Shown: positions 1 through 64,000 of the stretch, one piece after another | Numbering within the stretch: the stretch's first letter is position 1 | Layout of the letters: each line of letters begins with the position of its first letter | From: Salinilacihabitans rarus | GTDB lineage: Archaea > Halobacteriota > Halobacteria > Halobacteriales > Natrialbaceae | NCBI RefSeq assembly: GCF_024296665.1 | Contig: NZ_CP100762.1 | Coordinates: 248,001 to 312,000, forward strand | Direction of reading: 5' to 3' | DNA length: 64,000 bases | Program-made: the position numbers and the translations under genes | The notes under the pieces: model-generated | The model's input: only the letters and a program-made list of their open reading frames with translations | Told to the model about the DNA's origin: nothing | The model's database searches: none

Positions 1-345
1 ACGGCCGACGACCGGACGATCACGCTGGAGGTCGCCTGGGCGACCAATCGCCCCGCGAACCACGAGTTCGTCGTCCGGGGCACCGAGGCCGCCGCCCGGT
101 TCGACCTGCTCGAGAACGAACTCTCGTTTCACTCGGCGAGTACGATCGGCCCGGACCACCTCGAAGACACGACGGTCGAGACCCGCCAGAACGACACGCA
201 CACGGACGAACAGCGCGCGTTCTTCGACGCCATCGTCACCGACCACGTCGACGACCGGAGCGTCGAGCAGGCGCTGGCCGTCCAGCGGGTCGTCGACGCC
301 ATCTACCGGTCGAACGAGGAAGGCAGCACCGTCGCCGTCCGGTAG
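1..345 (+). CDS. Gfo/Idh/MocA-family oxidoreductase, C-terminal fragment
   Basis: The frame is open from base 1 to a TAG at 343-345, giving the last 114 residues of a gene that begins outside the window. The fragment has the beta-strand pattern of the C-terminal substrate domain of NAD(P)-dependent sugar dehydrogenases (AWATNRPANHEFVVRG, then FDLLENELSF). It ends in the helix typical of this family (EQRAFFDAI, VEQALAVQRVVDAIYRS). The Rossmann domain with the cofactor site is not visible, so substrate cannot be judged. A sugar-phosphate isomerase/epimerase follows 43 bases downstream on the same strand, a common pairing in inositol or sugar catabolism, so the two are probably co-transcribed. 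Confidence 0.75.
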   Translation, partial: TADDRTITLEVAWATNRPANHEFVVRGTEAAARFDLLENELSFHSASTIGPDHLEDTTVETRQNDTHTDEQRAFFDAIVTDHVDDRSVEQALAVQRVVDAIYRSNEEGSTVAVR

Positions 346-388
346 GAGCCGCCCCCTTTATTTCGCCCGCGTCCGTTGGTCCGCGTGT

Positions 389-1357
389 ATGGATATCGGC
401 GTTCACACCCCGCCACTGTACGGTGAATCGCTCGAAGACGCGGTCGCGTACCTCGCCGGTATCGGCGTGAGCGCGATCGAACCCGGCGTCGGCGGCTATC
501 CGGGCGACACCCACCTGCCCCGGGACGAGTACCTCGGCGACGAGGACGCACAGGCCGACCTGCACGACCTGCTCGACGAGCACGGGATGCACATTAGCGC
601 GCTCGCGACGCACAACAATCCGCTACACCCCGACGACGAGCGGGCCGCCGAGGCCGACGAGGAACTGCGCGAGGCGATCGAACTCGCCGACCAGCTCGGC
701 GTCGACGCGGTTACCTGCTTCTCCGGGCTGCCCGGCGGCGGCCCGAACGACGAGGTGCCAAACTGGATCACCGCGCCGTGGCCGACCGAACACGCCGAGG
801 CCCACGAGTACCAGTGGGAGGTCGCCGTCGACTACTGGGCCGACCTCGCGGCGTTCGCGGACGACCACGGCGTCGACGTGGCGATCGAGATGCACCCGAA
901 CATGCTGGTCTACGAACCCCACGGCATGGCGCGGCTGCGCGAGGCGACCAACGAGCGCGTCGGCGCGAACTTCGACCCCTCGCACCTCTACTGGCAGGGC
1001 ATCTCGATCACCGACGCGATCCGCTTCCTCGGCGAGCGCGACGCGATTCACCACTTCCACGCCAAGGACACGAGGGTCTACGAGGAGCAGGCCCGCGAGA
1101 AGGGCGTCCTCGACACGACGGCCTACGACGACGAGCCGAACCGCTCGTGGCTCTTTCGGTCCGTGGGCTACGGCCACGGCGAGTCCCACTGGAAGGATGT
1201 CGTCTCGACGCTGCGGATGGTCGGCTACGACGGCACGCTGAGCATCGAACACGAGGACTCGCTGACGAGTTCGCGCGAGGGCCTCGAGAAGGCGGTCGAA
1301 CTCCTCCAGCGGGCGGTCTTCGAGGAACAGCCCGGCGAGGCCTACTGGGCCGAGTGA
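389..1357 (+). CDS. Sugar phosphate isomerase/epimerase (xylose isomerase-like TIM barrel)
   Basis: This 322-residue protein has the AP-endonuclease-2/xylose-isomerase TIM-barrel layout. Candidate divalent-metal ligands appear in order: Glu167 (VAIEMHP), Asp196/His199 (FDPSHL), His222-224 (HHFHAKD) and Glu287 (LSIEHED). Members isomerise or epimerise keto-sugars, inositols or related polyols in the cytoplasm; the exact substrate cannot be read from the sequence. The ATG start is preceded by only 43 bases after the dehydrogenase fragment, which suggests an operon. The 3' end overlaps the convergent HalOD1-type gene by 16 bases. Confidence 0.85.
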   Translation: MDIGVHTPPLYGESLEDAVAYLAGIGVSAIEPGVGGYPGDTHLPRDEYLGDEDAQADLHDLLDEHGMHISALATHNNPLHPDDERAAEADEELREAIELADQLGVDAVTCFSGLPGGGPNDEVPNWITAPWPTEHAEAHEYQWEVAVDYWADLAAFADDHGVDVAIEMHPNMLVYEPHGMARLREATNERVGANFDPSHLYWQGISITDAIRFLGERDAIHHFHAKDTRVYEEQAREKGVLDTTAYDDEPNRSWLFRSVGYGHGESHWKDVVSTLRMVGYDGTLSIEHEDSLTSSREGLEKAVELLQRAVFEEQPGEAYWAE

Positions 1358-1680
1358 TCGCCCGACGAGCCGTCGAGACGGAACTCGTTTCCGGACCCCG
1401 TTTCCGAGAGGTCGACCCGACCGTCGCCGCGGACGACGACCTCGTAGCCCTCGTAGACGAATTCGAGGGTGACGTCGGCGCGGCCCGCGAGCAGGCGGTC
1501 GAGCGCCTCCGGGTTCACCACGGCGTACAGCGGGTCGTACGTCGGCGGCTCGACGTCGGTGACGTCGACCCCCTCGCGCTCGGCGACGGCCTCGACGACC
1601 GCTCGACTGGGCGACCGTTCGCCGGCCGCCGGCGCGTCTCCGGATACACCCATGCGCGCGGCTACCACAAGTCCGCTCAT
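1342..1680 (-). CDS. HalOD1 output domain-containing protein
   Basis: A 112-residue acidic protein whose core (AVAEREGVDVTDVEPPTYD, LYAVVNPEALDRLL, VTLEFVYEGYEVVV) matches the HalOD1 domain, a small output domain found in many haloarchaeal signalling proteins and as stand-alone proteins. Its biochemical role is not established. The reading frame opens at 1680, but an internal ATG at 1653 (MGVSGDAP) is an equally good start. It lies 25 bases downstream of the photolyase gene on the same strand and overlaps the convergent isomerase gene by 16 bases. It may be transcribed with the photolyase, which would fit a light- or stress-response role, but that is inference. Confidence 0.75.
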   Translation of the reverse strand: MSGLVVAARMGVSGDAPAAGERSPSRAVVEAVAEREGVDVTDVEPPTYDPLYAVVNPEALDRLLAGRADVTLEFVYEGYEVVVRGDGRVDLSETGSGNEFRLDGSSGDHSAQ

Positions 1681-1705
1681 AAGCGTGGCGACGATCCTCA
1701 GCCGC

Positions 1706-3109
1706 TCAATCGCTCTTTCCGCGTGCGCGCTCGAACGCCTCGATCGCCGCCTCGCGGCGCCGCGCGTGGTCGACGATCGGCGCCGGGTAGTCGGGGGCGA
1801 CCGCCTCGCGCTCGGCCGGGTCGAGGTCGGCCCAGCCGTGGATCTGCTCGGCGGTCGCGTCGGCCAGTTCCGGCACGTACCGCCTGACGTACGCGGCGTC
1901 CGGATCGTAGTCGCGGCCCTGTTTCGTCGGGTTGAACACCCGGAAGTACGGCTGGGCGTCGGTCCCGGTCGAGGCGGCCCACTGCCAGCCGCCGACGTCG
2001 CTTGCGGTGTCGTGGTCGGCCAGCTTCCGGCGGTACCAGTCGTAGCCCTCGCGCCAGTCGATCAGCAGGTCCTTCGTGAGGAAGGCGGCGACGATCATCC
2101 GCACCCGGTTGTGCACCCACCCCTCCTCGCGGAGCTGTCGCATCCCCGCGTCGACGATGGGCACGCCCGTCTCGCCGGCCTTCCACGCCGCGAGTTCCTC
2201 GGGGTCGTTTCGCCACTCGATCTCGTTCTCGTAGCCGCGGAAGTCCTCCCGGACGGTCTCGGGGTTGTACGCGAGGACGTGCGCGTAGAACTCCCGCCAG
2301 GCGAGTTGGCGGCGGAACGCCTCGACCGAGGCGCGCGCGTCCTCGCCGTCGGCCCGCTCCAGTGCGTCGGCCGTCGCGGCGTACGTCTCGCGGATCCCGA
2401 CCGTCCCCCACTTGAGGTGGACCGAGAGCCGCGAGGTGGCGTCGGCCGCCGGGTAGTCGCGCTCGTCGGCGTAGCGGTAGATGTCGTCCGCACAGAACGT
2501 CGACAGGCGCTCGCGGGCGGCTTCCCGGGTGACCGCCGGGGGCGTCGCCTCCGGGTCGTCGAAGTCGAGGTCGGCGGGCGACGGGAGTCGATCACCCGAG
2601 ACGTCGGCCAGCGCATCCGCCGCGGGCGGATCGAGCGGGTCGCGCTTCTCGCGGTCGCGCCACTTCGTCCAGAAGTACGAGAACACTGCGTAGTGTTCGC
2701 CCTCGTTCGGCGCGATCGAACCGGGTTCGTGGAGCAGTTCGTCCCGACACTCGCGGGCCGCGACTCCGGCGGCTTCGAGCGCCGCGGACACGGCCCGGTC
2801 CCGTTCGGCCGCGAGGCCGCTGTAGTCGGCGTTCCAGCGAACCTCGTCGGCGCCGTACCGCTCGGCGACGTCGACGAGGACGGCCGCCGGGTCGCCACGC
2901 TCGACGAGCAGGTCGCTCCCGCGCTCGCGGTACCACGCCCGGAGGTCCGCGAGCGCGTCGCACAGACACGCCACTCGGATCGGCGAGGCGTGGTCGAGGA
3001 TCGCCGGATCGAGGACGAAGACGGGGACGACGTCGCCGCGCTCGGCCGCGACGGCCAGCGCCACGTTGTCCGCCCCGCGGAGGTCCCGGCGGTGCCAGTG
3101 GACGATCAC
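1706..3109 (-). CDS. phr: Deoxyribodipyrimidine photolyase (class I cryptochrome/photolyase family)
   Basis: This 467-residue protein starts with GTG at 3109. The N-terminal alpha/beta antenna domain opens with VHWHRRDLRG. The C-terminal FAD domain carries the family signatures WREFYAHV, WVHNRVRM, DWREGYDWYRRKLADHD and GGWQWAASTGTDAQPY. The family uses FADH- and blue light to split cyclobutane pyrimidine dimers in DNA. Length and motifs are intact. A second photolyase homologue lies at 48309-49886 with a different N-terminus. The gene is 61 bases downstream of the PAP2-family gene on the same strand. Whether it repairs CPD lesions or belongs to the cryptochrome side of the family is not decided by motifs alone, but the complete repair-type core favours photolyase. 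Confidence 0.92.
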   Translation of the reverse strand: MIVHWHRRDLRGADNVALAVAAERGDVVPVFVLDPAILDHASPIRVACLCDALADLRAWYRERGSDLLVERGDPAAVLVDVAERYGADEVRWNADYSGLAAERDRAVSAALEAAGVAARECRDELLHEPGSIAPNEGEHYAVFSYFWTKWRDREKRDPLDPPAADALADVSGDRLPSPADLDFDDPEATPPAVTREAARERLSTFCADDIYRYADERDYPAADATSRLSVHLKWGTVGIRETYAATADALERADGEDARASVEAFRRQLAWREFYAHVLAYNPETVREDFRGYENEIEWRNDPEELAAWKAGETGVPIVDAGMRQLREEGWVHNRVRMIVAAFLTKDLLIDWREGYDWYRRKLADHDTASDVGGWQWAASTGTDAQPYFRVFNPTKQGRDYDPDAAYVRRYVPELADATAEQIHGWADLDPAEREAVAPDYPAPIVDHARRREAAIEAFERARGKSD

Positions 3110-3170
3110 GGTCTCACTCCGGCGTGCAGGACCGAAAACGTCGGGGGGTCCGGCGATCCCGGGCGGCCGG

Positions 3171-4043
3171 TCAGTCCCGGCCCACGCGCCCGGTCCGGCC
3201 GAGGTGGCCGTCGAGGAAGAGTCGAACCGAGCGGATCGTCCCCTCGACGGTGTAGTTGACGCCGGCGTAGACGCTGATCGCCGCCAGAACCACCCCGCCG
3301 ACGACGTCGCCGAACCAGTGAATGCCGAGGTACATCGTCGAGACGACGACCCCGAGCGCGAGGACGCCGGCGACCGGCGTCCACAGCGGGTACTCCTCGC
3401 GAGTGAGCCACGCGAGCAGGAACGACGACGTCGCGAGCGACGTGTGCAGCGACGGGAAGACGTTCTCGGGCACGTTGATCGTGTGGGTCAGGTAGCCCGT
3501 CTGCGGGAACGTCTCGTAGAGGATCGGGTCGAACTCCAGCGCGAGGGTGTTCCGGGGACCGTAGGCGATGAACAGGACGTAACAGAGCAGTCCGAGCGCG
3601 TAGTTCGCCGTGTACGTGCGGATGAGCGTCGAGAGGTCGTCCATCTCGTCGAGCGCGAAGTAGGCGACGAACGGGAAGATCAGCAGGAACGCGTAGCCAT
3701 AGAGGTAGACGAAGGCGGACAGCGCCGTCACCGTCGGGCTCCGGTACGACTGCAGGAGGACCACGGGGTGGCCGAACAGCGTCCGGTCGAACGACTCGAG
3801 GTAGGGCGTGATGTTGGTCCCGAAGATCGCCCACGAGAGTTCGGGAAGCACGTCGCCGGTGGCCCATCGGGTGAACAGCACCGTCAGCAGGACCGCCGCC
3901 GGCAGCGCACAGACCTCGAGGCGCCAGCGGAAGTCCCGGAGGGCGGCGGCGAACCGTCGCGGCCCGACGATGACGAACGTCGCGGACGCGAGCATCGCCG
4001 TCACGATGGCCGCGAGTTCGAGTGCGACCCCTACGAGTGCCAT
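3171..4043 (-). CDS. PAP2-superfamily membrane phosphatase/phosphotransferase
   Basis: A 290-residue polytopic membrane protein with about six hydrophobic segments. The phosphatase motifs of the PAP2 superfamily are seen as GPRN (about 162-165), PSLHTS (197-202) and GIHWFGDVVGG (240-250), where His200, His242 and Asp246 would form the catalytic set. This arrangement resembles the inositol phosphorylceramide synthase/AUR1-like branch as much as simple lipid phosphatases. In haloarchaea such proteins probably act on isoprenoid-linked phosphates or archaeal phospholipids at the membrane. It lies 58 bases downstream of the solute-binding lipoprotein gene and upstream of phr, all on the minus strand. 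Confidence 0.85.
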   Translation of the reverse strand: MALVGVALELAAIVTAMLASATFVIVGPRRFAAALRDFRWRLEVCALPAAVLLTVLFTRWATGDVLPELSWAIFGTNITPYLESFDRTLFGHPVVLLQSYRSPTVTALSAFVYLYGYAFLLIFPFVAYFALDEMDDLSTLIRTYTANYALGLLCYVLFIAYGPRNTLALEFDPILYETFPQTGYLTHTINVPENVFPSLHTSLATSSFLLAWLTREEYPLWTPVAGVLALGVVVSTMYLGIHWFGDVVGGVVLAAISVYAGVNYTVEGTIRSVRLFLDGHLGRTGRVGRD

Positions 4044-4101
4044 GTCTGCTACCTATACTGCGCCGGACGTTAATACGGATCGGTTGCCAGAGTGGGGACG
4101 G

Positions 4102-5835
4102 TCAGACGAGCAGCGAGCCGTCGTCGTCGTACCGGTAGCCGGCCTCCTCGAACAGCGACCGGACCAGATCGACGTCGACGCGCCCGTCAGAGCCGGGAAA
4201 CGTCGCGACGCCGGCCGACTGGGGAAACTCCCAGGTGTCGGGTTCGACGCCGACGACGGCGCTGTGGGTCGCCGCCGGCCGGGCGTGGCCCAGCGAGAAC
4301 TCCTCGGCCACGTACTCCCGGTCGACCAGCCGCGAGACGATGCGCCGGAACCGGTGGTTGCTCAGTTCGGGGTGGCGGAGGTTGTAGCCGATGACGTAGA
4401 ACGTCCGCGTGGGTGCCGAAAGCGGGGTGACGTCGTCGCCGAGGCGCTCGAACTCGCCGGGCGGGAGCGGGCTACCCACGAGGTCGAGGTCGCCGTTTTC
4501 GAGGCTCTCGACTGCCGTCCCCGCACTCGGTTCGACGACGAACTCGAGACCGTCGTAGGCCGGAAACTCCGCGAGAAGCTCCGACCGTCCGTCGAGCAGG
4601 GCGTGATCGTCGAACGGTTCGAGGGCGATCCCGTCGTCCGTCCGGCTCTCGAACGCGAACAGTCCCGAGCCGACGGGGTTCTCGTTCGCCCGCGCGAGCG
4701 CCGCCGTCCGGTAGTCGGCGACGAGTTCCGACTCCGGCTCCCAGACGTGCCGGGGCAAGAGCGGGATCGTCAGCGCGCGCCGGGCGACGGTCGGCGAGGT
4801 AGTCTCGAAGCGGTACCGGACCGTCCGGGGGTCCTCGACGGTCACCTCGTCGATCAGCGTCCCGCGGCCGCGAAACCGCGGTGCGGGGACGCCGCCCTCG
4901 TGGTTGCCAAGCGACGTGTCCGCGAGAAACCGGACGGTAAACGCGACGTCGTCGGCGTCGATCGGCTCCCCGTCGTGCCAGCGGGCGTCCTCGCGGAGCG
5001 TCATCGTCGCCCGCAGGGAACTCTCGCGACGGCTCCAGTCGACCGTCTCCGCGAGCCACGGGACGAGGTCGCCGTCGACGATCCGGGCGAGGGGGTCGTA
5101 CAGCAACCCGAGGGCGATCCTGACGTCGTTTCGGGTGACGACGATCGGGTTCAGCCGGTCGAACGCCCCGTCGCCGGACACGCCGACGCGGAGGGGCTCG
5201 TCGCGGTCCTCGTCCGCCGGCGGGGTCGACAGGAGTTCGATGTACTCGAGGGGCCGTCGCGGGGCGGTCGAAAGCGTGTCGAGGCCGTTTGCCGCACAGA
5301 GGTGGTCGGGGAACGTGACGGCGGTGTACGGCGCGGTATCCTGCAGGTGCTCGAAGAGGTCCGAGAAGGCGGCCAGTCGGTCGTAGCCCCGCTCGGTCAA
5401 CTGCTCTTCGAGGTGCTCGTCGACGGTCGGGTTCGAGAAGCTGAAGGGGTTTTGCCACCCCCGCTCGCTCACGAACTTCGAGTGCAACAGCGGCCGCAGG
5501 GCGTCGAACTCGTCGAACCCCGGGTGGCGGGCGACGAAGAGGTCGTACTCGTGGTCGACGAGGACCTCGCGGTAGAGTTCGTCCTCGGCCATCGGCTCGG
5601 GGTTCGCCTCGATGCCCGCCGCGCGGAGGTTCTCGATCAACTGGTTCGAGATCTTCGCGGCGACGACGTCCTCGTCGGTGGGGACCGTCTTGATGCTCAG
5701 GGAGACGCGCTCGGGCGGCGAGGTCTCCGCTCGCGACCAGAGGCGCTCCGAACAGCCGGCGACGGCCGCCGACGCCGTCGCTCCGAGGCCGGCGAGCAGG
5801 CGACGTCGCGTCGTCGGTGGAGGGCCGTCGGCCAT
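4102..5835 (-). CDS. ABC transporter substrate-binding lipoprotein, family 5 (peptide/nickel type)
   Basis: The start is placed at the ATG at 5835 because it gives a complete Tat lipoprotein signal: TTRRRLLAGLGATASAAVAGC, twin Arg followed by a lipobox Cys at about residue 28. A start at 5856 only adds seven residues. The mature part (about 550 residues) has the family-5 solute-binding layout, with a duplicated-looking N-terminal region of about 150 residues before the classic segment DPLARIVDGDLVPWLAE, LREDARWHDGEPIDADDVAFT. Family 5 proteins bind peptides, nickel or related ligands outside the cell. No permease or ATPase genes adjoin it, so it is an orphan binding protein here. Confidence 0.85.
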   Translation of the reverse strand: MADGPPPTTRRRLLAGLGATASAAVAGCSERLWSRAETSPPERVSLSIKTVPTDEDVVAAKISNQLIENLRAAGIEANPEPMAEDELYREVLVDHEYDLFVARHPGFDEFDALRPLLHSKFVSERGWQNPFSFSNPTVDEHLEEQLTERGYDRLAAFSDLFEHLQDTAPYTAVTFPDHLCAANGLDTLSTAPRRPLEYIELLSTPPADEDRDEPLRVGVSGDGAFDRLNPIVVTRNDVRIALGLLYDPLARIVDGDLVPWLAETVDWSRRESSLRATMTLREDARWHDGEPIDADDVAFTVRFLADTSLGNHEGGVPAPRFRGRGTLIDEVTVEDPRTVRYRFETTSPTVARRALTIPLLPRHVWEPESELVADYRTAALARANENPVGSGLFAFESRTDDGIALEPFDDHALLDGRSELLAEFPAYDGLEFVVEPSAGTAVESLENGDLDLVGSPLPPGEFERLGDDVTPLSAPTRTFYVIGYNLRHPELSNHRFRRIVSRLVDREYVAEEFSLGHARPAATHSAVVGVEPDTWEFPQSAGVATFPGSDGRVDVDLVRSLFEEAGYRYDDDGSLLV

Positions 5836-6086
5836 GGCGAGGGGATTGGCTATCACTCCGTATAGGAGTTACTTTCCGTTCGATAGCTCCCGCGGCGGCG
5901 TCGGTCCGTCGAATCGCCCGCCGGAGTCGGTATAAGCGGACGGTAAAGACGTCGTGACAGTCGTTTTCCCAGTCGTAAGCCGGCCATAACAATACCTCGA
6001 TTCGGGATGTGACCGGAATGGACCCTCGTCCCCGACGGCGACATCGGCGGGAGAGACGACGGGCGCTCGAAGCGGGGCGGCGGTCC

Positions 6087-6093
6087 GAGGTGG
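6087..6093 (+). promoter_or_regulatory. Shine-Dalgarno sequence of the cetZ gene
   Basis: GAGGTGG ends six bases before the ATG at 6100. Many haloarchaeal transcripts are leaderless, so a strong Shine-Dalgarno site supports both the chosen start and a leadered mRNA for this gene. Confidence 0.6.
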
Positions 6094-6099
6094 TAAGAC

Positions 6100-7260
6100 A
6101 TGAAACTCGCACTCATCGGTTTCGGACAGGCGGGCGGGAAGGTCGTCGACGAGTTCCTGAAGTACGACGCGGAGGTCGACGGCGGCTTCGTCGGCGCCGC
6201 CATCGCGGTCAACTCGGCGACGGCGGACCTCCACGGACTCGACCGCGTGCCGGAGGAGAATCGCGTGCTGATCGGCCAGTCGCGAGTGAAAGGACACGGC
6301 GTCGGCGCGGACAACGAACTCGGCGCACAGATCGCCGAGGCGGACATCGACGAGATCCAGGCGGCGATCGACCGGGTGCCGGTCCACGACCTCGACGCGT
6401 TCCTGATCGTCGCCGGGATGGGCGGCGGCACCGGATCGGGCGGCGCGCCCGTCCTCGCGACGCACCTCAAGCGCATCTACACCGAACCCGTCTACGGGCT
6501 CGGGGTGCTTCCGGGGACGGACGAGGGCGGCATCTACACGCTCAACGCCGCGCGGTCGTTCCAGACGTTCGTCCGCGAGGTCGACAACCTGCTCGTCTTC
6601 GACAACGACTCGTGGCGGCGGACCGGCGAGTCGGTCGGCAGCGGCTACGACCGCATCAACCGCGAGATCGTCGAGCGGTTCGGCCTGCTGTTCGCCGCCG
6701 GCGAGGTCGGCGCGGACGACGAGGTCGCCGAGAGCGTCGTCGACTCCTCGGAGGTGATCAACACGCTCTCCGGCGGCGGCATCTCGACGGTCGGCTACGC
6801 GACGGAGACGATCGAGGACGACCGCGGCGGCTTCCTCTCGCGGTTCGCCGAACCGGACGTCGACGACGTCTCCTCGACGAACCGGATGACCAGCCTCATC
6901 CGCAAGGCGGCGCTCGGACGGCTCACCCTCCCCTGCGAGGTCGACAGCGCCGACCGCGCGCTGACGGTCGCGACGGGGCCGCCGGCGTACCTCAACCGCA
7001 AGGGGATCGAACGCGGGCGCAAGTGGCTCGAAGAGGAGACCGGTTCGATGGAGGTCCGCGGCGGCGACTACCCCCGCCGCCGGCGCGACGACGTCGGCGC
7101 GGTCGTCCTCCTCTCGGGGGTCACGGACGTCCCGCGCGTCGAACGCCTCCAGCAGGTCGCTATCGAGGCGAAAGAGACGACCGCGAACGTGCGCGCGGCC
7201 AGCGAAGACGAGTTCTCCTCGCTGATGGACACCGGCGGCGAGATCGACGCGCTGTTCTAG
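6100..7260 (+). CDS. cetZ: CetZ-family tubulin/FtsZ-like GTPase
   Basis: A 386-residue protein beginning MKLALIGFGQAGGK with the tubulin/FtsZ signature GGGTGSG at residues 108-114 and the conserved segments RVLIGQSRVKGHGVGADNELG (about 55-75), YGLGVLPGTDEGGIYTLNAA and FQTFVREVDNLLVFDND. These are characteristic of CetZ proteins rather than FtsZ1/FtsZ2; the length fits and the glycine-rich N-terminus lacks the long FtsZ extension. CetZ proteins polymerise with GTP at the cell periphery, and CetZ1 of Haloferax volcanii controls rod shape and motility. The sequence pattern is closest to what I recall of CetZ1, but assignment to a subgroup needs a tree. A good Shine-Dalgarno site precedes the ATG. 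The gene stands alone between oppositely oriented and separately transcribed neighbours. Confidence 0.93.
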   Translation: MKLALIGFGQAGGKVVDEFLKYDAEVDGGFVGAAIAVNSATADLHGLDRVPEENRVLIGQSRVKGHGVGADNELGAQIAEADIDEIQAAIDRVPVHDLDAFLIVAGMGGGTGSGGAPVLATHLKRIYTEPVYGLGVLPGTDEGGIYTLNAARSFQTFVREVDNLLVFDNDSWRRTGESVGSGYDRINREIVERFGLLFAAGEVGADDEVAESVVDSSEVINTLSGGGISTVGYATETIEDDRGGFLSRFAEPDVDDVSSTNRMTSLIRKAALGRLTLPCEVDSADRALTVATGPPAYLNRKGIERGRKWLEEETGSMEVRGGDYPRRRRDDVGAVVLLSGVTDVPRVERLQQVAIEAKETTANVRAASEDEFSSLMDTGGEIDALF

Positions 7261-7383
7261 GTCGACGCTCACGGTCGATCACCATACAACGTTAAGAGCG
7301 TTGACTGTGTTTTTCGGACCGGGAATGGTTCGCACGACCACGAGCGAACGCGGAGCGGATCGAACGCCCCGGAGGTACCGAAC

Positions 7384-8160
7384 GTGACGACGGAACGGTT
7401 TCGCGTCGACGGCGAGGTCGCCATCGTCACCGGATCGTCGAGCGGGATCGGCCGGGCCATCGCCGAACGGTTCGCGGCCGACGGCGTCGACGTCGTCGTC
7501 TGCTCGCGCGAGCAGGGGAACGTCGACCCGGTCGCCGAGGGAATCGAGGAGAGCGACGCGCCCGGCGACGCCCTGGCCGTCGAGTGTGACGTCACCGACC
7601 GCGAGGCGGTCGACGCGCTCGTCGAGGCCACCGTCGAGGAGTTCGGCGGCCTCGACGTGCTCGTCAACAACGCGGGGGCGTCGTTCATGGCGAACTTCGA
7701 CGACATCAGCCCGAACGGCTGGGAGACCATCGTCGACATCAACCTCACCGGCACCTACCACTGCACCAACGCCGCCGGCGAGCACCTCAAGGAGGGCGGC
7801 GGGATCGTCGTCAACCTCTCGAGCGTCGCCGGCGTCCAGGGCGCGCCGTACATGAGCCACTACGCCGCGGCGAAGTCGGGGGTCAACGCCCTCACGTCGT
7901 CGCTGGCGTTCGAGTGGGCGCCCGAGGGCGTCCGGGTCAACTGCATCGCGCCCGGTTTCGTCGCCACGGAGGGCGTCGAGGACCAGATGGGCGTCTCCGC
8001 CGAGGAGGTCGACCGCGAGACGGTCGACCGCCGGATGGGCACCGTCGAGGAGATCGCCGACCTCGCGCAGTTCCTCGCGAGTCCGGCCTCGTCGTACCTC
8101 GTCGGCGAGACGATCGAAGCCGCGGGCAAGCCCGCGATCATGGAGGAGCCGACGGCATGA
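7384..8160 (+). CDS. SDR-family NAD(P)-dependent oxidoreductase
   Basis: A 258-residue classical short-chain dehydrogenase/reductase. The cofactor loop TGSSSGIG lies at residues 16-23, the NNAG motif at 95-98, and the catalytic Ser146/147, Tyr160 and Lys164 in SSVAGV...SHYAAAK. The start codon is GTG at 7384. The PGFVAT segment that covers the substrate pocket is also present. It overlaps the next gene (an LLM-class oxidoreductase) by ATGA, so the two are translated together, which suggests consecutive redox steps on one substrate. Substrate unknown; fatty-acyl, sugar or steroid-like alcohols are all possible in this family. Confidence 0.9.
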   Translation: MTTERFRVDGEVAIVTGSSSGIGRAIAERFAADGVDVVVCSREQGNVDPVAEGIEESDAPGDALAVECDVTDREAVDALVEATVEEFGGLDVLVNNAGASFMANFDDISPNGWETIVDINLTGTYHCTNAAGEHLKEGGGIVVNLSSVAGVQGAPYMSHYAAAKSGVNALTSSLAFEWAPEGVRVNCIAPGFVATEGVEDQMGVSAEEVDRETVDRRMGTVEEIADLAQFLASPASSYLVGETIEAAGKPAIMEEPTA

Positions 8161-9161
8161 CGGACCGAACGCTTCACCTGCCGGTCGCCGCCCAGCCGTC
8201 GGTCGAGTCGCTCGTCGACCTCGCCCGCCTCGGCGAGGACTGTGGCTACGAGCGCGCGTGGCTCCCCGAGACGTGGGGCCGCGACGCCGTCACCGTCCTC
8301 ACGCGGATCGCCGCCGAGACCGACGAGATCGGGATCGGCCCGAGCATCGCCAACGTCTACTCGCGGTCGCCGGCGCTGCTGGCCCAGACCGCCGTCACCC
8401 TCCAGGAGGTGGCCGACGGCCGCCTCCGGATGGGGATCGGCCCCAGCGGCCCCGCGGTGGTCGAGGGCTGGCACGGCATCGATTTCGACCGGCCGCTCCG
8501 GCGGACCCGCGAGTACCTCGACGTCATGCGGGCGGCGATGTCGGGCGAGACGCTCAACTACGACGGCCAGATCTTCTCGCTTGCGGGCTTTCGCCTGCGC
8601 TGTGACCCGCCCGAGGAACCCGTCCCGATCGACGCCGCGGGGATGGGGCCGAAGTCGGTCGAACTCGCCGGGCGCTTCGCCGACGGCTGGCACGCCACCG
8701 TCTTCACCCCCGAGGGACTGGAGGAGCGCCTCGATGACCTGCGCCGCGGGATCGACCTCGGCGACCGCGACCCCGACGAGGTCCGGACGACGCTCTCGCT
8801 GACCGCCTGCGCGCTGGAGGACGGCGAGCGCGCCCGCGAACTCTGTCGCCAGCACCTCGCGTTCTACGTCGGCGCGATGGGCACCTACTACCGCGAGTCC
8901 CTCGCCAGACAGGGCTACGAGGAGGAAGCCAACGCCATCGCCGCGGCGTGGGCCAGCGGCGACCAGGAGAAGGCACTGGACCTGATCCCGGAGGCGTTGC
9001 TCGACGACCTCGGCGCCGCGGGGACGCCCGAGCGCGCCCGCGAGGAACTGCGGAAGTTCGAGGAGATCGACGGCCTCGACGCGATCGCCGTCGGCTTCCC
9101 CCGCGGGGCCTCGCCCGCGGAGGTCGAGGAGACGATCGAGGCGCTCGCGCCCGACCGCTGA
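8157..9161 (+). CDS. LLM-class F420/flavin-dependent oxidoreductase
   Basis: The ATG at 8157 overlaps the stop of the SDR gene (ATGA) and gives a 334-residue protein. A longer open frame upstream exists but runs through the SDR gene out of frame and should be ignored. The luciferase-like monooxygenase TIM-barrel is seen from the N-terminus (LVDLARLGEDCGYERAWLPE) through IGPSIANVYSRSPALLAQTA, RLRMGIGPSGPAVVEGWHG and the RFADGWHATVF segment. Haloarchaea make coenzyme F420, and this subfamily is generally annotated as F420-dependent. The role is probably a hydride-transfer step coupled to the SDR partner; the substrate is unknown. Confidence 0.87.
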   Translation: MTDRTLHLPVAAQPSVESLVDLARLGEDCGYERAWLPETWGRDAVTVLTRIAAETDEIGIGPSIANVYSRSPALLAQTAVTLQEVADGRLRMGIGPSGPAVVEGWHGIDFDRPLRRTREYLDVMRAAMSGETLNYDGQIFSLAGFRLRCDPPEEPVPIDAAGMGPKSVELAGRFADGWHATVFTPEGLEERLDDLRRGIDLGDRDPDEVRTTLSLTACALEDGERARELCRQHLAFYVGAMGTYYRESLARQGYEEEANAIAAAWASGDQEKALDLIPEALLDDLGAAGTPERAREELRKFEEIDGLDAIAVGFPRGASPAEVEETIEALAPDR

Positions 9162-9192
9162 CCGGCCGCTGAACGGCCGGTCGCGGCGACTT

Positions 9193-9333
9193 CTACAGCC
9201 CGAAGAGCCGAAGGAAGAGCCCGAGGACCACGAGACCGATCCCGACCGCCGTCCCGACCAGCGGCGGCAGGACCGGGATCGGGACGACGATCAACAGGGC
9301 TCCGAGGCCGACGAGGATCGTGGAGGCTCGCAT
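9193..9333 (-). CDS. Small hydrophobic membrane protein (46 aa)
   Basis: Reading the minus strand from the ATG at 9333 gives 46 residues, MRASTILVGLGALLIVVPIP followed by a short turn and a second hydrophobic segment ending GLFLRLFGL and a TAG at 9193-9195. It would form two short membrane spans (a hairpin) with Arg at both ends. It ends 31 bases from the convergent oxidoreductase gene and starts 55 bases before the end of the mptE gene, so it could be the last gene of that minus-strand run. Haloarchaeal genomes often carry such small transporter-like hydrophobic proteins of unknown function. No recognised family. Confidence 0.6.
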   Translation of the reverse strand: MRASTILVGLGALLIVVPIPVLPPLVGTAVGIGLVVLGLFLRLFGL

Positions 9334-9388
9334 ACGGGTTCCGATCGACGGCCGGGCGGAAAAGACGACGGGGGCGAGCGGCGGGCCG

Positions 9389-10081
9389 TCACGGCGGTTC
9401 GATCCCGTCGCGGCGGCCGTCGAGGACGGCGAACCGCTCGCCGCGGCGGCGTTCGAGCCAGTACAGCAGTCGCTCGGCCCACGCCAGTTTTCGCGCCTTC
9501 ACCGGGTCGACCGACGGGTCGTCGAGGTCCCAGCCGACGAAGACCAGTTCGGCGGCGCCGAGGTGGTCGGCCAGAAACGCCGCCCGGTCGCCGTCGGTGA
9601 ACCCGCCGAAGTTGCAGACCGGGCCGCGGGGGGCGGCCTGCGTCGTCGGCAGGAGAGACTGGAGGTCGCAGTCGGGGACGACCTCGCGGACCGCGGGGAC
9701 GTTGTCGCCGTGGGCGTGGACCGCGACGGGCGTGTTGCGGGCCGTGAACGCCCGGACCGTGTCGGGGTTCTTGTCGAGGTCGGTCACCATGCAGTCGACG
9801 CCGACGTCGCGGGCTTCGAGGACGTCGGCCGCCGTCGACGCCGCGAGGACGACGTCCGCCTCGCGGGCGCGAGCGAGCGCGTCCGCGGATTCGAGCGACG
9901 GTCCCGCGCCGGCGACCGCGACCGTCGCGTCGCGGACGCCGGCGAGGCGGTCGAGGTCGAACGGCTCCGCGAGGGCGGCGAGGACGTCCCGCGCGCGCTC
10001 GTCTGCCCGCCTGTCGAACCCGAAGTCGTCGAGGATGGCCTCGTAGACCGGCTCCCACTCGTCGAACTCCATCGTCGTCAC
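9389..10081 (-). CDS. mptE: 6-hydroxymethylpterin pyrophosphokinase, archaeal MptE (DUF115) type
   Basis: A 230-residue protein with the DUF115/MptE pattern: FDEWEPVYEAILDDFGFD at the N-terminus, the Rossmann-like AVAGAGPSLESA loop, a VDCMVTDLDKN motif and PVCNFGGFTDGDRAAFLA, VFVGWDLDDPS near the C-terminus. Archaeal MptE transfers pyrophosphate from ATP to 6-hydroxymethyl-7,8-dihydropterin for tetrahydromethanopterin or tetrahydrofolate synthesis and replaces bacterial FolK. The neighbouring gene 157 bases upstream on the same strand encodes a dihydropteroate synthase-like protein, which supports a pterin role. The intergenic stretch contains a candidate AT-rich promoter (CAATAATTCC at about 10098-10107). 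Confidence 0.88.
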   Translation of the reverse strand: MTTMEFDEWEPVYEAILDDFGFDRRADERARDVLAALAEPFDLDRLAGVRDATVAVAGAGPSLESADALARAREADVVLAASTAADVLEARDVGVDCMVTDLDKNPDTVRAFTARNTPVAVHAHGDNVPAVREVVPDCDLQSLLPTTQAAPRGPVCNFGGFTDGDRAAFLADHLGAAELVFVGWDLDDPSVDPVKARKLAWAERLLYWLERRRGERFAVLDGRRDGIEPP

Positions 10082-10238
10082 TACGGGACTGACGCCACAA
10101 TAATTCCGTGTTGTGGGCCGGGGGACGCCTCCGAAGTACCCCTACCCGGGAGGCCGCCCGGCTTCCACCCCCCTGTTTCGAACACTCCGGTATAAGCTTT
10201 CTCTTACTGTACAATCCGTTCCGACTGACCGTCGGTTA

Positions 10239-11426
10239 TTACGTAATACGCGCGATCTCGTCGCCGACGACGGCGAGATCGTCGGTCTCGCCCGCCAGTC
10301 GGTCGGCCAGTCGGGCGAGCGAGGCGGTCGACCCGATCAGCAGCGCCCGCCCGTCGTCGGCGACGACGGCCGCCCCGCGCTCGGGGGCCAGCCGCGAGAG
10401 TTCCGCCCGCGCGTCCGCGCTCAGGCCGTCGATTTCGAGGGCGTGGTGGACCCAGTCGGCCGCGAGGTCGGAGTCGACCCCGCGCTCGCGGAGGTGCGCG
10501 CGCAGTTCGCGGCTCGACCCGGCTTCGAGCCGCGAGACGGCGACCCCGTCGCGGCCCCCGGGAGCGCGCTCGGCGAAGGCGGCGCCGATCAGGGCGGCGT
10601 CGCGGGTCTCGGCGACGTCGTGGGTCCGGATCACGTGCGCGCCGCGCTCGACGGCCAGCGACGTCGCCGCGAGGCTCACGGGGAGGCGCTCGTCGGTCTC
10701 CCGGCCGGCGACCTCGCCGAGGAAGTTCTTCCGGTTGATCGAGACCAGCATCGGCCGGCCGAGCGCGCGGAACTCCCGCAGGCGGCGGAGCGTCTCGCGG
10801 TCGTGGTCGAGCGTCTTCGCCTCGCTCCAGCCGCCGAACGCGGGGTCGACGATCGTCTTCTCCGTGAGGCCGTTTTGCTTGAGCGCCTCGTAGACCATGT
10901 CGACGTAGTCGGCCCCGGAGGCCCAGTCGGGCGACTTCCGGGCGGCCCAGTCGGTCTCCTCGACGGCGCCCGGTCGCTGCAGGTCCGGCGGACTCGCCAT
11001 CTTGACGACCGCGGCGTCGTGGTCGGCACAGACGGTCGGCATCTTCGGGTCGGCGAAGCCACAGACGTCGTTGACGATGTCGAACCCCCGCGAGAGCGCC
11101 TCGTCGGCGACCGCCGCGTAGCGGGTCTCGATGGAGAAGACGGCGTCGCCGGAGACGCTCTCGATCGTCTCGACGGCGACGTCGAGGCGGTCGAGTTCCT
11201 CCTCGGCCGAGAGGACCTCGAAGCGCTTGTTCGCCGACTCGATGCCGACGTCGACGACGTCCGCGCCCTCGCCGATCAGTTCCTCGTCGACGTAGCGGGC
11301 CGCCTCGCCCGGGTCGTCGTAGACGCTCGGGTCGTAGGGGGACTCCTCGCTGACGTTCAACACGCCCATGATCCGGGGCGGGTACTCGTCACCGATGCCG
11401 AGTCCGGCCGCGTCGACGCTGTCCAT
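10239..11426 (-). CDS. Dihydropteroate synthase-like protein with C-terminal extension
   Basis: The start chosen is the ATG at 11426 (MDSVDAAGLGIG). A longer open frame upstream is an artefact over the opposite-strand gene. The 395-residue product has a dihydropteroate synthase TIM barrel in about residues 1-265: PPRIMGVLNVS, GADVVDVGIESANK, DIVNDVCGFADPK and GRPMLVSINRKNFLG. The usual second loop GGxSTRPG is replaced by GIESANK. About 125 further residues form an extra acidic domain ending ALLIGSTASLARLADRLAG. Next to mptE it is likely to work in pterin cofactor synthesis, either making dihydropteroate or a methanopterin-like variant. Haloarchaea also have larger FolC-FolP-type proteins, so this could be a paralogue with a different acceptor. 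Confidence 0.78.
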   Translation of the reverse strand: MDSVDAAGLGIGDEYPPRIMGVLNVSEESPYDPSVYDDPGEAARYVDEELIGEGADVVDVGIESANKRFEVLSAEEELDRLDVAVETIESVSGDAVFSIETRYAAVADEALSRGFDIVNDVCGFADPKMPTVCADHDAAVVKMASPPDLQRPGAVEETDWAARKSPDWASGADYVDMVYEALKQNGLTEKTIVDPAFGGWSEAKTLDHDRETLRRLREFRALGRPMLVSINRKNFLGEVAGRETDERLPVSLAATSLAVERGAHVIRTHDVAETRDAALIGAAFAERAPGGRDGVAVSRLEAGSSRELRAHLRERGVDSDLAADWVHHALEIDGLSADARAELSRLAPERGAAVVADDGRALLIGSTASLARLADRLAGETDDLAVVGDEIARIT

Positions 11427-11525
11427 ACCCCGAGTGGGCACGGGAGACAAAAAGGGGCCGCGGTTGCGGCGAACCGCGTCGGGCCGAGAGCGGGCCTTTT
11501 TGTCCGCCGGCGCGAACCCACGGAC

Positions 11526-12083
11526 ATGGGAAAGGTGAGCATCGGGATGCTCGGCTGGCGCTTCGACGAGGCGCACGTCCTCGACGAGGACGGCGAGTTC
11601 CGCCCGCTGGAGGAGATGCCCCCCGACGTCCGCGAACGGCTGATCCGGCTGGGGGTGCTCTACAACGCACCCTGTAACGCCTGCTGGCTGATCCACGGCG
11701 ACGCCGGCCTCGACGACTGCAACACCGCCCGGTACGTCTACGGCGAACCGCTCTCGGAGGTCGTCCTCTGTGAGGCCCACGAACCCGACTTCGTCTACTG
11801 GTTCCGCGAAGAAGGCGGCGAGGCCCACCGCGGCGACGACGCGTTCGAGGACGCCTTCTACGAGTGGTTCCTCGACGGGAACCGCGCGCCCGAGGGGTAC
11901 GAGGGCATGGAGTACGTGACGACCGACCCCGACGACCTCCCCGAACCGCCCGACCCCGACCCCGAGGCACACGCCGACCTGATGGGCGACGACGTCGCCG
12001 ACCGGGTCGGCCTGACCGACGAGGAGATCGCCGAGAGCGGCGTCGACTTCGGCTCCGAGTACCCCGGGTCGGAGGACCGATGA
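11526..12083 (+). CDS. Conserved haloarchaeal protein of unknown function
   Basis: The ATG at 11526 (MGKVSIGMLGWRFDE) gives a 185-residue, very acidic protein. The frame is open further upstream but that part is arginine-rich shadow sequence over the dihydropteroate synthase gene. It contains a Cys-rich patch YNAPCNACWLIHGDAGLDDCN and later VVLCEAHEPDF, which could bind a metal through three or four Cys/His ligands. The C-terminal third is rich in Asp, Glu and Pro. Its stop overlaps the start of the trmJ-like gene by ATGA, so translation is coupled to a tRNA-modifying enzyme. I do not recognise a named family. Confidence 0.75.
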   Translation: MGKVSIGMLGWRFDEAHVLDEDGEFRPLEEMPPDVRERLIRLGVLYNAPCNACWLIHGDAGLDDCNTARYVYGEPLSEVVLCEAHEPDFVYWFREEGGEAHRGDDAFEDAFYEWFLDGNRAPEGYEGMEYVTTDPDDLPEPPDPDPEAHADLMGDDVADRVGLTDEEIAESGVDFGSEYPGSEDR

Positions 12084-12832
12084 GCGAGGACGCGCCCTCC
12101 CGCCGGGCCCCGCCGGCGGTCGCCGTCGTCGACGCGAAGACGCCGGGCAACGTCGGGACCATCGCCCGCGCGATGAAGAACTTCGGCTTCGAGGACCTGC
12201 TGCTCGTCGACCCGCCGGAACTCGATCCCGACGGCGAGGCCTACGGCTTCGCCGGCCACGCCCGCGAGGACGTCCTCCCGAACGCGACCGAGGTGACGTT
12301 CGACCAGTTGGTCGAGAGCTACCACACGATCGGCTGTACGGCCGTCACGAACGAGGACGACCGCAACCACGTCCGCTTTCCCTACTCGACGCCGGCCGAC
12401 CTCGCCGAGCGCCTGCCGACCGTCGAGGCGCCCACCGCGCTCGTCTTCGGCCGCGAGCGCGTCGGCCTCACCAACGAGGAACTCGCCCGCATCGACGAGA
12501 TCTGCTCGATCCCCGCCAGCGCCGAGTACCCCGTGCTCAACCTCGGGCAGGCCGCGACCGTCACCCTCTACGAACTCCGGACGCTCACCCTCGACCCGGA
12601 CGAGACCCAGTTGCCCGACGTCGAGCGCGTCCGCGCGCCCGAACCGCTCGTCGACCGCCTGTACGAGGAGTGGGAGCGCCTCCTCGACGAACTGAACCAT
12701 CCCGAGGAGAAACGCGAGAAGACGATGCGGATGATCCGGCGGGTCTACGGCCGGGCGGACCCCACCGAGCGCGAGGTGAACACGTTCCTCGGACTGCTCC
12801 GGCGCGCGATCGAGCGACCGGACCGGAAGTGA
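12080..12832 (+). CDS. trmJ: tRNA 2'-O-methyltransferase, TrmJ-like SPOUT family
   Basis: A 250-residue SPOUT methyltransferase starting at the ATG at 12080. Motif 1 is seen in VDAKTPGNVGTIARAMKNFGF, motif 2 in LVFGRERVGLTNEEL and motif 3 in SIPASAEYPVLNLGQAATVTLYE, which forms the trefoil knot that binds S-adenosylmethionine. The C-terminal helical region (about 170-250) is the typical TrmJ dimerisation tail. Archaeal TrmJ methylates the ribose of nucleotide 32 of tRNAs. The gene overlaps the preceding hypothetical gene by four bases. Assignment to TrmJ rather than another TrmH/SpoU member rests on overall length and the C-terminal tail. Confidence 0.88.
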   Translation: MSEDAPSRRAPPAVAVVDAKTPGNVGTIARAMKNFGFEDLLLVDPPELDPDGEAYGFAGHAREDVLPNATEVTFDQLVESYHTIGCTAVTNEDDRNHVRFPYSTPADLAERLPTVEAPTALVFGRERVGLTNEELARIDEICSIPASAEYPVLNLGQAATVTLYELRTLTLDPDETQLPDVERVRAPEPLVDRLYEEWERLLDELNHPEEKREKTMRMIRRVYGRADPTEREVNTFLGLLRRAIERPDRK

Positions 12833-12887
12833 GTCCTGCGGTGGCGGTCCGGTATCGTAATGTGGGGTGAGTGTCTAGATTTACTGG

Positions 12888-13922
12888 ATGACCGAGATCC
12901 ATCGACGGGCGGCGCTGGGACTGGTCGGCGCCGGACTGGCGCTCGCCGCCGGCTGTTCGGATACCGTCGGCGACGACGGCAGCGACGGCGGATCGACGGC
13001 CGACGAGCCGGCGATCGAGACCGGCGACCTCCCACCGTACGCCGCCGTTCTCCCCGAGACGGACGCCGAGGAGTACGTCTTCGGCGCGATCGACGTGCAG
13101 ACGCTGACCGAACTGTTCTCCGACAGTCAGACCACGGAGGGTGCCGAACCGACCGACCCCCTCGTGGTGAACCCGGTCGCGACGGCCGCGATCGGCTACT
13201 TCGGACTGGTCGCCCTCGGCTTCTCGCCGTCGTTCGACGCCCACGAGGCGAACGACGAGACCGCCGACGGGGAGGGCACCCTGCTCTACGTCGACGGCAC
13301 GATCGGTCTCTACGGCGCGTACGACGTCGACGGCCTCGCCGCCGACCTCGAAGACGCCGGCTACGACGTCTCGACCGAGGGCGGGTACGTCCTCGCCGTC
13401 GACGACGCCTCGGGCGAGGCGGTCGGGGCGAGCGACGACCTCTTCGCGTTCGCGTCCCCGAACGAGGAGGACGACACGTTCGACCCGGCCGAGAGCGTCG
13501 AGCGGGTCGTCGCGACCGCGGCGGGCGAACGCGCGCCGAAACACGAGGGCGACGAGGCGTTCGAGTGGCTGCTCCGGGCGGGCGACGGCGACGGCATCGT
13601 GTTCTGTCTCCACGCGAGCGACGCGCTCGCGGCCGACGAACTCGAGGCGAAGACGTCGGGGAACGAGACGGACGGCGAGGAGACGACCGAGTACGCCCTC
13701 GCCGCGTTCGACGGCGCGCGCGGGGTCCACCAGCACCTCTCGGTCGAGGGCGACGAGGCGTTCGCGAGGGCCGTCGTCTCCTACCCCGACGCCGACGCCG
13801 TCGACGCCGACCGTCTGGAGGGAGCGCTCGGGACGGACGCCGACGCCGTCGACGTCGTCGAGGGCGAGACGGCCGTCCGGCTGGATGCGGAGTACGGATC
13901 GAACGTCGTCGAGGAGCAGTGA
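12888..13922 (+). CDS. Probable Tat lipoprotein of unknown function
   Basis: A 344-residue protein with a short exported-lipoprotein signal, MTEIHRRAALGLVGAGLALAAGCSD: twin Arg, hydrophobic stretch and a lipobox with Cys23. The mature part is highly acidic and starts with an Asp/Gly/Ser-rich linker. Two repeated-looking alpha/beta stretches follow (LLYVDGTIGLYGAYDVDGLAADLEDAGYDV and FDGARGVHQHLSVEGDEAFARAVVSYPDADAVDADRL, paraphrased by their ends), suggesting a tandem duplicate fold. No enzymatic motif was found. It would be tethered outside the membrane. A short AT-rich element TCTAGATTTACT precedes the ATG and may be the promoter. Confidence 0.75.
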   Translation: MTEIHRRAALGLVGAGLALAAGCSDTVGDDGSDGGSTADEPAIETGDLPPYAAVLPETDAEEYVFGAIDVQTLTELFSDSQTTEGAEPTDPLVVNPVATAAIGYFGLVALGFSPSFDAHEANDETADGEGTLLYVDGTIGLYGAYDVDGLAADLEDAGYDVSTEGGYVLAVDDASGEAVGASDDLFAFASPNEEDDTFDPAESVERVVATAAGERAPKHEGDEAFEWLLRAGDGDGIVFCLHASDALAADELEAKTSGNETDGEETTEYALAAFDGARGVHQHLSVEGDEAFARAVVSYPDADAVDADRLEGALGTDADAVDVVEGETAVRLDAEYGSNVVEEQ

Positions 13923-13969
13923 GCGACGCGACGGTGAGAGAGTGAGCGAACGGCCGGCGGGCCGCCGAC

Positions 13970-15838
13970 TCAGGCGCGCTTCTGGATCTCCTCGCGAAGC
14001 AACCGGCTCACGAGGTCGCCCTCCGCCTTCCCGCGGAGCGCGCCCATGCACTCGCCCATGAGCCCGGAGAACGCCTGCATCCCTTCGTCTTCGACCTGCG
14101 CCTCGTTGCGCTCGACGACCTCGACGACGGTCTCGCGGACCTCGTCCTCGGAGACGCCGCCGAGGTCCTCGCGTTCGACCGCCTCCGCGGGGGCGAGCGC
14201 TGGCTCCTCGGCCAGCGCCGAGAGCAGGTCGCCGACGGCCTCCTTCGGAACCTCGCCGTCGTCGACGAGGTGCAGGCTCGCCGCGAGGTGGTCGTCGGTG
14301 AGGTTCTCCACCGGGACGTCGTCGCGGCGCAGTTCCGTGAGCGTCGATTCGAGGGTCGTCGCCGCGAGCGTCGGGTCGATCCCGTCGGCGACGACGTCCT
14401 CGAAGACCGGCATGTATTCCCCGTAGGCGACCTGCTCGGCCAGCCCCTCGTCGAGGTCGTACTCGGCCGCGTAGCGGTCGACCTTCTCGGTCAGGAGTTC
14501 GGGTTCGGGGACGTCGCTCGGGTCGGGTTCGACCGGCGGGACGTCCGTCTCGGGGTACATCCGCGCGGCGCCCGGCAGCGGCCGCAGGTAGCGGGTCGTC
14601 CCGTCGTCGTTCGCGCCGCGGGTCTCCTCGGGGACGCCCTCGACGGCGACCGCGGCGCGCTCGGCGACGGCCTCGATAGCGCGTTCGGCGACCTCCGTCC
14701 CGGCGGCGACGATGGCGACGGCGTCCTCGGGGCCGGCGTCGACGGCCTCCCGGAGCGCCTCGACTTCCCCCGCGGTGACGCCGTAGGCCGGCAGTTCGTC
14801 GGTGTGGAAGATGCCGCCCGCTCCGTGGCGCTTGGCGTGGTCGGAGAGTTCGGTTCCGAGGCGGCGGTCGGGAGCGATCTCGCGGCCGACGAGGCCGTCG
14901 AAGCCGGAGAGGAGGACCGCGGTCACGGCCCCGCCCGAGTCCAGCGCGCCGCGGATGACGCCGCTGTCGGTGTCCGCGAAGACCTCGGTGACGTCCCGGG
15001 GTTCGCCGACCGACGCCTCGCGGTCGCGCAACTCGCCGGCGATATCGACGAGTTCGACCTGCCGGCCGACCTCGGTGCGGACGATGTCGTCGATGTCGTC
15101 GAGTGCCTGGACGCCCTTGATCTCGACGCGGGCGCCGTCGGCGATCGAGACGTTGACGTCCTGGCGGATCGTCCCGAGGCCGCGCCTGACCTTCCCCGTC
15201 GAGCGCAGCAGCATCCCGATCCGTTCGGCCGCCTCGCGGGCCTGTTCGGGCGAGCGGATGTCGGGACTGGTACCGATCTCGACCAGCGGGACGCCGAGTC
15301 GGTCCAGACCGTACCGCACCCCGTCGTCGGTCTCCTCGACGCGCTTTGCGCTTTCCTCTTCGAGCAGCAGGTCCTCGACGCCGACCTCGCCGTCGCTCGT
15401 CTCGATCGCGCCGTCGGTCGCGATCAGCGTCGACCGCTGGAACCCCGAGGTGTTCGAGCCGTCGACGACGATCTTGCGCATGACGTGGGCCTGATCGACG
15501 ACCGCCATGTCGAGCAACTGGGCGATCTCGAGGGTGGTTTCGATGGCCTCCTCGTCGAGTCGGTGGGGCGGTTCGTCGTCCGCCTCGACGAGACACGTCG
15601 TGTCGTACGCGAGGTACTCGAACTCGCGGTCGACCCGGCTCTCCTCCAGGGCGGCCTCGTCGATCTCGCCGAGTTCGCTGCGCGTCGGGTGGAGGTAACG
15701 GGTGAACCGACGCGACGCCGCCTCCGGTTCGCGCAACTCGGTCGGACAGCCACAGAACAGCTTCGTCGCCGTGTCGAGTTGCTGGTGGATCTCCAGCCCG
15801 GCGACGAGTCCGAGTTCGTCGTAGTCGTACCCGGTCAT
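13970..15838 (-). CDS. gatE: Glu-tRNA(Gln) amidotransferase subunit E
   Basis: The start is set at the ATG at 15838 (MTGYDYDELGLVAGLEIHQQLD), which matches the usual GatE/GatB N-terminus; an upstream in-frame ATG would add 30 atypical residues. The 622-residue protein has the GatB-like amidotransferase core (GLEIHQQLDT, LFCGCPTELRE, GSNTSGFQRSTLIA, VPLVEIGTSPDI, ARVEIKGVQALDDI), an inserted AspRS-like domain in the middle, and the C-terminal YqeY-like helical tail (GLMGECMGALRGKAEGDLVSRLL). GatE with GatD converts Glu-tRNA(Gln) to Gln-tRNA(Gln) in archaea. gatD is not in this window. The gene is monocistronic as far as can be seen. Confidence 0.95.
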   Translation of the reverse strand: MTGYDYDELGLVAGLEIHQQLDTATKLFCGCPTELREPEAASRRFTRYLHPTRSELGEIDEAALEESRVDREFEYLAYDTTCLVEADDEPPHRLDEEAIETTLEIAQLLDMAVVDQAHVMRKIVVDGSNTSGFQRSTLIATDGAIETSDGEVGVEDLLLEEESAKRVEETDDGVRYGLDRLGVPLVEIGTSPDIRSPEQAREAAERIGMLLRSTGKVRRGLGTIRQDVNVSIADGARVEIKGVQALDDIDDIVRTEVGRQVELVDIAGELRDREASVGEPRDVTEVFADTDSGVIRGALDSGGAVTAVLLSGFDGLVGREIAPDRRLGTELSDHAKRHGAGGIFHTDELPAYGVTAGEVEALREAVDAGPEDAVAIVAAGTEVAERAIEAVAERAAVAVEGVPEETRGANDDGTTRYLRPLPGAARMYPETDVPPVEPDPSDVPEPELLTEKVDRYAAEYDLDEGLAEQVAYGEYMPVFEDVVADGIDPTLAATTLESTLTELRRDDVPVENLTDDHLAASLHLVDDGEVPKEAVGDLLSALAEEPALAPAEAVEREDLGGVSEDEVRETVVEVVERNEAQVEDEGMQAFSGLMGECMGALRGKAEGDLVSRLLREEIQKRA

Positions 15839-15946
15839 TGCGGGCCACTCGGTCCCGAGGGGGTAAAAAACCGTCCAGTCCGCCTCGCCGGCCGAGCGGC
15901 GGTCGTTTCGGTCCGCCGCGGCGGTCACGGCGTCGCGGTCGGCCGC

Positions 15947-16486
15947 TCAGTAGTCGATGTCGCCGTCGTCTCCGTCACCACCGTCGCCGCCGTCGCCACC
16001 GTCGCCGCCGTCGCCGCCGTCGCCGCCGTCCCGCGAGAGATCGAAGCCGCCGTTCACCTCGACCTCGCCGCGCATCGACTCGGGGTGGAACCCACAGAAG
16101 TACTCGACCACGTCGTCCGGCACCTCGACGGTGGTCGACACCGCCTCGCCCGGCGTCTCCGACTCCTCGGTGATCGTGGTTTCCTCGCCGTCTTCGGTCT
16201 CGATTACCGCCACGTGCGGGAGTCCGTCGAGGTTGATCCAGACGACGTCGTACTCCTCGCCGGCTTCGAGTTCGAGCGTCGGGTTCTCCTCGCCCTCGAT
16301 CTCCTCGGGGGCGATGCCGAACCAGTACTCCCGCCTGCCCCCGAGTACGATGGGGAGGCGGTCGTCTTCGTCGTCCGCCTCGTCCTCGTCGTCCTGTGCC
16401 GTCGCGACGCCGGAGACGCCCGCGAGGGCGGCCCACGCGCCGAGGAATTCGAGCACGCGCCGCCGGGATCGATCGTCGGTGCGCAT
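15947..16486 (-). CDS. Halocyanin-like blue copper protein with Tat signal and Gly-Gly-Asp tail
   Basis: Starting at the ATG at 16486, the 179-residue product has a Tat signal (RSRRRVLEFLGAWAALAGVSG, ending near VATAQ) without a lipobox. A cupredoxin domain follows in about residues 45-150. Likely type 1 copper ligands are the His in LPHVAV and the Cys, His and Met in VEYFCGFHPESM. Such proteins shuttle electrons outside the membrane. The C-terminus is unusual: about seven Gly-Gly-Asp repeats followed by DDGDIDY. Other haloarchaeal cupredoxins carry acidic linkers near the N-terminus, so a repetitive C-terminal tail is notable. Confidence 0.85.
   Translation of the reverse strand: MRTDDRSRRRVLEFLGAWAALAGVSGVATAQDDEDEADDEDDRLPIVLGGRREYWFGIAPEEIEGEENPTLELEAGEEYDVVWINLDGLPHVAVIETEDGEETTITEESETPGEAVSTTVEVPDDVVEYFCGFHPESMRGEVEVNGGFDLSRDGGDGGDGGDGGDGGDGGDGDDGDIDY
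15976..16031. repeat. Nine-base tandem repeat encoding Gly-Gly-Asp
   Basis: On the plus strand the unit is close to CCGTCGCCG, repeated about six times with A/G variation at one position. It encodes the Gly-Gly-Asp tail of the cupredoxin on the minus strand. Such a repeat can change copy number by slippage. Confidence 0.7.
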
Positions 16487-16665
16487 GGGCCGAGGGCGGG
16501 TCGACAGCGACAAAAATCCGTTACCCCGTTTCCCGCCGCAGGGCGCCGTTGCGGGGGTGCCGGGCCGACCGTAGCGACCGATTGCGGACCCGGCGCGGAC
16601 GCGGATCGCTCCGATTCCGACGGTTCGACCCGCGTAATTACGTCTTGGGCGGCCGCGACGTCCGG

Positions 16666-17985
16666 TCAGTCGTCGGTCGACTCGACCGCCGCCGACGACC
16701 GACGCGGCCGCGGACGGTTTGCCGCCTCGGCGACCGCGTCGACCACGCGCTCCGGCGACGCCTCGACCGCCCGCCGGCGGCACCGCTCGTACAGGTCCCG
16801 CGCGCGCTCGCCCGCGTGATTCCGCTCGGCGAACGGGCGCGTCTCGACGACGACCGGCGACGGCGCGTCGACGAGCGTTTCGAGGACGAGCTGGTTGCCG
16901 GCGCCGACCGCGACGTCGGCGAGGACGACGGCGCCGGCCGCCTCGATCCGCCGCGCGACGCGGGCGCGGGCCGCCTCGGACAGCGGGGCGAACGGCTCGA
17001 CTTCGACGGCGGGGACGCCGAGTTGCCGGGCGGTCTCGGCGGCCGCGTCGTCGCTCGCGACCGGGCCGAGGCTCGTCTCGACCCCCGCGGCGTCGAGGCG
17101 CGCGAGCGCGGCCGCGGCGGTCGCGCCGGCGCCGACGACGTGGACCCGGTCGGGGAGCGAGCGCTCCGACGCCCCGCCCGCGAGCGCGGTCACCGTCGGC
17201 GTCCCCGTGACGGGGTTCGACGTGACCGCGGCCGTCGCGTCGAACGCCGCGGCGAGGGTCTCGCTCGTCAGTACCGACGCGGGAGCCCCCGCGTCCAGGA
17301 CCGCACCGTCGGCGAGGGCGACCAGCCGGTCGCAGTAGCGCGCCGCGAGTTCGAGGTCGTGGATGGCGGCGACGACCGTCCGGCCCTCGTCGACGAGGTC
17401 GCGGACGAGTTCGAGCGTCTCGACCTGGTGGTTGACGTCCAGACTGGCGGTCGGTTCGTCCAGCAGCATGATCGGCGCGTCCTGAGCGAGCGCGCGGGCG
17501 AGGAGGACCCGCTGGCGCTCGCCGCCGCTGACCGCGTCGATCGGCCGGTCGGCGAGGTCGACCGTCCCGGTCCGTTCGAGGGCGCGGTCGACCCGTTCGC
17601 GGTCCGTCGGCGTCGGCCCCGAGAACCGCGAGCGGTGGGGGTACCGGCCCATCTCGACGACCGATCGGACGTCGAAGGAAAAGGAGAGCGTGGTGTCCTG
17701 CGGGACGACGCTCACGAGCCTGCTCGACGCCCGCGAGGAGCGGTCGTGGAGGTCGACCCCGTCGACGGCGACGCGCCCCGCCGCCGGCGAGACGGCGCCG
17801 CTGAGCGTCCGGAGCAGGGTCGTCTTGCCCGCGCCGTTCGGGCCGATCAGGCCGACGAACTCGCCGGGTTCGACCGCCAGCGAGACCCCGTCGAGGACCG
17901 GAACGTCGCCGAAGGAGACGACGACGTCCTCGACGTCGATCCGGGCGCCGAGCGCATCGTCACCGGCGTCAGTTTCGCCCGTCAC
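16666..17985 (-). CDS. btuD: Cobalamin ABC importer ATPase BtuD with C-terminal extension
   Basis: The GTG at 17985 overlaps the btuC stop (GTGA) and gives 439 residues. The N-terminal 255 residues are a complete ABC ATPase: Walker A GPNGAGKTT (48-56), Q-loop Gln96, signature SGGERQ (153-158), Walker B LLDEP (174-178) and switch His209. From about residue 265 to the end there is an extra domain that opens with a Rossmann-like glycine loop (VHVVGAGATAAAALARL) and ends in an Arg-rich helix. The order btuC-btuD beside a divergent btuF matches the known haloarchaeal cobalamin uptake locus of Halobacterium, whose BtuD is also longer than bacterial ones. Heme or iron-siderophore transport is the main alternative. 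Confidence 0.85.
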   Translation of the reverse strand: MTGETDAGDDALGARIDVEDVVVSFGDVPVLDGVSLAVEPGEFVGLIGPNGAGKTTLLRTLSGAVSPAAGRVAVDGVDLHDRSSRASSRLVSVVPQDTTLSFSFDVRSVVEMGRYPHRSRFSGPTPTDRERVDRALERTGTVDLADRPIDAVSGGERQRVLLARALAQDAPIMLLDEPTASLDVNHQVETLELVRDLVDEGRTVVAAIHDLELAARYCDRLVALADGAVLDAGAPASVLTSETLAAAFDATAAVTSNPVTGTPTVTALAGGASERSLPDRVHVVGAGATAAAALARLDAAGVETSLGPVASDDAAAETARQLGVPAVEVEPFAPLSEAARARVARRIEAAGAVVLADVAVGAGNQLVLETLVDAPSPVVVETRPFAERNHAGERARDLYERCRRRAVEASPERVVDAVAEAANRPRPRRSSAAVESTDD

Positions 17986-19073
17986 AGCGAGTGCACCTCC
18001 CGTCGCGTGAGCAAGAAGAGGAAAAACGGCGCGCCGAGTGCCGCCGTCACGATGCCGACGGGCACCTCGGCGGGGCCGGCCCGGGCGACCGTGTCGGCCG
18101 CGACGAGAAACGACGCCCCGGCGAGCGCGCTCGTCGGCAGCAGGATGCGGTGGTCGGGACCGACCAGCAGGCGCATCACGTGCGGGACGACGAGGCCGAC
18201 GAAGCCGATGACGCCCGCGACGGCGACGCCGGCGGCGGTGACGACGCTCGCGAGCGCGAGCAAGAGGAGTTTGGTCCGCTCGACCTCGACGCCGAGGTGG
18301 TGGGCGTCCTCCTCGCCGAGCAGGAGGACGTTCATCTCGCGGACGTGCGCGCCGAGGACCAGCGCGCCGACGAGGGTAAACGGCAGCGCGAAGCCGACGT
18401 CGCCCCAGCTCGTGTTGTTCAGCCGGCCCATCGTCCAGAGGACGGCCTCCCGGAGGTTCTCGCCGCTGTGGACGAGCATGTACGAGATCGCCGCCCCGAG
18501 AAAGGCCTGAATCGCGACCCCCGCGAGCAACAGCGTCGCGACCGGCGTTCGGCCGCCCTCGGTGGCGATGGCGTAGACGAGGAAGGCGGCGGCGATAGCG
18601 CCGACGAACGCCGAGAGGTGGAGGCTCGAAAACGGGACGAGCGCGGGGAAGGCGATGGCGGCGACCGCGCCCGCGGCGGCGCCCGAGGAGACCCCGATGA
18701 TCGACGGGTCCGCCAGCGGGTTCCGGAAGAACCCCTGCATGACCGTCCCCGCGGTCGCGAGCGCGAACCCGACGGTCGCCGCCAGCGCGATCCGCGGGAG
18801 GCGGACCTCGGCGACGATGATCTGGTGGGGCTCGTGGACCGCGAACCCGAAGGGGGAACCGTACTCGAAGCCGGGCACCGGGACCGACGCCGGACCGAGC
18901 GACGCCGTCCCCGTCGTGAGCCCCGTCGGGACGACCACCGCGTTGAGGATGGCCTTCGCGACCGCGACCGGGGCGATTCGCACCGGGCCGAGCGCGGCGC
19001 TCGCGACCACGACCGCCGCGAGCAGGGCCGCGAGGCCCGCCGACCACGACGCGATTCGAGTCGGTCGCTCCAT
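17982..19073 (-). CDS. btuC: Cobalamin ABC importer permease BtuC
   Basis: The ATG at 19073 (MERPTRIASW) is preferred over a GTG five codons upstream because it leaves the AT-rich promoter core about 28-37 bases before the start. The product is about 363 residues with roughly ten transmembrane segments of the FecCD/BtuC family. Typical stretches are RLPRIALAATVGFALATAGTVMQG, NPLADPSIIGVSSGAA and GFVGLVVPHVMRLLVG (shown by their cores), the last being the coupling-helix region that docks on BtuD. It shares four bases with btuD. The function is import of corrinoids across the membrane together with BtuD and the divergently encoded BtuF. Confidence 0.88.
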   Translation of the reverse strand: MERPTRIASWSAGLAALLAAVVVASAALGPVRIAPVAVAKAILNAVVVPTGLTTGTASLGPASVPVPGFEYGSPFGFAVHEPHQIIVAEVRLPRIALAATVGFALATAGTVMQGFFRNPLADPSIIGVSSGAAAGAVAAIAFPALVPFSSLHLSAFVGAIAAAFLVYAIATEGGRTPVATLLLAGVAIQAFLGAAISYMLVHSGENLREAVLWTMGRLNNTSWGDVGFALPFTLVGALVLGAHVREMNVLLLGEEDAHHLGVEVERTKLLLLALASVVTAAGVAVAGVIGFVGLVVPHVMRLLVGPDHRILLPTSALAGASFLVAADTVARAGPAEVPVGIVTAALGAPFFLFLLTRREVHSL

Positions 19074-19092
19074 GGTCGACAACCTCACTTGC

Positions 19093-19110
19093 TTTAGCTA
19101 AATATTTATT
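19093..19110. promoter_or_regulatory. Shared promoter/operator between btuC and btuF
   Basis: The 60-base gap between the divergent genes holds the perfect 10-base palindrome TTTAGCTAAA (19093-19102) running into the AT-rich core AATATTTATT (19101-19110). The core lies 24-33 bases before the btuF ATG and 28-37 before the btuC ATG, as expected for TATA boxes of leaderless transcripts in both directions. The palindrome could be a regulator site controlling both genes; the regulator is unknown. Confidence 0.55.
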
Positions 19111-19133
19111 GGAGTGTCCCGCATCGTCGATCG

Positions 19134-20294
19134 ATGCGACGTTCACTGATCCTGACGATCACGACGCTCGCGGTCCTGGCGGCGGTCGCACCGGCGCCCG
19201 CGGCAGCGAGCGCGGCGACGACGAACGAGAACGGATTCGCGACCGCCGCACAGGCCGACGCCGACTGCGAGTACCCGATCGAACTCACGGACGCCACCGG
19301 CGAACGGGTACCGATCGAGGAGCGACCGGAGTCGGTCGTCGCGCTACAACCCAGCAACGCCCAGACGGTCTTCGCCATCGGCGCCGAGGACCGCCTCGAC
19401 GGCGCACCCCACAACCCCGCGACGGCCGACCTCGACCTCGGCGACCGCGCGGACGTCTCCGACGAGTACGACGTCGTCGCCGAGCGGGTCATCGACCTCG
19501 AGCCCGACGTGGTGCTCGCGGCGAACGTCACCCCCGAGGACGACGTCGAGACGCTGCGCGAGGCCGGCCTCACGGTCTACCACTTCCGCGCGGCCGAGTC
19601 GCTCGACGACGTGCGCGAGGACGTCCTCGTGACGGGGCGACTCACCGGCACCTGCGACGGCGCCGCGGAGACCGTCGACTGGATGGATCGCCGCCTCGCG
19701 GTCGTCGAGACCGCCGTCGAGGGCGAGGAGCGGCCGCTGGCTTACTACGAGATGGGCGAGGGCTACACCGCCGGCGAGGGCACGTTCCAGCACGAGGTGC
19801 TGACGACCGCGGGCCTCGAGAACCTGGCCGTCGAGGCCGACATCCGGGGCTGGGGACAGCTCAACGAGGAGACGATCGTCGACGCGAACCCCGAGTGGAT
19901 CGTCTACCCCGACCGGACCGACGAGCCGGTCGTCGCCGAGGGCGTCCGGGCGACGACGGCCTTCCAGGAGGGCAACGCCGTCGCCGTCGACGACAACAAC
20001 ATGAGCCAGCCGACGCCGAACGTCGTCTACGCCCTCGAAGAGATCGTCGCCGCGGTCCACCCCGAGGCCTACGCGGAAGCCGAGGCCGAACTCGAAGCGC
20101 AGGCCGGGAGCGACGTCGAGAACGGCTCGACGGACGAGAGCGACGGCGAATCGGACGACGCGACCGCCGGCGGAGACGACGGCGAAACGGGGACGGAAGC
20201 CGCGAGCGAGGACGACACCCTCCCCGGCTTCGGCGCCCCCGTCGCGGTCGCGGCGCTGCTCGCGGTCCTCGGCGCGCTGGCGCGCCGTCGGTAG
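19134..20294 (+). CDS. btuF: Cobalamin-binding protein BtuF with PGF-CTERM anchor
   Basis: A 386-residue exported protein. Residues 1-26 are a Sec-type signal (MRRSLILTITTLAVLAAVAP then APAAASA). The mature part has the two-lobed helical-backbone binding fold of BtuF/FhuD proteins: YPIELTDATGERVPIEERPESVVAL at the start, then AQTVFAIGAEDRLDG, EPDVVLAANVTPEDD and GYTAGEGTFQHEVLTTAGLENLA. After an acidic Ser/Asp/Glu/Gly linker (about 320-362) comes DTLPGFGAPVAVAALLAVLG and a terminal ARRR, which is the PGF-CTERM sorting signal processed by archaeosortase A. So BtuF is probably C-terminally lipid-anchored rather than held by an N-terminal lipobox. It is divergent from btuCD. Confidence 0.88.
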   Translation: MRRSLILTITTLAVLAAVAPAPAAASAATTNENGFATAAQADADCEYPIELTDATGERVPIEERPESVVALQPSNAQTVFAIGAEDRLDGAPHNPATADLDLGDRADVSDEYDVVAERVIDLEPDVVLAANVTPEDDVETLREAGLTVYHFRAAESLDDVREDVLVTGRLTGTCDGAAETVDWMDRRLAVVETAVEGEERPLAYYEMGEGYTAGEGTFQHEVLTTAGLENLAVEADIRGWGQLNEETIVDANPEWIVYPDRTDEPVVAEGVRATTAFQEGNAVAVDDNNMSQPTPNVVYALEEIVAAVHPEAYAEAEAELEAQAGSDVENGSTDESDGESDDATAGGDDGETGTEAASEDDTLPGFGAPVAVAALLAVLGALARRR

Positions 20295-20342
20295 CGTCGC
20301 GTTTTGAAAAGCGTTTACTCGCCGGCCCGCCGACTCCACCGC

Positions 20343-20624
20343 ATGGTCGAGAACGTCATCTGGCCCGCCTACCTCGACGCCGAGCGCTCGCGGGGCGATG
20401 GCCGGCGCGTCCCGGAGGAACTGGCGGTCGACGAGCCGACGGTCGACGAGATCGCGAAGGCGGTCCAGCAGATCGGCTACGACGCGATCGTCGAGCGCGA
20501 CAAGGCCTATCCGCGTGAACCCTGGACCGACCGCGGCCGGGTCGTCGTCCGCGGGGCCGAGGACTCGACGAAAAACGACCTCGTGCAGGCCGTCGCGGCG
20601 TACGTCGTCGCGATGCGCGAGTGA
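20343..20624 (+). CDS. srp19: Signal recognition particle 19 kDa protein
   Basis: The ATG at 20343 ([17 protein letters not shown]) gives 93 residues and is the standard start. The protein has the SRP19 pattern of a short conserved N-terminus ([19 protein letters not shown]), the [21 protein letters not shown] helix and the terminal [12 protein letters not shown] helix. SRP19 binds 7S RNA and helps SRP54 assemble. A TATA-like stretch (TTTTGAAAAGCGTTTA, about 20302-20317) is the probable promoter. The stop overlaps the next start by GTGA. The SRP19-GAR1 pairing is, to my knowledge, common in haloarchaea. Confidence 0.93.
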
Positions 20625-20854
20625 CGATGCGCCGGGTCGGCCGGGTGGTCCGGACCGCCCAGGGACTCGCCGTCCTGCGTGCGCCCGACGACGACCACGC
20701 CGACATCGGGACGATGGTCCTCGACGACTCGCTCGACGAGGTCGGCCGCGTCGTCGACGTCTTCGGTCCCGTCGACCGCCCCTACCTCGCGGTGACGCCG
20801 GCCGAGGGGGTCCACCTCCCGTCGCTCGTGGGCTCGCCGCTGTACGCCCGCTGA
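20621..20854 (+). CDS. gar1: H/ACA ribonucleoprotein subunit Gar1
   Basis: A 77-residue small beta-barrel protein: [19 protein letters not shown], then [26 protein letters not shown] and VGSPLYAR at the end (cores quoted). Archaeal Gar1 is part of the box H/ACA pseudouridylation complex with Cbf5, Nop10 and L7Ae and helps release substrate RNA. Translation may begin at the GTG at 20621, which overlaps the SRP19 stop, or at the ATG at 20627. It is co-oriented with SRP19 and with the intramembrane protease 40 bases downstream. Confidence 0.9.
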
Positions 20855-20894
20855 GAGCGCAACACCGATACGACAGGCCCCCAAATCCGGCCGC

Positions 20895-21863
20895 ATGAAC
20901 GATCGCGCGCGGATCTTCGGCGCCGTCCTCGCGACGGTGTTGCTCTTTCTCGGCGTCCAACTCGGCGCGCTGGCGCTGGTCGAGCCGTTCACCGAGTCGG
21001 GGATGCAGGCCGTCGAGGACCCACAGGACCCGACCAACAGCCTCCTCTACTTCGCCGTCGTCCTCGTGATGACCGGCTTCATGCTCGCGGCGTTCAGGTA
21101 CGGCGCCCGCCGGCTCGTCCGCGCGGTCGTCGTCGTCGTCAGCGTCATGCTCGCGTGGTTCGTCTTCGCCGAGGTCCTCCCGCCGGTCGTCGTCGTCGGC
21201 GCCGTCGGCCTGCTCCCGCTGGCCGCGGCCGCCGCCGTCGGGGTCGGCCTGTTCGTCTACCCCGAGTGGTACGTGATCGACGCCGCCGGGGTGGTGATGG
21301 GCGCCGGCGCCGCCGGCCTGTTCGGCATCAGCTTCGGCCTCCTGCCGGCGATCGTGTTGCTTTCGGTGCTCGCGATCTACGACGCGATCAGCGTCTACCG
21401 GACCGGACACATGCTCAGCCTCGCCGAGGGCGTGATGGACCTGCGGATCCCCGTCGTCCTCGTGATCCCGACGACGCTCTCGTACTCCTTCCTCGCCGAC
21501 GAGGGGCCCGAGGCGCTCGGCGGGGACGGTGACGGGGACGCCGCCGACCCCGACCGCGAGGACGCGGCTGGCCGCGAGGCCATCTTCGTCGGCCTCGGCG
21601 ACGCCGTCATCCCGACGATCCTCGTCGCGAGCGCGGCGTCGTTCCTCGACGCCCCCGCGCTCGGCGTGCCGGGGATCGCGCTCAACGTCCCCGCGCTGGG
21701 CGCGCTCTGCGGGACGATCGCCGGCCTGCTCGCGCTCATGTACGCGGTGATGCAGGGGCGGCCCCACGCCGGCCTGCCGCTGCTCAACGGCGGCGCGATC
21801 GGCGGCTACCTGCTGGCGGCGGTCGCCAGCGGCCTCCCTGTCGCGACGGCGCTCGGCCTCTAA
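20895..21863 (+). CDS. Presenilin/signal peptide peptidase-family intramembrane aspartyl protease
   Basis: A 322-residue protein with about nine transmembrane segments. The two catalytic aspartates of this family are visible in LSVLAIYDAISVY (YD motif, about residue 164) and in FVGLGDAVIP (GxGD motif, about residue 235). The third hallmark, PAL, appears as GLPLLNGGAI near the C-terminus. A charged acidic loop (about 210-225) separates the two halves. Archaeal members cleave signal-peptide remnants or membrane proteins within the bilayer. It follows gar1 by 40 bases and its stop shares bases with the stop of the convergent lipoprotein gene. Confidence 0.88.
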   Translation: MNDRARIFGAVLATVLLFLGVQLGALALVEPFTESGMQAVEDPQDPTNSLLYFAVVLVMTGFMLAAFRYGARRLVRAVVVVVSVMLAWFVFAEVLPPVVVVGAVGLLPLAAAAAVGVGLFVYPEWYVIDAAGVVMGAGAAGLFGISFGLLPAIVLLSVLAIYDAISVYRTGHMLSLAEGVMDLRIPVVLVIPTTLSYSFLADEGPEALGGDGDGDAADPDREDAAGREAIFVGLGDAVIPTILVASAASFLDAPALGVPGIALNVPALGALCGTIAGLLALMYAVMQGRPHAGLPLLNGGAIGGYLLAAVASGLPVATALGL

Positions 21864-22510
21864 TCCCCGTGTTCGAGCCCCTCGATCAGCGTCGTCACCC
21901 GCGCTTGCTCGCCGGGCAGCATCTCGGGGTAGACGCCGCCGACGACGAGGTGGTCGCCGCCGTGTTCGAACCGGGCGACGTCGAGGCGGACGTCCAGCGT
22001 CTCCAGGTTCTCGACCGGGGCGTCCTCGTCGAACGTCGCCTCGCCGGCGAACGTCTCGACCTCGACCGACGTCCCGAGGGTCTCGACGGTCCGCCCGCCG
22101 ATCGAGTCGCCGATCGACAGGTCGGCGTAGCGCTTCCGGACGAAGCCGGTGAGTTCCCGGGTGTCCATCTCGCCGACCGGGTTGAACTCCTCGCCGGCGA
22201 TCGACACCTGCGGCGAGGCGATCGCGGCGAAGCCGCCGGCGACGACCTCGGTGCCGCCGGCGAGGTCGACGGGGCGGACGTACTCGGCGACGTGGCTGGT
22301 CAGTTCGACGGTCTCGCCGCCGACCTCCTCCTCGTCGACCTCCGTTCTCGTCTCGTCGTGGACGTAGCCGGTCTCGGCGGCGGCCGCCGCCGAGACGGTC
22401 GCCGGCGTCGCTTCGCGGCTGGTCGCGCCGGCGAGCAAGGGGTCCAGACAGCCGGCCGTCGCGCCGACGCCGGCGGCGACGAGCCCCGCGACGAACCGTC
22501 GTCGATCCAT
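21860..22510 (-). CDS. Haloarchaeal lipoprotein (DUF6517-like)
   Basis: Starting at the ATG at 22510, the 216-residue product begins MDRRRFVAGLVAAGVGATAG with Cys21 as lipobox Cys, a Tat lipoprotein signal. The mature part contains ATPATVSAAAAAETGYVHDE, EVGGETVELTSHVAEY and a terminal beta-rich half (GGDHLVVGGVYPEML). This matches my memory of a haloarchaea-specific lipoprotein family named DUF6517, whose function is unknown. The upstream open frame is a shadow of cysS. It is convergent with the presenilin-like gene, sharing the stop-codon bases. Confidence 0.75.
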   Translation of the reverse strand: MDRRRFVAGLVAAGVGATAGCLDPLLAGATSREATPATVSAAAAAETGYVHDETRTEVDEEEVGGETVELTSHVAEYVRPVDLAGGTEVVAGGFAAIASPQVSIAGEEFNPVGEMDTRELTGFVRKRYADLSIGDSIGGRTVETLGTSVEVETFAGEATFDEDAPVENLETLDVRLDVARFEHGGDHLVVGGVYPEMLPGEQARVTTLIEGLEHGD

Positions 22511-22641
22511 ACCCGAGACGATTCCGTTCGCGCGTAAAAGCGATGGGACGCGTAGACGTGCGTGAGAACTTCGTGTCACCGGAATCGACTGCCACGAGCC
22601 TCGATACGTACGTCGAGCCGGGTCCGAGTCGCCGGTCGCGG

Positions 22642-24129
22642 CTACGGCAACCGGTAGGTCGGCCCCTCGTCGGTGTCCTGTACTTCGATCCCGAGGGCGG
22701 CGAGTTCCTCGCGCAGTTGGTCGGCCCGGTCGTAGTTGCCCGCCGCGCGCTCCTCCTCGCGGATCGAGAGGACGAGGTCGACGACGTCGCCGGCGAGCGA
22801 GACGTCGCCGTCTGCCCGTCCGTCGAACGAGAGACCGAGCACCGCGCCGAGGTCCTCGAGGGCCTCGACCCCGCGGCGGAGGCCGCGGTAGTCGTACTCG
22901 TCGGTGTCGCTTACGTGACGGTTGCACGCGCTCGCGACTTCGAGCAGCGCCGACTGGGCCTCGCGGGTGTTGAAGTCGTCGTTCATCGCCGCGGCGAACG
23001 CCTCGCTGGCGTCCTCGACGGCCGCGCGGAGGGCCGGATCCTCGACTTTCGCGCTCGCGTCCGGCGAGTCGAGCGCCTCGACGGCGGTCTCGTGGGCGCG
23101 TTCGAGTCGCTCCCAGCGCTCCTCGGCCTCGGCGATCGCCTCGTCGCCGTAGAGTTGCTTGCTGTTGTACGCCCCCGCGGTGAGGAACGTCCGCAGGACG
23201 TTCGTCCCCCAGCGGTCGACGGCGTCGGCGACGGTGACGAAGTTGCCGAGGCTCGACGACATCTTCTCCTCGTCCATCTCGAACAGTTCGCAGTGGAGCC
23301 AGTAGCGGGCGAACCGCTGGCCCGTCGCCGCCTCGCTCTGGGCGATCTCGTTCTCGTGGTGGGGGAAGACGAGGTCGCGGCCGCCGACGTGGACGTCGAT
23401 CGTCTCGTCGAGGTGGGTCATGCTCATCGCCGAGCACTCGACGTGCCAGCCGGGCCGGCCCTCGCTCCACGGCGAGTCCCACGTCCGGGCCGTCTCGCAG
23501 GCCGCTTCCGCCGGCGCCGCCCCGTCGTGGCGGTGCTCCTCGATCGCCGACGGGGCGACGCCGTCGGCCTTCCAGAGCGCGAAGTCCGCCGGGTGGCGCT
23601 TCTCCGAGCGCTCGTCGGGGTCGCCCTGGGACTCGATCTCGTCGAGTTCCTGGTTCGAGAGCGTACCGTAGTCGTCGAAGGTCGTCACGTCGAAGTAGAC
23701 CGAGCCGTTGGACTCGTAGGCGTAGCCCTTCTCGACCAGCGTCTCGATCAGGTCGACGATCTCGGGGACGTGTTCGGACACCCGCGGGTAGACCTCCGCG
23801 CGCAGGAGGTTCAGCGAGCGCATATCGTCGATCGTCCGCGCGACGTAGCTCTCGGCGACCTCGGCCTCGCTGTCGCCGAGGCCGGCCTCGCCGACGCGCG
23901 CGACGATCTTCTCGTTGACGTCGGTGAAGTTCTCGACGTGGCGGACCCCGTAGCCGAGGTGTTCGAGCCAGCGGTGCATCACGTCGACGTGCACCCACGA
24001 GCGCGCGTGGCCGAGGTGGGGCGGGTCCGAGACCGTCAGGCCGCAGTAGTAGAGGAGGACGTTCTCGGGGTCCTGCGGCTCGAACGGCTCTTTTTCGCCC
24101 GTCAACGTGTTCGTCACGTGCAGGGTCAT
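22642..24129 (-). CDS. cysS: Cysteinyl-tRNA synthetase
   Basis: The preferred ATG is at 24129 (MTLHVTNTLTGEKEPF), two codons inside the longest frame. The roughly 495-residue class I synthetase has its zinc-site Cys in YYCGLTVSD, the HIGH-type motif PHLGH, a WHVECSAMS segment with further zinc ligands, FPHHENEIAQSEA, and the KMSKS-type loop EKMSSSLGNF. The anticodon-binding helical C-terminus is complete. It charges tRNA(Cys) with cysteine in the cytoplasm. A 131-base gap separates it from the downstream lipoprotein gene, so it is probably monocistronic. Confidence 0.97.
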   Translation of the reverse strand: MTLHVTNTLTGEKEPFEPQDPENVLLYYCGLTVSDPPHLGHARSWVHVDVMHRWLEHLGYGVRHVENFTDVNEKIVARVGEAGLGDSEAEVAESYVARTIDDMRSLNLLRAEVYPRVSEHVPEIVDLIETLVEKGYAYESNGSVYFDVTTFDDYGTLSNQELDEIESQGDPDERSEKRHPADFALWKADGVAPSAIEEHRHDGAAPAEAACETARTWDSPWSEGRPGWHVECSAMSMTHLDETIDVHVGGRDLVFPHHENEIAQSEAATGQRFARYWLHCELFEMDEEKMSSSLGNFVTVADAVDRWGTNVLRTFLTAGAYNSKQLYGDEAIAEAEERWERLERAHETAVEALDSPDASAKVEDPALRAAVEDASEAFAAAMNDDFNTREAQSALLEVASACNRHVSDTDEYDYRGLRRGVEALEDLGAVLGLSFDGRADGDVSLAGDVVDLVLSIREEERAAGNYDRADQLREELAALGIEVQDTDEGPTYRLP

Positions 24130-24175
24130 TACCACTCCGTACCCACGGGCCGAAGTTAAAGCGTTTGACCCTCGG

Positions 24176-24667
24176 TCAGGCCCTCGGAACGTCCGCCAGC
24201 GCGCGTTCGACCGCGCGGACGGCGTCTGCCCCCGCCAGTCGCTCGACGACGACCGCCATCGTCCCGTCGGCGACGCCCGCGGCCGTCACCTCGATCTCCG
24301 CCAGCGCGAGCGCGTCGAGCGCCGCGGCCAGCGCCCGCGCGTCGATCTCGCCGGTCGCCAGAACGGCGGTCAGGTCCCCGCCGGTCTCGCCCAGCGCGGT
24401 CCCGCCGACGGCGAACAGGACCTCGTCCGCCCCGGCCTCGACGGGGCCGACCCCGCTTCGCATCGTCACGCGCGCGCCGCGCGGATCGGTTTCGTACTCC
24501 GGCAGGTCCTCGGCGTACCGCCGGAGGGCGGTCGCGACGGCCTCCGTCTCGCCGTCGACGTCGAGAAACCGGGCCGCGGCGGTGTAGTTGACGACCTCCG
24601 CCCGCAGCGCCGCGACGAGAAACGGGTGTTCGTCGACGGTGCGGCGCGTCTCGGCTGCCAGTGACAT
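24176..24667 (-). CDS. Conserved haloarchaeal protein, possible ACT-like C-terminal domain
   Basis: The ATG at 24667 (MSLAAETRRTVDEHPFLVAAL) gives 163 residues. The N-terminal third looks like a small helical or winged-helix unit (VVNYTAAARFLDVDGETEAVATALRRYAEDL, quoted in part), which is a pattern also seen in proteins that count or sense amino acids. The C-terminal third has a beta-alpha-beta layout (LALAEIEVTAAGVADGTMAVVVE) compatible with an ACT-type ligand-binding fold. No catalytic motif was seen. It lies just upstream of cysS on the same strand (46 bases), so a regulatory link to amino-acid metabolism is possible but unproved. Confidence 0.72.
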   Translation of the reverse strand: MSLAAETRRTVDEHPFLVAALRAEVVNYTAAARFLDVDGETEAVATALRRYAEDLPEYETDPRGARVTMRSGVGPVEAGADEVLFAVGGTALGETGGDLTAVLATGEIDARALAAALDALALAEIEVTAAGVADGTMAVVVERLAGADAVRAVERALADVPRA

Positions 24668-24757
24668 TATCGGCGTGCGCGCGGCCGCGGGGCATAAAGT
24701 CCGCGACGTCCGTGCGCGACCGCGGCGCTTTTGCCCCGACCGCCCCACACCCCGCAT

Positions 24758-25012
24758 ATGAATCCCGAAGCGGTCGAGCGACTGATCGAGGCGAACCTCG
24801 AGGACGCGGAGGCGACCGTCCGCCGCGCGCGCGGCGACCACGACGACGACCACCTCGCGGCGACCGTCGTCTCGCCGGCGTTCGAGGGGCTCCCGCTGGT
24901 CCAGCAGCACCAGCGGGTGTACGACGCCCTCGGCGATCACATGACGACCGACATCCACGCCCTCGAACTGTCGACGTACACCCCCGAGGAGTTCGCGGAG
25001 CGGGGCGAGTGA
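24758..25012 (+). CDS. BolA/IbaG-family protein
   Basis: The ATG at 24758 (MNPEAVERLIEANL) gives 84 residues. The class II KH-like BolA fold is indicated by ATVVSPAFEGLPLVQQHQRVY and TDIHALELSTYTPEEF, which align with the F-x-G-x-x-x-x-x-R-H and IHAL signature of BolA. BolA proteins pair with monothiol glutaredoxins and influence iron-sulfur handling. The usual His-Arg pair is His-Gln-Arg here. The gene is divergent from the ACT-like gene and 16 bases upstream of a membrane protein gene on the same strand. Confidence 0.85.
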   Translation: MNPEAVERLIEANLEDAEATVRRARGDHDDDHLAATVVSPAFEGLPLVQQHQRVYDALGDHMTTDIHALELSTYTPEEFAERGE

Positions 25013-25028
25013 GGGCGACCAGCCCCCG

Positions 25029-25718
25029 ATGATCGCCGACGTCCTCCGGTACCCCGTCGTCGACCCCGGCGGGCGAACGGCGCTGCTGTGGAGCGCGGGC
25101 GCCGTCCTCGCGCTCGCGGTCGGCCGTCGCTACGCCGGCGCGCTCGCCCCGGACGCGCTCGCGGTCGTCCCCGCGGCGTTCGCCGTCGTCGCCGTCGTCG
25201 CGCTGCTCGGGACGCTGTCGGCCGTGCTCGTCGCCGCCCCGTCGACGCCGCGGTCGTCGGTGCGCGACGGCGCCGCGGCGCTCGCGCTCTCGGTCGCCCT
25301 GCTCGCGCCGCCGGCGGCGCTGCTGGCGGTCACGGTCTCGACCGCGGGCGGCGGCGACCCCCGCACGGCGGCGCTCCCGTTTCTCGTCGGCTCCACCGCC
25401 GCGACCCTCCTGTTCGGCGCGTGCGCGTACGCCCTGCCGGCGGCGCTCGCCGCGGCCACGCGAGCGGGACGACTCCGCGCCGCCCTCGACGGCGCCGTCG
25501 TCGCGACGCTCGCCGACGCGCGGTACTTCCTGCGGTGGGTGGTCGGCTTCGCGCTGGCGGTCGCCGGGGCGGGGCTCGCCGGGGTGACGGCCCGGTCCGG
25601 CGACGCGACCGGCCTCCTCGCGGCCGCCGGGGCCGGCTACCTCCTCGTCGCCGGGGCGCGTTCGGCCGGCGTGGGCTACGCGCGGGCGACGGGGACGAAA
25701 ACGAGCGATCGGCCGTGA
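25029..25718 (+). CDS. Integral membrane protein of unknown function
   Basis: A 229-residue, Ala/Val/Leu-rich protein with about six predicted membrane spans and few charged residues outside the loops. The first 15 residues (MIADVLRYPVVDPGG) and the DARYFLRWVVGFAL segment resemble the N-terminal region of haloarchaeal DUF4013-like membrane proteins, but I cannot assign a family. It begins 16 bases after the BolA gene, so the two are probably co-transcribed. The C-terminus is short and cytoplasmic-looking (ATGTKTSDRP). Confidence 0.7.
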   Translation: MIADVLRYPVVDPGGRTALLWSAGAVLALAVGRRYAGALAPDALAVVPAAFAVVAVVALLGTLSAVLVAAPSTPRSSVRDGAAALALSVALLAPPAALLAVTVSTAGGGDPRTAALPFLVGSTAATLLFGACAYALPAALAAATRAGRLRAALDGAVVATLADARYFLRWVVGFALAVAGAGLAGVTARSGDATGLLAAAGAGYLLVAGARSAGVGYARATGTKTSDRP

Positions 25719-25742
25719 ACTGACGAAACGGGGAACCGGCGC

Positions 25743-26903
25743 TCAGAGCGGCACCTGCGACTCGGCGCTCTCGATCCGGCGGGTGTGCAACGTCTCGCCG
25801 GTCGCGGCGTCGAAGACGTGAATCGCGTCCTCGGGGAGGTGGGCGACCACGGGTTCGCCGGACTCGACCCGCCGCATCCCGTCGACGGTCGCGACGAACG
25901 TCTCGTCGGGGTCCGGGTCGGTGTCGCCGAACGCGAGGTAGACGATGTTCTCGTCGCCGGTCGGTTCGACGACGTCGACCGTCGCGGGGACGTCGTGGTC
26001 GCCGGACGGCTCCCCGTCGCGGAGTTCGACGTCCTCCGGGCGGACCCCGAGGACGAGGTCCTCGCTGCCGGCGAGCGCGTCGGCGATGTCGGCGGCGACG
26101 GGGTACTCGAAGTGATCGCAGACGAGCACGGCGCCGTCGCCCTCCTCGCGACGCGTGACGTCGAGGAAGTTCATCGCCGGTTCGCCGACGAAGTCCGCGA
26201 CGAACAGGTTCGCCGGCTCGTGGTAACACTCCAGGGGCGTGCCGACCTGCTGGAGTTCGCCGTCGTCGAGGATGGCGATGCGATCGCCCATCGTCATCGC
26301 CTCCGTCTGGTCGTGGGTGACGTACACCGTCGTCGTCCCCAGTTCCTCCTGGAGGCGCTGGAGTTCGGTGCGCATCTCCGCGCGCAACTTCGCGTCGAGG
26401 TTCGACAGCGGTTCGTCCATCAGGAACACCGACGGCTCGCGGACGATGGCGCGGCCGAGCGCCACTCGCTGCTGCTGGCCGCCCGACAGCTCACCGGGTT
26501 TGCGGTCCAGCAACTCGCCGATGCCCATCATCTCGGCGGTCTCCTCGACGCGGGCCGCGACCTCGTCGTTCGGGAGGTCGGTGGACTCCTCCAGCCCGAA
26601 GGCCATGTTCCCCCGGACGGTCATGTGCGGGTACAGCGCGTACGACTGGAACACCATCGCGATGTCGCGGTTCTTCGCGGGCACGTCGTTGATCACCCGC
26701 TCGTCGAGGCGGATCTCGCCCGCGGTGACGCTCTCGAGGCCGGCGATCATCCGCAGGGTCGTCGACTTGCCACAGCCGGAGGGGCCGACGAGCACGAGGA
26801 ACTCGCCGTCCTCGATGTCAATCGACACCTCGTCGACGGCGACGACGACGTCCCCGTCGTCCTCGAAGTGCTTCGATACTCGGTCTAGGGTGAGTTCGGT
26901 CAT
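25743..26903 (-). CDS. Sugar ABC importer ATPase (MalK/UgpC family), cassette 1
   Basis: The ATG at 26903 (MTELTLDRVSKHFEDDG) is preferred over an upstream GTG that would overlap the permease gene. The 386-residue protein has Walker A GPSGCGKST, Q-loop VFQSYALYPHMTV, signature LSGGQQQRVALGRA, Walker B LMDEPLSNLDAKLR and the switch YVTHDQTEAMTMGDRI, followed by a C-terminal TOBE/OB regulatory domain of about 130 residues (VLGVRPEDVELRDG). This is the multi-sugar importer ATPase type, comparable to XacJ/XacK of Haloferax. It is the last gene of the first sugar cassette. Its closest relative in the window is the cassette 2 ATPase at 30359-31501. Confidence 0.92.
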   Translation of the reverse strand: MTELTLDRVSKHFEDDGDVVVAVDEVSIDIEDGEFLVLVGPSGCGKSTTLRMIAGLESVTAGEIRLDERVINDVPAKNRDIAMVFQSYALYPHMTVRGNMAFGLEESTDLPNDEVAARVEETAEMMGIGELLDRKPGELSGGQQQRVALGRAIVREPSVFLMDEPLSNLDAKLRAEMRTELQRLQEELGTTTVYVTHDQTEAMTMGDRIAILDDGELQQVGTPLECYHEPANLFVADFVGEPAMNFLDVTRREEGDGAVLVCDHFEYPVAADIADALAGSEDLVLGVRPEDVELRDGEPSGDHDVPATVDVVEPTGDENIVYLAFGDTDPDPDETFVATVDGMRRVESGEPVVAHLPEDAIHVFDAATGETLHTRRIESAESQVPL

Positions 26904-26940
26904 GCGTATTCGATCCGTGATACCGCCGCGTTCGGTCCCG

Positions 26941-27855
26941 TCACGCGCCACCTCCGGCGACCCCCTCGGCGAACTGCTTGCCGAAGAGGACGTAGACGAG
27001 CAGCGTCGGCGCCGCGGCGATGAACGCGGCGGCCATCTGCACGTTGTACTCCGTGACGAACGATCCCTGTAACGCGTTCAGCGACAGCGTCACGACCTGG
27101 TTCGACGTCGAGGAGACGAGCACGAGCGCGAACAGCAGGTCGTTCCAGATCTGCGTGAACTGGTAGATCAGCACCACCGCGAACATCGGCGCCGACAGCG
27201 GCAACACGATCCGGCGGTAGACCCGCCAGACGGAGGCGCCGTCGAGGCGTGCGGCTTCGAGCATCGCCTCGTCGAACGAGAGGTAGTACCCCCGGAACAG
27301 CACCACGCAGATCGGGATGCCGTAGGCCGTGTGCGTGATCATCAGTTCGACGAGGTCGATCTTCGCCCCGAGGAACGGGACGCCCGACAGCAGCGAGTTC
27401 AGATCGACCATCAGCCAGAACCGCGTCAGCGGCACGAGCACCGACTGGTACGGGAGGAACACGCCCGCGAGGATCAACACGAGGACGGCGAGTTGCCCCC
27501 GCCAGTCGACGTGCGTGAGGCCGTAGGCGGTGAGACTGCCGATCGTCGCCGACAGCACGGTCGCGGGGACGGCAAACAGCAGGCTGTTGACCATCGACCC
27601 GCTCAGGTTCGTCAGCGGCCCCTGGAGGCGCTCGAACGCCGTCAGCCACGGTTCGACGGTGAACCCGACCGGGCCGGGGGGCTGGATCGGGGTCGTCCGG
27701 ACGAACGCGTCCTGGGTCTTGAACGCCGTCATCAGCCCCGACTCCAGCGGCGCGAGGTAGAACGCCACGAGGAGAAGCAGGCCGGCGTACAGCGCGACGC
27801 GGCGCCCCGACGGGCGCCGCACGCGGCCGCCGGATCGCTCGGCCGTGGCCCCCAT
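26941..27855 (-). CDS. Sugar ABC importer permease (MalG type), cassette 1
   Basis: A 304-residue permease with six spans. The binding-protein-dependent permease signature is seen as the EAA loop DEAMLEAARLDGASVWRVYRRI, which contacts the ATPase. Start and stop are interlocked with the upstream permease: its ATG at 27855 overlaps that stop by one base. A second stretch, GVFLPYQSVLVPLTRFW, is typical of MalG-like sugar permeases. It pairs with the MalF-type permease to form the membrane channel for a sugar. Confidence 0.9.
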   Translation of the reverse strand: MGATAERSGGRVRRPSGRRVALYAGLLLLVAFYLAPLESGLMTAFKTQDAFVRTTPIQPPGPVGFTVEPWLTAFERLQGPLTNLSGSMVNSLLFAVPATVLSATIGSLTAYGLTHVDWRGQLAVLVLILAGVFLPYQSVLVPLTRFWLMVDLNSLLSGVPFLGAKIDLVELMITHTAYGIPICVVLFRGYYLSFDEAMLEAARLDGASVWRVYRRIVLPLSAPMFAVVLIYQFTQIWNDLLFALVLVSSTSNQVVTLSLNALQGSFVTEYNVQMAAAFIAAAPTLLVYVLFGKQFAEGVAGGGA

Positions 27856-28898
27856 CAGAGCTCACCTCGCCGGTACTGCATGAACAGGTAGGGGGCGATC
27901 ACCGCAAGCGCCATGAGGAACAGCACGGTCGCGACGGCCGCCCCGTAAGCCCACCGGGTGTTGTCGAACGCCTCGCGGAACATCATCACCGAGAGGATGT
28001 CGACCGAACTGCCGGGGTTGGTCCCGAACAGCACGTACAGGAAGTCGAACGCCTTCAGCGCGAACACCATCAGGACGACGGCGGCGCTGGTCGTCGCCGT
28101 CCGCAACTGCGGGAGGATCACCCGCCAGTACATCCGGACCGACGAGGCGCCGTCGACCTTCGCGGCCTCGTAGTGTTCGGTCGGGATCGCACGTAACGCG
28201 GCGAGGTAGACGACCATGCAGTAGCCGCTGAACTGCCACATCAGCGCGAAGATGACCGCGGCCATCTTGAACCGGGGGTCGCCGAGCCAGTCCTGCGTCA
28301 GGAATCCGATCTCGACGCCGACGAGGCCGAGCGGGACGTTGAGCGCCCCCTGGACGGCCCCGAGGACCGTGTTGACCATCCCGACGGTGGGGTTGTACAT
28401 CCACGACCAGAAGATGGCCGTCACCACGAACGAGAGGCTCATCGGCAGGAGGTAGATCGTCCGGAAGGTGTTCTCGAAGCGGATCCCCTGATCGACGAGG
28501 ATCGCCGCGAACAGCCCGAACGCGAGCGACACGGCGGTGAACGCGACCAGCAGCACGATCGTGTTCCGGAACGCGACGTGGAACTGGCCGTGTTCGAGCA
28601 TCCGCACGTAGTTGTGGAGGCCGACCGTCGAGTAGTCGGGCGACGGCTGGAGCGTGGCCCAGTCGGTCAGCGAGATGACGAAGTTCCAGCCGACCGCGCC
28701 GTAGACGAACAGGCCGACGAGCAGGAACCCGGGGAGCCAGAACGGGAGCGACCGGAGGAACTCCGAGTCGAGGATCGAGGCCACACCGGTCGACCGCTCG
28801 CCGACGACGGCCCCGCCGTCCGGCCGCGGCTCCTCGCCGTCCGGGGGGTCACGACCCGGGAGTCGCCGCCCGATCGCCCTCACGAGAGTGTTTCGCAT
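27855..28898 (-). CDS. Sugar ABC importer permease (MalF type), cassette 1
   Basis: A 347-residue permease with an N-terminal cytoplasmic extension of about 45 residues rich in Arg, Pro and Asp, then six membrane spans. The EAA motif reads EHYEAAKVDGASSVRMYWRVILP, and typical flanks are FRTIYLLPMSLSFVVTAIFW and MWQFSGYCMVVYLA (shortened). It starts 19 bases after the binding-protein gene and overlaps the next permease gene by one base. The core is strikingly similar to its counterpart at 32507-33565, down to identical runs around the EAA loop. Confidence 0.9.
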   Translation of the reverse strand: MRNTLVRAIGRRLPGRDPPDGEEPRPDGGAVVGERSTGVASILDSEFLRSLPFWLPGFLLVGLFVYGAVGWNFVISLTDWATLQPSPDYSTVGLHNYVRMLEHGQFHVAFRNTIVLLVAFTAVSLAFGLFAAILVDQGIRFENTFRTIYLLPMSLSFVVTAIFWSWMYNPTVGMVNTVLGAVQGALNVPLGLVGVEIGFLTQDWLGDPRFKMAAVIFALMWQFSGYCMVVYLAALRAIPTEHYEAAKVDGASSVRMYWRVILPQLRTATTSAAVVLMVFALKAFDFLYVLFGTNPGSSVDILSVMMFREAFDNTRWAYGAAVATVLFLMALAVIAPYLFMQYRRGEL

Positions 28899-28917
28899 AA
28901 CTCGTGTATGGCCCGGT

Positions 28918-30261
28918 TCAGAACGCGTTGACGAGCCCCTGGTAGGCGCTGTCGACGTCCCAGCTTTCGACGAAGTCGGCGAACACGCCCTCGATCTCGC
29001 TCTTCTGCTGTGGAGTGACCCCGGAGCCGTGGGCGATCGTCGTCGGCTGGGCCGACGAGGCGTCGAAGTCCTCCATCTGCGAGGCCAGGAACTCGCTGTC
29101 CAGTTCTTCGGCGTCGACGTCGGTCCGCGGGGGGATCGATCCCTTCTCGCGGTTGAACCGGATCTGCGCGTCGCGGGTCGTACAGTAGGTCAGCCACGCC
29201 TCGGTGGTCTCCGGCGACGGGTTGTTCGAGGGATAGACGAACGAGTCCATCACGCTCGAGTAGACGTCCTCGGTGCCGGGGAACGGGACGTAGTCCCAGT
29301 TCTCGCCGTACTCGAAGCCCTCGGCGGCGTTGTACTGGCCGGCCGCCCAGTCGCCGTTGTGCAGGAACGCGGCGTCCCCGGAGATGACGTTCTCGTTCGC
29401 CTGGTCCCACGTGACCGAACTGGCGTCGTCGTTGTAGTACTCGCGGAGGTCCGAGGCCACCTGCAACGCGTTTCGCACCTCGTCCTCGTAGGCCTCGACC
29501 TCGCCGTTCATGAACTCCTCCTGACCGTCGGCGCCGATCTCCGAGAGCAACACCATCTCGAAGAACTGGAGTTGGACCCACACCTCCTGGGTTGACGTGG
29601 CCATCCCGACGGCGTCGGTCTCGCTCTGGACCGTCTCGAGGGCGCCGACGAGGTCGTCGATCGAACCGATCGACGCGGGGTCGACGCCGGCCTCGTCGAC
29701 GAGTTCGACGTTGTAGAACAGGTTGTTCAGCCGGTGGATGTTGATCGGAACGGAGACGTAGGTGCCCTCGGGGCTGGCGGCGTTGCGGACCCCTTCGAGG
29801 TAGGCGCCCTCGACCTCGTCGGTCCAGACGTCGTCGACGTCCTCGAGCACCTCGTAGAACGGTTCGAGCGCCTTCCCCGGCCAGATCTGGAAGGTCCCGG
29901 GCGGGTCCTCGTTGACGATCCGGTTGCGGATCTCGGTGTCGAGCGCGTCGCCGGCGCCGCCCGGCGCGGGGTTGTCGTCGATCGAGATGTCCGGGTACTC
30001 CTCCTCGAACCCCTCGTAGAGGGCGTCGATCGCGTCCCGCTCCCCGCCGGCGGTCCACCAGTGCATGACCTCGAGTTGGCCGCTGCCGGCGCCGGTGTCG
30101 TCGCCGTCGCCGCCGTCGCCGCCGTCGCCACCGTCGCCGTCGCCGCCGTCGTCGCCGTCGTCGTCACCGGTACAGCCGGCGAGGGAGACGACGCCTGCGG
30201 TTCCCGCGAATCCGGCACCCCTGAGGATCGTCCTCCGCGAAAGAGTATCCATGTCAGTCAT
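28918..30261 (-). CDS. Sugar-binding lipoprotein (extracellular solute-binding family 1), cassette 1
   Basis: Start placed at the ATG at 30261; a GTG at 30273 and an ATG at 30252 (MDTLSRRTILRG) are alternatives. The Tat lipoprotein signal is clear: SRRTILRGAGFAGTAGVVSL followed by AGC. An Asp/Gly-rich linker of about 30 residues follows. The binding domain begins LEVMHWWTAGGERDAIDAL and includes NNPAPGGAGD-like, FQIWPGKALEPFYEV, NIHRLNNLFYNVELVDEAG, HNGDWAAGQYNA and YVPFPGT segments, typical of glucose/mannose-type binding proteins. It feeds the permeases directly downstream. Confidence 0.9.
   Translation of the reverse strand: MTDMDTLSRRTILRGAGFAGTAGVVSLAGCTGDDDGDDGGDGDGGDGGDGGDGDDTGAGSGQLEVMHWWTAGGERDAIDALYEGFEEEYPDISIDDNPAPGGAGDALDTEIRNRIVNEDPPGTFQIWPGKALEPFYEVLEDVDDVWTDEVEGAYLEGVRNAASPEGTYVSVPINIHRLNNLFYNVELVDEAGVDPASIGSIDDLVGALETVQSETDAVGMATSTQEVWVQLQFFEMVLLSEIGADGQEEFMNGEVEAYEDEVRNALQVASDLREYYNDDASSVTWDQANENVISGDAAFLHNGDWAAGQYNAAEGFEYGENWDYVPFPGTEDVYSSVMDSFVYPSNNPSPETTEAWLTYCTTRDAQIRFNREKGSIPPRTDVDAEELDSEFLASQMEDFDASSAQPTTIAHGSGVTPQQKSEIEGVFADFVESWDVDSAYQGLVNAF
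30100..30170. repeat. Repeat-rich tract encoding an Asp/Gly linker
   Basis: The plus strand carries imperfect repeats of CCGTCGCCG and shorter CGTCGC units. They encode the Asp/Gly linker behind the lipobox of the cassette 1 binding protein. The unit resembles that in the cupredoxin tail at 15976-16031. Confidence 0.6.
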
Positions 30262-30358
30262 TGTGGGCCACACTAGAGAGTCGTCGGCAGGGTACTTAAT
30301 AGTTTTCCGCCATTAATTCGATGATGAGTGAATTGTTGTCACGAGACGCGCGATCGAT

Positions 30359-31501
30359 CTACAGGGGCCGCGTCTCCGTCTCCTCGATCGCGTCGAGCGA
30401 GCGGTTGTGGACCGTCGTGCCCGTCTCGGGGTCGAACAGGTGGATCGCCGACTCCGGGAACCGGACGGTCGCGGTCGTCCCGGCGTCGATCGGACGCAAC
30501 CCCGAGACGGTCGCGACGAACGAGGCGTCCGCGAGCGTAAAGTACACGTTGTTCTCGTTGCCCATCGGCTCGACCACGTCGACGTCCGCGGCGAACGCGC
30601 GGTCGCCGGCGTCGCCGGGCGCCCGATCGAGGACCTCGATGGCTTCCGGCCTGATGCCGAGTACGAGGTCGGTCCGGTCCCCGACGTCCGCGCGGGTCGC
30701 GGCCGACAGCGGGTACTCGAAGGCGTCGGCGACGAGCCGATCGTCGGCTCGCGTCACGTCGAAGAAGTTCATCGGCGGCTCCCCGACGAACCCCGCGACG
30801 AACAGGTTCGCCGGCTCGTGGTAACACTCCAGCGGCGTGGCGACCTGCTGGAGGCGGCCGTCGTTCAGGATGGCGATGCGCTCGCCCATCGTCATCGCCT
30901 CCGTCTGGTCGTGGGTGACGTACACCGTCGTCACGTCGAGGTCGGCCTGCAGGCGCTTGAGTTCCGTGCGCATCTCCGCGCGCAACTTCGCGTCGAGGTT
31001 CGACAGCGGTTCGTCCATCAGGAAGACGTCCGGGTCGCGGACGATGGCGCGGCCGAGCGCCACTCGCTGCTGCTGGCCGCCCGACAGCTCCCGCGGACGC
31101 CGGTCGAGCAGGTCGTCGATTTCGAGCATCGTCGCCGTCTCGGCGACGGTGCGTTCGATCTCGTCGTTCGGGAGGTCGGTGGACTCCTCCAGCCCGAAGG
31201 CCATGTTCCCCCGGACGGTCATGTGCGGGTACAGCGCGTACGACTGGAACACCATGGCGACGTCGCGTTGCTGTGGCGCCCGGTGGGCGATCGACTCCCC
31301 GTCGAGGCGGATCTCGCCCGCGGTGACCGATTCGAGGCCGGCGACCGTCCGCAGGGTCGTCGACTTGCCACAGCCGGAGGGGCCGACGAGCACGAGGAAC
31401 TCGCCGTCGTCGACTTCGAGCGAGACGTCGTCGACGGCGACGACCTCGTCGCGGCCGTCGACGAACCGCTTGGTCACGTTCCGGAGTTCGAGCGTCGCCA
31501 T
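30359..31501 (-). CDS. Sugar ABC importer ATPase (MalK/UgpC family), cassette 2
   Basis: The ATG at 31501 (MATLELRNVTKRFVDGRDE) gives 380 residues; the longer frame to 31603 adds an unusual 34-residue extension. Walker A GPSGCGKST, VFQSYALYPHMTV, LSGGQQQRVALGRAIV, LMDEPLSNLDAK and YVTHDQTEAMTMGER are all intact, followed by a TOBE-type C-terminal domain (LGIRPEAIEVLDR). It is very similar to the cassette 1 ATPase in the catalytic half, while the C-terminal regulatory half has diverged more. It is the last gene of cassette 2 and lies 97 bases before the binding-protein gene of cassette 1. Confidence 0.92.
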   Translation of the reverse strand: MATLELRNVTKRFVDGRDEVVAVDDVSLEVDDGEFLVLVGPSGCGKSTTLRTVAGLESVTAGEIRLDGESIAHRAPQQRDVAMVFQSYALYPHMTVRGNMAFGLEESTDLPNDEIERTVAETATMLEIDDLLDRRPRELSGGQQQRVALGRAIVRDPDVFLMDEPLSNLDAKLRAEMRTELKRLQADLDVTTVYVTHDQTEAMTMGERIAILNDGRLQQVATPLECYHEPANLFVAGFVGEPPMNFFDVTRADDRLVADAFEYPLSAATRADVGDRTDLVLGIRPEAIEVLDRAPGDAGDRAFAADVDVVEPMGNENNVYFTLADASFVATVSGLRPIDAGTTATVRFPESAIHLFDPETGTTVHNRSLDAIEETETRPL

Positions 31502-31589
31502 CAGCCGGCCCACCTCCGTCGGGACGGCGGTTTTCGTCGGTCGGTGCCTCGGAAACGCGTCGGCGCGGTCGTGGGTTCGTGTCGTGGAG

Positions 31590-32507
31590 TCATCCGGATT
31601 CACCCGCGAGTCCCCTCGCGAACTGTCGACCGAAGACGACGTACAGCAGCAGCGTCGGCGCGGCGACGACGAACGCGCCGGCCATCTGCAGGTTGTACTG
31701 GCCGACCATCGCCCCCTGGAGTTCGTTCAGCGCCTGCGTCGCGACGAAGTTGCGGCTCGTGGTCACGAGCACGAGCGCGAACAGCAGGTCGTTCCAGATG
31801 TTGGTGAACTGGTAGATAAGCGCCACGGCGAACATCGGCTTCGAGAGCGGCAAGACGATGCGCCGGTAGATTCGGAACGTGCTCGCGCCGTCGATCTTCG
31901 CCGCCTCGATGATCTCGTCGTCGATCGTCAGGTAGTAGCCCCGGAACAGGATCGTACAGATCGGGATCCCGTAGGCGGTGTGCGTGATCGCGAGTTCGAG
32001 CAGGTCGGCTCGCGCGGCCAGCACCGGCGAGAACGCGAGCAGCGACGCCAGATCGACCGCCGACCAGAACTGTCTGAGCGGGACGAGCACCGACTGGTAG
32101 GGGATGAACACGCCCGCCAGAAACAGCAGGAGGACCCCGATCTGTCCCCGCCAGTCGACGTGCGTCAGGCCGTAGGCCGCGAGGCTGCCGAGAAACGCCG
32201 AGAGGACCGTCGCCGGCACGACGAAGATCGCGCTGTTGCTCATCGCAAAGCGGATGCGCCCCCACGCCTCGTACCACGGCCCGGTCGTGAAGCCGTCCGG
32301 CGGCGGGGGCGTCAGCGGCGACGTGGTCGCGAACGCCGCGGCCGTCTTCAGCGAGGTCGTAAAGCCGCTCCACAGCGGCGAGAGGTAGAGCAGCACCGCG
32401 GCCACCAGCACCCCGTACAGCGCGACCCGCCGCCGGCCGATCCGGTCGACGTCGGGGCCTCGATCCGCGGCCGCGTCGACCGCTCCGGAGCGCTCGTCGG
32501 CCGCCAT
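31590..32507 (-). CDS. Sugar ABC importer permease (MalG type), cassette 2
   Basis: A 305-residue permease with six spans. The EAA loop is DDEIIEAAKIDGASTFRIYRRI, and the segment GVFIPYQSVLVPLRQFW matches the cassette 1 copy. Its ATG overlaps the stop of the preceding permease gene by one base at the same GAGCTCTGATGG junction used in cassette 1. It ends 88 bases before the ATPase start. It should form the transport channel with the MalF-type partner encoded at 32507-33565. Confidence 0.9.
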   Translation of the reverse strand: MAADERSGAVDAAADRGPDVDRIGRRRVALYGVLVAAVLLYLSPLWSGFTTSLKTAAAFATTSPLTPPPPDGFTTGPWYEAWGRIRFAMSNSAIFVVPATVLSAFLGSLAAYGLTHVDWRGQIGVLLLFLAGVFIPYQSVLVPLRQFWSAVDLASLLAFSPVLAARADLLELAITHTAYGIPICTILFRGYYLTIDDEIIEAAKIDGASTFRIYRRIVLPLSKPMFAVALIYQFTNIWNDLLFALVLVTTSRNFVATQALNELQGAMVGQYNLQMAGAFVVAAPTLLLYVVFGRQFARGLAGESG

Positions 32508-33565
32508 CAGAGCTCACCCCGCCTGTACTGTGCGTAGACGTACGGCGAGATGACGGCGATGGCCATGAGAAACAGGACCGTCGCGATCGCCGAGCCGTAC
32601 GCCCAGTTCGTCCGCGAGAACGCCTCCCGGAACATCATGACCGCGAGGATGTCCGCGGAGGGCCCCGGCGTGTCGCCGTACATGACGAATACGAAGTCGA
32701 ACGCCTTCAGCGCGAACACCATCAGGACGACGGCGGCGCTGGTCGTCGCGGCCCTGAGTTGCGGGAGGATCACCCGCCAGTACATCCGGACCGTCGAGGC
32801 GCCGTCGACCTTCGCGGCCTCGTAGTGTTCGGTCGGGATCGCGCGCAACCCCGCCAGATAGACGATCATGCAGTAGCCGCTGAACTGCCAGGTGAGCGCG
32901 ACGACGACCGTCGCGAGCTTCGTCCGCGGATCGCTCATCCAGTTCATCGCGAGCGCGTCGAGGCCGAGTCCCCGGAGCGCGACGTTGATCATTCCCGTCT
33001 CCGGGTTGTACATCCAGGCCCAGAAGATGGCCGTCACCACGAACGAGAGGCTCATCGGCAGGAGGTAGATCGTCCGGAACGTGTTCTCGAAGCGGATCCC
33101 CTGATCGACGAGGATCGCGAGCAGGAGGCCGACGATCAGGGCGCCGCCGGTGAAGACGATCAGCAACGCGAGGGTGTTTCGCGCGGCGGCGACGAACGAG
33201 CCGTCGTCGACCATCCGCCGGTACGTCTCGAAGTTCAGCGCGTCGTAGGTGGGCTGGCCGAGGCCGCTCCAGTCGGTCAGCGAGATGACGAAGTTCCAGC
33301 CGATCGCGCCGTAGACGAACCAGCCCATCAGCAGGGCCGGCGGAAGCCAGAACAGCGCCGCCTGCAGGGTCTCGGCGTACCGGAGGCGCCCGACCCGCTC
33401 GCGCACGCGGAACCGACGTTCGGTCACGGTGCCGCCGTCGGGGGCCGGGCGAGCGTCGCCGTCGTCCCGGCGGTCGGCCGCGGACGTCGAGGACGACGAG
33501 CGCGAGTCGCCCCGCTCGCGGAGGCGTCGAACTCGGTGCCGAAGCCACGAGCGGGGTGACGGCAT
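32507..33565 (-). CDS. Sugar ABC importer permease (MalF type), cassette 2
   Basis: Start at the ATG at 33565 (MPSPRSWLRHRVRRL), 17 bases after the binding-protein gene; a longer open frame runs into that gene out of phase and is rejected. The 352-residue protein has a basic, then Ser/Asp-rich N-terminal extension of about 65 residues, followed by six spans. The EAA motif EHYEAAKVDGASTVRMYWRV and the surrounding stretch are almost the same as in cassette 1, showing that the two permeases are recent relatives or under strong constraint. Confidence 0.9.
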   Translation of the reverse strand: MPSPRSWLRHRVRRLRERGDSRSSSSTSAADRRDDGDARPAPDGGTVTERRFRVRERVGRLRYAETLQAALFWLPPALLMGWFVYGAIGWNFVISLTDWSGLGQPTYDALNFETYRRMVDDGSFVAAARNTLALLIVFTGGALIVGLLLAILVDQGIRFENTFRTIYLLPMSLSFVVTAIFWAWMYNPETGMINVALRGLGLDALAMNWMSDPRTKLATVVVALTWQFSGYCMIVYLAGLRAIPTEHYEAAKVDGASTVRMYWRVILPQLRAATTSAAVVLMVFALKAFDFVFVMYGDTPGPSADILAVMMFREAFSRTNWAYGSAIATVLFLMAIAVISPYVYAQYRRGEL

Positions 33566-33582
33566 TCGTTCGGCCCTCGCGA

Positions 33583-34869
33583 TCAGAAGCCGGCCGCCTC
33601 GTGGGCGTCGAGGAGGCGCTGGGTCGTCTCGTCGACGTCCTCCGTCTCGAGGAACCGCGCGAACGTCTCCTCGATCTCGCTTTTGACCTCCGGGCGGACC
33701 GCGGTGCCGTGGGCGATCGTCGTCGGCTGCTCGTCGGACCCCTGGAACGCCTCGATCTGGTTCTGGAGGAACGGCGGGAACCCGTCGGTGGAGACGTCGG
33801 TTCGCGGCGGGATCGACCCCTTGATGGGGTTGAACCGCTCCTGGGCGTCGATCGTGCCACAGTAGCTCAGGAACGCCGCCGTCGCCTCCGGCGAGGGGTT
33901 CGGCTCGGGCATGACGAACGAGTCGATCACCATCGAGTAGACGCCCTCCGTCCCCGGGAAGGGGACGTAGTCCCACCCGGATTCGTACTCGAAGTCGGCC
34001 TCGCCGTACTGGCCGGCCGCCCAGTCACCCTGGTGGATGAACGCGGCCTCGCCGTCGATCACCTGCGCGTTGCCCTCGTCCCACGCGATGGCCCCCGCGT
34101 CGGGGCTGAAGTAGTCGCCGTACTCGACGACGAGTTCGAGCGACTCCCGGACCTGCTCCTCGAGGCCGTCGGTCTCGCCGGCGACGTACTGCTCGAACGT
34201 CTCGACCCCGTGCTGGCCGATCAGGACGGTCTCCCAGAGCTGAACCGTCGACCACTCCGTCGAGGTCTGGTGTGCCATCCCCGTGTAGCCGGCGTCGTCG
34301 GCCGCCGCGAGCACCTCCAGCAGATCGGCCGGATCCTCGATGCCCTCGGGATCGACGCCGACGTCCTCGACGATCCCGACGTTGTAGAACAGGTTGTTCA
34401 GCCGGTGGATGTTGAGCGGGACGGAGACGAGGGCGTCCTCCGGGCTGGCGACGTCCATCACGCTCGCGAGGTAGGCCTCGCGCATCTCCTCGTCCCACAG
34501 GTCCTCGACGCTCGCGAGCACGTCCGCGTCCGTGTACGGCCGCAGCGACTCGCCCGGCCAGATCTGGAACGTGCTCGGCGGCGTCTGGTCGACGATCCGC
34601 GACCGGATGGCCGCGTCGAGCGCCGACCCGGCCCCGCCCGGCGCGGGGTTGTTGTCGATCTCGACGTCCGGGTACTGCTCCTGGAAGCCCTCGAGCAGCG
34701 CGTTGAGCGCGTCCTCTTCGCCGCCCGCGGTCCACCAGTGGACGATCTCGAGCGTGCCGTCCTGACGGCGAACGTCGCCGAGGTAGCCCGAAAGCCCGGC
34801 GAGACTTACGGCCCCCGTGACCCCCGTAGCTTTGACGTACCGCCGACGTGACAGACGTTCGTGTATCAT
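33583..34869 (-). CDS. Sugar-binding protein (solute-binding family 1) lacking a lipobox Cys, cassette 2
   Basis: A 428-residue protein starting MIHERLSRRRYVKATGVTG. The twin-arginine signal (SRRRYVKATGVTGAVSLAG) is present, but where the lipobox Cys should be there is Leu (SLAGLSGYLG). There is no Cys near the site, so the protein is not expected to be N-terminally lipid-modified. The binding domain is clearly homologous to cassette 1: IVHWWTAGGEEDALNALLEG, FQIWPGESLRPYTD, NIHRLNNLFYNVGI, IHQGDWAAGQYGEA and YVPFPGTEGVYSM. It heads the second sugar import operon. An inverted repeat directly abuts the start codon and may be an operator. Confidence 0.9.
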   Translation of the reverse strand: MIHERLSRRRYVKATGVTGAVSLAGLSGYLGDVRRQDGTLEIVHWWTAGGEEDALNALLEGFQEQYPDVEIDNNPAPGGAGSALDAAIRSRIVDQTPPSTFQIWPGESLRPYTDADVLASVEDLWDEEMREAYLASVMDVASPEDALVSVPLNIHRLNNLFYNVGIVEDVGVDPEGIEDPADLLEVLAAADDAGYTGMAHQTSTEWSTVQLWETVLIGQHGVETFEQYVAGETDGLEEQVRESLELVVEYGDYFSPDAGAIAWDEGNAQVIDGEAAFIHQGDWAAGQYGEADFEYESGWDYVPFPGTEGVYSMVIDSFVMPEPNPSPEATAAFLSYCGTIDAQERFNPIKGSIPPRTDVSTDGFPPFLQNQIEAFQGSDEQPTTIAHGTAVRPEVKSEIEETFARFLETEDVDETTQRLLDAHEAAGF

Positions 34870-34886
34870 GGTAGACAGTGACTACC
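34870..34886. promoter_or_regulatory. Inverted repeat GGTAG-N7-CTACC next to the cassette 2 start codon
   Basis: A perfect 5-base inverted repeat with a 7-base spacer lies immediately upstream of the ATG at 34869. In a leaderless gene this would cover the transcription start, a typical place for a repressor. The regulator is unknown. Confidence 0.4.
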
Positions 34887-34917
34887 TCATTCCTATCCTT
34901 CGGTACGATATGCCTAA

Positions 34918-34935
34918 TAATTATTCATATAATTA
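34918..34935. promoter_or_regulatory. AT-rich palindrome TAATTAT-N4-ATAATTA between cassette 2 and fumC
   Basis: A perfect 7-base inverted repeat in the most AT-rich part of the 233-base divergent gap, about 50 bases before the binding-protein start. It may combine the TATA element of cassette 2 with an upstream regulator site. It is about 170 bases from the fumC start, so it is less likely to be the fumC core promoter. Confidence 0.4.
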
Positions 34936-35102
34936 GCGAACGAAATACGTCGAACCGTGTGAGAGTAACGAAACCCGTCACGTGGCGCCCGTGGTCGCCG
35001 CGCGGGGTCCGACGCTCCCGGAGCCGATCCGCGCGAACCGTCTCGGGGCGACGACGGTGCGTTTTCGGTGGATTTTACCCGACCGACCGCGAGGTTTCGA
35101 GT

Positions 35103-36518
35103 ATGGCAGGCGATGACGAGTTCCGGATCGAGGAGGACAGCCTCGGCGAAATGCGCGTGCCGGCGGACGCTTACTGGGGGGCACAGACCCAGCGCGCCGT
35201 CGAGAACTTCCCCATCTCGGGGATCACCTTCGGTCGGCGGTTCGTTCGCGCACTCGGCGTCGTCAAGAAGGCCGCCGCGCAGGCCAACCGCGACCTCGGA
35301 CTGATCGAGGACGACGAGGCCGAGGCGATCATCGAGGCCGCGGACGAGGTCATCGCCGGCGAACACGACGACCAGTTCCCCGTCGACATCTTCCAGACCG
35401 GCTCTGGAACCTCCTCGAACATGAACGCCAACGAGGTCATCGCGAACCGCGCGGCCGAGATCTACGGCGCGGAGGTCGGCGACAGGGAGATCCATCCCAA
35501 CGACCACGTCAACTTCGGCCAGTCGAGCAACGACGTGATCCCGACGGCGATGCACGTCGCCTCCCTCGAAGCCGTCGAGAAGGACGTCATCCCCGCGCTC
35601 GACACCCTGCGGGAGGCCCTCGAGGAGAAAGAAGCGGAGTTCGACGACGTCGTCAAGACCGGCCGCACCCACCTCCAGGACGCCACGCCCGTCACGCTCG
35701 GTCAGGAGTTCGGCGGCTACCGCACGCAGGTCGAGAAGGGCCTCGCGCGCGTAGACAAGGTCCGCGAGCACCTCGCGGAACTCGCGCTGGGCGGCACCGC
35801 GACGGGGACGGGCCTGAACACCCACCCCGAGTTCCCCGGCCGCGCGGCCGAGTACATCACGAAGGAGACCGGCGTCCAGTTCCGCGAGGCCGACGACCAC
35901 TTCGAGGCCCAGGCCGCCCACGACGCCATGAGCGAGGCCCACGGCGCCCTTCGCGTCGTCGCCGGTTCGCTGAACAAGATCGCCAACGACCTGCGCCTGC
36001 TCGCCTCCGGCCCCCGCAACGGCCTCGGGGAGATCGAACAGCCCGAGAACCAGCCGGGGTCGTCGATCATGCCGGGCAAGATCAACCCCGTCGTCGCCGA
36101 GGCCGTCAACCAGGTCCACAAGCAGGTCGTCGGCAACGACGCCGCGGTCGCCGCCGGCGCCGCCGAGGGCCAGATCGACCTCAACCTCTACAAGCCCGTG
36201 CTGGCGCACAACTTCCTCCAGTCGGCCGACCTCATCTCGAACGCGAGTGCGGTCTTCGCCGACCGGTTCGTCCGGAAACTGGAGGCCAACCGCGAGTACT
36301 GCGAGGAGCAGGTCCAACAGTCGATGGCTCTCGCGACGTCGCTCAACGTCCACATCGGCTACGACAAGGCCAGCGAAGTCGCCAAGACCGCGCTCAAGGA
36401 GGACAAGACCGTCCGCGAAGTCGCCCTCGAGAAGGGGTACCTCGACGAGGCGGAGGCCGACGAGGTGCTCGACCCCCGGAAGATGACCGAGCGGGGCATC
36501 CTCGGGCAGGACGACTGA
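35103..36518 (+). CDS. fumC: Fumarate hydratase, class II
   Basis: The ATG at 35103 (MAGDDEFRIEEDSLGEMRVP) gives 471 residues; the frame extends upstream to 34878 but without family similarity. The class II fumarase signature GSSIMPGKINPV lies at about residues 319-330. Other conserved segments are GSGTSSNMNANEVIANRA, HPNDHVNFGQSSNDVIPTA, KTGRTHLQDATPVTLGQEF and the active-site region NGLGEIEQPENQPG. The enzyme interconverts fumarate and L-malate in the citric acid cycle. Distinguishing it from aspartate ammonia-lyase, a close relative, rests on the HPNDHVN and TGLNTHPEF details, which favour fumarase. Confidence 0.95.
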   Translation: MAGDDEFRIEEDSLGEMRVPADAYWGAQTQRAVENFPISGITFGRRFVRALGVVKKAAAQANRDLGLIEDDEAEAIIEAADEVIAGEHDDQFPVDIFQTGSGTSSNMNANEVIANRAAEIYGAEVGDREIHPNDHVNFGQSSNDVIPTAMHVASLEAVEKDVIPALDTLREALEEKEAEFDDVVKTGRTHLQDATPVTLGQEFGGYRTQVEKGLARVDKVREHLAELALGGTATGTGLNTHPEFPGRAAEYITKETGVQFREADDHFEAQAAHDAMSEAHGALRVVAGSLNKIANDLRLLASGPRNGLGEIEQPENQPGSSIMPGKINPVVAEAVNQVHKQVVGNDAAVAAGAAEGQIDLNLYKPVLAHNFLQSADLISNASAVFADRFVRKLEANREYCEEQVQQSMALATSLNVHIGYDKASEVAKTALKEDKTVREVALEKGYLDEAEADEVLDPRKMTERGILGQDD

Positions 36519-36557
36519 GCCGGATCTGACGGATTCGACACCCGTTCTCGACGGTGC

Positions 36558-36583
36558 GTGTGCCACGCGCCCGCGGCGCACAC
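36558..36583 (+). terminator. Possible hairpin downstream of fumC
   Basis: GTGTGC (36558-36563) and GCACAC (36578-36583) can pair with an inner 3-base stem, 40 bases after the fumC stop. No T-run follows directly, so this is only a candidate. Confidence 0.25.
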
Positions 36584-36749
36584 ACCTGACAGATTCGGTA
36601 GAACTCGGGCGCGAGTACTCGGGCGATTCGACCGTTCTTTCTTGCCGACTCGACCGACGTAAATCAGCGTATAGAAGCCCGATCAACGTCGATCTGGGCG
36701 GAATAAAAGAACCCAAGTAGTTTTAACGAGGGGCGTCGTCAGACGATAT

Positions 36750-36983
36750 ATGCACACCTGTCGCGACTGCAACCAGTCGTTCCGGACCGAACTCGCCCTC
36801 GAACTCCACCGGGACTCGTGCAAGAACGGACAGCTGTTCTGTCAGGTCTGTGGTGATCGATTCCGCGAGCGAGAGGCCACGCAGGACGGCTGGCACTACG
36901 AGTGCCCGAACGAGGACTGCGACGGCACCGGCCTGCAGGAGGACCTCGTTCACGTACGGGACGTTCGAGCGGCGACGCACTGA
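36750..36983 (+). CDS. Small double zinc-finger protein (HVO_2901-like)
   Basis: A 77-residue protein with two metal-binding knuckles. The first is C2HC-like, CRDCNQSF...LELHRDSC (residues 4-24). The second is CQVCGDRF (about 31-38) followed by HYECPNEDCDG (about 49-59). It ends in an acidic stretch. This matches the arrangement I recall for the haloarchaeal HVO_2901 zinc-finger family. Small zinc-finger proteins are numerous in haloarchaea and several affect stress survival or biofilm formation; a nucleic-acid or protein-binding role is likely. An AT-rich promoter (GGAATAAAAGAACC and AGTTTTAACG, about 36699-36728) precedes it. Confidence 0.82.
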   Translation: MHTCRDCNQSFRTELALELHRDSCKNGQLFCQVCGDRFREREATQDGWHYECPNEDCDGTGLQEDLVHVRDVRAATH

Positions 36984-37070
36984 CCCGTCCAGCCGCCGGG
37001 ATCACGCGATTGAACGGTCCCGGCCGCCGATATCCCATCTTTTATTCTCACCCCGTCCCTGACGGCACGT

Positions 37071-37559
37071 ATGGAACGGCTCAACCCGCGGGTCCGTGCC
37101 GTCTGGGTGGTTTCGGCGCTGGTTCGTGCCGCGGTCTTCGCGGGCATCGTCGTCGGCGGTACGTTCGCGCTCTACGTCGCCGACATCGTGGCGACGTCCC
37201 GCTCGCTCGTACTCGGCGGGGCGGTCGCGCTGGTGCTCGTCCTCGGGGTCGCCCGCGTCCTCGTCGCCTGGCTTCGCTACGGTATCTGGCGGTTCGAACT
37301 CCGGGAGGACGCGCTCTACATCGAACGAGGGGTCTTCACCCGGGTGAAGACCGTCGTCCCCTACGTCCGGGTCCAGCACGTCGACTCCCGCCGGTCGCCG
37401 ATCGAGCGGCCGATCGGACTCGCGACGCTCGTCGTCTACACGGCCGGATCGCGCAGCGCCGACGTGGCGATTCCCGGGCTGACGCCGGCGCGGGCGGAGG
37501 CCCTGCGGGAGGAACTGCGCCGCCTCGCGATCGAGAGCGAGGGTGAGGACGCCGTATGA
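37071..37559 (+). CDS. PH domain-containing membrane protein (YdbS-like)
   Basis: A 162-residue protein with two N-terminal membrane spans (about 13-35 and 45-63), then a single bacterial-type PH (bPH2) domain marked by [20 protein letters not shown] and [20 protein letters not shown] and the following [11 protein letters not shown] (cores quoted). It overlaps the next gene by ATGA, the same order as Bacillus ydbS-ydbT, where the pair protects against some membrane-active antimicrobials. In haloarchaea the pair is conserved but its role is unknown; a membrane-stress or defence function against halocins is a plausible guess. Confidence 0.85.
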
Positions 37560-39145
37560 GGAAACTCCACCCGGCGTCGGTCGCCGTCCGGTCGCTCTCG
37601 CGCAGTCTGAACACCGGGTTTCTGTTCTTCGTCGTCGGCGTGGTCGCCTCGCCCGGCGGGGCGGGCGCGAACCTGCTGGCCATCGGCGGGATGGTGTTGA
37701 TCGGGATCGCCTTCGGCGTCGTCTACGAACTCGCCTACTACCAGCGGTTTCGCTACCGGACGACCGAGGACACCTTCGACGTCGCCTCCGGCGTCGTCTC
37801 GCGGCGCGACCGCGAGGTCCCCCTCGGGCGCGTCCAGAACGTCGACGTCCGCCAGAACGTGATCCAGCGGGCACTCGGCATCGCGGCCGTCCACGTCGAG
37901 ACCGCCGGCGGCGGCGAGACCGAGGTGACCCTCAAGTACGTCGACGAGCGCGAGGCCAAACGCCTCCAGCGGGTGCTCCGGCGGAAGGCCCGCGGGGCCG
38001 ACGTCGGCGCTGACGCCGACGGCGAGACCGACGGGGCCGAACGGTTCGACGACGAGTACGGGGACGAGGACGAGGAGGAACTCCTGTTCGAGATCCGGCC
38101 GAGCGAGCTCGTGTTGCTGAGCGTCTTCACCATCGACCCCGGGGCGAGCGTCCTCGGCGGGATCGCCGTCTCGTTCGCCAGCGGGTTCGACCCGACGACG
38201 CTCGTCCCGTTCGACCTCATCGAGGGCGACCTCCCCGGGTCGGGGCTCGTCGCCCTCGCGTGGGCCGTCACGCTGTTCGTCCTCGCGGCTTGGGTGCTCA
38301 GCGCCGCGCTGACGTTCAGCCGCTACTACGGCTTCCGGCTCACCCGCGTCGGCGACGAACTCCACTACGAACGGGGGCTCGTCCAGCGCTACAGCGGGAC
38401 GATCCCGCTCGGGAAGGTCCAGACGCTTACCGTCACCGAGTCGGTGCCGTTTCGCTGGTTCGGCTACGCCTCGCTGGCCGTCGAGACGGCCGGCTACGCG
38501 CCCGGCCAGTCCGACTCCCGCGGGAGCGAGTCGGCGATCCCGCTGGCCGAGCGCGAGCGGGTCCTCTCGCTGGCCCGCTCGATCGAGCCGTTCGGCCCGG
38601 CCGACCCCCTGCGGTCGATCCCCAAGCGGGCGCGGGAACGCTACGCGGTCCGGTACGGGGCCGTCGTCGTCCTGCTCGTCGCCGCCGGCTACGCCCTCGC
38701 GACCTGGGTCGGCGTCGTCCGCGACTGGTACGTCCTCGCCGCGCTCGCGCTCGCGGTGCCGGTCGCCGCCCACCTCAAGTGGGCAAACCGCGGCTACCGC
38801 GTCGGCGACCGCTACTTCTTCGCCCGGACGGGCTTCTGGCGCCGGACCACGAAGGTCGTCCCCTACTACCGCGTGCAGGCCGTACTCTTCCAGCAGACGA
38901 TCTTCCAGCGCCGGCGGGGACTGGCCAGCGTGACCGCCGACACCGCGAGTTCGGCCTCGCTGCTCGGCCGGGCCGCGATCGCCCACGACGTCGACGCCTC
39001 CCGCGGGCTGGAACTACAACGGGTCACCGAGGAGCGACTGCAAGAGCAGTTGCTCGAACGCAAGCGCCAGCGGACGTTCGGCCGCTGGTTCGGCGACGAG
39101 TCGAGCGATCCACGCGAGGGGGCGTCGGGCGCGGACGCGAGCTGA
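37556..39145 (+). CDS. Multi-PH-domain membrane protein (YdbT-like)
   Basis: A 529-residue protein with three bPH2 domains separated by membrane spans. Each repeat has the same motif: [32 protein letters not shown] (about 64-95), [24 protein letters not shown] (about 265-288) and [24 protein letters not shown] (about 421-444), of which only short cores are conserved (R.V..GR.Q.V). An acidic insert (about 150-180) follows the first repeat. It is translationally coupled to the YdbS-like gene. A hairpin 5 bases after the stop may terminate the operon. Confidence 0.85.
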
Positions 39146-39149
39146 GACC

Positions 39150-39169
39150 CGGGAGCGGTTCGACTCCCG
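39150..39169 (+). terminator. Hairpin after the YdbT-like gene
   Basis: CGGGAG (39150-39155) and CTCCCG (39164-39169) form a perfect 6-base stem around an 8-base loop CGGTTCGA, beginning 5 bases after the stop. The loop resembles a tRNA T-loop, but no tRNA surrounds it. Confidence 0.35.
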
Positions 39170-39488
39170 TCAGGCGGCCGTTCGGGGACGCGGCGACGGA
39201 TCGACCCGAGAGGTATCGTCACGAGTAGCGAACGAAGGCGGAAGATCGGACGACCAGGGGATGCTGGCGGCGAGTTCCCTCGCTCGCGTCGCTCGCGCTC
39301 GTTCGGCTCCGGGACGTAACGACTGCGGGAGATCGACTATCCCACCGACGGCGGGGTTGTCGTGACCATCGCGCGACACGACCCGTGGGCGACGCCGAGC
39401 GACGTCCGTCTGCCGGCGCCGTCGCGACCGCGACCCCCCGTGGGCGACCACGTTCCGGGTAGCTCGTCCCCCCATCGAGGGGATCAAT

Positions 39489-39503
39489 TTGATATAGCGA
39501 CAT
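39489..39503 (+). repeat. Left copy of inverted repeat flanking the recombinase module
   Basis: TTGATATAGCGACAT. Its reverse complement, with one mismatch, is at 41591-41605. The first 12 bases match exactly. Confidence 0.5.
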
Positions 39504-39584
39504 ACGATTTATCAGTCGCAGTTCGAACGCCGCGGATCGCCACGGAACTCCGAGAAGACGCCTCGAACGGCGCTATTTCCGGGT

Positions 39585-40628
39585 TTAGAGTAGCGAGTAG
39601 ACGTTGGCCTCGTAGACTCGCCGGACGCGGTCACCCCAGTTGTGGGTGTAGGTGTCGATCACGTCGCTGGCGACGTCGCCGCGGAGGTACTTGACGACGC
39701 CGCGGTCCCCGGTGCGATCCCGCAGATGGGTGGTAAAGAAGTGCCGGAAGTAGTGGGGCGTGACGTTCTCGGCGGCCCCGCCGCCCGTCCGGTACCAGCC
39801 ACGCTCCCGGGCGTGTTTCTCGACGACGTACCGGACGTCCGACGGCGTCAGGCGCTCGCCCCACGACTCGCCCGTGTCGAGAAAGAGGGGGTTCGCCGGC
39901 GAAACCGGGTCCGGGCGGATCGCCAGCCACTCGATCAGCACCCGGCGGAGTTCGTCGCCGACGGGGATCACCGTGTCCCGCTTGCGCTTGTTCGAGGCCG
40001 TCCGCTCCTCGCCGTTGACGACGTCTCCCCGGGCGGGTTCGGCGGAGACGTACAGCGAGTTCGGCCGCCGGTCGAGGGCGACGCGGGGTTCCCACTCGCA
40101 GTCGAGTTCCGCCGTCGAGAGTTCCAGGTCCCGGAGGTCGAGGTTGCAGAGTTCCCCGACGCGCATCCCGGTCTTCAGCAGGGTGACGACGACCGCCCGC
40201 TCCAGCGGGTGGGGGATCGAACCGACGAACGATCGCATCCCCTCGACGGAGATGTCCCGCCGGGTCGGGTTCGTGTCGATCGACTCGTTCATCTCCTCTA
40301 TGACCAGCGCCATCGGGTTCGACTCGAAGACGCCGACCCGGTTCATGTAGTCGTAAAAGCGGTTGACGTAGGAGGCGTAGGTCGCGATCGTGCTCGGTTC
40401 GTGGCCGCGTCGCAGCGAGTGTACCCACGCCATACACTCCCGCCTGCTCGCGGTCTCCGGGGTGACTTCCCGCCCGTCGGGATCCTCGCGGACGAACGCC
40501 TCGAACTCCCGGAGCACCCGCTCGTAGGCGTCGAGGGTGCGCTCGCTCTTGCCGTGGTAGCGTTGCTCGTCGAGGAAGTACGCGATCGGATCCTCGACGG
40601 ACTCCGGCGCGCCGGCCTCAGTCGCCAT
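39585..40628 (-). CDS. Tyrosine-type site-specific recombinase/integrase
   Basis: A 347-residue protein. Residues 1-110 form a SAM-like core-binding domain (ERTLDAYERVLREFEAF). The catalytic domain (about 125-345) has Arg156 in TGMRVGELCNL, a basic beta-hairpin with Lys214-216 (NKRKRDTV), His292 and Arg295 in HYFRHFFTTHL, and the nucleophile Tyr327 in DTYTHNW. The position of the second His (XerD LGH) is Asp318 (LRGD), a variation that I recall as usual among haloarchaeal integrases. It overlaps the RHH-type partner gene by 11 bases. The family cuts and rejoins DNA at specific sites, as in integration, excision or dimer resolution; which one applies is open. Confidence 0.9.
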   Translation of the reverse strand: MATEAGAPESVEDPIAYFLDEQRYHGKSERTLDAYERVLREFEAFVREDPDGREVTPETASRRECMAWVHSLRRGHEPSTIATYASYVNRFYDYMNRVGVFESNPMALVIEEMNESIDTNPTRRDISVEGMRSFVGSIPHPLERAVVVTLLKTGMRVGELCNLDLRDLELSTAELDCEWEPRVALDRRPNSLYVSAEPARGDVVNGEERTASNKRKRDTVIPVGDELRRVLIEWLAIRPDPVSPANPLFLDTGESWGERLTPSDVRYVVEKHARERGWYRTGGGAAENVTPHYFRHFFTTHLRDRTGDRGVVKYLRGDVASDVIDTYTHNWGDRVRRVYEANVYSLL

Positions 40629-41010
40629 CGTCGCCCTCCACGATCGCGTACCCGCCGTGGCGCCCGCTGTACCGAATCCGGTTGTCGGCCTGCAGGGATT
40701 CGAGGGCCTCGTCCAGTCGCGACTCGACGTCGTCGCTGACCGCCTCGAGGAGTTCGTCCCACGAGTACGTGTCGTCCTCTAGTAATTTTAGGACCCGCCT
40801 TTCGAGGCCGTTACCCCCGGGGTTTGCGTCCGGAGAACCGGCTTCCTCGCGGTCGGGTTCGAACCCCCGGCGCCCCGCCTGTACCATCGTCCGGACGAAC
40901 TCGCTCTGGCTCATCCCGAGTTCGTCGGCGTGGCGTTTCCACTCGGCTTTCTGGTAGGCGGGGACGTAGGTCTTGATGACTTTCTTAGACGTTTCGGCGG
41001 ACTCGCCCAT
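40618..41010 (-). CDS. DUF5805-like protein: RHH-type N-terminus and winged-helix C-terminus
   Basis: Start at the ATG at 41010 (MGESAETSKKVIKTYVP); the longest frame adds ten residues. The 130-residue protein begins with a ribbon-helix-helix-like unit (KVIKTYVPAYQKAEWKRHADELGMSQSEFVRTMV, in part) and, after a flexible linker, ends with a winged-helix-like unit (ERRVLKLLEDDTYSWDELLEAV, then IRYSGRHGGYAIV). Both halves look DNA-binding. It precedes and overlaps the recombinase gene by 11 bases, so it is made together with the enzyme and may regulate it or direct recombination, as excisionases do. This arrangement matches haloarchaeal proteins named DUF5805 as far as I recall. Confidence 0.8.
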   Translation of the reverse strand: MGESAETSKKVIKTYVPAYQKAEWKRHADELGMSQSEFVRTMVQAGRRGFEPDREEAGSPDANPGGNGLERRVLKLLEDDTYSWDELLEAVSDDVESRLDEALESLQADNRIRYSGRHGGYAIVEGDDGD

Positions 41011-41689
41011 ACGCGACCCCTCACGGGCCGTGATCTTCAATCTGTCCCTACATTCGAGCTAAGTAACCTTATCTGTGATTGAGGCACCCTAACCGCGTCC
41101 ATGATAGAACCAATGTTCGAGATTAGTGTATACTACAGCACCACAATTGAGGATCTTAGGTTTGGCTGCCTAGTACCACACTTTGGGATACAATTACGGC
41201 GCCGAACTCCGCCGCGGGCGTTCTCCGACGCCGCATCCGCGCCTCGCCCGGGAACCCGACTGCACCGTGTCCCGTGCCGTGTGCCCGGCACAGGGGCCTC
41301 TGTGGCCGAGCGTTCGGCCGACCGGACTCTACGGGATCGCCGTGCCTTCGGAGTGCACGTACTGCGCCGTCGCGAATCGCGGCACCGGCCGGCCTCGACG
41401 AACTGCTACTCGTCGTCCGGGGGAGGGATCGAACGAATGCGTCCGCGTCGAAGCCACCGGTTGCCGGGTCGGCGGTTGTGGTGTCCCCGGACCCCGTTGG
41501 TCTCGTTACCGCCGGTAGGGCTCCCCGTTCACGATCGCGAGATCGACACGTCGGGTGACGGCGACGTCGCGCGCCGACCGTGTAAACCCCATATCGCTAT
41601 ATCAACTGCACCCTCGAAATAGTTGACAACCGACCAACCGGACCCGGAACTGTACGAGACGACAACTGTTCCGAAGCCGGCACGTAACA
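41011..41689. other. Non-coding stretch upstream of the recombinase operon and the formyltransferase gene
   Basis: No open frame here has haloarchaeal codon use; those present are basic and Pro/Arg/Ser-rich. Bases 41041-41190 are AT-rich for this genome and contain likely promoter elements of the minus-strand recombinase operon (CTAAGTAACCTTATCTG). A short hairpin GTGCCG-N6-CGGCAC occurs at about 41275-41292. Near the right side (41591-41605) lies the second copy of the inverted repeat, followed by the probable promoter of the formyltransferase gene (CTCGAAATAGTTGAC). Confidence 0.55.
41591..41605 (-). repeat. Right copy of inverted repeat flanking the recombinase module
   Basis: ATATCGCTATATCAA on the plus strand, the reverse complement of TTGATATAGCGATAT. 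It matches 39489-39503 in 14 of 15 positions. Confidence 0.5.
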
Positions 41690-42709
41690 ATGTTCCGGTC
41701 GTTCGTAGACGGGGTCATGACCGGCGAGAGCCAGGGTTCGGTGATCTACGTCGGCTGTACCGCACCGGGGCGGGCCGTCCTCGAGACGCTGCTCGCCGAG
41801 GGCGTCCCGATCACGGGCGTCGTCACGATCGACCCGGAGACGGCCGCTGACGCCGGCGTCTGCGGGTACGCCGACCTCGGCCCGGTCGCCGACGAGCACG
41901 ACTTGCCCGTCTACTACCCCGAGTCGTACGCGATGACCGGGGAGGCCGACCTCGATTTCTTCGAGACGGCCGATCCGGACCTGCTGATCGTCAACGGCTG
42001 GCAGCGGCTGATTCCCGAGTCGATCCTCGAAACAGCCACGTACGGCGCGCTCGGCAACCACGGCAGCGCGTACGGCCTCCCGAAGGGCCGGGGCCGGTCG
42101 CCGCTGAACTGGTCGCTGATCGAGGACCGCGACCGATTCCTGCTGTCGGTCATCAGGCTCGACCCCGGCGCCGACTCCGGCGACGTCGTGACGACGCGCA
42201 AGTTCGACGTCACCGACCACGACACGATCCGGACGCTCTACTACAAGGTGACGATGGCGCTCGAGGAGATGTTACTGGAAGTGATCGATCCGATCCTCCG
42301 CGGGGAGTGGTCGTTCGAACCCCAGGAGGGAGAGCCGACGTACTACCCGAAGCGAAACCCCGAGGACGGCGAGATCCACTGGGGCGACGGCACCGCCGAA
42401 ATCTACGATCTGGTGCGCGCGGTCGCCGATCCGTACCCGGGCGCGTTCACGTTCCACGAGGGCGAGCGCGTGATGATCCGGGAGGCGACCCCGTTCTCCG
42501 CGGACCTCGCGCGGACCGCGGCGGCCGGGACGATCGTCGAGACGTTCTGGACGGGCGACTTCGTGGTCGCGACCGCCGACGGCACCCTGCTGGTGACCGA
42601 GTGGGAGGCCGACGAGTGGGAGCCCGAAGCCGGCCTGCGGTTCGAGAGCCACGGGCGTCACGACCGCGTCGACGGCCCCGAGCACCGCCACAACCTCACG
42701 AGTTCCTGA
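41690..42709 (+). CDS. Formyltransferase-family protein (Fmt/ArnA-like)
   Basis: A 339-residue protein; the ATG at 41690 or the one at 41717 (MTGESQGSVIYVG) may be the start. The N-terminal Rossmann-like formyltransferase domain carries GNHGSAYGLPKGRGRSPLNW and LDPGADSGDVV, which correspond to the N-x-H...RG..P..W and D-x-G-x-D-x-G signatures of 10-formyl-THF-dependent enzymes. The catalytic His and Asp are present, but the usual Asn two residues before His is Gly, with Asn directly before it. The C-terminal domain (YYPKRNPEDGEIHWGDGTAEIYDLVRA, in part) resembles the sugar-N-formyltransferase/Fmt C-terminal fold. With the deacetylase-like gene downstream, a role in surface-sugar modification is more likely than Met-tRNA formylation, which archaea do not use for initiation. 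Confidence 0.82.
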   Translation: MFRSFVDGVMTGESQGSVIYVGCTAPGRAVLETLLAEGVPITGVVTIDPETAADAGVCGYADLGPVADEHDLPVYYPESYAMTGEADLDFFETADPDLLIVNGWQRLIPESILETATYGALGNHGSAYGLPKGRGRSPLNWSLIEDRDRFLLSVIRLDPGADSGDVVTTRKFDVTDHDTIRTLYYKVTMALEEMLLEVIDPILRGEWSFEPQEGEPTYYPKRNPEDGEIHWGDGTAEIYDLVRAVADPYPGAFTFHEGERVMIREATPFSADLARTAAAGTIVETFWTGDFVVATADGTLLVTEWEADEWEPEAGLRFESHGRHDRVDGPEHRHNLTSS

Positions 42710-42712
42710 GCG

Positions 42713-43420
42713 ATGCCGGAACTCTCCGTCCCCGACCGACTCGCCTACGACCTCGACGAGTACGAGGGGTTGCTCCGGTCGCTGCGCGAGGACGGCTTCT
42801 CGTTTACCGGCTTCTCGTCGCTCTCGGACGACGAGGTCGCGATCCGCCACGACGTCGACCTCTCGCCGGAGGCGGCCCTCGAGATGGCCCGCATCGAGGC
42901 GAACCTCGACGTCCGGACGACCTACTGCTTCCTGCTGACGACGCCGGTGTACAACCTGCTCGAAGTCGAGCACATGCAGGCGCTCGCCGAGATCGACGCC
43001 CTCGGCCACGACGTCGGCCTGCACTTCGACACCCACCACTACTGGCCGAATCGGCCGAGCGCGGACGAACTCCGGACGCGAGTCCGCGCGGAGTGTGACG
43101 TCATCGGCAAACTGGTCCGGAGGGAGGTCGACGTCGTCTCGTTCCACCGGCCTCCGGAGTGGGTCCTCGGCGTCGACTTCGCCGGCTTCGAGAACGCCTA
43201 CGGACCCGCCTACTTCACCGAGGCCACCTACCGCTCGGATTCGAACCAGAAGTGGCGCCGCGAACCGCCGTTCCCCGACGGCCGGCCGGACCGGCTCCAG
43301 CTTCTCGTCCATCCGGGCCTGTGGGGCGAGGACGACCGCGAGATGGACGCGATCATCGCCGACCTCGCGGGGACCTGCCACGACCGCGTCGACACGTACC
43401 TCGAGGCACTCGGCGCCTGA
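42713..43420 (+). CDS. Polysaccharide deacetylase-like protein
   Basis: A 235-residue cytoplasmic-looking protein 3 bases after the formyltransferase gene, so translation is probably coupled. The pattern VAIRHDVDLSPEAALEMARIE contains the His-Asp-x-Asp of NodB-type carbohydrate esterase 4 proteins, and VGLHFDTHHYWPNR and VVSFHRPPEWV supply further His residues; the usual HxxxH is DTHHYW here. There is no signal peptide, so it would act on nucleotide- or lipid-linked sugars inside the cell. Together with the formyltransferase it could deacetylate and then formylate an amino sugar, which is an inference from gene order. Confidence 0.75.
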   Translation: MPELSVPDRLAYDLDEYEGLLRSLREDGFSFTGFSSLSDDEVAIRHDVDLSPEAALEMARIEANLDVRTTYCFLLTTPVYNLLEVEHMQALAEIDALGHDVGLHFDTHHYWPNRPSADELRTRVRAECDVIGKLVRREVDVVSFHRPPEWVLGVDFAGFENAYGPAYFTEATYRSDSNQKWRREPPFPDGRPDRLQLLVHPGLWGEDDREMDAIIADLAGTCHDRVDTYLEALGA

Positions 43421-43426
43421 ACCGAC

Positions 43427-44353
43427 TCAGACCGCGAGTTCGGTCTCCGTCTCCCGCTCGACACCCGTCAGCAGCGAGCGAACCGCCCGCACCGCGTCCG
43501 TAACCTCGGCCGCGTTCTCCATGAGGACCGTCTCGCTCGGGAAGAGCCGCTCGCCGAGCGACAGGCCGTGCTGGCGTGCCGTCGAGCCCGTCACGGTCAG
43601 GTAGACGCCGAGCCCCGTCTCGGCGATCGCGGCCTCCTCCTCGCGGTCGCCGGACGGATACCGGAACTCGACGTCCGCCAGCGCGTCCGTCCCGACGACC
43701 GCCTGGACGAGTCGCTCGTACCGCGGGGCGATACACAGCGGCCCCGCGTACTCCGTCACGAACGAGCGGTCGAGTCCGCCGGCGTTCGGGGCGACCTCCG
43801 GGGTCGCCATCAGCGTGTGGTAGACCGTGTCGCCGAGACCGGAGACGACGCGGACGTCCGTGTCGGTCGGGTCGATCCGGGCGTTCACGTCGGCGATCCG
43901 GTCGAGCGGCTCCGGGCGCAGTTCGACGACCTCCTCTAAGACGAGGTCGGCGCTGTCGAACCCGAGGGCGAACTCGTGGGTGCGCAGCGCCCGGAACGGC
44001 TCGTCCCGGCCGACAAGCTGGATCGCCGTCCCGTTCGGGACGCCGTCGACGCCGTCGAGCGGGAGAGTCACGCTGTCGAAGACGATCCGCCGGGGTTTCC
44101 CGTCGCGGTCGTCCCGGAGCAGCGTGTACTCCGGCGCCGTCGGCTCGTCGACGTCGCTGTAGGTCGCGAGACGATGGTAGACGTCGCCGTCGGTCGGGTC
44201 GACGGCGCCTTTGGTGACCGCCTTCTCGTGTCGGAGCGTCGAGGTGACGTCGTCCGCGAGCCCCGCGAGGTGCAGGCGCCGTGCCAGTAGCTCGAACACC
44301 GATTCGAGCGGGCGCCCCTTGCGCGGAATCGCGACCGGAATCGTCTCGCCCAT
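43427..44353 (-). CDS. Divergent HisG-like (ATP phosphoribosyltransferase fold) protein
   Basis: A 308-residue protein beginning MGETIPVAIPRKGRPLESVFELL, which resembles the HisG N-terminus (I-A-x-P-x-K-G-R). The later FVTEYAGPLCIAPRYERLVQ matches the HisG hinge region (TEYPNLTRRYL type), and LTVTGSTARQHGLSLGERLF then VLMENAA matches the phosphate-binding TGSTLRANGL region. The middle is longer and unlike HisG. It may use PRPP or another phosphate ligand, but the function is unknown. It ends 6 bases from the convergent deacetylase-like gene and is 60 bases downstream of the acidic coiled-coil gene, so the two minus-strand genes form a likely operon. Confidence 0.65.
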   Translation of the reverse strand: MGETIPVAIPRKGRPLESVFELLARRLHLAGLADDVTSTLRHEKAVTKGAVDPTDGDVYHRLATYSDVDEPTAPEYTLLRDDRDGKPRRIVFDSVTLPLDGVDGVPNGTAIQLVGRDEPFRALRTHEFALGFDSADLVLEEVVELRPEPLDRIADVNARIDPTDTDVRVVSGLGDTVYHTLMATPEVAPNAGGLDRSFVTEYAGPLCIAPRYERLVQAVVGTDALADVEFRYPSGDREEEAAIAETGLGVYLTVTGSTARQHGLSLGERLFPSETVLMENAAEVTDAVRAVRSLLTGVERETETELAV

Positions 44354-44413
44354 CGACGAAGCGTCCGATTCCGAGGGGTAAACGAGTTGCGTTTCGACCG
44401 GATACTTGCGATA

Positions 44414-45877
44414 TCAGCCCGAGAACATCGAGCCGAGCTGGTCGCGCCACTCGGCGATGTCCGTGACCGTCTCGCTGACCTCCTCGAGTTCCTCCTCGAC
44501 GTCGTCGAGGTCCGCTTTGACGTCTTCGAGGGCGGCCTCGACGTCCTCGACGTCTTCGTCGAGGTCGGACAGGTCGCCGTCGAGGTCGCTCACCCAGTCG
44601 GTGACCTCCTCGACCTCGCCGTTTACGTCCGCGAGCTCCTCCTCGACGTCCTCGACGGCGGCGGCGGTCTCGTCGAGGCGCTCCTCGAACGAGTCGAGGT
44701 CGGCCTCGAACTCCTCGATCAGCTGCTTGCCGGTCCCCTCCTCGTCGAGGAACTCCTCGAGGGCGTCGGCGTACGCGGCGACGTCCTCGACGCGCGACCG
44801 GAGGTGGTCGATCTTCGCGACGTCGGTTGCCCCCGGGCCAGCCTCGACGTCGAGTTGCTCGCGGATGACCTCGCGGTCGCCCTCGTCGACCGCGCCCTCG
44901 CGGAGTTCCTCGGCGAGTGCGGCCGCGACGGACTCGACGGCGGGGGCCGGTTCGGCCCCGGCCGTCTGGTCGGCCTCGCCGCCACCTTCGGTCTCGGAGT
45001 CGCCGGCGTCGGATTCCGCGGCCTCGTCGGTCCCGGACGCGTCGAGCCCCGACTCGTCTTCGTCCTCGGCGAGTTCGAGCGACGGCTCGTCCTCCTCGTC
45101 GGCAGCGCCGTCCGCGTCGCCGGACCCCTCCTCGTCGACCGACGCCGCGGCCGCTTCGAGGTCGATCTCGATCTCCGGGCCGTCGTCGTCCCCGGCGTCG
45201 TCGGCGTCGTCGGCGTCGTCCTCGTCGAAGCCGAGGTCGATGTCGGGGGTGTCGTCGGCGTCGTCCGCCTCCGTCTCGACCGGATCGGGGTCGGCGTCCT
45301 CGAGGTCGAGTTTCAGTTCGAGTCCCTCGTCTTCCTCGTCGGCCGTCGACGCGGTACTCTCGTCCTCGGCTTCGTCCTCGTCGTCGAGCCCCGGGACGGT
45401 GTCGGACTCGCCGGCGATCATGTCCTTGACGACCTGCGTCCGGTCGTCGTCGATGATGTCGTCGATCATCGTGTCGTCGACCGTCTCGGCGTCGGTGGCC
45501 GACCCCCCCTCGACGTCGATTTCGGTGATCCGTGGCTCGGCGAGAAACTCCTCGACGTCGTCGTCGTCGTCGATGCGGATCCCGTAGACGGTCACGAGCG
45601 ACTCGCCGGGGTCGACCGTCCCGGTGAACTCGAGGTGGTTGTCCTGGAAGGCGGTCCAGTCCTCGCTGTGGTACTCGGGGTGAAAGCCGACCCCGTCCAT
45701 CGGAAAGGAGGAGGGGATCCGTTCGGAGAGACGAAACGTCACGCGATCGTCGTGTTCGGACTCGATCTCGAAGCGGATCGCCGGGACGGGAAACTCGTCC
45801 GGCGCGAAGCGTTTGCGGACGATCAACCCGTCGTCGCTGACCTCTATCACGTCCTGTGCGTCGGCGGCGTTACTCAT
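44414..45877 (-). CDS. Very acidic coiled-coil protein with an N-terminal beta domain
   Basis: A 487-residue protein in three parts. Residues 1-120 look like a small beta-sandwich (VIRKRF-type start, FPVPAIRFEIESEHDD, IPSSFPMDGVGFHPEY, LVTVYGIRIDDDDD). Residues 120-310 are a low-complexity acidic region, almost wholly Asp, Glu, Ala and Ser. Residues 330-480 are heptad-rich coiled coil (FEERLDETAAAVEDVEEEL, LDEDVEDVEAALEDVK). No signal peptide or membrane span. I recall similar N-terminal domains near haloarchaeal glycosylation genes, but no function. It heads a likely operon with the HisG-like gene. Confidence 0.8.
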   Translation of the reverse strand: MSNAADAQDVIEVSDDGLIVRKRFAPDEFPVPAIRFEIESEHDDRVTFRLSERIPSSFPMDGVGFHPEYHSEDWTAFQDNHLEFTGTVDPGESLVTVYGIRIDDDDDVEEFLAEPRITEIDVEGGSATDAETVDDTMIDDIIDDDRTQVVKDMIAGESDTVPGLDDEDEAEDESTASTADEEDEGLELKLDLEDADPDPVETEADDADDTPDIDLGFDEDDADDADDAGDDDGPEIEIDLEAAAASVDEEGSGDADGAADEEDEPSLELAEDEDESGLDASGTDEAAESDAGDSETEGGGEADQTAGAEPAPAVESVAAALAEELREGAVDEGDREVIREQLDVEAGPGATDVAKIDHLRSRVEDVAAYADALEEFLDEEGTGKQLIEEFEADLDSFEERLDETAAAVEDVEEELADVNGEVEEVTDWVSDLDGDLSDLDEDVEDVEAALEDVKADLDDVEEELEEVSETVTDIAEWRDQLGSMFSG

Positions 45878-45933
45878 GGCGAGAAGGTTACTCCACCACT
45901 ACCTTAAAGGAAACGGGCAAATCGGCGGCGGGC

Positions 45934-46767
45934 TCAGAGGTCGACGCGGTCGCCGATCTCGACGAGTTCGAGCCGGCGGGGGTGGGCGAAGCTCTTCGCG
46001 TGGTGGTGGAGCACCTTCGGGTCGGCGGTCAGCCCGCGCCACATGTCCCAGTGGCTCGGCAGCAGGCGGTCGAGGCGCAGCGCCTCGGCGGCCTCGACGA
46101 TCTGGTTCTCGTCGTTGTACCACTTCGTCCGTACCGGCTCGCCGGTCTCCTTGTCCGGGACGGTGCCGACGGTGCCGAACGCGAGGATGCCGAGGTCGAC
46201 GTCGTACTCCTCGCCGATCCGGTCGAACTCCTCGGACGGCTTGGTGTCGCCGCCGTGGAAGACCGTGCCGGCCTCGTGCTCGAACACGTAGCTGACCGGG
46301 TGGGTCGCGTCCGGATCGTGGGCGTCCTCGACGTGGAGGGTGAACTCGCCGATTTCGATGGTCTCGCCCTCCGTGACTTCCTCGAACTGTTCCCCGGAGA
46401 CGTCCCACTCGTCGGTCCACGACTCCTCCTCGCGGGCGACCGCGAGGCTGTCGTCCGGGGCGTAGAACGTCGCCCCCGCGTTCGCGAGGATCGGCGCCTG
46501 ACTCGGCCCGTGGACGTGGTCGGTGTGCTCGTGGGTCGCGAGCACGGCGTCGGCCTCGACGACGTCCTCGGGGTCGAACGGGACGGGGATCATCCGGACG
46601 GTCCGCGGCGGGTCCCCGAGGCCGACGTAGGGGTCGACGAACAGCGTCGTCCCCTCGCTCCCCTTGAGGACGAAGCCGTTGCAGCCGAGATACCAGACCG
46701 CGACCCCGTCGGGGTCGGCCGCCTCGACGTCGCGTACTAGCCAGTCGCCCCAGTCGCTGGTTGCCAT
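45934..46767 (-). CDS. MBL-fold metallo-hydrolase (UlaG-like)
   Basis: The ATG at 46767 (MATSDWGDWLVRDVEAADPDG) gives 277 residues. The metallo-beta-lactamase motif THEHTDHVHG lies at about residues 84-93, with later ligands in VFHGGDTK and PSHWDMWRG. The overall pattern resembles the UlaG/L-ascorbate-6-phosphate lactonase branch rather than RNA-processing members. It probably hydrolyses a sugar lactone or phosphate-containing ester; the substrate is not visible. It is 56 bases downstream of the start region of the coiled-coil gene's strand neighbour and is separately promoted, as far as the 233-base gap upstream shows. Confidence 0.87.
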   Translation of the reverse strand: MATSDWGDWLVRDVEAADPDGVAVWYLGCNGFVLKGSEGTTLFVDPYVGLGDPPRTVRMIPVPFDPEDVVEADAVLATHEHTDHVHGPSQAPILANAGATFYAPDDSLAVAREEESWTDEWDVSGEQFEEVTEGETIEIGEFTLHVEDAHDPDATHPVSYVFEHEAGTVFHGGDTKPSEEFDRIGEEYDVDLGILAFGTVGTVPDKETGEPVRTKWYNDENQIVEAAEALRLDRLLPSHWDMWRGLTADPKVLHHHAKSFAHPRRLELVEIGDRVDL

Positions 46768-47000
46768 GTTCGGAGGTTTCGAGGCGGGTGCGTAAGTGTT
46801 GTCGTTTCGGCGAAGAGGAGAGGGGCGATCGACTCCGTTGAGACTCACAGTGGTCGATACAAACGGCGTGCTGGAACCAGCGCGCGAGTACAACCGAACC
46901 GAAGAAACGTATCGCGGTTGCTCATACGGTCGACTGTACCTGCGTGAAACCACTCACTACCCCATGGCAGCGAGAATTTCCACGCAGGGAGCCACCAGTA

Positions 47001-47819
47001 TCACGTAGATTTCTTGTCCTCTTTCTTCTCCTTTTCGGGCTCTTTCTCGGGTTCGTCTTCTTTCGGCTTCTCTTCGTCCGGGAGGGAATCCTCCGTGAGG
47101 AGGATCTCGAACGGCTCATCGGCGGGTGCTCGCTCCGGCTCGAGGTAGCCGATCGCGAACGCGGAGTAGACGGTCCCTCCGGCGAGGGAGACGTCGATCT
47201 CGAAGACGCTGGTCTCTCGGTCACCCGCAGGATAGATGGCGAGCGTATACTCGCCTTCCGGGACTTCGGTGTAGCCGGATTCGCCGAACGCGACGTTCTC
47301 GAACAGCGCGTCCCCGTTTTTACCGGCGACGACGTCCACCGCAGGCGCGTCGGGTGAGGCGTGGAGGGCGCGAACGCGAGCGACACCCGGATCGACCGGG
47401 CTGTTGTCGTCCTCGAGTAGCAGCGCCTGCAGGGGCTGGTTTTCGGCGGCCACTTCGCCGATCACCGCGAAGGTGGAGTCTACGTCGACGATCTCGATGG
47501 TCTCCTTGAGCACTGCTGCGGACGGGTCTTCACCGGCGGGGACGACCTGAACCGTGTACGTTCCAGAGTCGAGATCGCGGTAGGGGGTGACCGTCCCGTA
47601 CGGGATGTCCTCGCGGACCCGCTCTCCGTCGACGTAGACGTCGATGTTTGGTGCGTCGGGTGAGAGGTGTGCACTTCGAGTCCGGACGCGGGCATCGGTC
47701 GACTGGTCGTTCGTTTCGTGGTCACTCGAGGCGGCCGTGGTACTTCCGACGCCACTGACCACCACGAGGCCACCGCCGATCTGTATAACTCGCCGTCTGC
47801 TCACGCTATCTCTAGTCAT
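47001..47819 (-). CDS. Tat-exported protein with two DUF4397 repeats
   Basis: A 272-residue protein with a Tat signal (VSRRRVIQIGGGLVVVSGVG, ending near TTAAS) and no lipobox. Two DUF4397 repeats follow: RTRSAHLSPDAPNIDVYVDG (about 46-130) and RVRALHASPDAPAVDVVAG (about 148-235). This beta-sandwich domain is common in secreted archaeal and bacterial proteins of unknown function. The C-terminus is a Lys/Glu/Pro-rich tail (EKPKEDEPEKEPEKEKKEDK), unusually lysine-rich for a haloarchaeal protein, which may attach to the acidic S-layer surface; this last point is inference. Confidence 0.85.
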   Translation of the reverse strand: MTRDSVSRRRVIQIGGGLVVVSGVGSTTAASSDHETNDQSTDARVRTRSAHLSPDAPNIDVYVDGERVREDIPYGTVTPYRDLDSGTYTVQVVPAGEDPSAAVLKETIEIVDVDSTFAVIGEVAAENQPLQALLLEDDNSPVDPGVARVRALHASPDAPAVDVVAGKNGDALFENVAFGESGYTEVPEGEYTLAIYPAGDRETSVFEIDVSLAGGTVYSAFAIGYLEPERAPADEPFEILLTEDSLPDEEKPKEDEPEKEPEKEKKEDKKST

Positions 47820-48308
47820 TCACTTGTCATGAACGGCGATATCGGTAATAGTGCTACCACTTGCAGACGAAGGCCGGTACAGTTCCGGGGCTCGATCCCC
47901 GACGCGTTGGGCCTTTCGAGCGAACCACCCGGTATACCCGACGAGCGAGGTCCCGTGACCGGATCGATCACTCACCGGCGTCCGGTCTCTCGAACTGGAT
48001 GTCGCCTCGATTGCTCCCCCACACCCGTCGTATGCTCCGTCTCTTGCACGCACGTTCTATCAACTGCATAGATCGAGCGAAACGTGCGAGAGACACAGCG
48101 GACTACTCCGAACTGACGGGCGAGGCCCGTGATCACGCTCCCGGTACGGATAGCCGATCGAGAACCCGGAGACGATCATCCGGCTACTACTATCGTCGCG
48201 TCATGAAATTATTCTCGAGTCTCGTCGCCGTATTATATGGCACGCTGGCGTGAGAGCGTGTGAGTCGGTCCCAACTGCTGCCGTGGGCTGCTCGGAGAGA
48301 CACGAGCT
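47820..48308. other. Non-coding stretch upstream of the second photolyase
   Basis: I see no credible gene. The codon pattern is lost and no frame gives an acidic protein. The stretch holds a small stem (CGGGG-N6-CCCCG, about 47886-47901), a larger imperfect hairpin at 48039-48094 and an AT-rich segment (48203-48240, containing GAAATTATTCTCG and CGTATTATATGG) that may be the photolyase promoter. Confidence 0.5.
48039..48094 (+). other. Imperfect nested hairpin in an intergenic region
   Basis: GTCTCT (48039-48044) pairs with AGAGAC (48089-48094), CGCACGTT (48049-48056) pairs with AACGTGCG (48081-48088), with a 4-base bulge on the left arm. The loop contains a further 4-base stem, CTAT/ATAG (48057-48071). 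It could be an RNA element or a protein-binding site. Confidence 0.35.
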
Positions 48309-49886
48309 ATGAGCAACGAGCCACCCCATACGACTGCGGAACCGGACTCCGAATCGATGCGAGCAACGCGACGCACCGCACTCCGCGGGGCGGGCCTCGC
48401 CGGAATGTTCGCGATGGGCGGCGCCAGCGCCCGCCAGGAGTCCGGTGTGCGACTCCACTGGCATCGCCGCGACCTTCGCGTGACCGACAACCCGGCGCTG
48501 GCGGGCGACGACCGCCTCCTCCCGGTGTTCGTCCACGACCCCGAGATACTCGCCTACGGCGCGCCGCCCGTGGTGGCGTTCCTGCTCGATGCGCTCGACT
48601 CGTTGCGCGAGCAGTACCGCGAGCGCGGCGGCGAACTGCTCCTCGCCCGCGGCGACCCGAGCGCGGTGCTTCCCGACCTCGCCGCGGCCTGCGACGCCGA
48701 TGCGGTCACCTGGAACCGCGACTACTCCGGGCTGGCGAGCGAACGCGACCGCACGGTCGCGGCGGCGCTCGCCGACGCCGGCGTCAGCGTCGACGTCGAG
48801 CAGTTCGGCGGCACTCTCCTCCACGAACCGGAGACCATCACGACGGACGACGGGAGCCACCACTCCGTCTTCTCGAATTTCTGGCAGGAGTGGCGCGACC
48901 GGGAGAAGGCCGCCCCCGTCGCCACGCCGGTTCGCGGTGACGTCGTCGACCCCCGCGACAGCCTCGACGAGGAGTGGCTCGGCGAGACCGCCGAGACCGC
49001 CGGCGCGCTCCCGTCACTCGCCGATCTGGGCTTCGACGAACCCGAAGCCGACGTGCAGCCAGCGGGCACCGACGCCGCCCACGACCTGCTCGCCGACTTC
49101 CGCGAGGACACGATCTACCGCTACGAGGACGACCGCGAGTACCCCGCCCGGGAGTCGACCTCGCGCCTCTCGCCGCACCTGAAGTTCGGGACGGTCGGCG
49201 TCCGGACGGTCTGGGAAGCCACCGAGGACGCGGCGGCCGCCGCCGGCGACGAGGACGCCCGGGAGTCGGTCGAGACGTTCCGGCGACGGCTCGCCTGGCG
49301 GGAGTTCTACGCGCACGTCCTCGACGCGCGTCCCGACGTAGTGACCGAGAACTACCGCGAGTATCCGAACGAAATCCAGTGGCGCGACGACCCCGAGAGC
49401 CTCCGGGCGTGGAAGGACGGCGAGACGGGATATCCGCTCGTCGACGCCGGGATGCGGCAGTTGCGTGCCGAGGCGTGGGTTCACAATCGCGTCCGGATGG
49501 TGGCCGCCTCGTTTCTCACGAAGGACCTGCTGATCGACTGGCGCGAGGGCTACGACTGGTATCGCCGAAAGCTTGTGGATCACGACACCGCCCACGCCGC
49601 CGGCGGCTGGCAGTGGGCCGCCTCGACGGGAACGAACGCCCAGCCGTACTTCCGCTTCCTCGACCCCGTGGCCCAGTCGGAGGAGTACGATCCGGACGGC
49701 GAGTACGTCAGGGAACACGTCCCCGAACTCCGGGACGCCCCGACCGACGCCATCCACGAGTGGCCCACGCTGGACGACGAGACACGCGCCGCCATTGCGC
49801 CCGACTACCCCGCTCCAGTCGTCGACTACGGCGAGTACCACGAGCGCGCAATCGAGGCGTTCGAGGCCGCGCGCGGCGACGGCTGA
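48309..49886 (+). CDS. Second photolyase/cryptochrome-family protein, with a Tat-like N-terminal extension
   Basis: The longest frame encodes 525 residues. From about residue 47 it is a full class I photolyase: VRLHWHRRDLRVTDNPAL, WREFYAHV, WVHNRVRMVAASFLTKDLL and GGWQWAASTGTNAQPYFR are all present. Residues 1-46 have no counterpart in the first photolyase (1706-3109) and look like a Tat signal: RRTALRGAGLAGMFAMGGASA. A DNA-repair enzyme should not be exported. A GTG at 48447 (codon 47) with AGGAG six bases upstream would give an ordinary cytoplasmic photolyase. An ATG at 48357 (codon 17) is a third option. The enzyme would split UV dimers with FADH-; which start is used needs testing. Confidence 0.88.
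   Translation: MSNEPPHTTAEPDSESMRATRRTALRGAGLAGMFAMGGASARQESGVRLHWHRRDLRVTDNPALAGDDRLLPVFVHDPEILAYGAPPVVAFLLDALDSLREQYRERGGELLLARGDPSAVLPDLAAACDADAVTWNRDYSGLASERDRTVAAALADAGVSVDVEQFGGTLLHEPETITTDDGSHHSVFSNFWQEWRDREKAAPVATPVRGDVVDPRDSLDEEWLGETAETAGALPSLADLGFDEPEADVQPAGTDAAHDLLADFREDTIYRYEDDREYPARESTSRLSPHLKFGTVGVRTVWEATEDAAAAAGDEDARESVETFRRRLAWREFYAHVLDARPDVVTENYREYPNEIQWRDDPESLRAWKDGETGYPLVDAGMRQLRAEAWVHNRVRMVAASFLTKDLLIDWREGYDWYRRKLVDHDTAHAAGGWQWAASTGTNAQPYFRFLDPVAQSEEYDPDGEYVREHVPELRDAPTDAIHEWPTLDDETRAAIAPDYPAPVVDYGEYHERAIEAFEAARGDG
48436..48440 (+). promoter_or_regulatory. Possible internal ribosome binding site of the second photolyase
   Basis: AGGAG ends six bases before an in-frame GTG at 48447 that begins exactly at the photolyase domain. 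It decides between an exported and a cytoplasmic reading of this gene. Confidence 0.4.
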
Positions 49887-50061
49887 CGGGACACGCGAGA
49901 AGGGACGCCGTCAGGACCACGAGGACACGGCGGGGCTGGTTCCGTGGGCGGGGATATCGAAGCGACGAAACTCCAACGCCGGGCCGGACATAACGGAACG
50001 GCCTTGTTGAAACCCGCTATCGACGATGGATCGTAGCGACCGTGCTGAATACAGGGCGCGT

Positions 50062-50310
50062 ATGTTGAATCAGTTATCTGTGAGTGGAACGAGGAATCCG
50101 AATATGCACAGCCCTCTCCACTTCCTTTGGAACACCCGAATCCTCGGGGGATACCTCCGATTTCGGATTGCTCTCTTTGTAGCTGGTGTGTTAGCAGCGG
50201 GAGGTACAGTTGTCGCCCTCGAAATCGGTGGTGTGGCCGGTATCCTGACTCTCTCGGGATTGGTTTTCGTCACTCTCGGTGCGCTTGCTGTCGCCTTCAG
50301 ATTCCGCTGA
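50062..50310 (+). CDS. Small membrane protein with atypical composition
   Basis: The ATG at 50062 (MLNQLSVSGTRNPNMHSPLHF) gives 82 residues; an ATG at 50104 would give 68. Two hydrophobic segments (RIALFVAGVLAAGGTVVALEIGG in part, and ILTLSGLVFVTLGALAVAF) suggest a membrane hairpin with a short basic tail (RFR). Codon use is poorer in GC than in all its neighbours (many TTT, TTG, GTA, AAT) and the protein is not acidic, so it may be recently acquired or a chance frame. No family recognised. Confidence 0.45.
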   Translation: MLNQLSVSGTRNPNMHSPLHFLWNTRILGGYLRFRIALFVAGVLAAGGTVVALEIGGVAGILTLSGLVFVTLGALAVAFRFR

Positions 50311-50476
50311 ACTCAGCCTCTCTATTCGGCACCCCGTTTTGACAGAATTTGAGTAGAACACTCGGCCGCTGCCGAGTCGAAGGCGCGAATGCGGCACAAC
50401 CCGAGTCGGTCAACGAATAGTGGCGATCGTCCAGTACAGACGGGAAATCGAACGGAAACGGGACGCCGCGTCGGGA

Positions 50477-51640
50477 TTACAGCGACAGCATCGAGAGGAA
50501 GTCCTCGCTCTGGGCGTCGAGGTGGTCCAGCCGCGAGCCGAGCATCTCGCGCAGCAGGACGACGAGCCCGTTGTTCGCGCCCTCGCCGACGATGGCGGTC
50601 TCGTCGTACTCGTCGTCCCCGCGGGCACGCCCGAGGGTGCCGACGAGCGCGGCCTCGCGGTCGGCGAGGACGAGCCGGCCGATCGCGTCGCGCTCCGGCG
50701 GGAGGTTGAGCCAGTCCAACTGGGGCTCCCAGATGACCGCCTCGGGCAGCCGCTCGCGGACGACCTCGCGGACCGTCGGGTCGCGGGTGCCGAGGGAGAC
50801 GTCGACGCCCCGGTCGATCGCGTCCTCGAGGCGGGCGAAACAGCCCTCCTCGAGCAGCCCGGTCGTCGTGATCATGAGGAACAGTTCCTCGTCGGCGCGC
50901 TCGAAGAGCGACTGTCCGTGGGCGACGATGTTCTCGCGGCCCTCGACGGCTCGGACGCCGCTCTCGCGGGAGTCGCGCTCGGATTCGGGCCGGAGCCAGC
51001 GGGCGCGAAGCGCCGGGTGCCCCTCGTAGGAGAGCCGGTCGGCCTCGTCGGCCGTCACGAGCCCCGCCTCGCGCAGCAGCGGGAGGTGCGAGTGGACGAG
51101 CGAGACGCGGACGCGGTCGACGGCCGCCCCCGAGACGACCCGTTCCGGTTCGCCCGCCTCGCGGGCGGCCACGTCGCGCGCGAGGGTATCGAGGCGGATC
51201 GGGTGGCGCTGCTCGCTGAGGACTGCCAGCGTCGTCCGCCGGCGCTCGTCCGCCAGCGCACGGAAGAGGGCGTCGAGGTCGTCGTCGGCGGGGCCGCCGG
51301 CCGGGACCTCGTCGAGCCCCAGTTCGCCGACGCCGGGGTGGTCGGTCGCGCGGACGGCGTCCGCCTCGCGGTCGTACTCGATCAGGCCGGCATCGGCCAT
51401 CGCCGGGAGGTGGCGGTGCCGGAGCTCCGTCAACTGTCGGCGGTGCTCCGCGTCCGTCACCGAAAGCAGGGATTTCTCGCCCGCGCGCGCCGCCAAGTGC
51501 GCCGCGAGGTCCGAAACCGAGGTCGCGGAGCTGCGCCCGTCGAGCAGCTCCAGCGTATATCGCCTATTACCGCCGGCGTAACAACGAAAGAGCTCGTTTC
51601 GGGACCACTCGGGTTCCCGTCCGGTTTGTCGGGTAGTCAT
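50477..51640 (-). CDS. Two-HTH regulator with DUF7344-like domains and a TrmB-like C-terminal half
   Basis: The ATG at 51640 (MTTRQTGREPEWSRNELFRC) gives 387 residues. Two related winged-helix units follow one another: RNELFRCYAGGNRRYTLELLD...LRHRHLPAMADAGLIEYD (about 14-105) and LFRALADERRRTTLAVLSEQ...LVHSHLPLLREAGLV (about 125-220). Each carries the H-x-H-L-P pattern typical of haloarchaeal DUF7344 repressors. The last 150 residues (LFERADEELFLMITTTGLL, WLNLPPERDAIGRLVLADR) resemble the phospholipase-D-like C-terminal half of TrmB-family proteins without catalytic HKD motifs. It is probably a sensory transcription regulator. Its ligand and targets are unknown. Confidence 0.8.
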   Translation of the reverse strand: MTTRQTGREPEWSRNELFRCYAGGNRRYTLELLDGRSSATSVSDLAAHLAARAGEKSLLSVTDAEHRRQLTELRHRHLPAMADAGLIEYDREADAVRATDHPGVGELGLDEVPAGGPADDDLDALFRALADERRRTTLAVLSEQRHPIRLDTLARDVAAREAGEPERVVSGAAVDRVRVSLVHSHLPLLREAGLVTADEADRLSYEGHPALRARWLRPESERDSRESGVRAVEGRENIVAHGQSLFERADEELFLMITTTGLLEEGCFARLEDAIDRGVDVSLGTRDPTVREVVRERLPEAVIWEPQLDWLNLPPERDAIGRLVLADREAALVGTLGRARGDDEYDETAIVGEGANNGLVVLLREMLGSRLDHLDAQSEDFLSMLSL

Positions 51641-51841
51641 CGACCGGGTATCGGTCCCTCGGGGGAATAAGCGACACCCCAAGGTATTTTGGAATTGGGG
51701 CCAGTTAGGAACACATTTCACGACTTTCAGCAGGATTTGTACGTACGTTGCAGGACAATAGTACGATATTGCGGGTGAATTTCGATCCGGAGTGACGGTC
51801 GCGATCGCTGAAACGGACCGGCTGCGGCCGTCGCGGGCCGG

Positions 51842-52891
51842 TCACCAGGTGCCGTGGAAGGTGTCGAACGAGAGTTCGTCGAGGGGCTCGTTCCCCACTG
51901 CGATCTCGTACTCGCCGGGGGTGAGCATCGGCTTGTGGAACCGCGGGCCGTCGTCGGTCGTGATCCGCGGACAGCCAGTGTTGACGAAGGCGTCGAAGTC
52001 GAAGTTCCGGAGGCGGTCGGGGGTCACCTCGTCCATCGTGATCAGGTAGGCGTCGTCGTTGTCGTCGAGGATGTCCTGGGCGACCTCCCAGCGGCCCTGC
52101 CCGATCTTCGTACAGAAGATGACGCCCCACGTCTCGGCGTCCATCGCGCGGTGGACGGCGGCGTAGCGCTGTTTCATGAACGTCTCCGTGTCGGCCGCGG
52201 TGACGACGTTGTTGACCGGGTCGGCGATGACGACGTGCTTGTCGGGGTGTTCCATCGCCAGTCCGAGCGGGTGGAACTTCCCGCCGCCGACGTAGAGCAC
52301 CTGATCGGCCGGGACGTCCGCGCTCGCGTAGTTACAGCCGAGCACCTGTCCCTCGTGGGTCAGGCGCTCGTCGCCGCGGCGACTGTGGACCTCGTAGCCC
52401 CGCTCTTCGAGGAACTCGCCCATCTCCTCGTAGCGGTTCATGTGCTGGGCGGTCGTCACGAGGCCGACTTCGGGGGTCTCCTCGGGGGACTCGAGCGTGT
52501 CGAGGGCCTCCTCCATGATCGGCGTCACGTCGACGTTCGAGAAGAGGGGGACGTAGATGATCTTCTCCGACTCTTTCATCGGCGAGTGGCCGAAGTGGAC
52601 GAAGACGTCGGTCCGGCGCATCAGGTAGGTGTCGAGGTCGCAGGCGCCGTAACAGGGCTGGCCCGAGATGAGGAAGGTGACGTCGTCGTCGACGAGTTCG
52701 CGGAGGTCGTCGGCGACTCTCGGGCCGCGGCGTTTCAACCCCTCGGGGAACTGCAGGCCGACGTTCGTCGCGTCGCGCTCCTCGATCGCCTCGACGATCC
52801 GATCGAGTTCGTAGTCCCACTCGCGGTCGTGTTTCAGCCGCATCCCGGTGTTTCGGAGGTCGCCCTCGCTGTACTCCGACTCCTGACTCAT
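51842..52891 (-). CDS. dph2: Diphthamide biosynthesis enzyme Dph2
   Basis: A 349-residue protein with three Dph2-type domains. The Cys residues that should hold the radical-SAM-like [4Fe-4S] cluster are seen in SGQPCYGACD (Cys80 or Cys84), VLGCNYAS and VNTGCPRI. Other conserved parts are LQFPEGLKRRGPRVADDL and VYVGGGKFHPLGLAM-like segments. Archaeal Dph2 acts as a homodimer, transferring the 3-amino-3-carboxypropyl group of S-adenosylmethionine to a His of elongation factor 2. The gene seems monocistronic, with a 201-base gap to the regulator downstream. Confidence 0.95.
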   Translation of the reverse strand: MSQESEYSEGDLRNTGMRLKHDREWDYELDRIVEAIEERDATNVGLQFPEGLKRRGPRVADDLRELVDDDVTFLISGQPCYGACDLDTYLMRRTDVFVHFGHSPMKESEKIIYVPLFSNVDVTPIMEEALDTLESPEETPEVGLVTTAQHMNRYEEMGEFLEERGYEVHSRRGDERLTHEGQVLGCNYASADVPADQVLYVGGGKFHPLGLAMEHPDKHVVIADPVNNVVTAADTETFMKQRYAAVHRAMDAETWGVIFCTKIGQGRWEVAQDILDDNDDAYLITMDEVTPDRLRNFDFDAFVNTGCPRITTDDGPRFHKPMLTPGEYEIAVGNEPLDELSFDTFHGTW

Positions 52892-53104
52892 TGCCCGTCG
52901 TAACGGCCACGGACGTATAACGCCGACGCTTCGGTCACGGCGGCGCCGTGCCGGCGGATCGTCGCGGAGTCGGCGGGCAGCAAACGGTCGCGAACGGTAC
53001 GAACGGCGCGAACGCGCCGAACCGTTCGGCGTACGGTCACGTTTCCGCCGCTACGAGCCGATTACCGGCGGTACGTTGAAACCGCGGACGCCCGTACCGC
53101 GGCC

Positions 53105-53479
53105 ATGAGCGTCGAGCGAAGCCGCCCCGACGAACTGGCCCGACGACTCGGCGAGGCGATCGCGGACCTGCCCGAGTACGAGGCGTTCGAGTCGGCGCGA
53201 GCGGCGGTCGCCGACTCCGAGCACGCACAGGCGAAGATCGACGAGTTCGAGCGCCGACGCCGGGAGTTCGCCCTCGCCCGGCAGGCGGGGTCGGCGACCC
53301 GGGAGGACCTCGAGACCCTGCGGGAGACCCAGGAGGAACTGCACGCGATACCGGTGATGCGCGAGTACCTCGAGGCGAAAGCCGACCTCGCGGGGCGTCT
53401 CGAAGAACTCAACGAGGCCATCTCCGGGCCGCTCGCCGTCGACTTCGGCGGCGAGGCGGGCGGTTGCTGTCACGACTGA
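53105..53479 (+). CDS. YlbF-family protein with a C-terminal Cys-Cys-His
   Basis: A 124-residue helical protein matching the YlbF/YmcA fold: ARRLGEAIADLPEYEAFESA, AKIDEFERRRREFALARQAG and LRETQEELHAIPVMREYLEA. In Bacillus, YlbF (RicF) forms a complex with YmcA and YaaT that binds iron-sulfur clusters and affects RNA maturation. This protein ends GGEAGGCCHD, a Cys-Cys-x-His-like tail that could bind metal. The start is the ATG at 53105. It is separate from its neighbours by more than 90 bases on both sides. Confidence 0.85.
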   Translation: MSVERSRPDELARRLGEAIADLPEYEAFESARAAVADSEHAQAKIDEFERRRREFALARQAGSATREDLETLRETQEELHAIPVMREYLEAKADLAGRLEELNEAISGPLAVDFGGEAGGCCHD

Positions 53480-53573
53480 GCGGTTCGGCCCGCCGTCGGA
53501 GTTAATTCGTCGCGATTCGGCGGCTATTTTTTCGACCCAACAGTCATGGTGCTGGAATCGAAAGGGGCTCTCA

Positions 53574-54491
53574 ATGCCAGCAGAAGGGTCTACGGACGGG
53601 TACCTGTTCGACCTCTACCGCCGGTACATCGGCGAACCCGACGGTCGGACGGACGTGTACCTCGGCTTCGGGCTGTTCCTCGGCGGTATCGGCCTGGCGA
53701 TCGTCGCGCTGTCGCTGTTCCTGTGGGGAAGCACGTTCGAGGCGCGGACGCCGGCGTACTTCGCGTGGATCGAACCGGCCTACGCGCTCGGGATGCTCTC
53801 GCTGCCCGCGGTGATGCTCGGCATCGTCGTCCTCCTGCCGGCCGAGCGTCGGGTGCGCTACGCATCGATCGGCGGTGCGGCGGTCGCGGTGGCGGCGGTC
53901 GTCGGCTTCCTTCAGCTCTATCCGTACAACTGGAATTTCTACGAGAGCGGCGAGGCAGCGTTCAGCACCGTCCACGTCGTCGCGACGTACGCCGTCGGTC
54001 TGGCGAGTCTCACCGCCTCGACCGGCGCCGCGCTGATCGCCCACTACCTCGACATGGCGCGGACGGTCGAGGAACTCGAGGCCGCCGACGAGGCGGACGA
54101 GGAACGCTACTCCGACGAGGAGATCCGCGAGGACATCGACGCCGCGATGGAGGAGGTCGAACTCTCGTGGGGCGGCGTCGAGAAGAACGACAACAAGCGG
54201 CTGAGTTTCACCGACCACGAGTTCGAGAGCGTCGACGTCGACGTCGAGGCCAAGACCACCCGGTCGTCGGGCGTCGACGAGCAGGTCGCCGGCCTCAAGG
54301 GGCTCAAAGGCGGCGAGACGAAGACGACCACGTCGAGTTCGACCGTCGACGACCAGACCCGGAAACTGAAGGAACTCAGAGAACAGCGGCGGGCGGAGGA
54401 GACGGCCGACGACGGCGGCGCGCTGGCGTCGGTCCGCCGACCGTTCGCGGGGCTGGTCGAACGGCTTCGACGGCTGGGTCGCGGAAATTGA
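53574..54491 (+). CDS. Membrane protein with acidic cytoplasmic tail (DUF7139-like), upstream of salactin
   Basis: A 305-residue protein with four membrane spans in its first half (about 29-50, 64-86, 93-112 and 128-152). A charged cytoplasmic second half follows: a Glu/Asp-rich helix (about 160-190), a conserved stretch VELSWGGVEKNDNKRLSFTDHEF (in part) and a Lys/Thr/Ser-rich region with GLKGLKGGETK. The last 40 residues are a basic helix (PFAGLVERLRRLGRGN). I recall it as a DUF7139-type haloarchaeal protein. It lies 96 bases before the salactin gene on the same strand, so it is a candidate membrane partner for that filament. Confidence 0.78.
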   Translation: MPAEGSTDGYLFDLYRRYIGEPDGRTDVYLGFGLFLGGIGLAIVALSLFLWGSTFEARTPAYFAWIEPAYALGMLSLPAVMLGIVVLLPAERRVRYASIGGAAVAVAAVVGFLQLYPYNWNFYESGEAAFSTVHVVATYAVGLASLTASTGAALIAHYLDMARTVEELEAADEADEERYSDEEIREDIDAAMEEVELSWGGVEKNDNKRLSFTDHEFESVDVDVEAKTTRSSGVDEQVAGLKGLKGGETKTTTSSSTVDDQTRKLKELREQRRAEETADDGGALASVRRPFAGLVERLRRLGRGN

Positions 54492-54557
54492 ATCGCCGGT
54501 TCGATATAAATACAGCCCTCTTCTCCACTGTTTTCTGATTCAACCAATTCACATAGA

Positions 54558-54565
54558 TTTATAAT
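54558..54565 (+). promoter_or_regulatory. TATA box of the salactin gene
   Basis: TTTATAAT lies 23-30 bases before the ATG at 54588, the right spacing for a leaderless transcript. It implies that the actin gene has its own promoter, even though it follows the membrane-protein gene closely. Confidence 0.6.
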
Positions 54566-54587
54566 CCGTCAGACGCCTTGGCCAACC

Positions 54588-55610
54588 ATGGCCAAGGGCC
54601 TAGACGTTGGGACGATGAACATCCTGTCGGCACAGCAGGATGGTAACGACACGGTGTTCGTGCAGCAGCGAAACTCCTTCGTGGAGATCGAGTACTCCGA
54701 CATGGCCGAGCAGATGCTCTCGCGGAGCGAGGTCCTCCACATCCGCAAGGACGACAAGGTGTACGTCGTGGGGGACGACGCCCTGAACTTCGCGAACATC
54801 TTCAACAAGGAGACGCGCCGGCCGATGTCTCAGGGGATCCTCTCCTCGGACGAGAAGAGCGCGATTCCGATGATGAAACTCATCATCGAGCAGGTCGTCG
54901 GCGAGCCCTCCTATCCGGACGAGAAACTCTACTTCTCTACGCCCGCGGACCCGATCGACTCCGATCTCTCGACGCTGTACCACCAGAAGACGATCGAGTC
55001 GTTCCTCAACGACATGGGGTACGACGCCGAACCGATCAACGAGGGGATGGCCGTCATCTACTCCGAACTCGCGGACAACAACTTCACCGGCCTCGGCATC
55101 TCCTTCGGCGCGGGCATGACGAACGTCTGTCTGGCCTACTACGCGGTGCCCGTGATGAAGTTCTCGGTCGCCCGCGGCGGCGACTGGATCGACGAGCAGG
55201 CCGCCCGCGCGACCGGCACGCCCGTCGACAAGGTGACCTCGATCAAGGAGGACGACTTCGAACTCGACTTCACGACCGACGTCGGCGGCGTCGAAGGGGC
55301 CCTCTCTATCTACTACGAGAACCTGCTGGACTACGTCATCGAGAACATCGTCACGGAGGTCGACGACGAGGACGTCGAGGAGGGTCTGGACGTGCCCGTC
55401 GTCGTCACCGGCGGCACTTCGAGTCCCAGCGGCTTCGAGGCGCTGTTCCGCGATCACCTCGAGGACGCGAACATCCCGTTCTCGATCAGCGGCGTCAGCC
55501 ACGCCACCGAACCCCTCTACAGCGTCGCCCGCGGTGGCCTCGTCGCCGCCCGCTCCGACGAGGACGTCGACCACGACGACGAACCGGAAGCCGAAGCGAC
55601 CGCCGAGTAA
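54588..55610 (+). CDS. Salactin-like actin homologue
   Basis: A 340-residue actin-superfamily protein. The phosphate-1 loop is [13 protein letters not shown] (residues 4-16), phosphate-2 is [13 protein letters not shown] (about 167-179) and the adenosine motif is [13 protein letters not shown] (about 270-282). The [26 protein letters not shown] (in part) and [19 protein letters not shown] regions match what I recall of salactin, the dynamically unstable filament-forming actin of Halobacterium salinarum. The acidic tail ([17 protein letters not shown]) is typical of haloarchaea. It has its own TATA box. It probably forms filaments used in cell growth or segregation. The sequence is less acidic and more conserved-looking than its neighbours. 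Confidence 0.9.
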
Positions 55611-55662
55611 CCCTCCCTCGCTCCCGCCCGCTCGGATCGACGTTTCGACGGCGGAGGCCCCC

Positions 55663-55833
55663 TCAGTTCTCGTAGAACCGGTTGATCGCGTCCCGCCACG
55701 ACTCGGCGTCCTCGGGTTCGCTCTCGTGGTCGACCGGCACGTTCGCGTACCCACAGCGGTTACACGCGACCGTCTCGACGTCGCCCAGCGAGAGCCGTTC
55801 GAGCGGGGCCTGACACCGTGGGCAAACCTCCAT
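55663..55833 (-). CDS. Small zinc-ribbon protein (56 aa)
   Basis: Read on the minus strand from the ATG at 55833, the product begins MEVCPRCQAPLERLSLGD and continues with ETVACNRCGYANVPVDHE, ending in an acidic helix (WRDAINRFYEN). Two CxxC knuckles (residues 4-7 and 24-27) make a complete zinc ribbon. It is convergent with the salactin gene, 52 bases from its stop. Small zinc proteins of this type are common in haloarchaea; the target is unknown. Confidence 0.8.
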   Translation of the reverse strand: MEVCPRCQAPLERLSLGDVETVACNRCGYANVPVDHESEPEDAESWRDAINRFYEN

Positions 55834-56002
55834 GTGCGTACCTATCAGTCGATCCAGTTAATTCTATACGATAGTTTTCACCGCCGACGGATACCGCGTT
55901 CCGGCCCGTCGCAGTCCCCGGGTTCCGGCCCCGACGCCCGCCCCGGAATTACTATTGCGCATTTACCAAAGTTTTTGTATGCGGCCCATGTATGCAGTTT
56001 CG

Positions 56003-56404
56003 ATGAGCGCAACCTCGCCCGCCGACGTGGACCGGACGATCGAACGCTGTCGACCCGCGGACGTCACCCCCGTGCGACTCGACGCCGACGCCCTCGAGTC
56101 GACCGCACCCGAGTACCTGCGCGACCTGAAACGCGAGTTGAACCGCAACGGCCTGTTCCCCGCCGACCTCACGGTCGCGGCCCGCTTCGACGAGGACTGC
56201 TCGCTTGACACCCAGCGCGAGGCCGACCGCGTCCGCGGCTACGTCCGCGCGGGCGCGTTCCTCGGCGTCGGGACGGTGACCGTCTCCGTCGAGGAGGTCG
56301 CCGACCCCGAGAAGGTCCGGCCCGCCCTCGCGGCCTGCGCCGAGCGCGCCGACCGCGAGGGACTGGCGCTCGAACTCGACGGACCCATTAGCCTCGAGGG
56401 CTGA
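56003..56404 (+). CDS. Conserved haloarchaeal protein of unknown function
   Basis: The ATG at 56003 (MSATSPADVDRTIERCRPADV) gives 133 residues; in-frame ATGs at 55979 and 55988 are also possible, because an AT-rich promoter (CATTTACCAAAG, about 55961-55972) lies close upstream. The protein is a single acidic domain with alternating helices and strands: YLRDLKRELNRNGLFPADLTV, RVRGYVRAGAFLGVGTVTVSV and LAACAERADREGLALEL. No motif points to catalysis. It is followed by a METTL5-like methyltransferase gene after ten bases, so it may be its partner, filling the place Trm112 has in eukaryotes; that is inference only. Confidence 0.78.
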   Translation: MSATSPADVDRTIERCRPADVTPVRLDADALESTAPEYLRDLKRELNRNGLFPADLTVAARFDEDCSLDTQREADRVRGYVRAGAFLGVGTVTVSVEEVADPEKVRPALAACAERADREGLALELDGPISLEG

Positions 56405-56414
56405 CGGCCACCCG

Positions 56415-57053
56415 ATGCCCTCGCGGCGCGCGGTCGCCCGCCGACTCGAATCCGTCGCGGACTTCGCGGAGCCGTCGCCGGCGCTCGAACAGTACCTCAC
56501 GCCGCCCGAAATCGCCGCTCACGTCGCCCACCTCGCCGACCTGCAGGGCGACCTGCGCTCGCGGACCGTCGTCGACCTCGGGACGGGCACGGGGATGCTG
56601 GCCATCGCCGCGGCCTGTTTCGATCCCGGCCGCGTCGTCGGCGTCGACGTCGACCCCGACGCGCTGGCGCTCGCCCGCGACAACGCCGCGGCCGTCTTCG
56701 GCGACCCCCCGGCCGCCGACGCCCTCCAGTGGGTGCGCGGCGACGCCGCTCGCTCCCCCATTTGCGCCCCCGACGCGACCGTCCTCTCGAACCCCCCGTT
56801 CGGCGCCCAGCGCGGGAACCGCCACGCCGACCGCGCGTTCCTCGAGACGGCCAGCGAGGTCGGCGCCGTCTCGTACACGATCCACAACGAGGGGAGCCGC
56901 GAGTTCGTCGAGGCCTTCGCCGCCGACGCCGGCGGCACCGTCACCCACGCCTTCCGGGCGGCGTTCCCCATCGAGCACCGGTTCGACTTCCACGAGGCCG
57001 AGTCGCGCGAACTCGCGGCCGAAGTGTTCCGGATCGAGTGGGAGCGATCGTAG
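56415..57053 (+). CDS. METTL5-like RNA adenine methyltransferase
   Basis: A 212-residue SAM-dependent methyltransferase. Motif I is VVDLGTGTGMLAIAAACFD (about 55-73), the acidic ribose-binding Asp lies in VVGVDVDPDALALA, and the catalytic motif IV is NPPFGAQRGNRHADRAFL with the NPPF typical of N6-adenine enzymes. The N-terminus LEQYLTPPEIAAHVAHLA matches METTL5. Eukaryotic METTL5 makes m6A in small-subunit rRNA. The archaeal members presumably modify rRNA too. It follows the hypothetical gene by ten bases and is convergent with the rhomboid gene. Confidence 0.88.
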   Translation: MPSRRAVARRLESVADFAEPSPALEQYLTPPEIAAHVAHLADLQGDLRSRTVVDLGTGTGMLAIAAACFDPGRVVGVDVDPDALALARDNAAAVFGDPPAADALQWVRGDAARSPICAPDATVLSNPPFGAQRGNRHADRAFLETASEVGAVSYTIHNEGSREFVEAFAADAGGTVTHAFRAAFPIEHRFDFHEAESRELAAEVFRIEWERS

Positions 57054-57085
57054 CTCCCGACGGTTCGAGATCGCGACGAACCCGT

Positions 57086-58885
57086 TCACCCGTCCCGGTA
57101 CTCCTCCGCGCTCGCGATCGGCACGCGCGTCCCGTCCGAGCGTGCGAAGACGACGTCCTCCTCGCGTTCGACCTGCAGTCCGTTCGCCGAGACGGTTTCG
57201 TTCTCGGCGGGGATCTCGACCCGGGCGTCCTCGCCGTCGCCCGTCACGTCGAGGAAGAAGCCGTCCTCCTCGGGGACGATCCGGACGTCACGGCCGTCGA
57301 TCCGCACGTCGGGGTCGACGGGGTCGGAGGCGTGGGCGAAGTGCCGGTCGCCGTCGACGTCGATCCAGACCCGGTAGGCGGTCTCGTTGCCGACCGCCGA
57401 CCAGCCCTCGCGCTCGACGGTGACGGACTCGCGCCAGCCCGGTCCGCCGACGTGGACGGTCTCCTCGCCGGCGAACTCGAGTTGGCGGGCGGGGACCGCC
57501 TCGATCCAGAGGTTGCGCTCGTCGCTGGAGACGACGAGGCCGCTCGACTCCACCGTCGAGTTCAGGCCGTACGGCGAGAGGTCGACGACCGAGACGAGTT
57601 CGTTCTCGACGCCCTCGACGTACTCGACCGAGTAGTCCTCGACCGTCACCGCCGTCTCCGAGGACTCGCCCTCGACGACGAACAGGTTCGCCGGGACGGC
57701 GGGGCCGGCGACGAGCGCGACGACGAACAGCACGGCGACGAGCGCCGACCGGCGACGGGTCGCGCCGGCGAGTCGACCGCCCAGCGTACGCACGCGCCCC
57801 CCCGAGGCGAGGGCGCGGATCCGTTCGCCGGCGCCGGGGCTCGATCCGCCGCCGAACGCGAGCGAGAGGGGCCGCGCCGTCGGCGCCGCGTCGCCCGCGA
57901 GGCGTCGCCGGAGACCCGCCGGCAGCAGCGGCCGGTCCGAACCCGCGACGGCGACGGTGACGAGCAGCGCCAGCGCGAGGACCACGACGACGCCGGGCCC
58001 GCGGTAGAGGACGTACGTGTCCCGGCCGCCGAACCAGTAGATCGCCCACAGCGACTTGGCGAAGCCGAAGAATACCAGCGCGAGCCAGAACCGGAGCGGG
58101 TCGGGCCGGTGGCCCCGCCGTTCGAGCATCGCCGCACAGAGCAGGACGCCGACGAGGAAGCCGAGCGCGTGGCCCTGGATCGCTATCGTCGCCCACGACG
58201 GGGCCGACGGCGCCCCGGGGGTCGCCTCGTAGACGTAGATCGGGTTCCGGACGGCCCAGTAGACCGTCGAGAGGACCCCCTGCGCGCCGAGGGTCGCGAG
58301 GACCGTCGCGATCGGGTAGCGGACGAGGGCGAAGCCGGCGAACGCGAAGACGACCCCCGAGAAGCCGATGACGGGGCCGAGCGCGAACAGCCCCGTCACC
58401 AGTCCGACCGCGAGGACCGCGCCCGGAACGATCGCGAACGCGCGCACCCGCGGGTCGTACCACCACCAGCGGGACCCGTCGCCGTCGTCGCGCCCGCCGG
58501 GCGGGTAGTGTCCCCACGCGAACTCGGCGATGGGCGCGACGACGGCGGTCCCGACGAGGTTGCCGACGAGGTGGCCCGATCCCGCGTGGGCGAACGACGA
58601 GGCGACGATCCCGAGCGGGTAGAAGTACGACCACGCGCGGTAGGGGAGCGCGACGGGGTTCTCGAAGTCGGAGACGCCGTCCTGAACGAACAGGTAGAAC
58701 CCGAGGACGAACGCGACGACGAGGAGCGTCCCCCACGGGACGCCGTACAGCAGCCGCGAGCGGAGGGTCTCGCCCCACCGCCGGCCCGCGGGGGAGAGTC
58801 GCCTGACGACCTCGACCGACGCGACAAGCGACGCTACTACGAGCGCCGCGAGCAACGGTCCGAGGGCGTCCCCGGGTTCGGGCAC
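57086..58885 (-). CDS. Rhomboid-family intramembrane serine protease with large C-terminal domain
   Basis: A 599-residue protein. The rhomboid core (about 1-310) shows the N-terminal [17 protein letters not shown], the catalytic Ser in [12 protein letters not shown] and the catalytic His in [15 protein letters not shown] further span at about 385-405 is followed by roughly 190 residues of soluble, beta-rich, acidic domain on the outside (about 410-599). Rhomboids cleave membrane proteins inside the bilayer, and haloarchaeal rhomboids influence N-glycosylation of the S-layer. The large outer domain is unusual compared with the usual core-only archaeal rhomboids of about 200-350 residues. Confidence 0.88.
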
Positions 58886-58998
58886 GCCCAGAGGGTTTTC
58901 GCGGAGCCGTCTTGTGGGTTGTGTCTCCGGCGAGTCGCGGCCGTTCGGACGGGAGAGGCTTCGAAAGGTACAAGCGACCGACGAACGGACGTGTGGGC

Positions 58999-59298
58999 AT
59001 GGAACTGCGGGTCACCGAGAGCAGCGAGGACGAACTCTCGATCGAGATCGCCGGCGAGGACCACACGTTCATGAACGTGCTGAAAGGTGCCCTGCTGGAA
59101 CACGACGCCGTCGCCGCGGCGACCTACGACATGAACCCCGAGCAGTCGGGCGGCCAGACCGACCCGATCCTGACGATCAAGACCGACGGTGGCGTGGACC
59201 CCCTCGACGCCCTCGAGGAGGCCGCCGCGAGCATCCGCGAGAAGACGGCCGCGTTCCGCGAGGCGTTCGAGACGGCCGCGGACGAGCAGACGGCGTAG
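58999..59298 (+). CDS. rpoL: DNA-directed RNA polymerase subunit L
   Basis: The ATG at 58999 ([21 protein letters not shown]) gives 99 residues, the normal size. The conserved segment [35 protein letters not shown] is the alpha-like dimerisation motif shared with eukaryotic RPB11. RpoL pairs with RpoD in the assembly platform of the archaeal RNA polymerase. The open frame further upstream overlaps the divergent rhomboid promoter region and is not needed. It is convergent with the zinc-ribbon membrane protein gene. Confidence 0.95.
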
Positions 59299-59373
59299 GG
59301 TTCGAACCGGCCCGCCGACGCTGGTACGTCGCTTCTTCGGGTTCCGGCGCGAACAGCGCCGCGGGCGCCCGGT

Positions 59374-59742
59374 TCAGGGAAGCCCCGGCAGGGAGACGGC
59401 GCCGGTCGCGACGAGTACGAGCGCGAGGCCGACGGCGACGAGGATGGGCAGGTAGGGCTTTGCGACCTCGACCCAGCCCGGCGCGACGAGGTCCTCGCTG
59501 GCGGCCGTGGCGTCGAACGCCGTCTTCTCGAGGTCGTGACCGCCACAGCGCGAACACGGCGGATTGTTCTTGACGTGCTGGCGGCCGCAGTCCGAACAGA
59601 CCCAGACGTACTGGGGGCCGGTGTCGACGGTCCGCGACGACGGGTCGGCCTCGGCCGGTTCGAAGACGTTGTGGCCACACGCGTCGCAGGGAGGATCGTT
59701 CTCGGCGTGGGCTTTCCCACACCACGTACACCGCCACGTCAC
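59374..59742 (-). CDS. Double zinc-ribbon membrane protein
   Basis: A 122-residue protein. Two CxxC pairs form the first ribbon (CTWCGKAHAENDPPCDACG, residues 5-23) and two more the second (CSDCGRQHVKNNPPCSRCGG, about 49-68), with near-identical spacing, so the ribbon is internally duplicated. A single C-terminal membrane span (YLPILVAVGLALVLVATG) anchors it, ribbons inside. It lies 78 bases upstream of the hisF stop on the same strand. Function unknown; a membrane-tethered nucleic-acid or protein adaptor is possible. Confidence 0.82.
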   Translation of the reverse strand: MTWRCTWCGKAHAENDPPCDACGHNVFEPAEADPSSRTVDTGPQYVWVCSDCGRQHVKNNPPCSRCGGHDLEKTAFDATAASEDLVAPGWVEVAKPYLPILVAVGLALVLVATGAVSLPGLP

Positions 59743-59820
59743 CCCTAGAACGGGGGACCGGGGTGGTATAAGGGTACGGGAATCCGGCCGCGTCGGCGGT
59801 CGAAGCGGGAACGGCCGAAC

Positions 59821-60636
59821 CTACGGGCGAACGGGAACGCCGCGCTCGTCGAGGTACGCCTTGACCTCGGGGATCGAGTACTCGCCGAAGTGGAAGATAG
59901 AGGCCGCCAGCCCGGCGTCGGCGCCGGCCTCGGTGAACACCTCGTGCATGTCCTCGGGCCCGCCACAGCCGGAGGAGGCGATGACGGGCGTGTCGACGGT
60001 CTCGCAGACGGCCTTCGTCAGCGGGACGTCGTAGCCGTCCTTGGTGCCGTCCTTGTCGATGGAGTTGACGAACAGTTCGCCCGCGCCGCGGGCCTCGGCC
60101 TCGGCGGCCCACTCCAGCACGTCGATCCCGGTGCCCTCGCGGCCGCCCTTCTTGGTGCACTCGAACCAGCAGGACTCGCCGTCGACCTCGACGTAGTGCT
60201 CGCCGCCCTCGTCGTACCGGCGGCGGGCGTCGACGCTGATGACGATACACTGGCTGCCGAACGCCCTGGCGCCCTCGGTGACGAGTTCGGGCCGTTCGAG
60301 CGCGCCCGTGGTGATCGACACCTTGTCCGCACCCGCACGCAGGGTCTCCTTGATGTCCGCGACGGTGCGGATCCCGCCGCCGACCGTGAGGGGGATGAAC
60401 ACCTCGTCGGCCACGTCGCGGACGACGTCCAGCATCGTCTCGCGGCCCTCGGCCGAGGCCGTGATGTCGAGGAAGACGAACTCGTCGGCGCCGGCCTCGT
60501 TGTAGGCGCGGGCCATCTCGACCGGGTCGCCCGTGTACTGCAGGTCCTCGAAGTGGACGCCCGTGTAGACCGCCGCGTTCCCGTCGTCGTCGAGGTCGAC
60601 GTCGATACACGGGATGATTCGCTTGGTCAGTACCAT
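59821..60636 (-). CDS. hisF: Imidazole glycerol phosphate synthase cyclase subunit
   Basis: A 271-residue TIM barrel starting [19 protein letters not shown]. The catalytic aspartates are Asp12 (PCIDVD) and Asp136 (VISVDA). The phosphate-binding sites are seen in [12 protein letters not shown] and [12 protein letters not shown]. HisF uses ammonia from HisH to turn PRFAR into imidazole glycerol phosphate and AICAR. Compared with bacterial HisF it has a short insertion ([20 protein letters not shown]) after Asp136. No other his genes adjoin it, as is usual in haloarchaea, where they are scattered. Confidence 0.96.
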
Positions 60637-60713
60637 GCTGTGGGTCTCGCGCGGACGTTCGCGCCCGGGGTAGTAAAGGCGTCTGGATCGGGCGATTCGC
60701 GCTCCCTCGACGG

Positions 60714-62078
60714 TCAGTCCGCGAGCAACCGGTCGCGAAACGCCGCGACGGCCTCGGGCAGGACCTCGAGTTCCGCACGCAGGCGGGCGTAGCGGCCGTA
60801 CTCTTTGTCGATCGAGACGACCACCTCGGGGTCGTGGTCGGCGGCACGGCGCACCGTGCCGTCGATCCACTCGAACGATCGCAACGTCTCCGAGAGGGCG
60901 TACGAACCGGGTGACGGCTCGGAGACGGGAAGTTCCTCGCGCGCGGCGGCCGCCGCCTCGATCGCCCGTTCGCGTTCGTCGCGGATCTCGGCGACGTCGG
61001 AGGGGGCCGCGACCGTCCCCTCCGCCATCCGGTCGCGGAGGCGCTCGAACGCCCGGTACGTCCGTTCGAACTCGAGCGCGCGGTAGAGCCCGGTTCCGAG
61101 GTCGCCGTCGGCCCGCGCCGTCTCCGTCCCGTCGCGAGCGTCGACGACCGAACCGCCGAACCGCCAGAGGGTGAATTCGAGTCGATCGTCGTCGAGGTCG
61201 CCGACGCCGACCGCGTCGTACCACTCCTCGCCGTCCTGCTCGGGAAAGTCGACGGCCGCGGCGCGGTCGATCGAGCGGTCGAGGGCAGCCTCGAAGATCG
61301 GCTCGAACGTGGTCGCGTCGTCGAGTCCCGCCTCGTACCGCTCCTCGAAGTGGTCCCAGACGTCGGCCGTCGCCGTCGCGAACTCGACGTCGCCCGCGGT
61401 CTCGCCGACTTCGATGACGTTCGCGTCGACGCGCCGCCGGTCGAGCGACGCGGTGGCGCGGTCGAGGTCCGACTCGAGTTGCTGGTAGTACAGCGCCGCC
61501 CGGAGCCGTCCGTCGTCGGCGTCGTCGCCACGGTACTCGATTCCCCCGCGCCGGTCCTCGATCGCCGACCGGACGGTCTCGCGTTCGGTCGCGAGGTCGT
61601 CGACGAGCGCCTCCATCTCCTCGTCGATGGCGCGCAGCGTGGTCGACGACGCCCGCGCGGACTCGCGGGCCTCTCGAAGGTCGCGCAGCGCGTGGTACAG
61701 GTCGTCGCCCGTCGCGTCGGCGGCCTCTCCCCGGGTTCGGACGGCGTCGTCCCGATGCTCCGCGATCGACTCGCGGACGACCCCGTTGGGGACGTCGTCG
61801 GGACCGAGCGATTCCGGGACGTCGGCCAGGAGTTCGTCGACCCGTTCGATCGCCGCCTCGCGGGCGCCGCGTTCGGGCCGGACCGGCACCGGCCACTTGA
61901 CCGCCGGCGGCGACGGCGCGTCCGCCAGCACGGCCTCGGCGTCCGCGGCGGTGAACGTCGTCGAGTCGGTTTCCGAGGGGCGAACCTCGCTACAGCCAGC
62001 GAGGGCGACGCCGGCGCTCGCGGCGAGGCCGGCGAGGAACGCCCGCCGACGGGAGCGCGGCGTTCGTTCGCCCGTCAT
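60714..62078 (-). CDS. Tat lipoprotein of unknown function, helical
   Basis: A 454-residue protein with a Tat lipoprotein signal: PRSRRRAFLAGLAASAGVAL then AGC (Cys29). The mature part is strongly helical and acidic, with long stretches rich in Glu, Arg and Ala (DLYHALRDLREARESARASS, ALYYQQLESDLDRATASLDR). The C-terminal third ends in EYGRYARLRAELEVLPEAVAAFRDRLL. It resembles other haloarchaeal secreted helical proteins of unknown function. Its start overlaps the stop of the upstream lipoprotein gene by ATGA, so the two are translated together and probably work side by side at the cell surface. Confidence 0.8.
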   Translation of the reverse strand: MTGERTPRSRRRAFLAGLAASAGVALAGCSEVRPSETDSTTFTAADAEAVLADAPSPPAVKWPVPVRPERGAREAAIERVDELLADVPESLGPDDVPNGVVRESIAEHRDDAVRTRGEAADATGDDLYHALRDLREARESARASSTTLRAIDEEMEALVDDLATERETVRSAIEDRRGGIEYRGDDADDGRLRAALYYQQLESDLDRATASLDRRRVDANVIEVGETAGDVEFATATADVWDHFEERYEAGLDDATTFEPIFEAALDRSIDRAAAVDFPEQDGEEWYDAVGVGDLDDDRLEFTLWRFGGSVVDARDGTETARADGDLGTGLYRALEFERTYRAFERLRDRMAEGTVAAPSDVAEIRDERERAIEAAAAAREELPVSEPSPGSYALSETLRSFEWIDGTVRRAADHDPEVVVSIDKEYGRYARLRAELEVLPEAVAAFRDRLLAD

Positions 62079-62779
62079 TCCTGGTCACCCCCGTCGGCGG
62101 TCCCGTTCGACTCGCTCGTTTCGGTTCCGTTCGGTGGGGCCAGCGGTTCCGACACGTACCGGCACATCGCGCTCTCGGAACTGCCCCGGCTTCGGGGCCG
62201 CTCCTCGTAGGGTCGATCGACCCTGCAGAGGACCGCCTCCATCACGTCCCTGTCGGCCTCACAGCGAGTCGTCGGCTCTTTCAGCCACCGACAGTAGTGG
62301 ATCTTGAACTCCTCGTCCCGGGCCTCGACCGCCTCGACCTCCCTGCGGTAGCAGTCGCCGATGGACCGCTGGTCGATCGCGACCGTCTCGTTCTCGAAGT
62401 CGGTCCCCTCGACGAACGTTCGGATGGTCTCTCGCCCGTCCTCGTCGGCTTCGACGTGAAGTTCCTCGGCCGCGGCCTCGTCGGTGACGAACAGGATCGA
62501 CGTCACGCCGACCGGGAGGGGTTCGTCCTCGGGGGTCTCCGCGACCTCCCGGGCCGTCTCCTCGTCCTCGAAGAGGAACGGCTCGTCGGCGTCGCTCCGG
62601 ACGAAACGAACCGCGTACTCGTGGGTCGACGAGCGCTCGACGCCCGGGCCGACCGCGGTTTCGCGTCCCGTCGACGACGAACTCGGCCGATCGTCGCCGG
62701 TACACCCGGCGAGGACGACGCCGAGACAACCGCTCGCGGCGGCGAGGAGGCGCCGCCGGGAGTGCAAACTGGAGGGCAT
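62075..62779 (-). CDS. Tat lipoprotein of unknown function
   Basis: The ATG at 62779 (MPSSLHSRRRLLAAASGCLG) gives 234 residues with a twin-arginine lipoprotein signal (SRRRLLAAASGCLGVVLAGC). The mature part has four or more Cys residues in the second half (GDCYRREVEAV, HYCRWLKEPTTRCEADRDV, AVLCRVDRPYEE, SAMCRYVSE), which could make disulfides outside the cell. The front half is a beta-alpha domain (SILFVTDEAAAEELHVEAD). It is translationally coupled to the helical lipoprotein gene downstream. Confidence 0.8.
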   Translation of the reverse strand: MPSSLHSRRRLLAAASGCLGVVLAGCTGDDRPSSSSTGRETAVGPGVERSSTHEYAVRFVRSDADEPFLFEDEETAREVAETPEDEPLPVGVTSILFVTDEAAAEELHVEADEDGRETIRTFVEGTDFENETVAIDQRSIGDCYRREVEAVEARDEEFKIHYCRWLKEPTTRCEADRDVMEAVLCRVDRPYEERPRSRGSSESAMCRYVSEPLAPPNGTETSESNGTADGGDQE

Positions 62780-62891
62780 CGTCCGAAACTCGTACCCCTC
62801 GGATAAATACTCTCCGAACGACACGTCTGCGGGGAGTCGTCGCGGCGTCGCTGTAGACGGTTTTAAGGTGCTGAACCGGAAACCCTCGCGT

Positions 62892-63080
62892 ATGGCAGAC
62901 GAGAGCGAGTCCACGGACGAAGGGGAAGGGGACTCGGCGGCGACGGTCGGCCACGACCGCGTCGCCGAGCGGACGACGGCGCCGATGAGCGAGTTCGGAG
63001 CGAGGGAGACCGCCGTCGGCGCGCTCGTGGCGGTCGTCGGCGTCGCCGTCGCGTTCGGAATCCCGCTCGTCGCGTTCTGA
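62892..63080 (+). CDS. Small single-span membrane protein (DUF7550-like)
   Basis: The ATG at 62892 (MADESESTDEGEGDSAATVG) gives 62 residues. An acidic N-terminal half carrying a conserved-looking segment HDRVAERTTAPMSEF precedes one C-terminal membrane span (AVGALVAVVGVAVAFGIPLVAF). The pattern of an acidic head and a terminal anchor fits a small haloarchaeal family I recall as DUF7550. Function unknown. It is divergent from the lipoprotein gene and convergent with the RHH gene. Confidence 0.75.
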   Translation: MADESESTDEGEGDSAATVGHDRVAERTTAPMSEFGARETAVGALVAVVGVAVAFGIPLVAF

Positions 63081-63094
63081 GGAGAGAAGAGCAG

Positions 63095-63307
63095 CTAGAA
63101 GACGTACTCGTCGTCGTGGCCCATCATTCCGTCGTCTTCGAGCCCCGGCTCCTCCTCGTCCATCGGCCCACTGGTCTTGTAGGCTTTGATCCCCGTCGAG
63201 AGGAGGTCCTCGATGGCCTCCTCCCGATTGACGAACTCGCCGCGCTCGACCATCTGCGTGATCTGCATCTCGAGGTGCTCCGGGATCGTGATCTCTACTT
63301 TCGGCAT
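63095..63307 (-). CDS. Ribbon-helix-helix DNA-binding protein
   Basis: A 70-residue protein: the strand PKVEITIPEHL, then the two helices EMQITQMVERGEFVNREEAI and EDLLSTGIKAY make a complete CopG/Arc-type ribbon-helix-helix domain, followed by an acidic tail (MDEEEPGLEDDGMM). Such proteins bind DNA as dimers through the strand. No toxin gene follows, so it is more likely a stand-alone regulator than an antitoxin. A TATA-like GGTATTTAACTTTG lies just upstream (63330-63343, minus strand reading reversed). Confidence 0.85.
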   Translation of the reverse strand: MPKVEITIPEHLEMQITQMVERGEFVNREEAIEDLLSTGIKAYKTSGPMDEEEPGLEDDGMMGHDDEYVF

Positions 63308-63447
63308 CTGATTCGGGTTTCGGCGAGGGGGTATTTAACTTTGACGGGGATAATACACCGAAGGAAAAGAAAAATTCACACCGTGATAACTTTCTTTGGG
63401 CGGAACCGGAAATCGAACGCTTCCGCGTCGGGACGAGGCCGGGCCCG

Positions 63448-63747
63448 CTAGCGGTTCCCCATCATCGAGTCGATGGCGTTCCTGAGCGTCGACCCCGGCT
63501 GGGTGATCGTGTTGAGCTGCTGGCGCATCTTGCGCTGGTTGAAGTAGCTGGCGAACGCGAGGATCGTCGGCGGCCAGAGGCCGACGAACAGCCCCCGTTC
63601 GCGGTCGCCGCGCAGGAAGAAGTAGTACCACGCGAGCCCCACGGACGCCGCCGACGCGAGGGCCGCCGGCCCTATGGCCTGTTCGCTTACCTCTTCTGCC
63701 GCCTCTCCTGACATCTCCCGTTCGGAAATCTTCTGTCTGGTCGCCAT
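63448..63747 (-). CDS. Small membrane protein of unknown function
   Basis: The ATG at 63747 (MATRQKISEREMSGEAAEEV) gives 99 residues. Two hydrophobic segments lie at about 28-46 and 56-72 (AALASAASVGLAWYYFFLRG and GLFVGLWPPTILAFASYF), followed by a basic amphipathic tail with QRKMRQQLNTITQPGSTLRN. It is a conserved-looking haloarchaeal membrane protein, function unknown. It lies upstream of the RHH gene on the same strand with a 140-base gap. Confidence 0.75.
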   Translation of the reverse strand: MATRQKISEREMSGEAAEEVSEQAIGPAALASAASVGLAWYYFFLRGDRERGLFVGLWPPTILAFASYFNQRKMRQQLNTITQPGSTLRNAIDSMMGNR

Positions 63748-63782
63748 GCGATCCAACGGTCCACGAGCCGATACTAAGCGGT

Positions 63783-63824
63783 GGCGAGGGTTTCGGGTGG
63801 TACCGAGCTGTTGGTACCCTCGCC
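63783..63824. promoter_or_regulatory. Nested inverted repeats in the last intergenic region
   Basis: GGCGAGGGT (63783-63791) and ACCCTCGCC (63816-63824) are perfect inverted repeats. Inside them GGTACC occurs twice (63799-63804 and 63813-63818), 14 bases apart. This may be an operator or a hairpin before the gene that leaves the window. Confidence 0.4.
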
Positions 63825-63971
63825 GCGGCCGTTACGATCCGTTTAGGCGCCGGTGCCCGCGGGCGAATGCCGGATTTACCGCGCGCCGTCCGGCCGCCGG
63901 TCGAGGCGGCCGTAGCCACCTCGATTCGGGGGAACGTTACGCCTACGTACGTCGGGGCCTACCTCCGCGTA

Positions 63972-64000
63972 TGCGAGACGTCACGGACCTCTACCGGGAG
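63972..64000 (+). CDS. Start of a gene running out of the window
   Basis: An ATG at 63972 opens MRDVTDLYRE and is still open at the end. Ten residues are too few to identify a family. Another frame from 63867 is also open to the end, but its composition is less like a haloarchaeal gene. Confidence 0.4.

Follow-up and report, generated by a model that had tools for sequence, protein, structure and literature searches.

Lone recombinase genes that adjoin an Xer-type site are known from Streptococcus and Lactococcus (XerS/difSL) and from Helicobacter and Campylobacter (XerH/difH). In Acinetobacter, the pdif/dif modules consist of genes bracketed by inversely oriented Xer-type sites. XerS is a single tyrosine recombinase of ∼350 amino acids encoded beside its own site, difSL, which is 31 bp long and better bound at its left half (available part of PMC5357621), and PsrA of Streptococcus pneumoniae is a tyrosine recombinase that acts on inverted sites (available part of PMC7096588). 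Among archaea, the XerA/dif system is known from Pyrococcus abyssi and the Thermococcales; archaeal dif has two 11-bp inverted arms around a 6-bp spacer and occurs in a single copy per chromosome, placed where replication terminates.

For haloarchaea, the available part of a 2020 review (PMC7776575) gives Haloferax volcanii 12 xerC/D genes, four of which can be deleted without loss of viability, and reports that no role in termination had been determined for them. The main text of the 2010 paper that found archaeal dif, so far as available, contains no word beginning with "halo". We found no description of a haloarchaeal dif site in the open-access literature (most subscription papers lie outside that scope), no paper there that joins TATAGCGA with haloarchaea, and no chromosomal counterpart there of the inward-facing site pairs around housekeeping operons described below; further background is in the available parts of PMC8371274 and PMC3646895. 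Here we examine a recombinase locus in 64,000 nucleotides of the Salinilacihabitans rarus genome, the whole of the stretch analyzed and hereafter called the window. With somewhat better than even confidence, we read it as a haloarchaeal core Xer-type module, a single recombinase with its own inverted dif-like sites, on which that recombinase would act.

A recombinase, its partner, and two inverted sites

The initial annotation held that a 15-base inverted repeat, too close a match to be likely by chance, brackets a tyrosine recombinase, a small partner, and noncoding DNA. The repeat is confirmed: TTGATATAGCGACAT at 39489-39503 (+) returns as TTGATATAGCGATAT at 41591-41605 (-), with a single mismatch and the initial 12 bases identical. 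At ≤3 mismatches, the 15-mer has 2 matches in the 64-kb window versus 0.17 expected, a count reached in 2 of 100 shuffles of the window. The 15-mer is not frequent elsewhere in the genome; frequency there was what the annotation had named as a point against its reading. At ≤2 mismatches, TTGATATAGCGAYAT has three matches in its own genome (3,622,565 bases), namely the window pair at 0 and another at 2; at ≤1 mismatch, the 15-mer has no match in the 3.62-Mb genome beyond the window pair. The resemblance also continues past the 15-mers, each of which sits in a longer site of ∼31 bp, approximately ATTNNRTATAGCGAYATRYGRTTTAYNNGTY, that was delineated with a matrix iterated from related loci. By comparison with the two site scores (Table 1), the best non-overlapping place in the window reaches -2.1 bits, and 20 base shuffles of the window, scanned on one strand, peak at 5.2 bits. 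The D site lies between the recombinase 3' end and a convergent PH-domain gene, and the U site lies on the 5' side of the partner gene, in the opposite orientation to the first. The interval holds what the annotation described: the recombinase, the small partner, whose gene overlaps the recombinase start, and a stretch with no recognizable gene or recombinase remnant.

Table 1. Features of the locus, in window coordinates
Feature	Position	Strand	Evidence
Two bacterial PH-domain genes, conserved opposite flank	37071..39145	+	PF03703
dif-like site 1 (D site)	39487..39517	+	matrix 53.0 bits; model R1 34.9 bits, E 3.4e-8; core ATTTGATATAGCGACATACGATTTATCAGTC
Xer-like tyrosine recombinase, 347 aa	39585..40628	-	PF00589 5.6e-15 and PF02899 1.4e-6, both above cut-off
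Partner protein, 130 aa, DUF5805	40618..41010	-	PF19121 3.4e-30
Stretch inside the bracket without recognizable gene or recombinase remnant, ∼570 bp	41011..41576	.	ORF and remnant inspection
dif-like site 2 (U site)	41577..41607	-	matrix 36.2 bits; model R1 28.1 bits, E 5.2e-6
Formyltransferase gene, between site 2 and c2	41717-42709	+	
235-aa gene, between site 2 and c2	42713-43420	+	
Flank gene c2, 308 aa, orientation reference	43427..44353	-	flank clustering; no Pfam match

Tyrosine recombinases are recognized by the integrase fold and the catalytic residues R, K, H, R, H/W, and Y. In the recombinase described here, R156, K214, H292, R295, and Y327 are invariant in 79/79 aligned relatives, and an aspartate (D) occupies the H/W position (318) in every one of them, with the positions assigned by eye. 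The best PDB match of its structure model in Foldseek is the archaeal Xer 4a8e (E 6.7e-10, with a modest TM score of 0.39-0.48), and the fold also matches Cre and Int. Against the XerA equivalog NF040815, the recombinase scores 112.9 bits, below the curated cut-off of 220, which none of the 16 hits in its own genome passes. A further match, at 3.1e-10, links residues 13-111 to PDB chain 9i5v_14, a 401-aa entry under the name "RaiA"; the N-terminal domain of the recombinase may therefore also occur in a ribosome-bound protein. As for the partner, its N-terminus weakly resembles NikA-like/ribbon-helix-helix proteins (PF21983 at 8.9e-4, below its cut-off), a faint hint that it may bind DNA. Its structure model is of low confidence (mean pLDDT 68) and has no Foldseek match at E ≤ 0.001, so the structure lends weak support.

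The site itself resembles dif in its left half. When the left half-site matrix is run along the 28-bp P. abyssi dif (given in the available part of PMC2958812), the two 11-bp arms rank first and second of 36 windows, in register, with scores of 14.1 and 10.7 versus 1.2 for the next window; 1.9% of shuffled dif sequences attain 14.1. As a second arm, the right half does badly, being weak and off the dif spacing. The strongest dyad pairs two abutting 11-bp halves as a palindrome (p = 0.0075 by column permutation). Unlike XerA/dif, the haloarchaeal site does not have the 11-6-11 layout, and there is more than one site per chromosome: at E ≤ 0.01, model R1 has 5 hits in the window's own genome and from 0 to 16 across 195 genomes.

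Strand exchange normally needs identical central bases in both sites. The central 7 bp of paired sites are identical in 0 of 73 loci, where permutation predicts 1.33 (P = 0.25), and the central 6 bp are identical in 3 of 73 pairs versus 3.56 expected. The central bases of a pair thus agree at chance level, with no avoidance of identity and no sign of the match that strand exchange would call for. We rejected RNA pairing of the flanks, since centre and right half agree no more within a locus than between loci; the left half has a slight within-locus excess (7.71 versus 7.45 of 11, p = 0.015).

Distribution of the module and of further site pairs

The recombinase is matched in 186 of 195 genomes of the order at E ≤ 0.001 and in all 157 near-complete ones; at E ≤ 1e-120, it is present in 111/111 near-complete genomes of the window's family. 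Judged by these sequence matches, the recombinase is a core haloarchaeal gene, not a mobile integrase. Eighty haloarchaeal loci were gathered by recombinase similarity, making 81 with the window. The 15-mer alone, at ≤2 mismatches and in the expected orientation, occurs on at least one side in 58 of the 80 loci and on both sides in 12, and its matches continue into further shared bases. With the matrix, 75 of 81 loci have an inward-facing site scoring >18 bits on each side, one upstream of the partner and one downstream of the recombinase, a count that is partly circular because the matrix was trained on the same loci; the wrong strand of the same intervals gives 1/81 and 0/81. The upstream site is missing from six loci (L042, L071, L080, L082, L086, and L090). 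Less dependent on the training loci are the whole-genome scans described below and two further observations: both sites are present in 20/20 loci fetched later, though some of these are of the same species, and the nearest relative in the sample (genome G106), which is outside the training set, has a site pair at 30.0 and 30.4 bits. A sequence-only covariance model (R1) picks up the site in 184 of the 195 genomes at E ≤ 0.01; with strict filters, it has a hit in 154 of the 157 near-complete genomes, and the three misses include G106, where the matrix does detect the sites.

The recombinase stop and the D site are at most 100 bp apart in 52 of the 81 loci and at most 200 bp apart in 67, and a distance of 0.4-2.5 kb separates the U site from the partner gene (63 loci). 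In having a lone recombinase gene next to a site, the module is like XerS/difSL and XerH/difH, and we infer that the D site belongs to the adjacent recombinase. Unlike the XerS and XerH modules, it has an inverted site on each side, a gene for a putative DNA-binding partner, and D at the H/W position of the recombinase, and haloarchaea have further site pairs elsewhere in the genome. The initial annotation had weighed the case of a segment conserved in distant haloarchaea without boundaries at the repeats; the segment is indeed conserved there, yet its boundaries fall at the repeats. Its suggestion of recombinase sites stands to the extent that the repeats are conserved recombinase-type sites bounding the module, which the recombinase would bind.

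Site pairs are not confined to this module. We took the pair statistics from the 32 genomes with listed positions, which have 196 hits (46 + 150 among the matches listed). Among the matches listed, 61 adjacent pairs lie within 6 kb, where random placement would give ∼2.5 pairs of any kind; 53 face inward, 4 and 3 are tandem, and 1 faces outward. At least 29 of the 32 genomes have one or more such pairs and at least 16 have two or more, with brackets of 0.2-6 kb, again among the matches listed. We opened 33 stretches, in some of which no gene could be called, and found brackets that contain, among others, recombinase paralogues accompanied by a partner of their own, a Rio2 kinase, DUF5783 with NifU, hemC, HMG-CoA synthase with S19e, and a DHH-family exonuclease-like gene (named by eye). 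The arrangement is like Acinetobacter pdif in that cargo lies between inversely oriented Xer-type sites; in contrast, the haloarchaeal brackets are chromosomal in the genomes examined and surround core or housekeeping genes and the recombinase, not plasmid resistance cargo.

The paralogous recombinase modules with their own partner are at L217 6497-7924 and L221 4404-5938, where the downstream site window starts 2 bp past the recombinase stop or overlaps it. In the window's own genome, the bracket G000:C1:1511083-1514362 (L147 5079-8373) holds the Rio2 kinase gene and a tyrosine recombinase of 410 aa with a weak PF00589 match. Across 44 Rio2 loci, 28 have both sites, 13 have one, and 3 have none, one site being wrongly oriented; without the four loci that were found via their sites, 24 of 40 have both. 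Where an upstream site is present, it ends 35-55 bp before the Rio2 gene in 25 of 34 loci. Among smaller features, L206 3718-4965 has two consecutive inward brackets of ∼340 bp each, neither of which yields a gene call, a tRNA, or an Rfam match, and no tRNA or known RNA was found in the small brackets of the loci scanned. At seven Halorubrum loci (L096, L098, L100, L101, L106, L109, and L110), a third, tandemly oriented site brackets a c4-c3-c2 block adjoining the recombinase module. The window's own genome has more weak sites without a strong partner at G000:C1:2488952, 2929409, and 824214, although a weak site facing inward (19 bits, L161 5717) does pair with that at 2929409.

Orientation and replacement of the module

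We read the orientation of the module from its conserved neighbours, c2 on one side and the PH-domain and fumarase-like genes across the module. Of the 81 loci, 50 show the flank gene c2, which points at the module in 50/50, and in the other 31 it is not seen. In the window, a formyltransferase gene and a 235-aa gene stand between site 2 and c2; both are also found there in L049, L054, L056, and L065, and each gene's cluster counts 5 loci among the 81. The recombinase 3' end lies towards c2 in 31 of the 50 loci and away from it in 19. The c2 tree requires 5 orientation changes, at least 4 of them forced by supported branches, and orientation is constant within a 26-row Natrialbaceae clade. DNA alignment shows the module forward but both flanks reversed in three pairs of loci: the window locus and L061, L091 and L108, and L084 and L111 (in L084, the outer flank is situated past a third site). 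The module has diverged further than c2 in L091/L108 (71% versus 84% identity) and in L084/L111 (79% versus 87%), so replacement could mimic inversion there. Only for the window and L061 is the module no more diverged than c2 (78% versus 72%), which makes this pair the best case of true inversion. An apparent inversion between L089 and L105 was dropped, since L105 has two recombinases. A crossover signature, in which the outer half of the site follows the flank and the inner half the module end, gave no signal in 570 pairs, which are too diverged.

Replacement inside the bracket is seen in the window's family, where the module occurs as allele A (∼71-82% identity to the window recombinase) and allele B (∼59-65%), which alternate within genera, beside c2. 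In genus g74, the A locus L227 matches the B loci at 86-98% over ∼1.2 kb past the D site, and its left flank matches L226 and L228 at 87-97% until ∼400 bp before U. Between the sites, L227 and the B loci share 36-49% in noncoding DNA, ∼55-74% across most coding sequence, and 79-89% across the final few hundred bases of the recombinase gene, whereas the B loci share 72-100% among themselves. Open A and B reading frames stand head to head in one bracket in 4 genomes, and an open B lies next to an A-like copy broken into different frames in 3. In L251, L253, and L255, what is left of the A-like partner aligns from residue 60-63 onward only, as if truncated at a single point. The bracket thus persists while divergent alleles replace one another within it, and some of the apparent inversion between species is replacement. 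In L224 and L225, the flanks change sharply up to a point 12-22 bp short of the 45-bp site window, with extra DNA on the U side; this pattern shows that the site stays with its module and does not in itself point to a crossover in the site.

The idea that the segment is invertible finds support in that orientation differs between relatives. Routine flipping is unlikely, given the uniform orientation of the 26-row clade, the partial replacement, and the unlike central bases of the paired sites. Unlike PsrA-type systems, the haloarchaeal module shows no sign of frequent flipping, and no gene was seen to be switched. The Rio2 gene, for its part, lies beside the nfo-like gene (named by eye) in a single orientation in 21/21 loci, and another neighbour, g1, is on the opposite side in 3 of 25.

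The further suggestion, that the repeats are the ends of a small mobile element, is not supported, given the presence of the recombinase in all near-complete genomes sampled and the matches in phage and plasmid records. Among 50,697 phage records, there are 11 recombinase matches, all below 60% identity (20.7-24.1% among the matches listed), and only two plasmid records exceed 60%, both of them megaplasmid copies. Three viral contigs carry the exact site pattern (L203, L204, and L205). L203 (10404) and L204 (3509) are near-identical contigs of haloarchaeal-like composition with one site copy each, and L205, at 34% GC, probably matches by chance.

Possible roles of the paired sites

On the reading we prefer, a core Xer-type module, the recombinase would bind and cut both flanking sites. 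It would act on copies of one site on sister chromosomes, and this site-specific recombination would resolve dimers or multimers in the manner of XerS/difSL and XerA/dif. Occasionally the two inverted sites would recombine with each other, a by-product that flips the module, and the partner probably aids synapsis or regulates the module. Two recombinase paralogues and the second recombinase of the window's own genome occupy like brackets, which supports this reading. The best account is of a module that may work like XerS/difSL and XerA/dif, although the XerA score, the site layout, and the copy number all place it outside XerA/dif proper.

The main rival, which we nevertheless consider unlikely, is that the sites are operators of a dimeric regulator, for example the partner, so that the module and the housekeeping cassettes would form a regulon with no recombination. 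The palindrome of abutting 11-bp halves, the position of the upstream site just before Rio2, the lack of central identity within pairs, a Rio2 gene that never flips relative to the nfo-like gene, and the hint of DNA binding by the partner all fit an operator. However, an operator predicts no inward second copy at the 3' end, and the pairs, among the matches listed, overwhelmingly face inward; moreover, the U site is far from the partner gene, the same type of bracket encloses paralogous recombinases, and the half-site resembles proven Xer arms. The site may overlap a promoter at Rio2. As a whole explanation, shared promoter sequence, the main alternative in the initial annotation, fails for the inward-facing copy behind the recombinase 3' end. 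The same strict inward orientation around single operons, together with the tolerance of differing central bases, would suit an architectural role in which recombinase and partner hold the two sites in synapsis as a small operon loop with little strand exchange, and Haloferax is reported to have ∼70 loops whose basis is unresolved (available part of PMC9764264). We think this improbable, given invariant catalytic residues and brackets far smaller, among the matches listed, than the 25-570 kb domains described in that part of the same source.

Inverted sites around a tyrosine recombinase, with both orientations found among relatives, could also mark a phase-variable segment whose recombinase often flips its own module as a switch. 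Against this, orientation is uniform in the Natrialbaceae clade, the central 7 bp differ in 73/73 pairs, and c2 faces the module wherever it is seen and is thus not placed to be switched; we regard such a switch as very improbable. Least probable of all is the remnant or ends of a small integrative element. The extra DNA of L224 and L225, which stops 12-22 bp short of the U site window, and the third sites at some loci are in its favour, but the recombinase is in every near-complete genome sampled and the phage collection has no close relative, so that its distribution largely refutes it. As to mobility, the module lies beside c2 in 50 of 81 loci, and the two megaplasmid copies have been noted.

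We hold a different kind of recombination as a tentative and rather doubtful possibility: a genome-wide, ancient system of cassette exchange, in which inward dif-like pairs bracket housekeeping operons and the recombinase gene, to be swapped between chromosome copies. Each site might recombine with nothing but its counterpart, whether that lies on a second copy of the chromosome or in a mating partner. Since the members of a pair differ centrally, a bracketed cassette could be swapped without inversion or deletion, and divergent recombinase alleles turning over in an unchanged bracket are the trace that such exchange would be expected to leave. If true, this would be natural recombinase-mediated cassette exchange in polyploid, mating cells.

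For the preferred reading, the core Xer-type module, the significance is more immediate. Whether haloarchaea have an Xer/dif system has been an open question, and one recombinase, found in every near-complete genome sampled, is now singled out. The ∼31-bp site beside it is a candidate for the missing chromosome-recombination site of the haloarchaea. With one recombinase and a concrete target, the question of a haloarchaeal Xer/dif system becomes directly testable.
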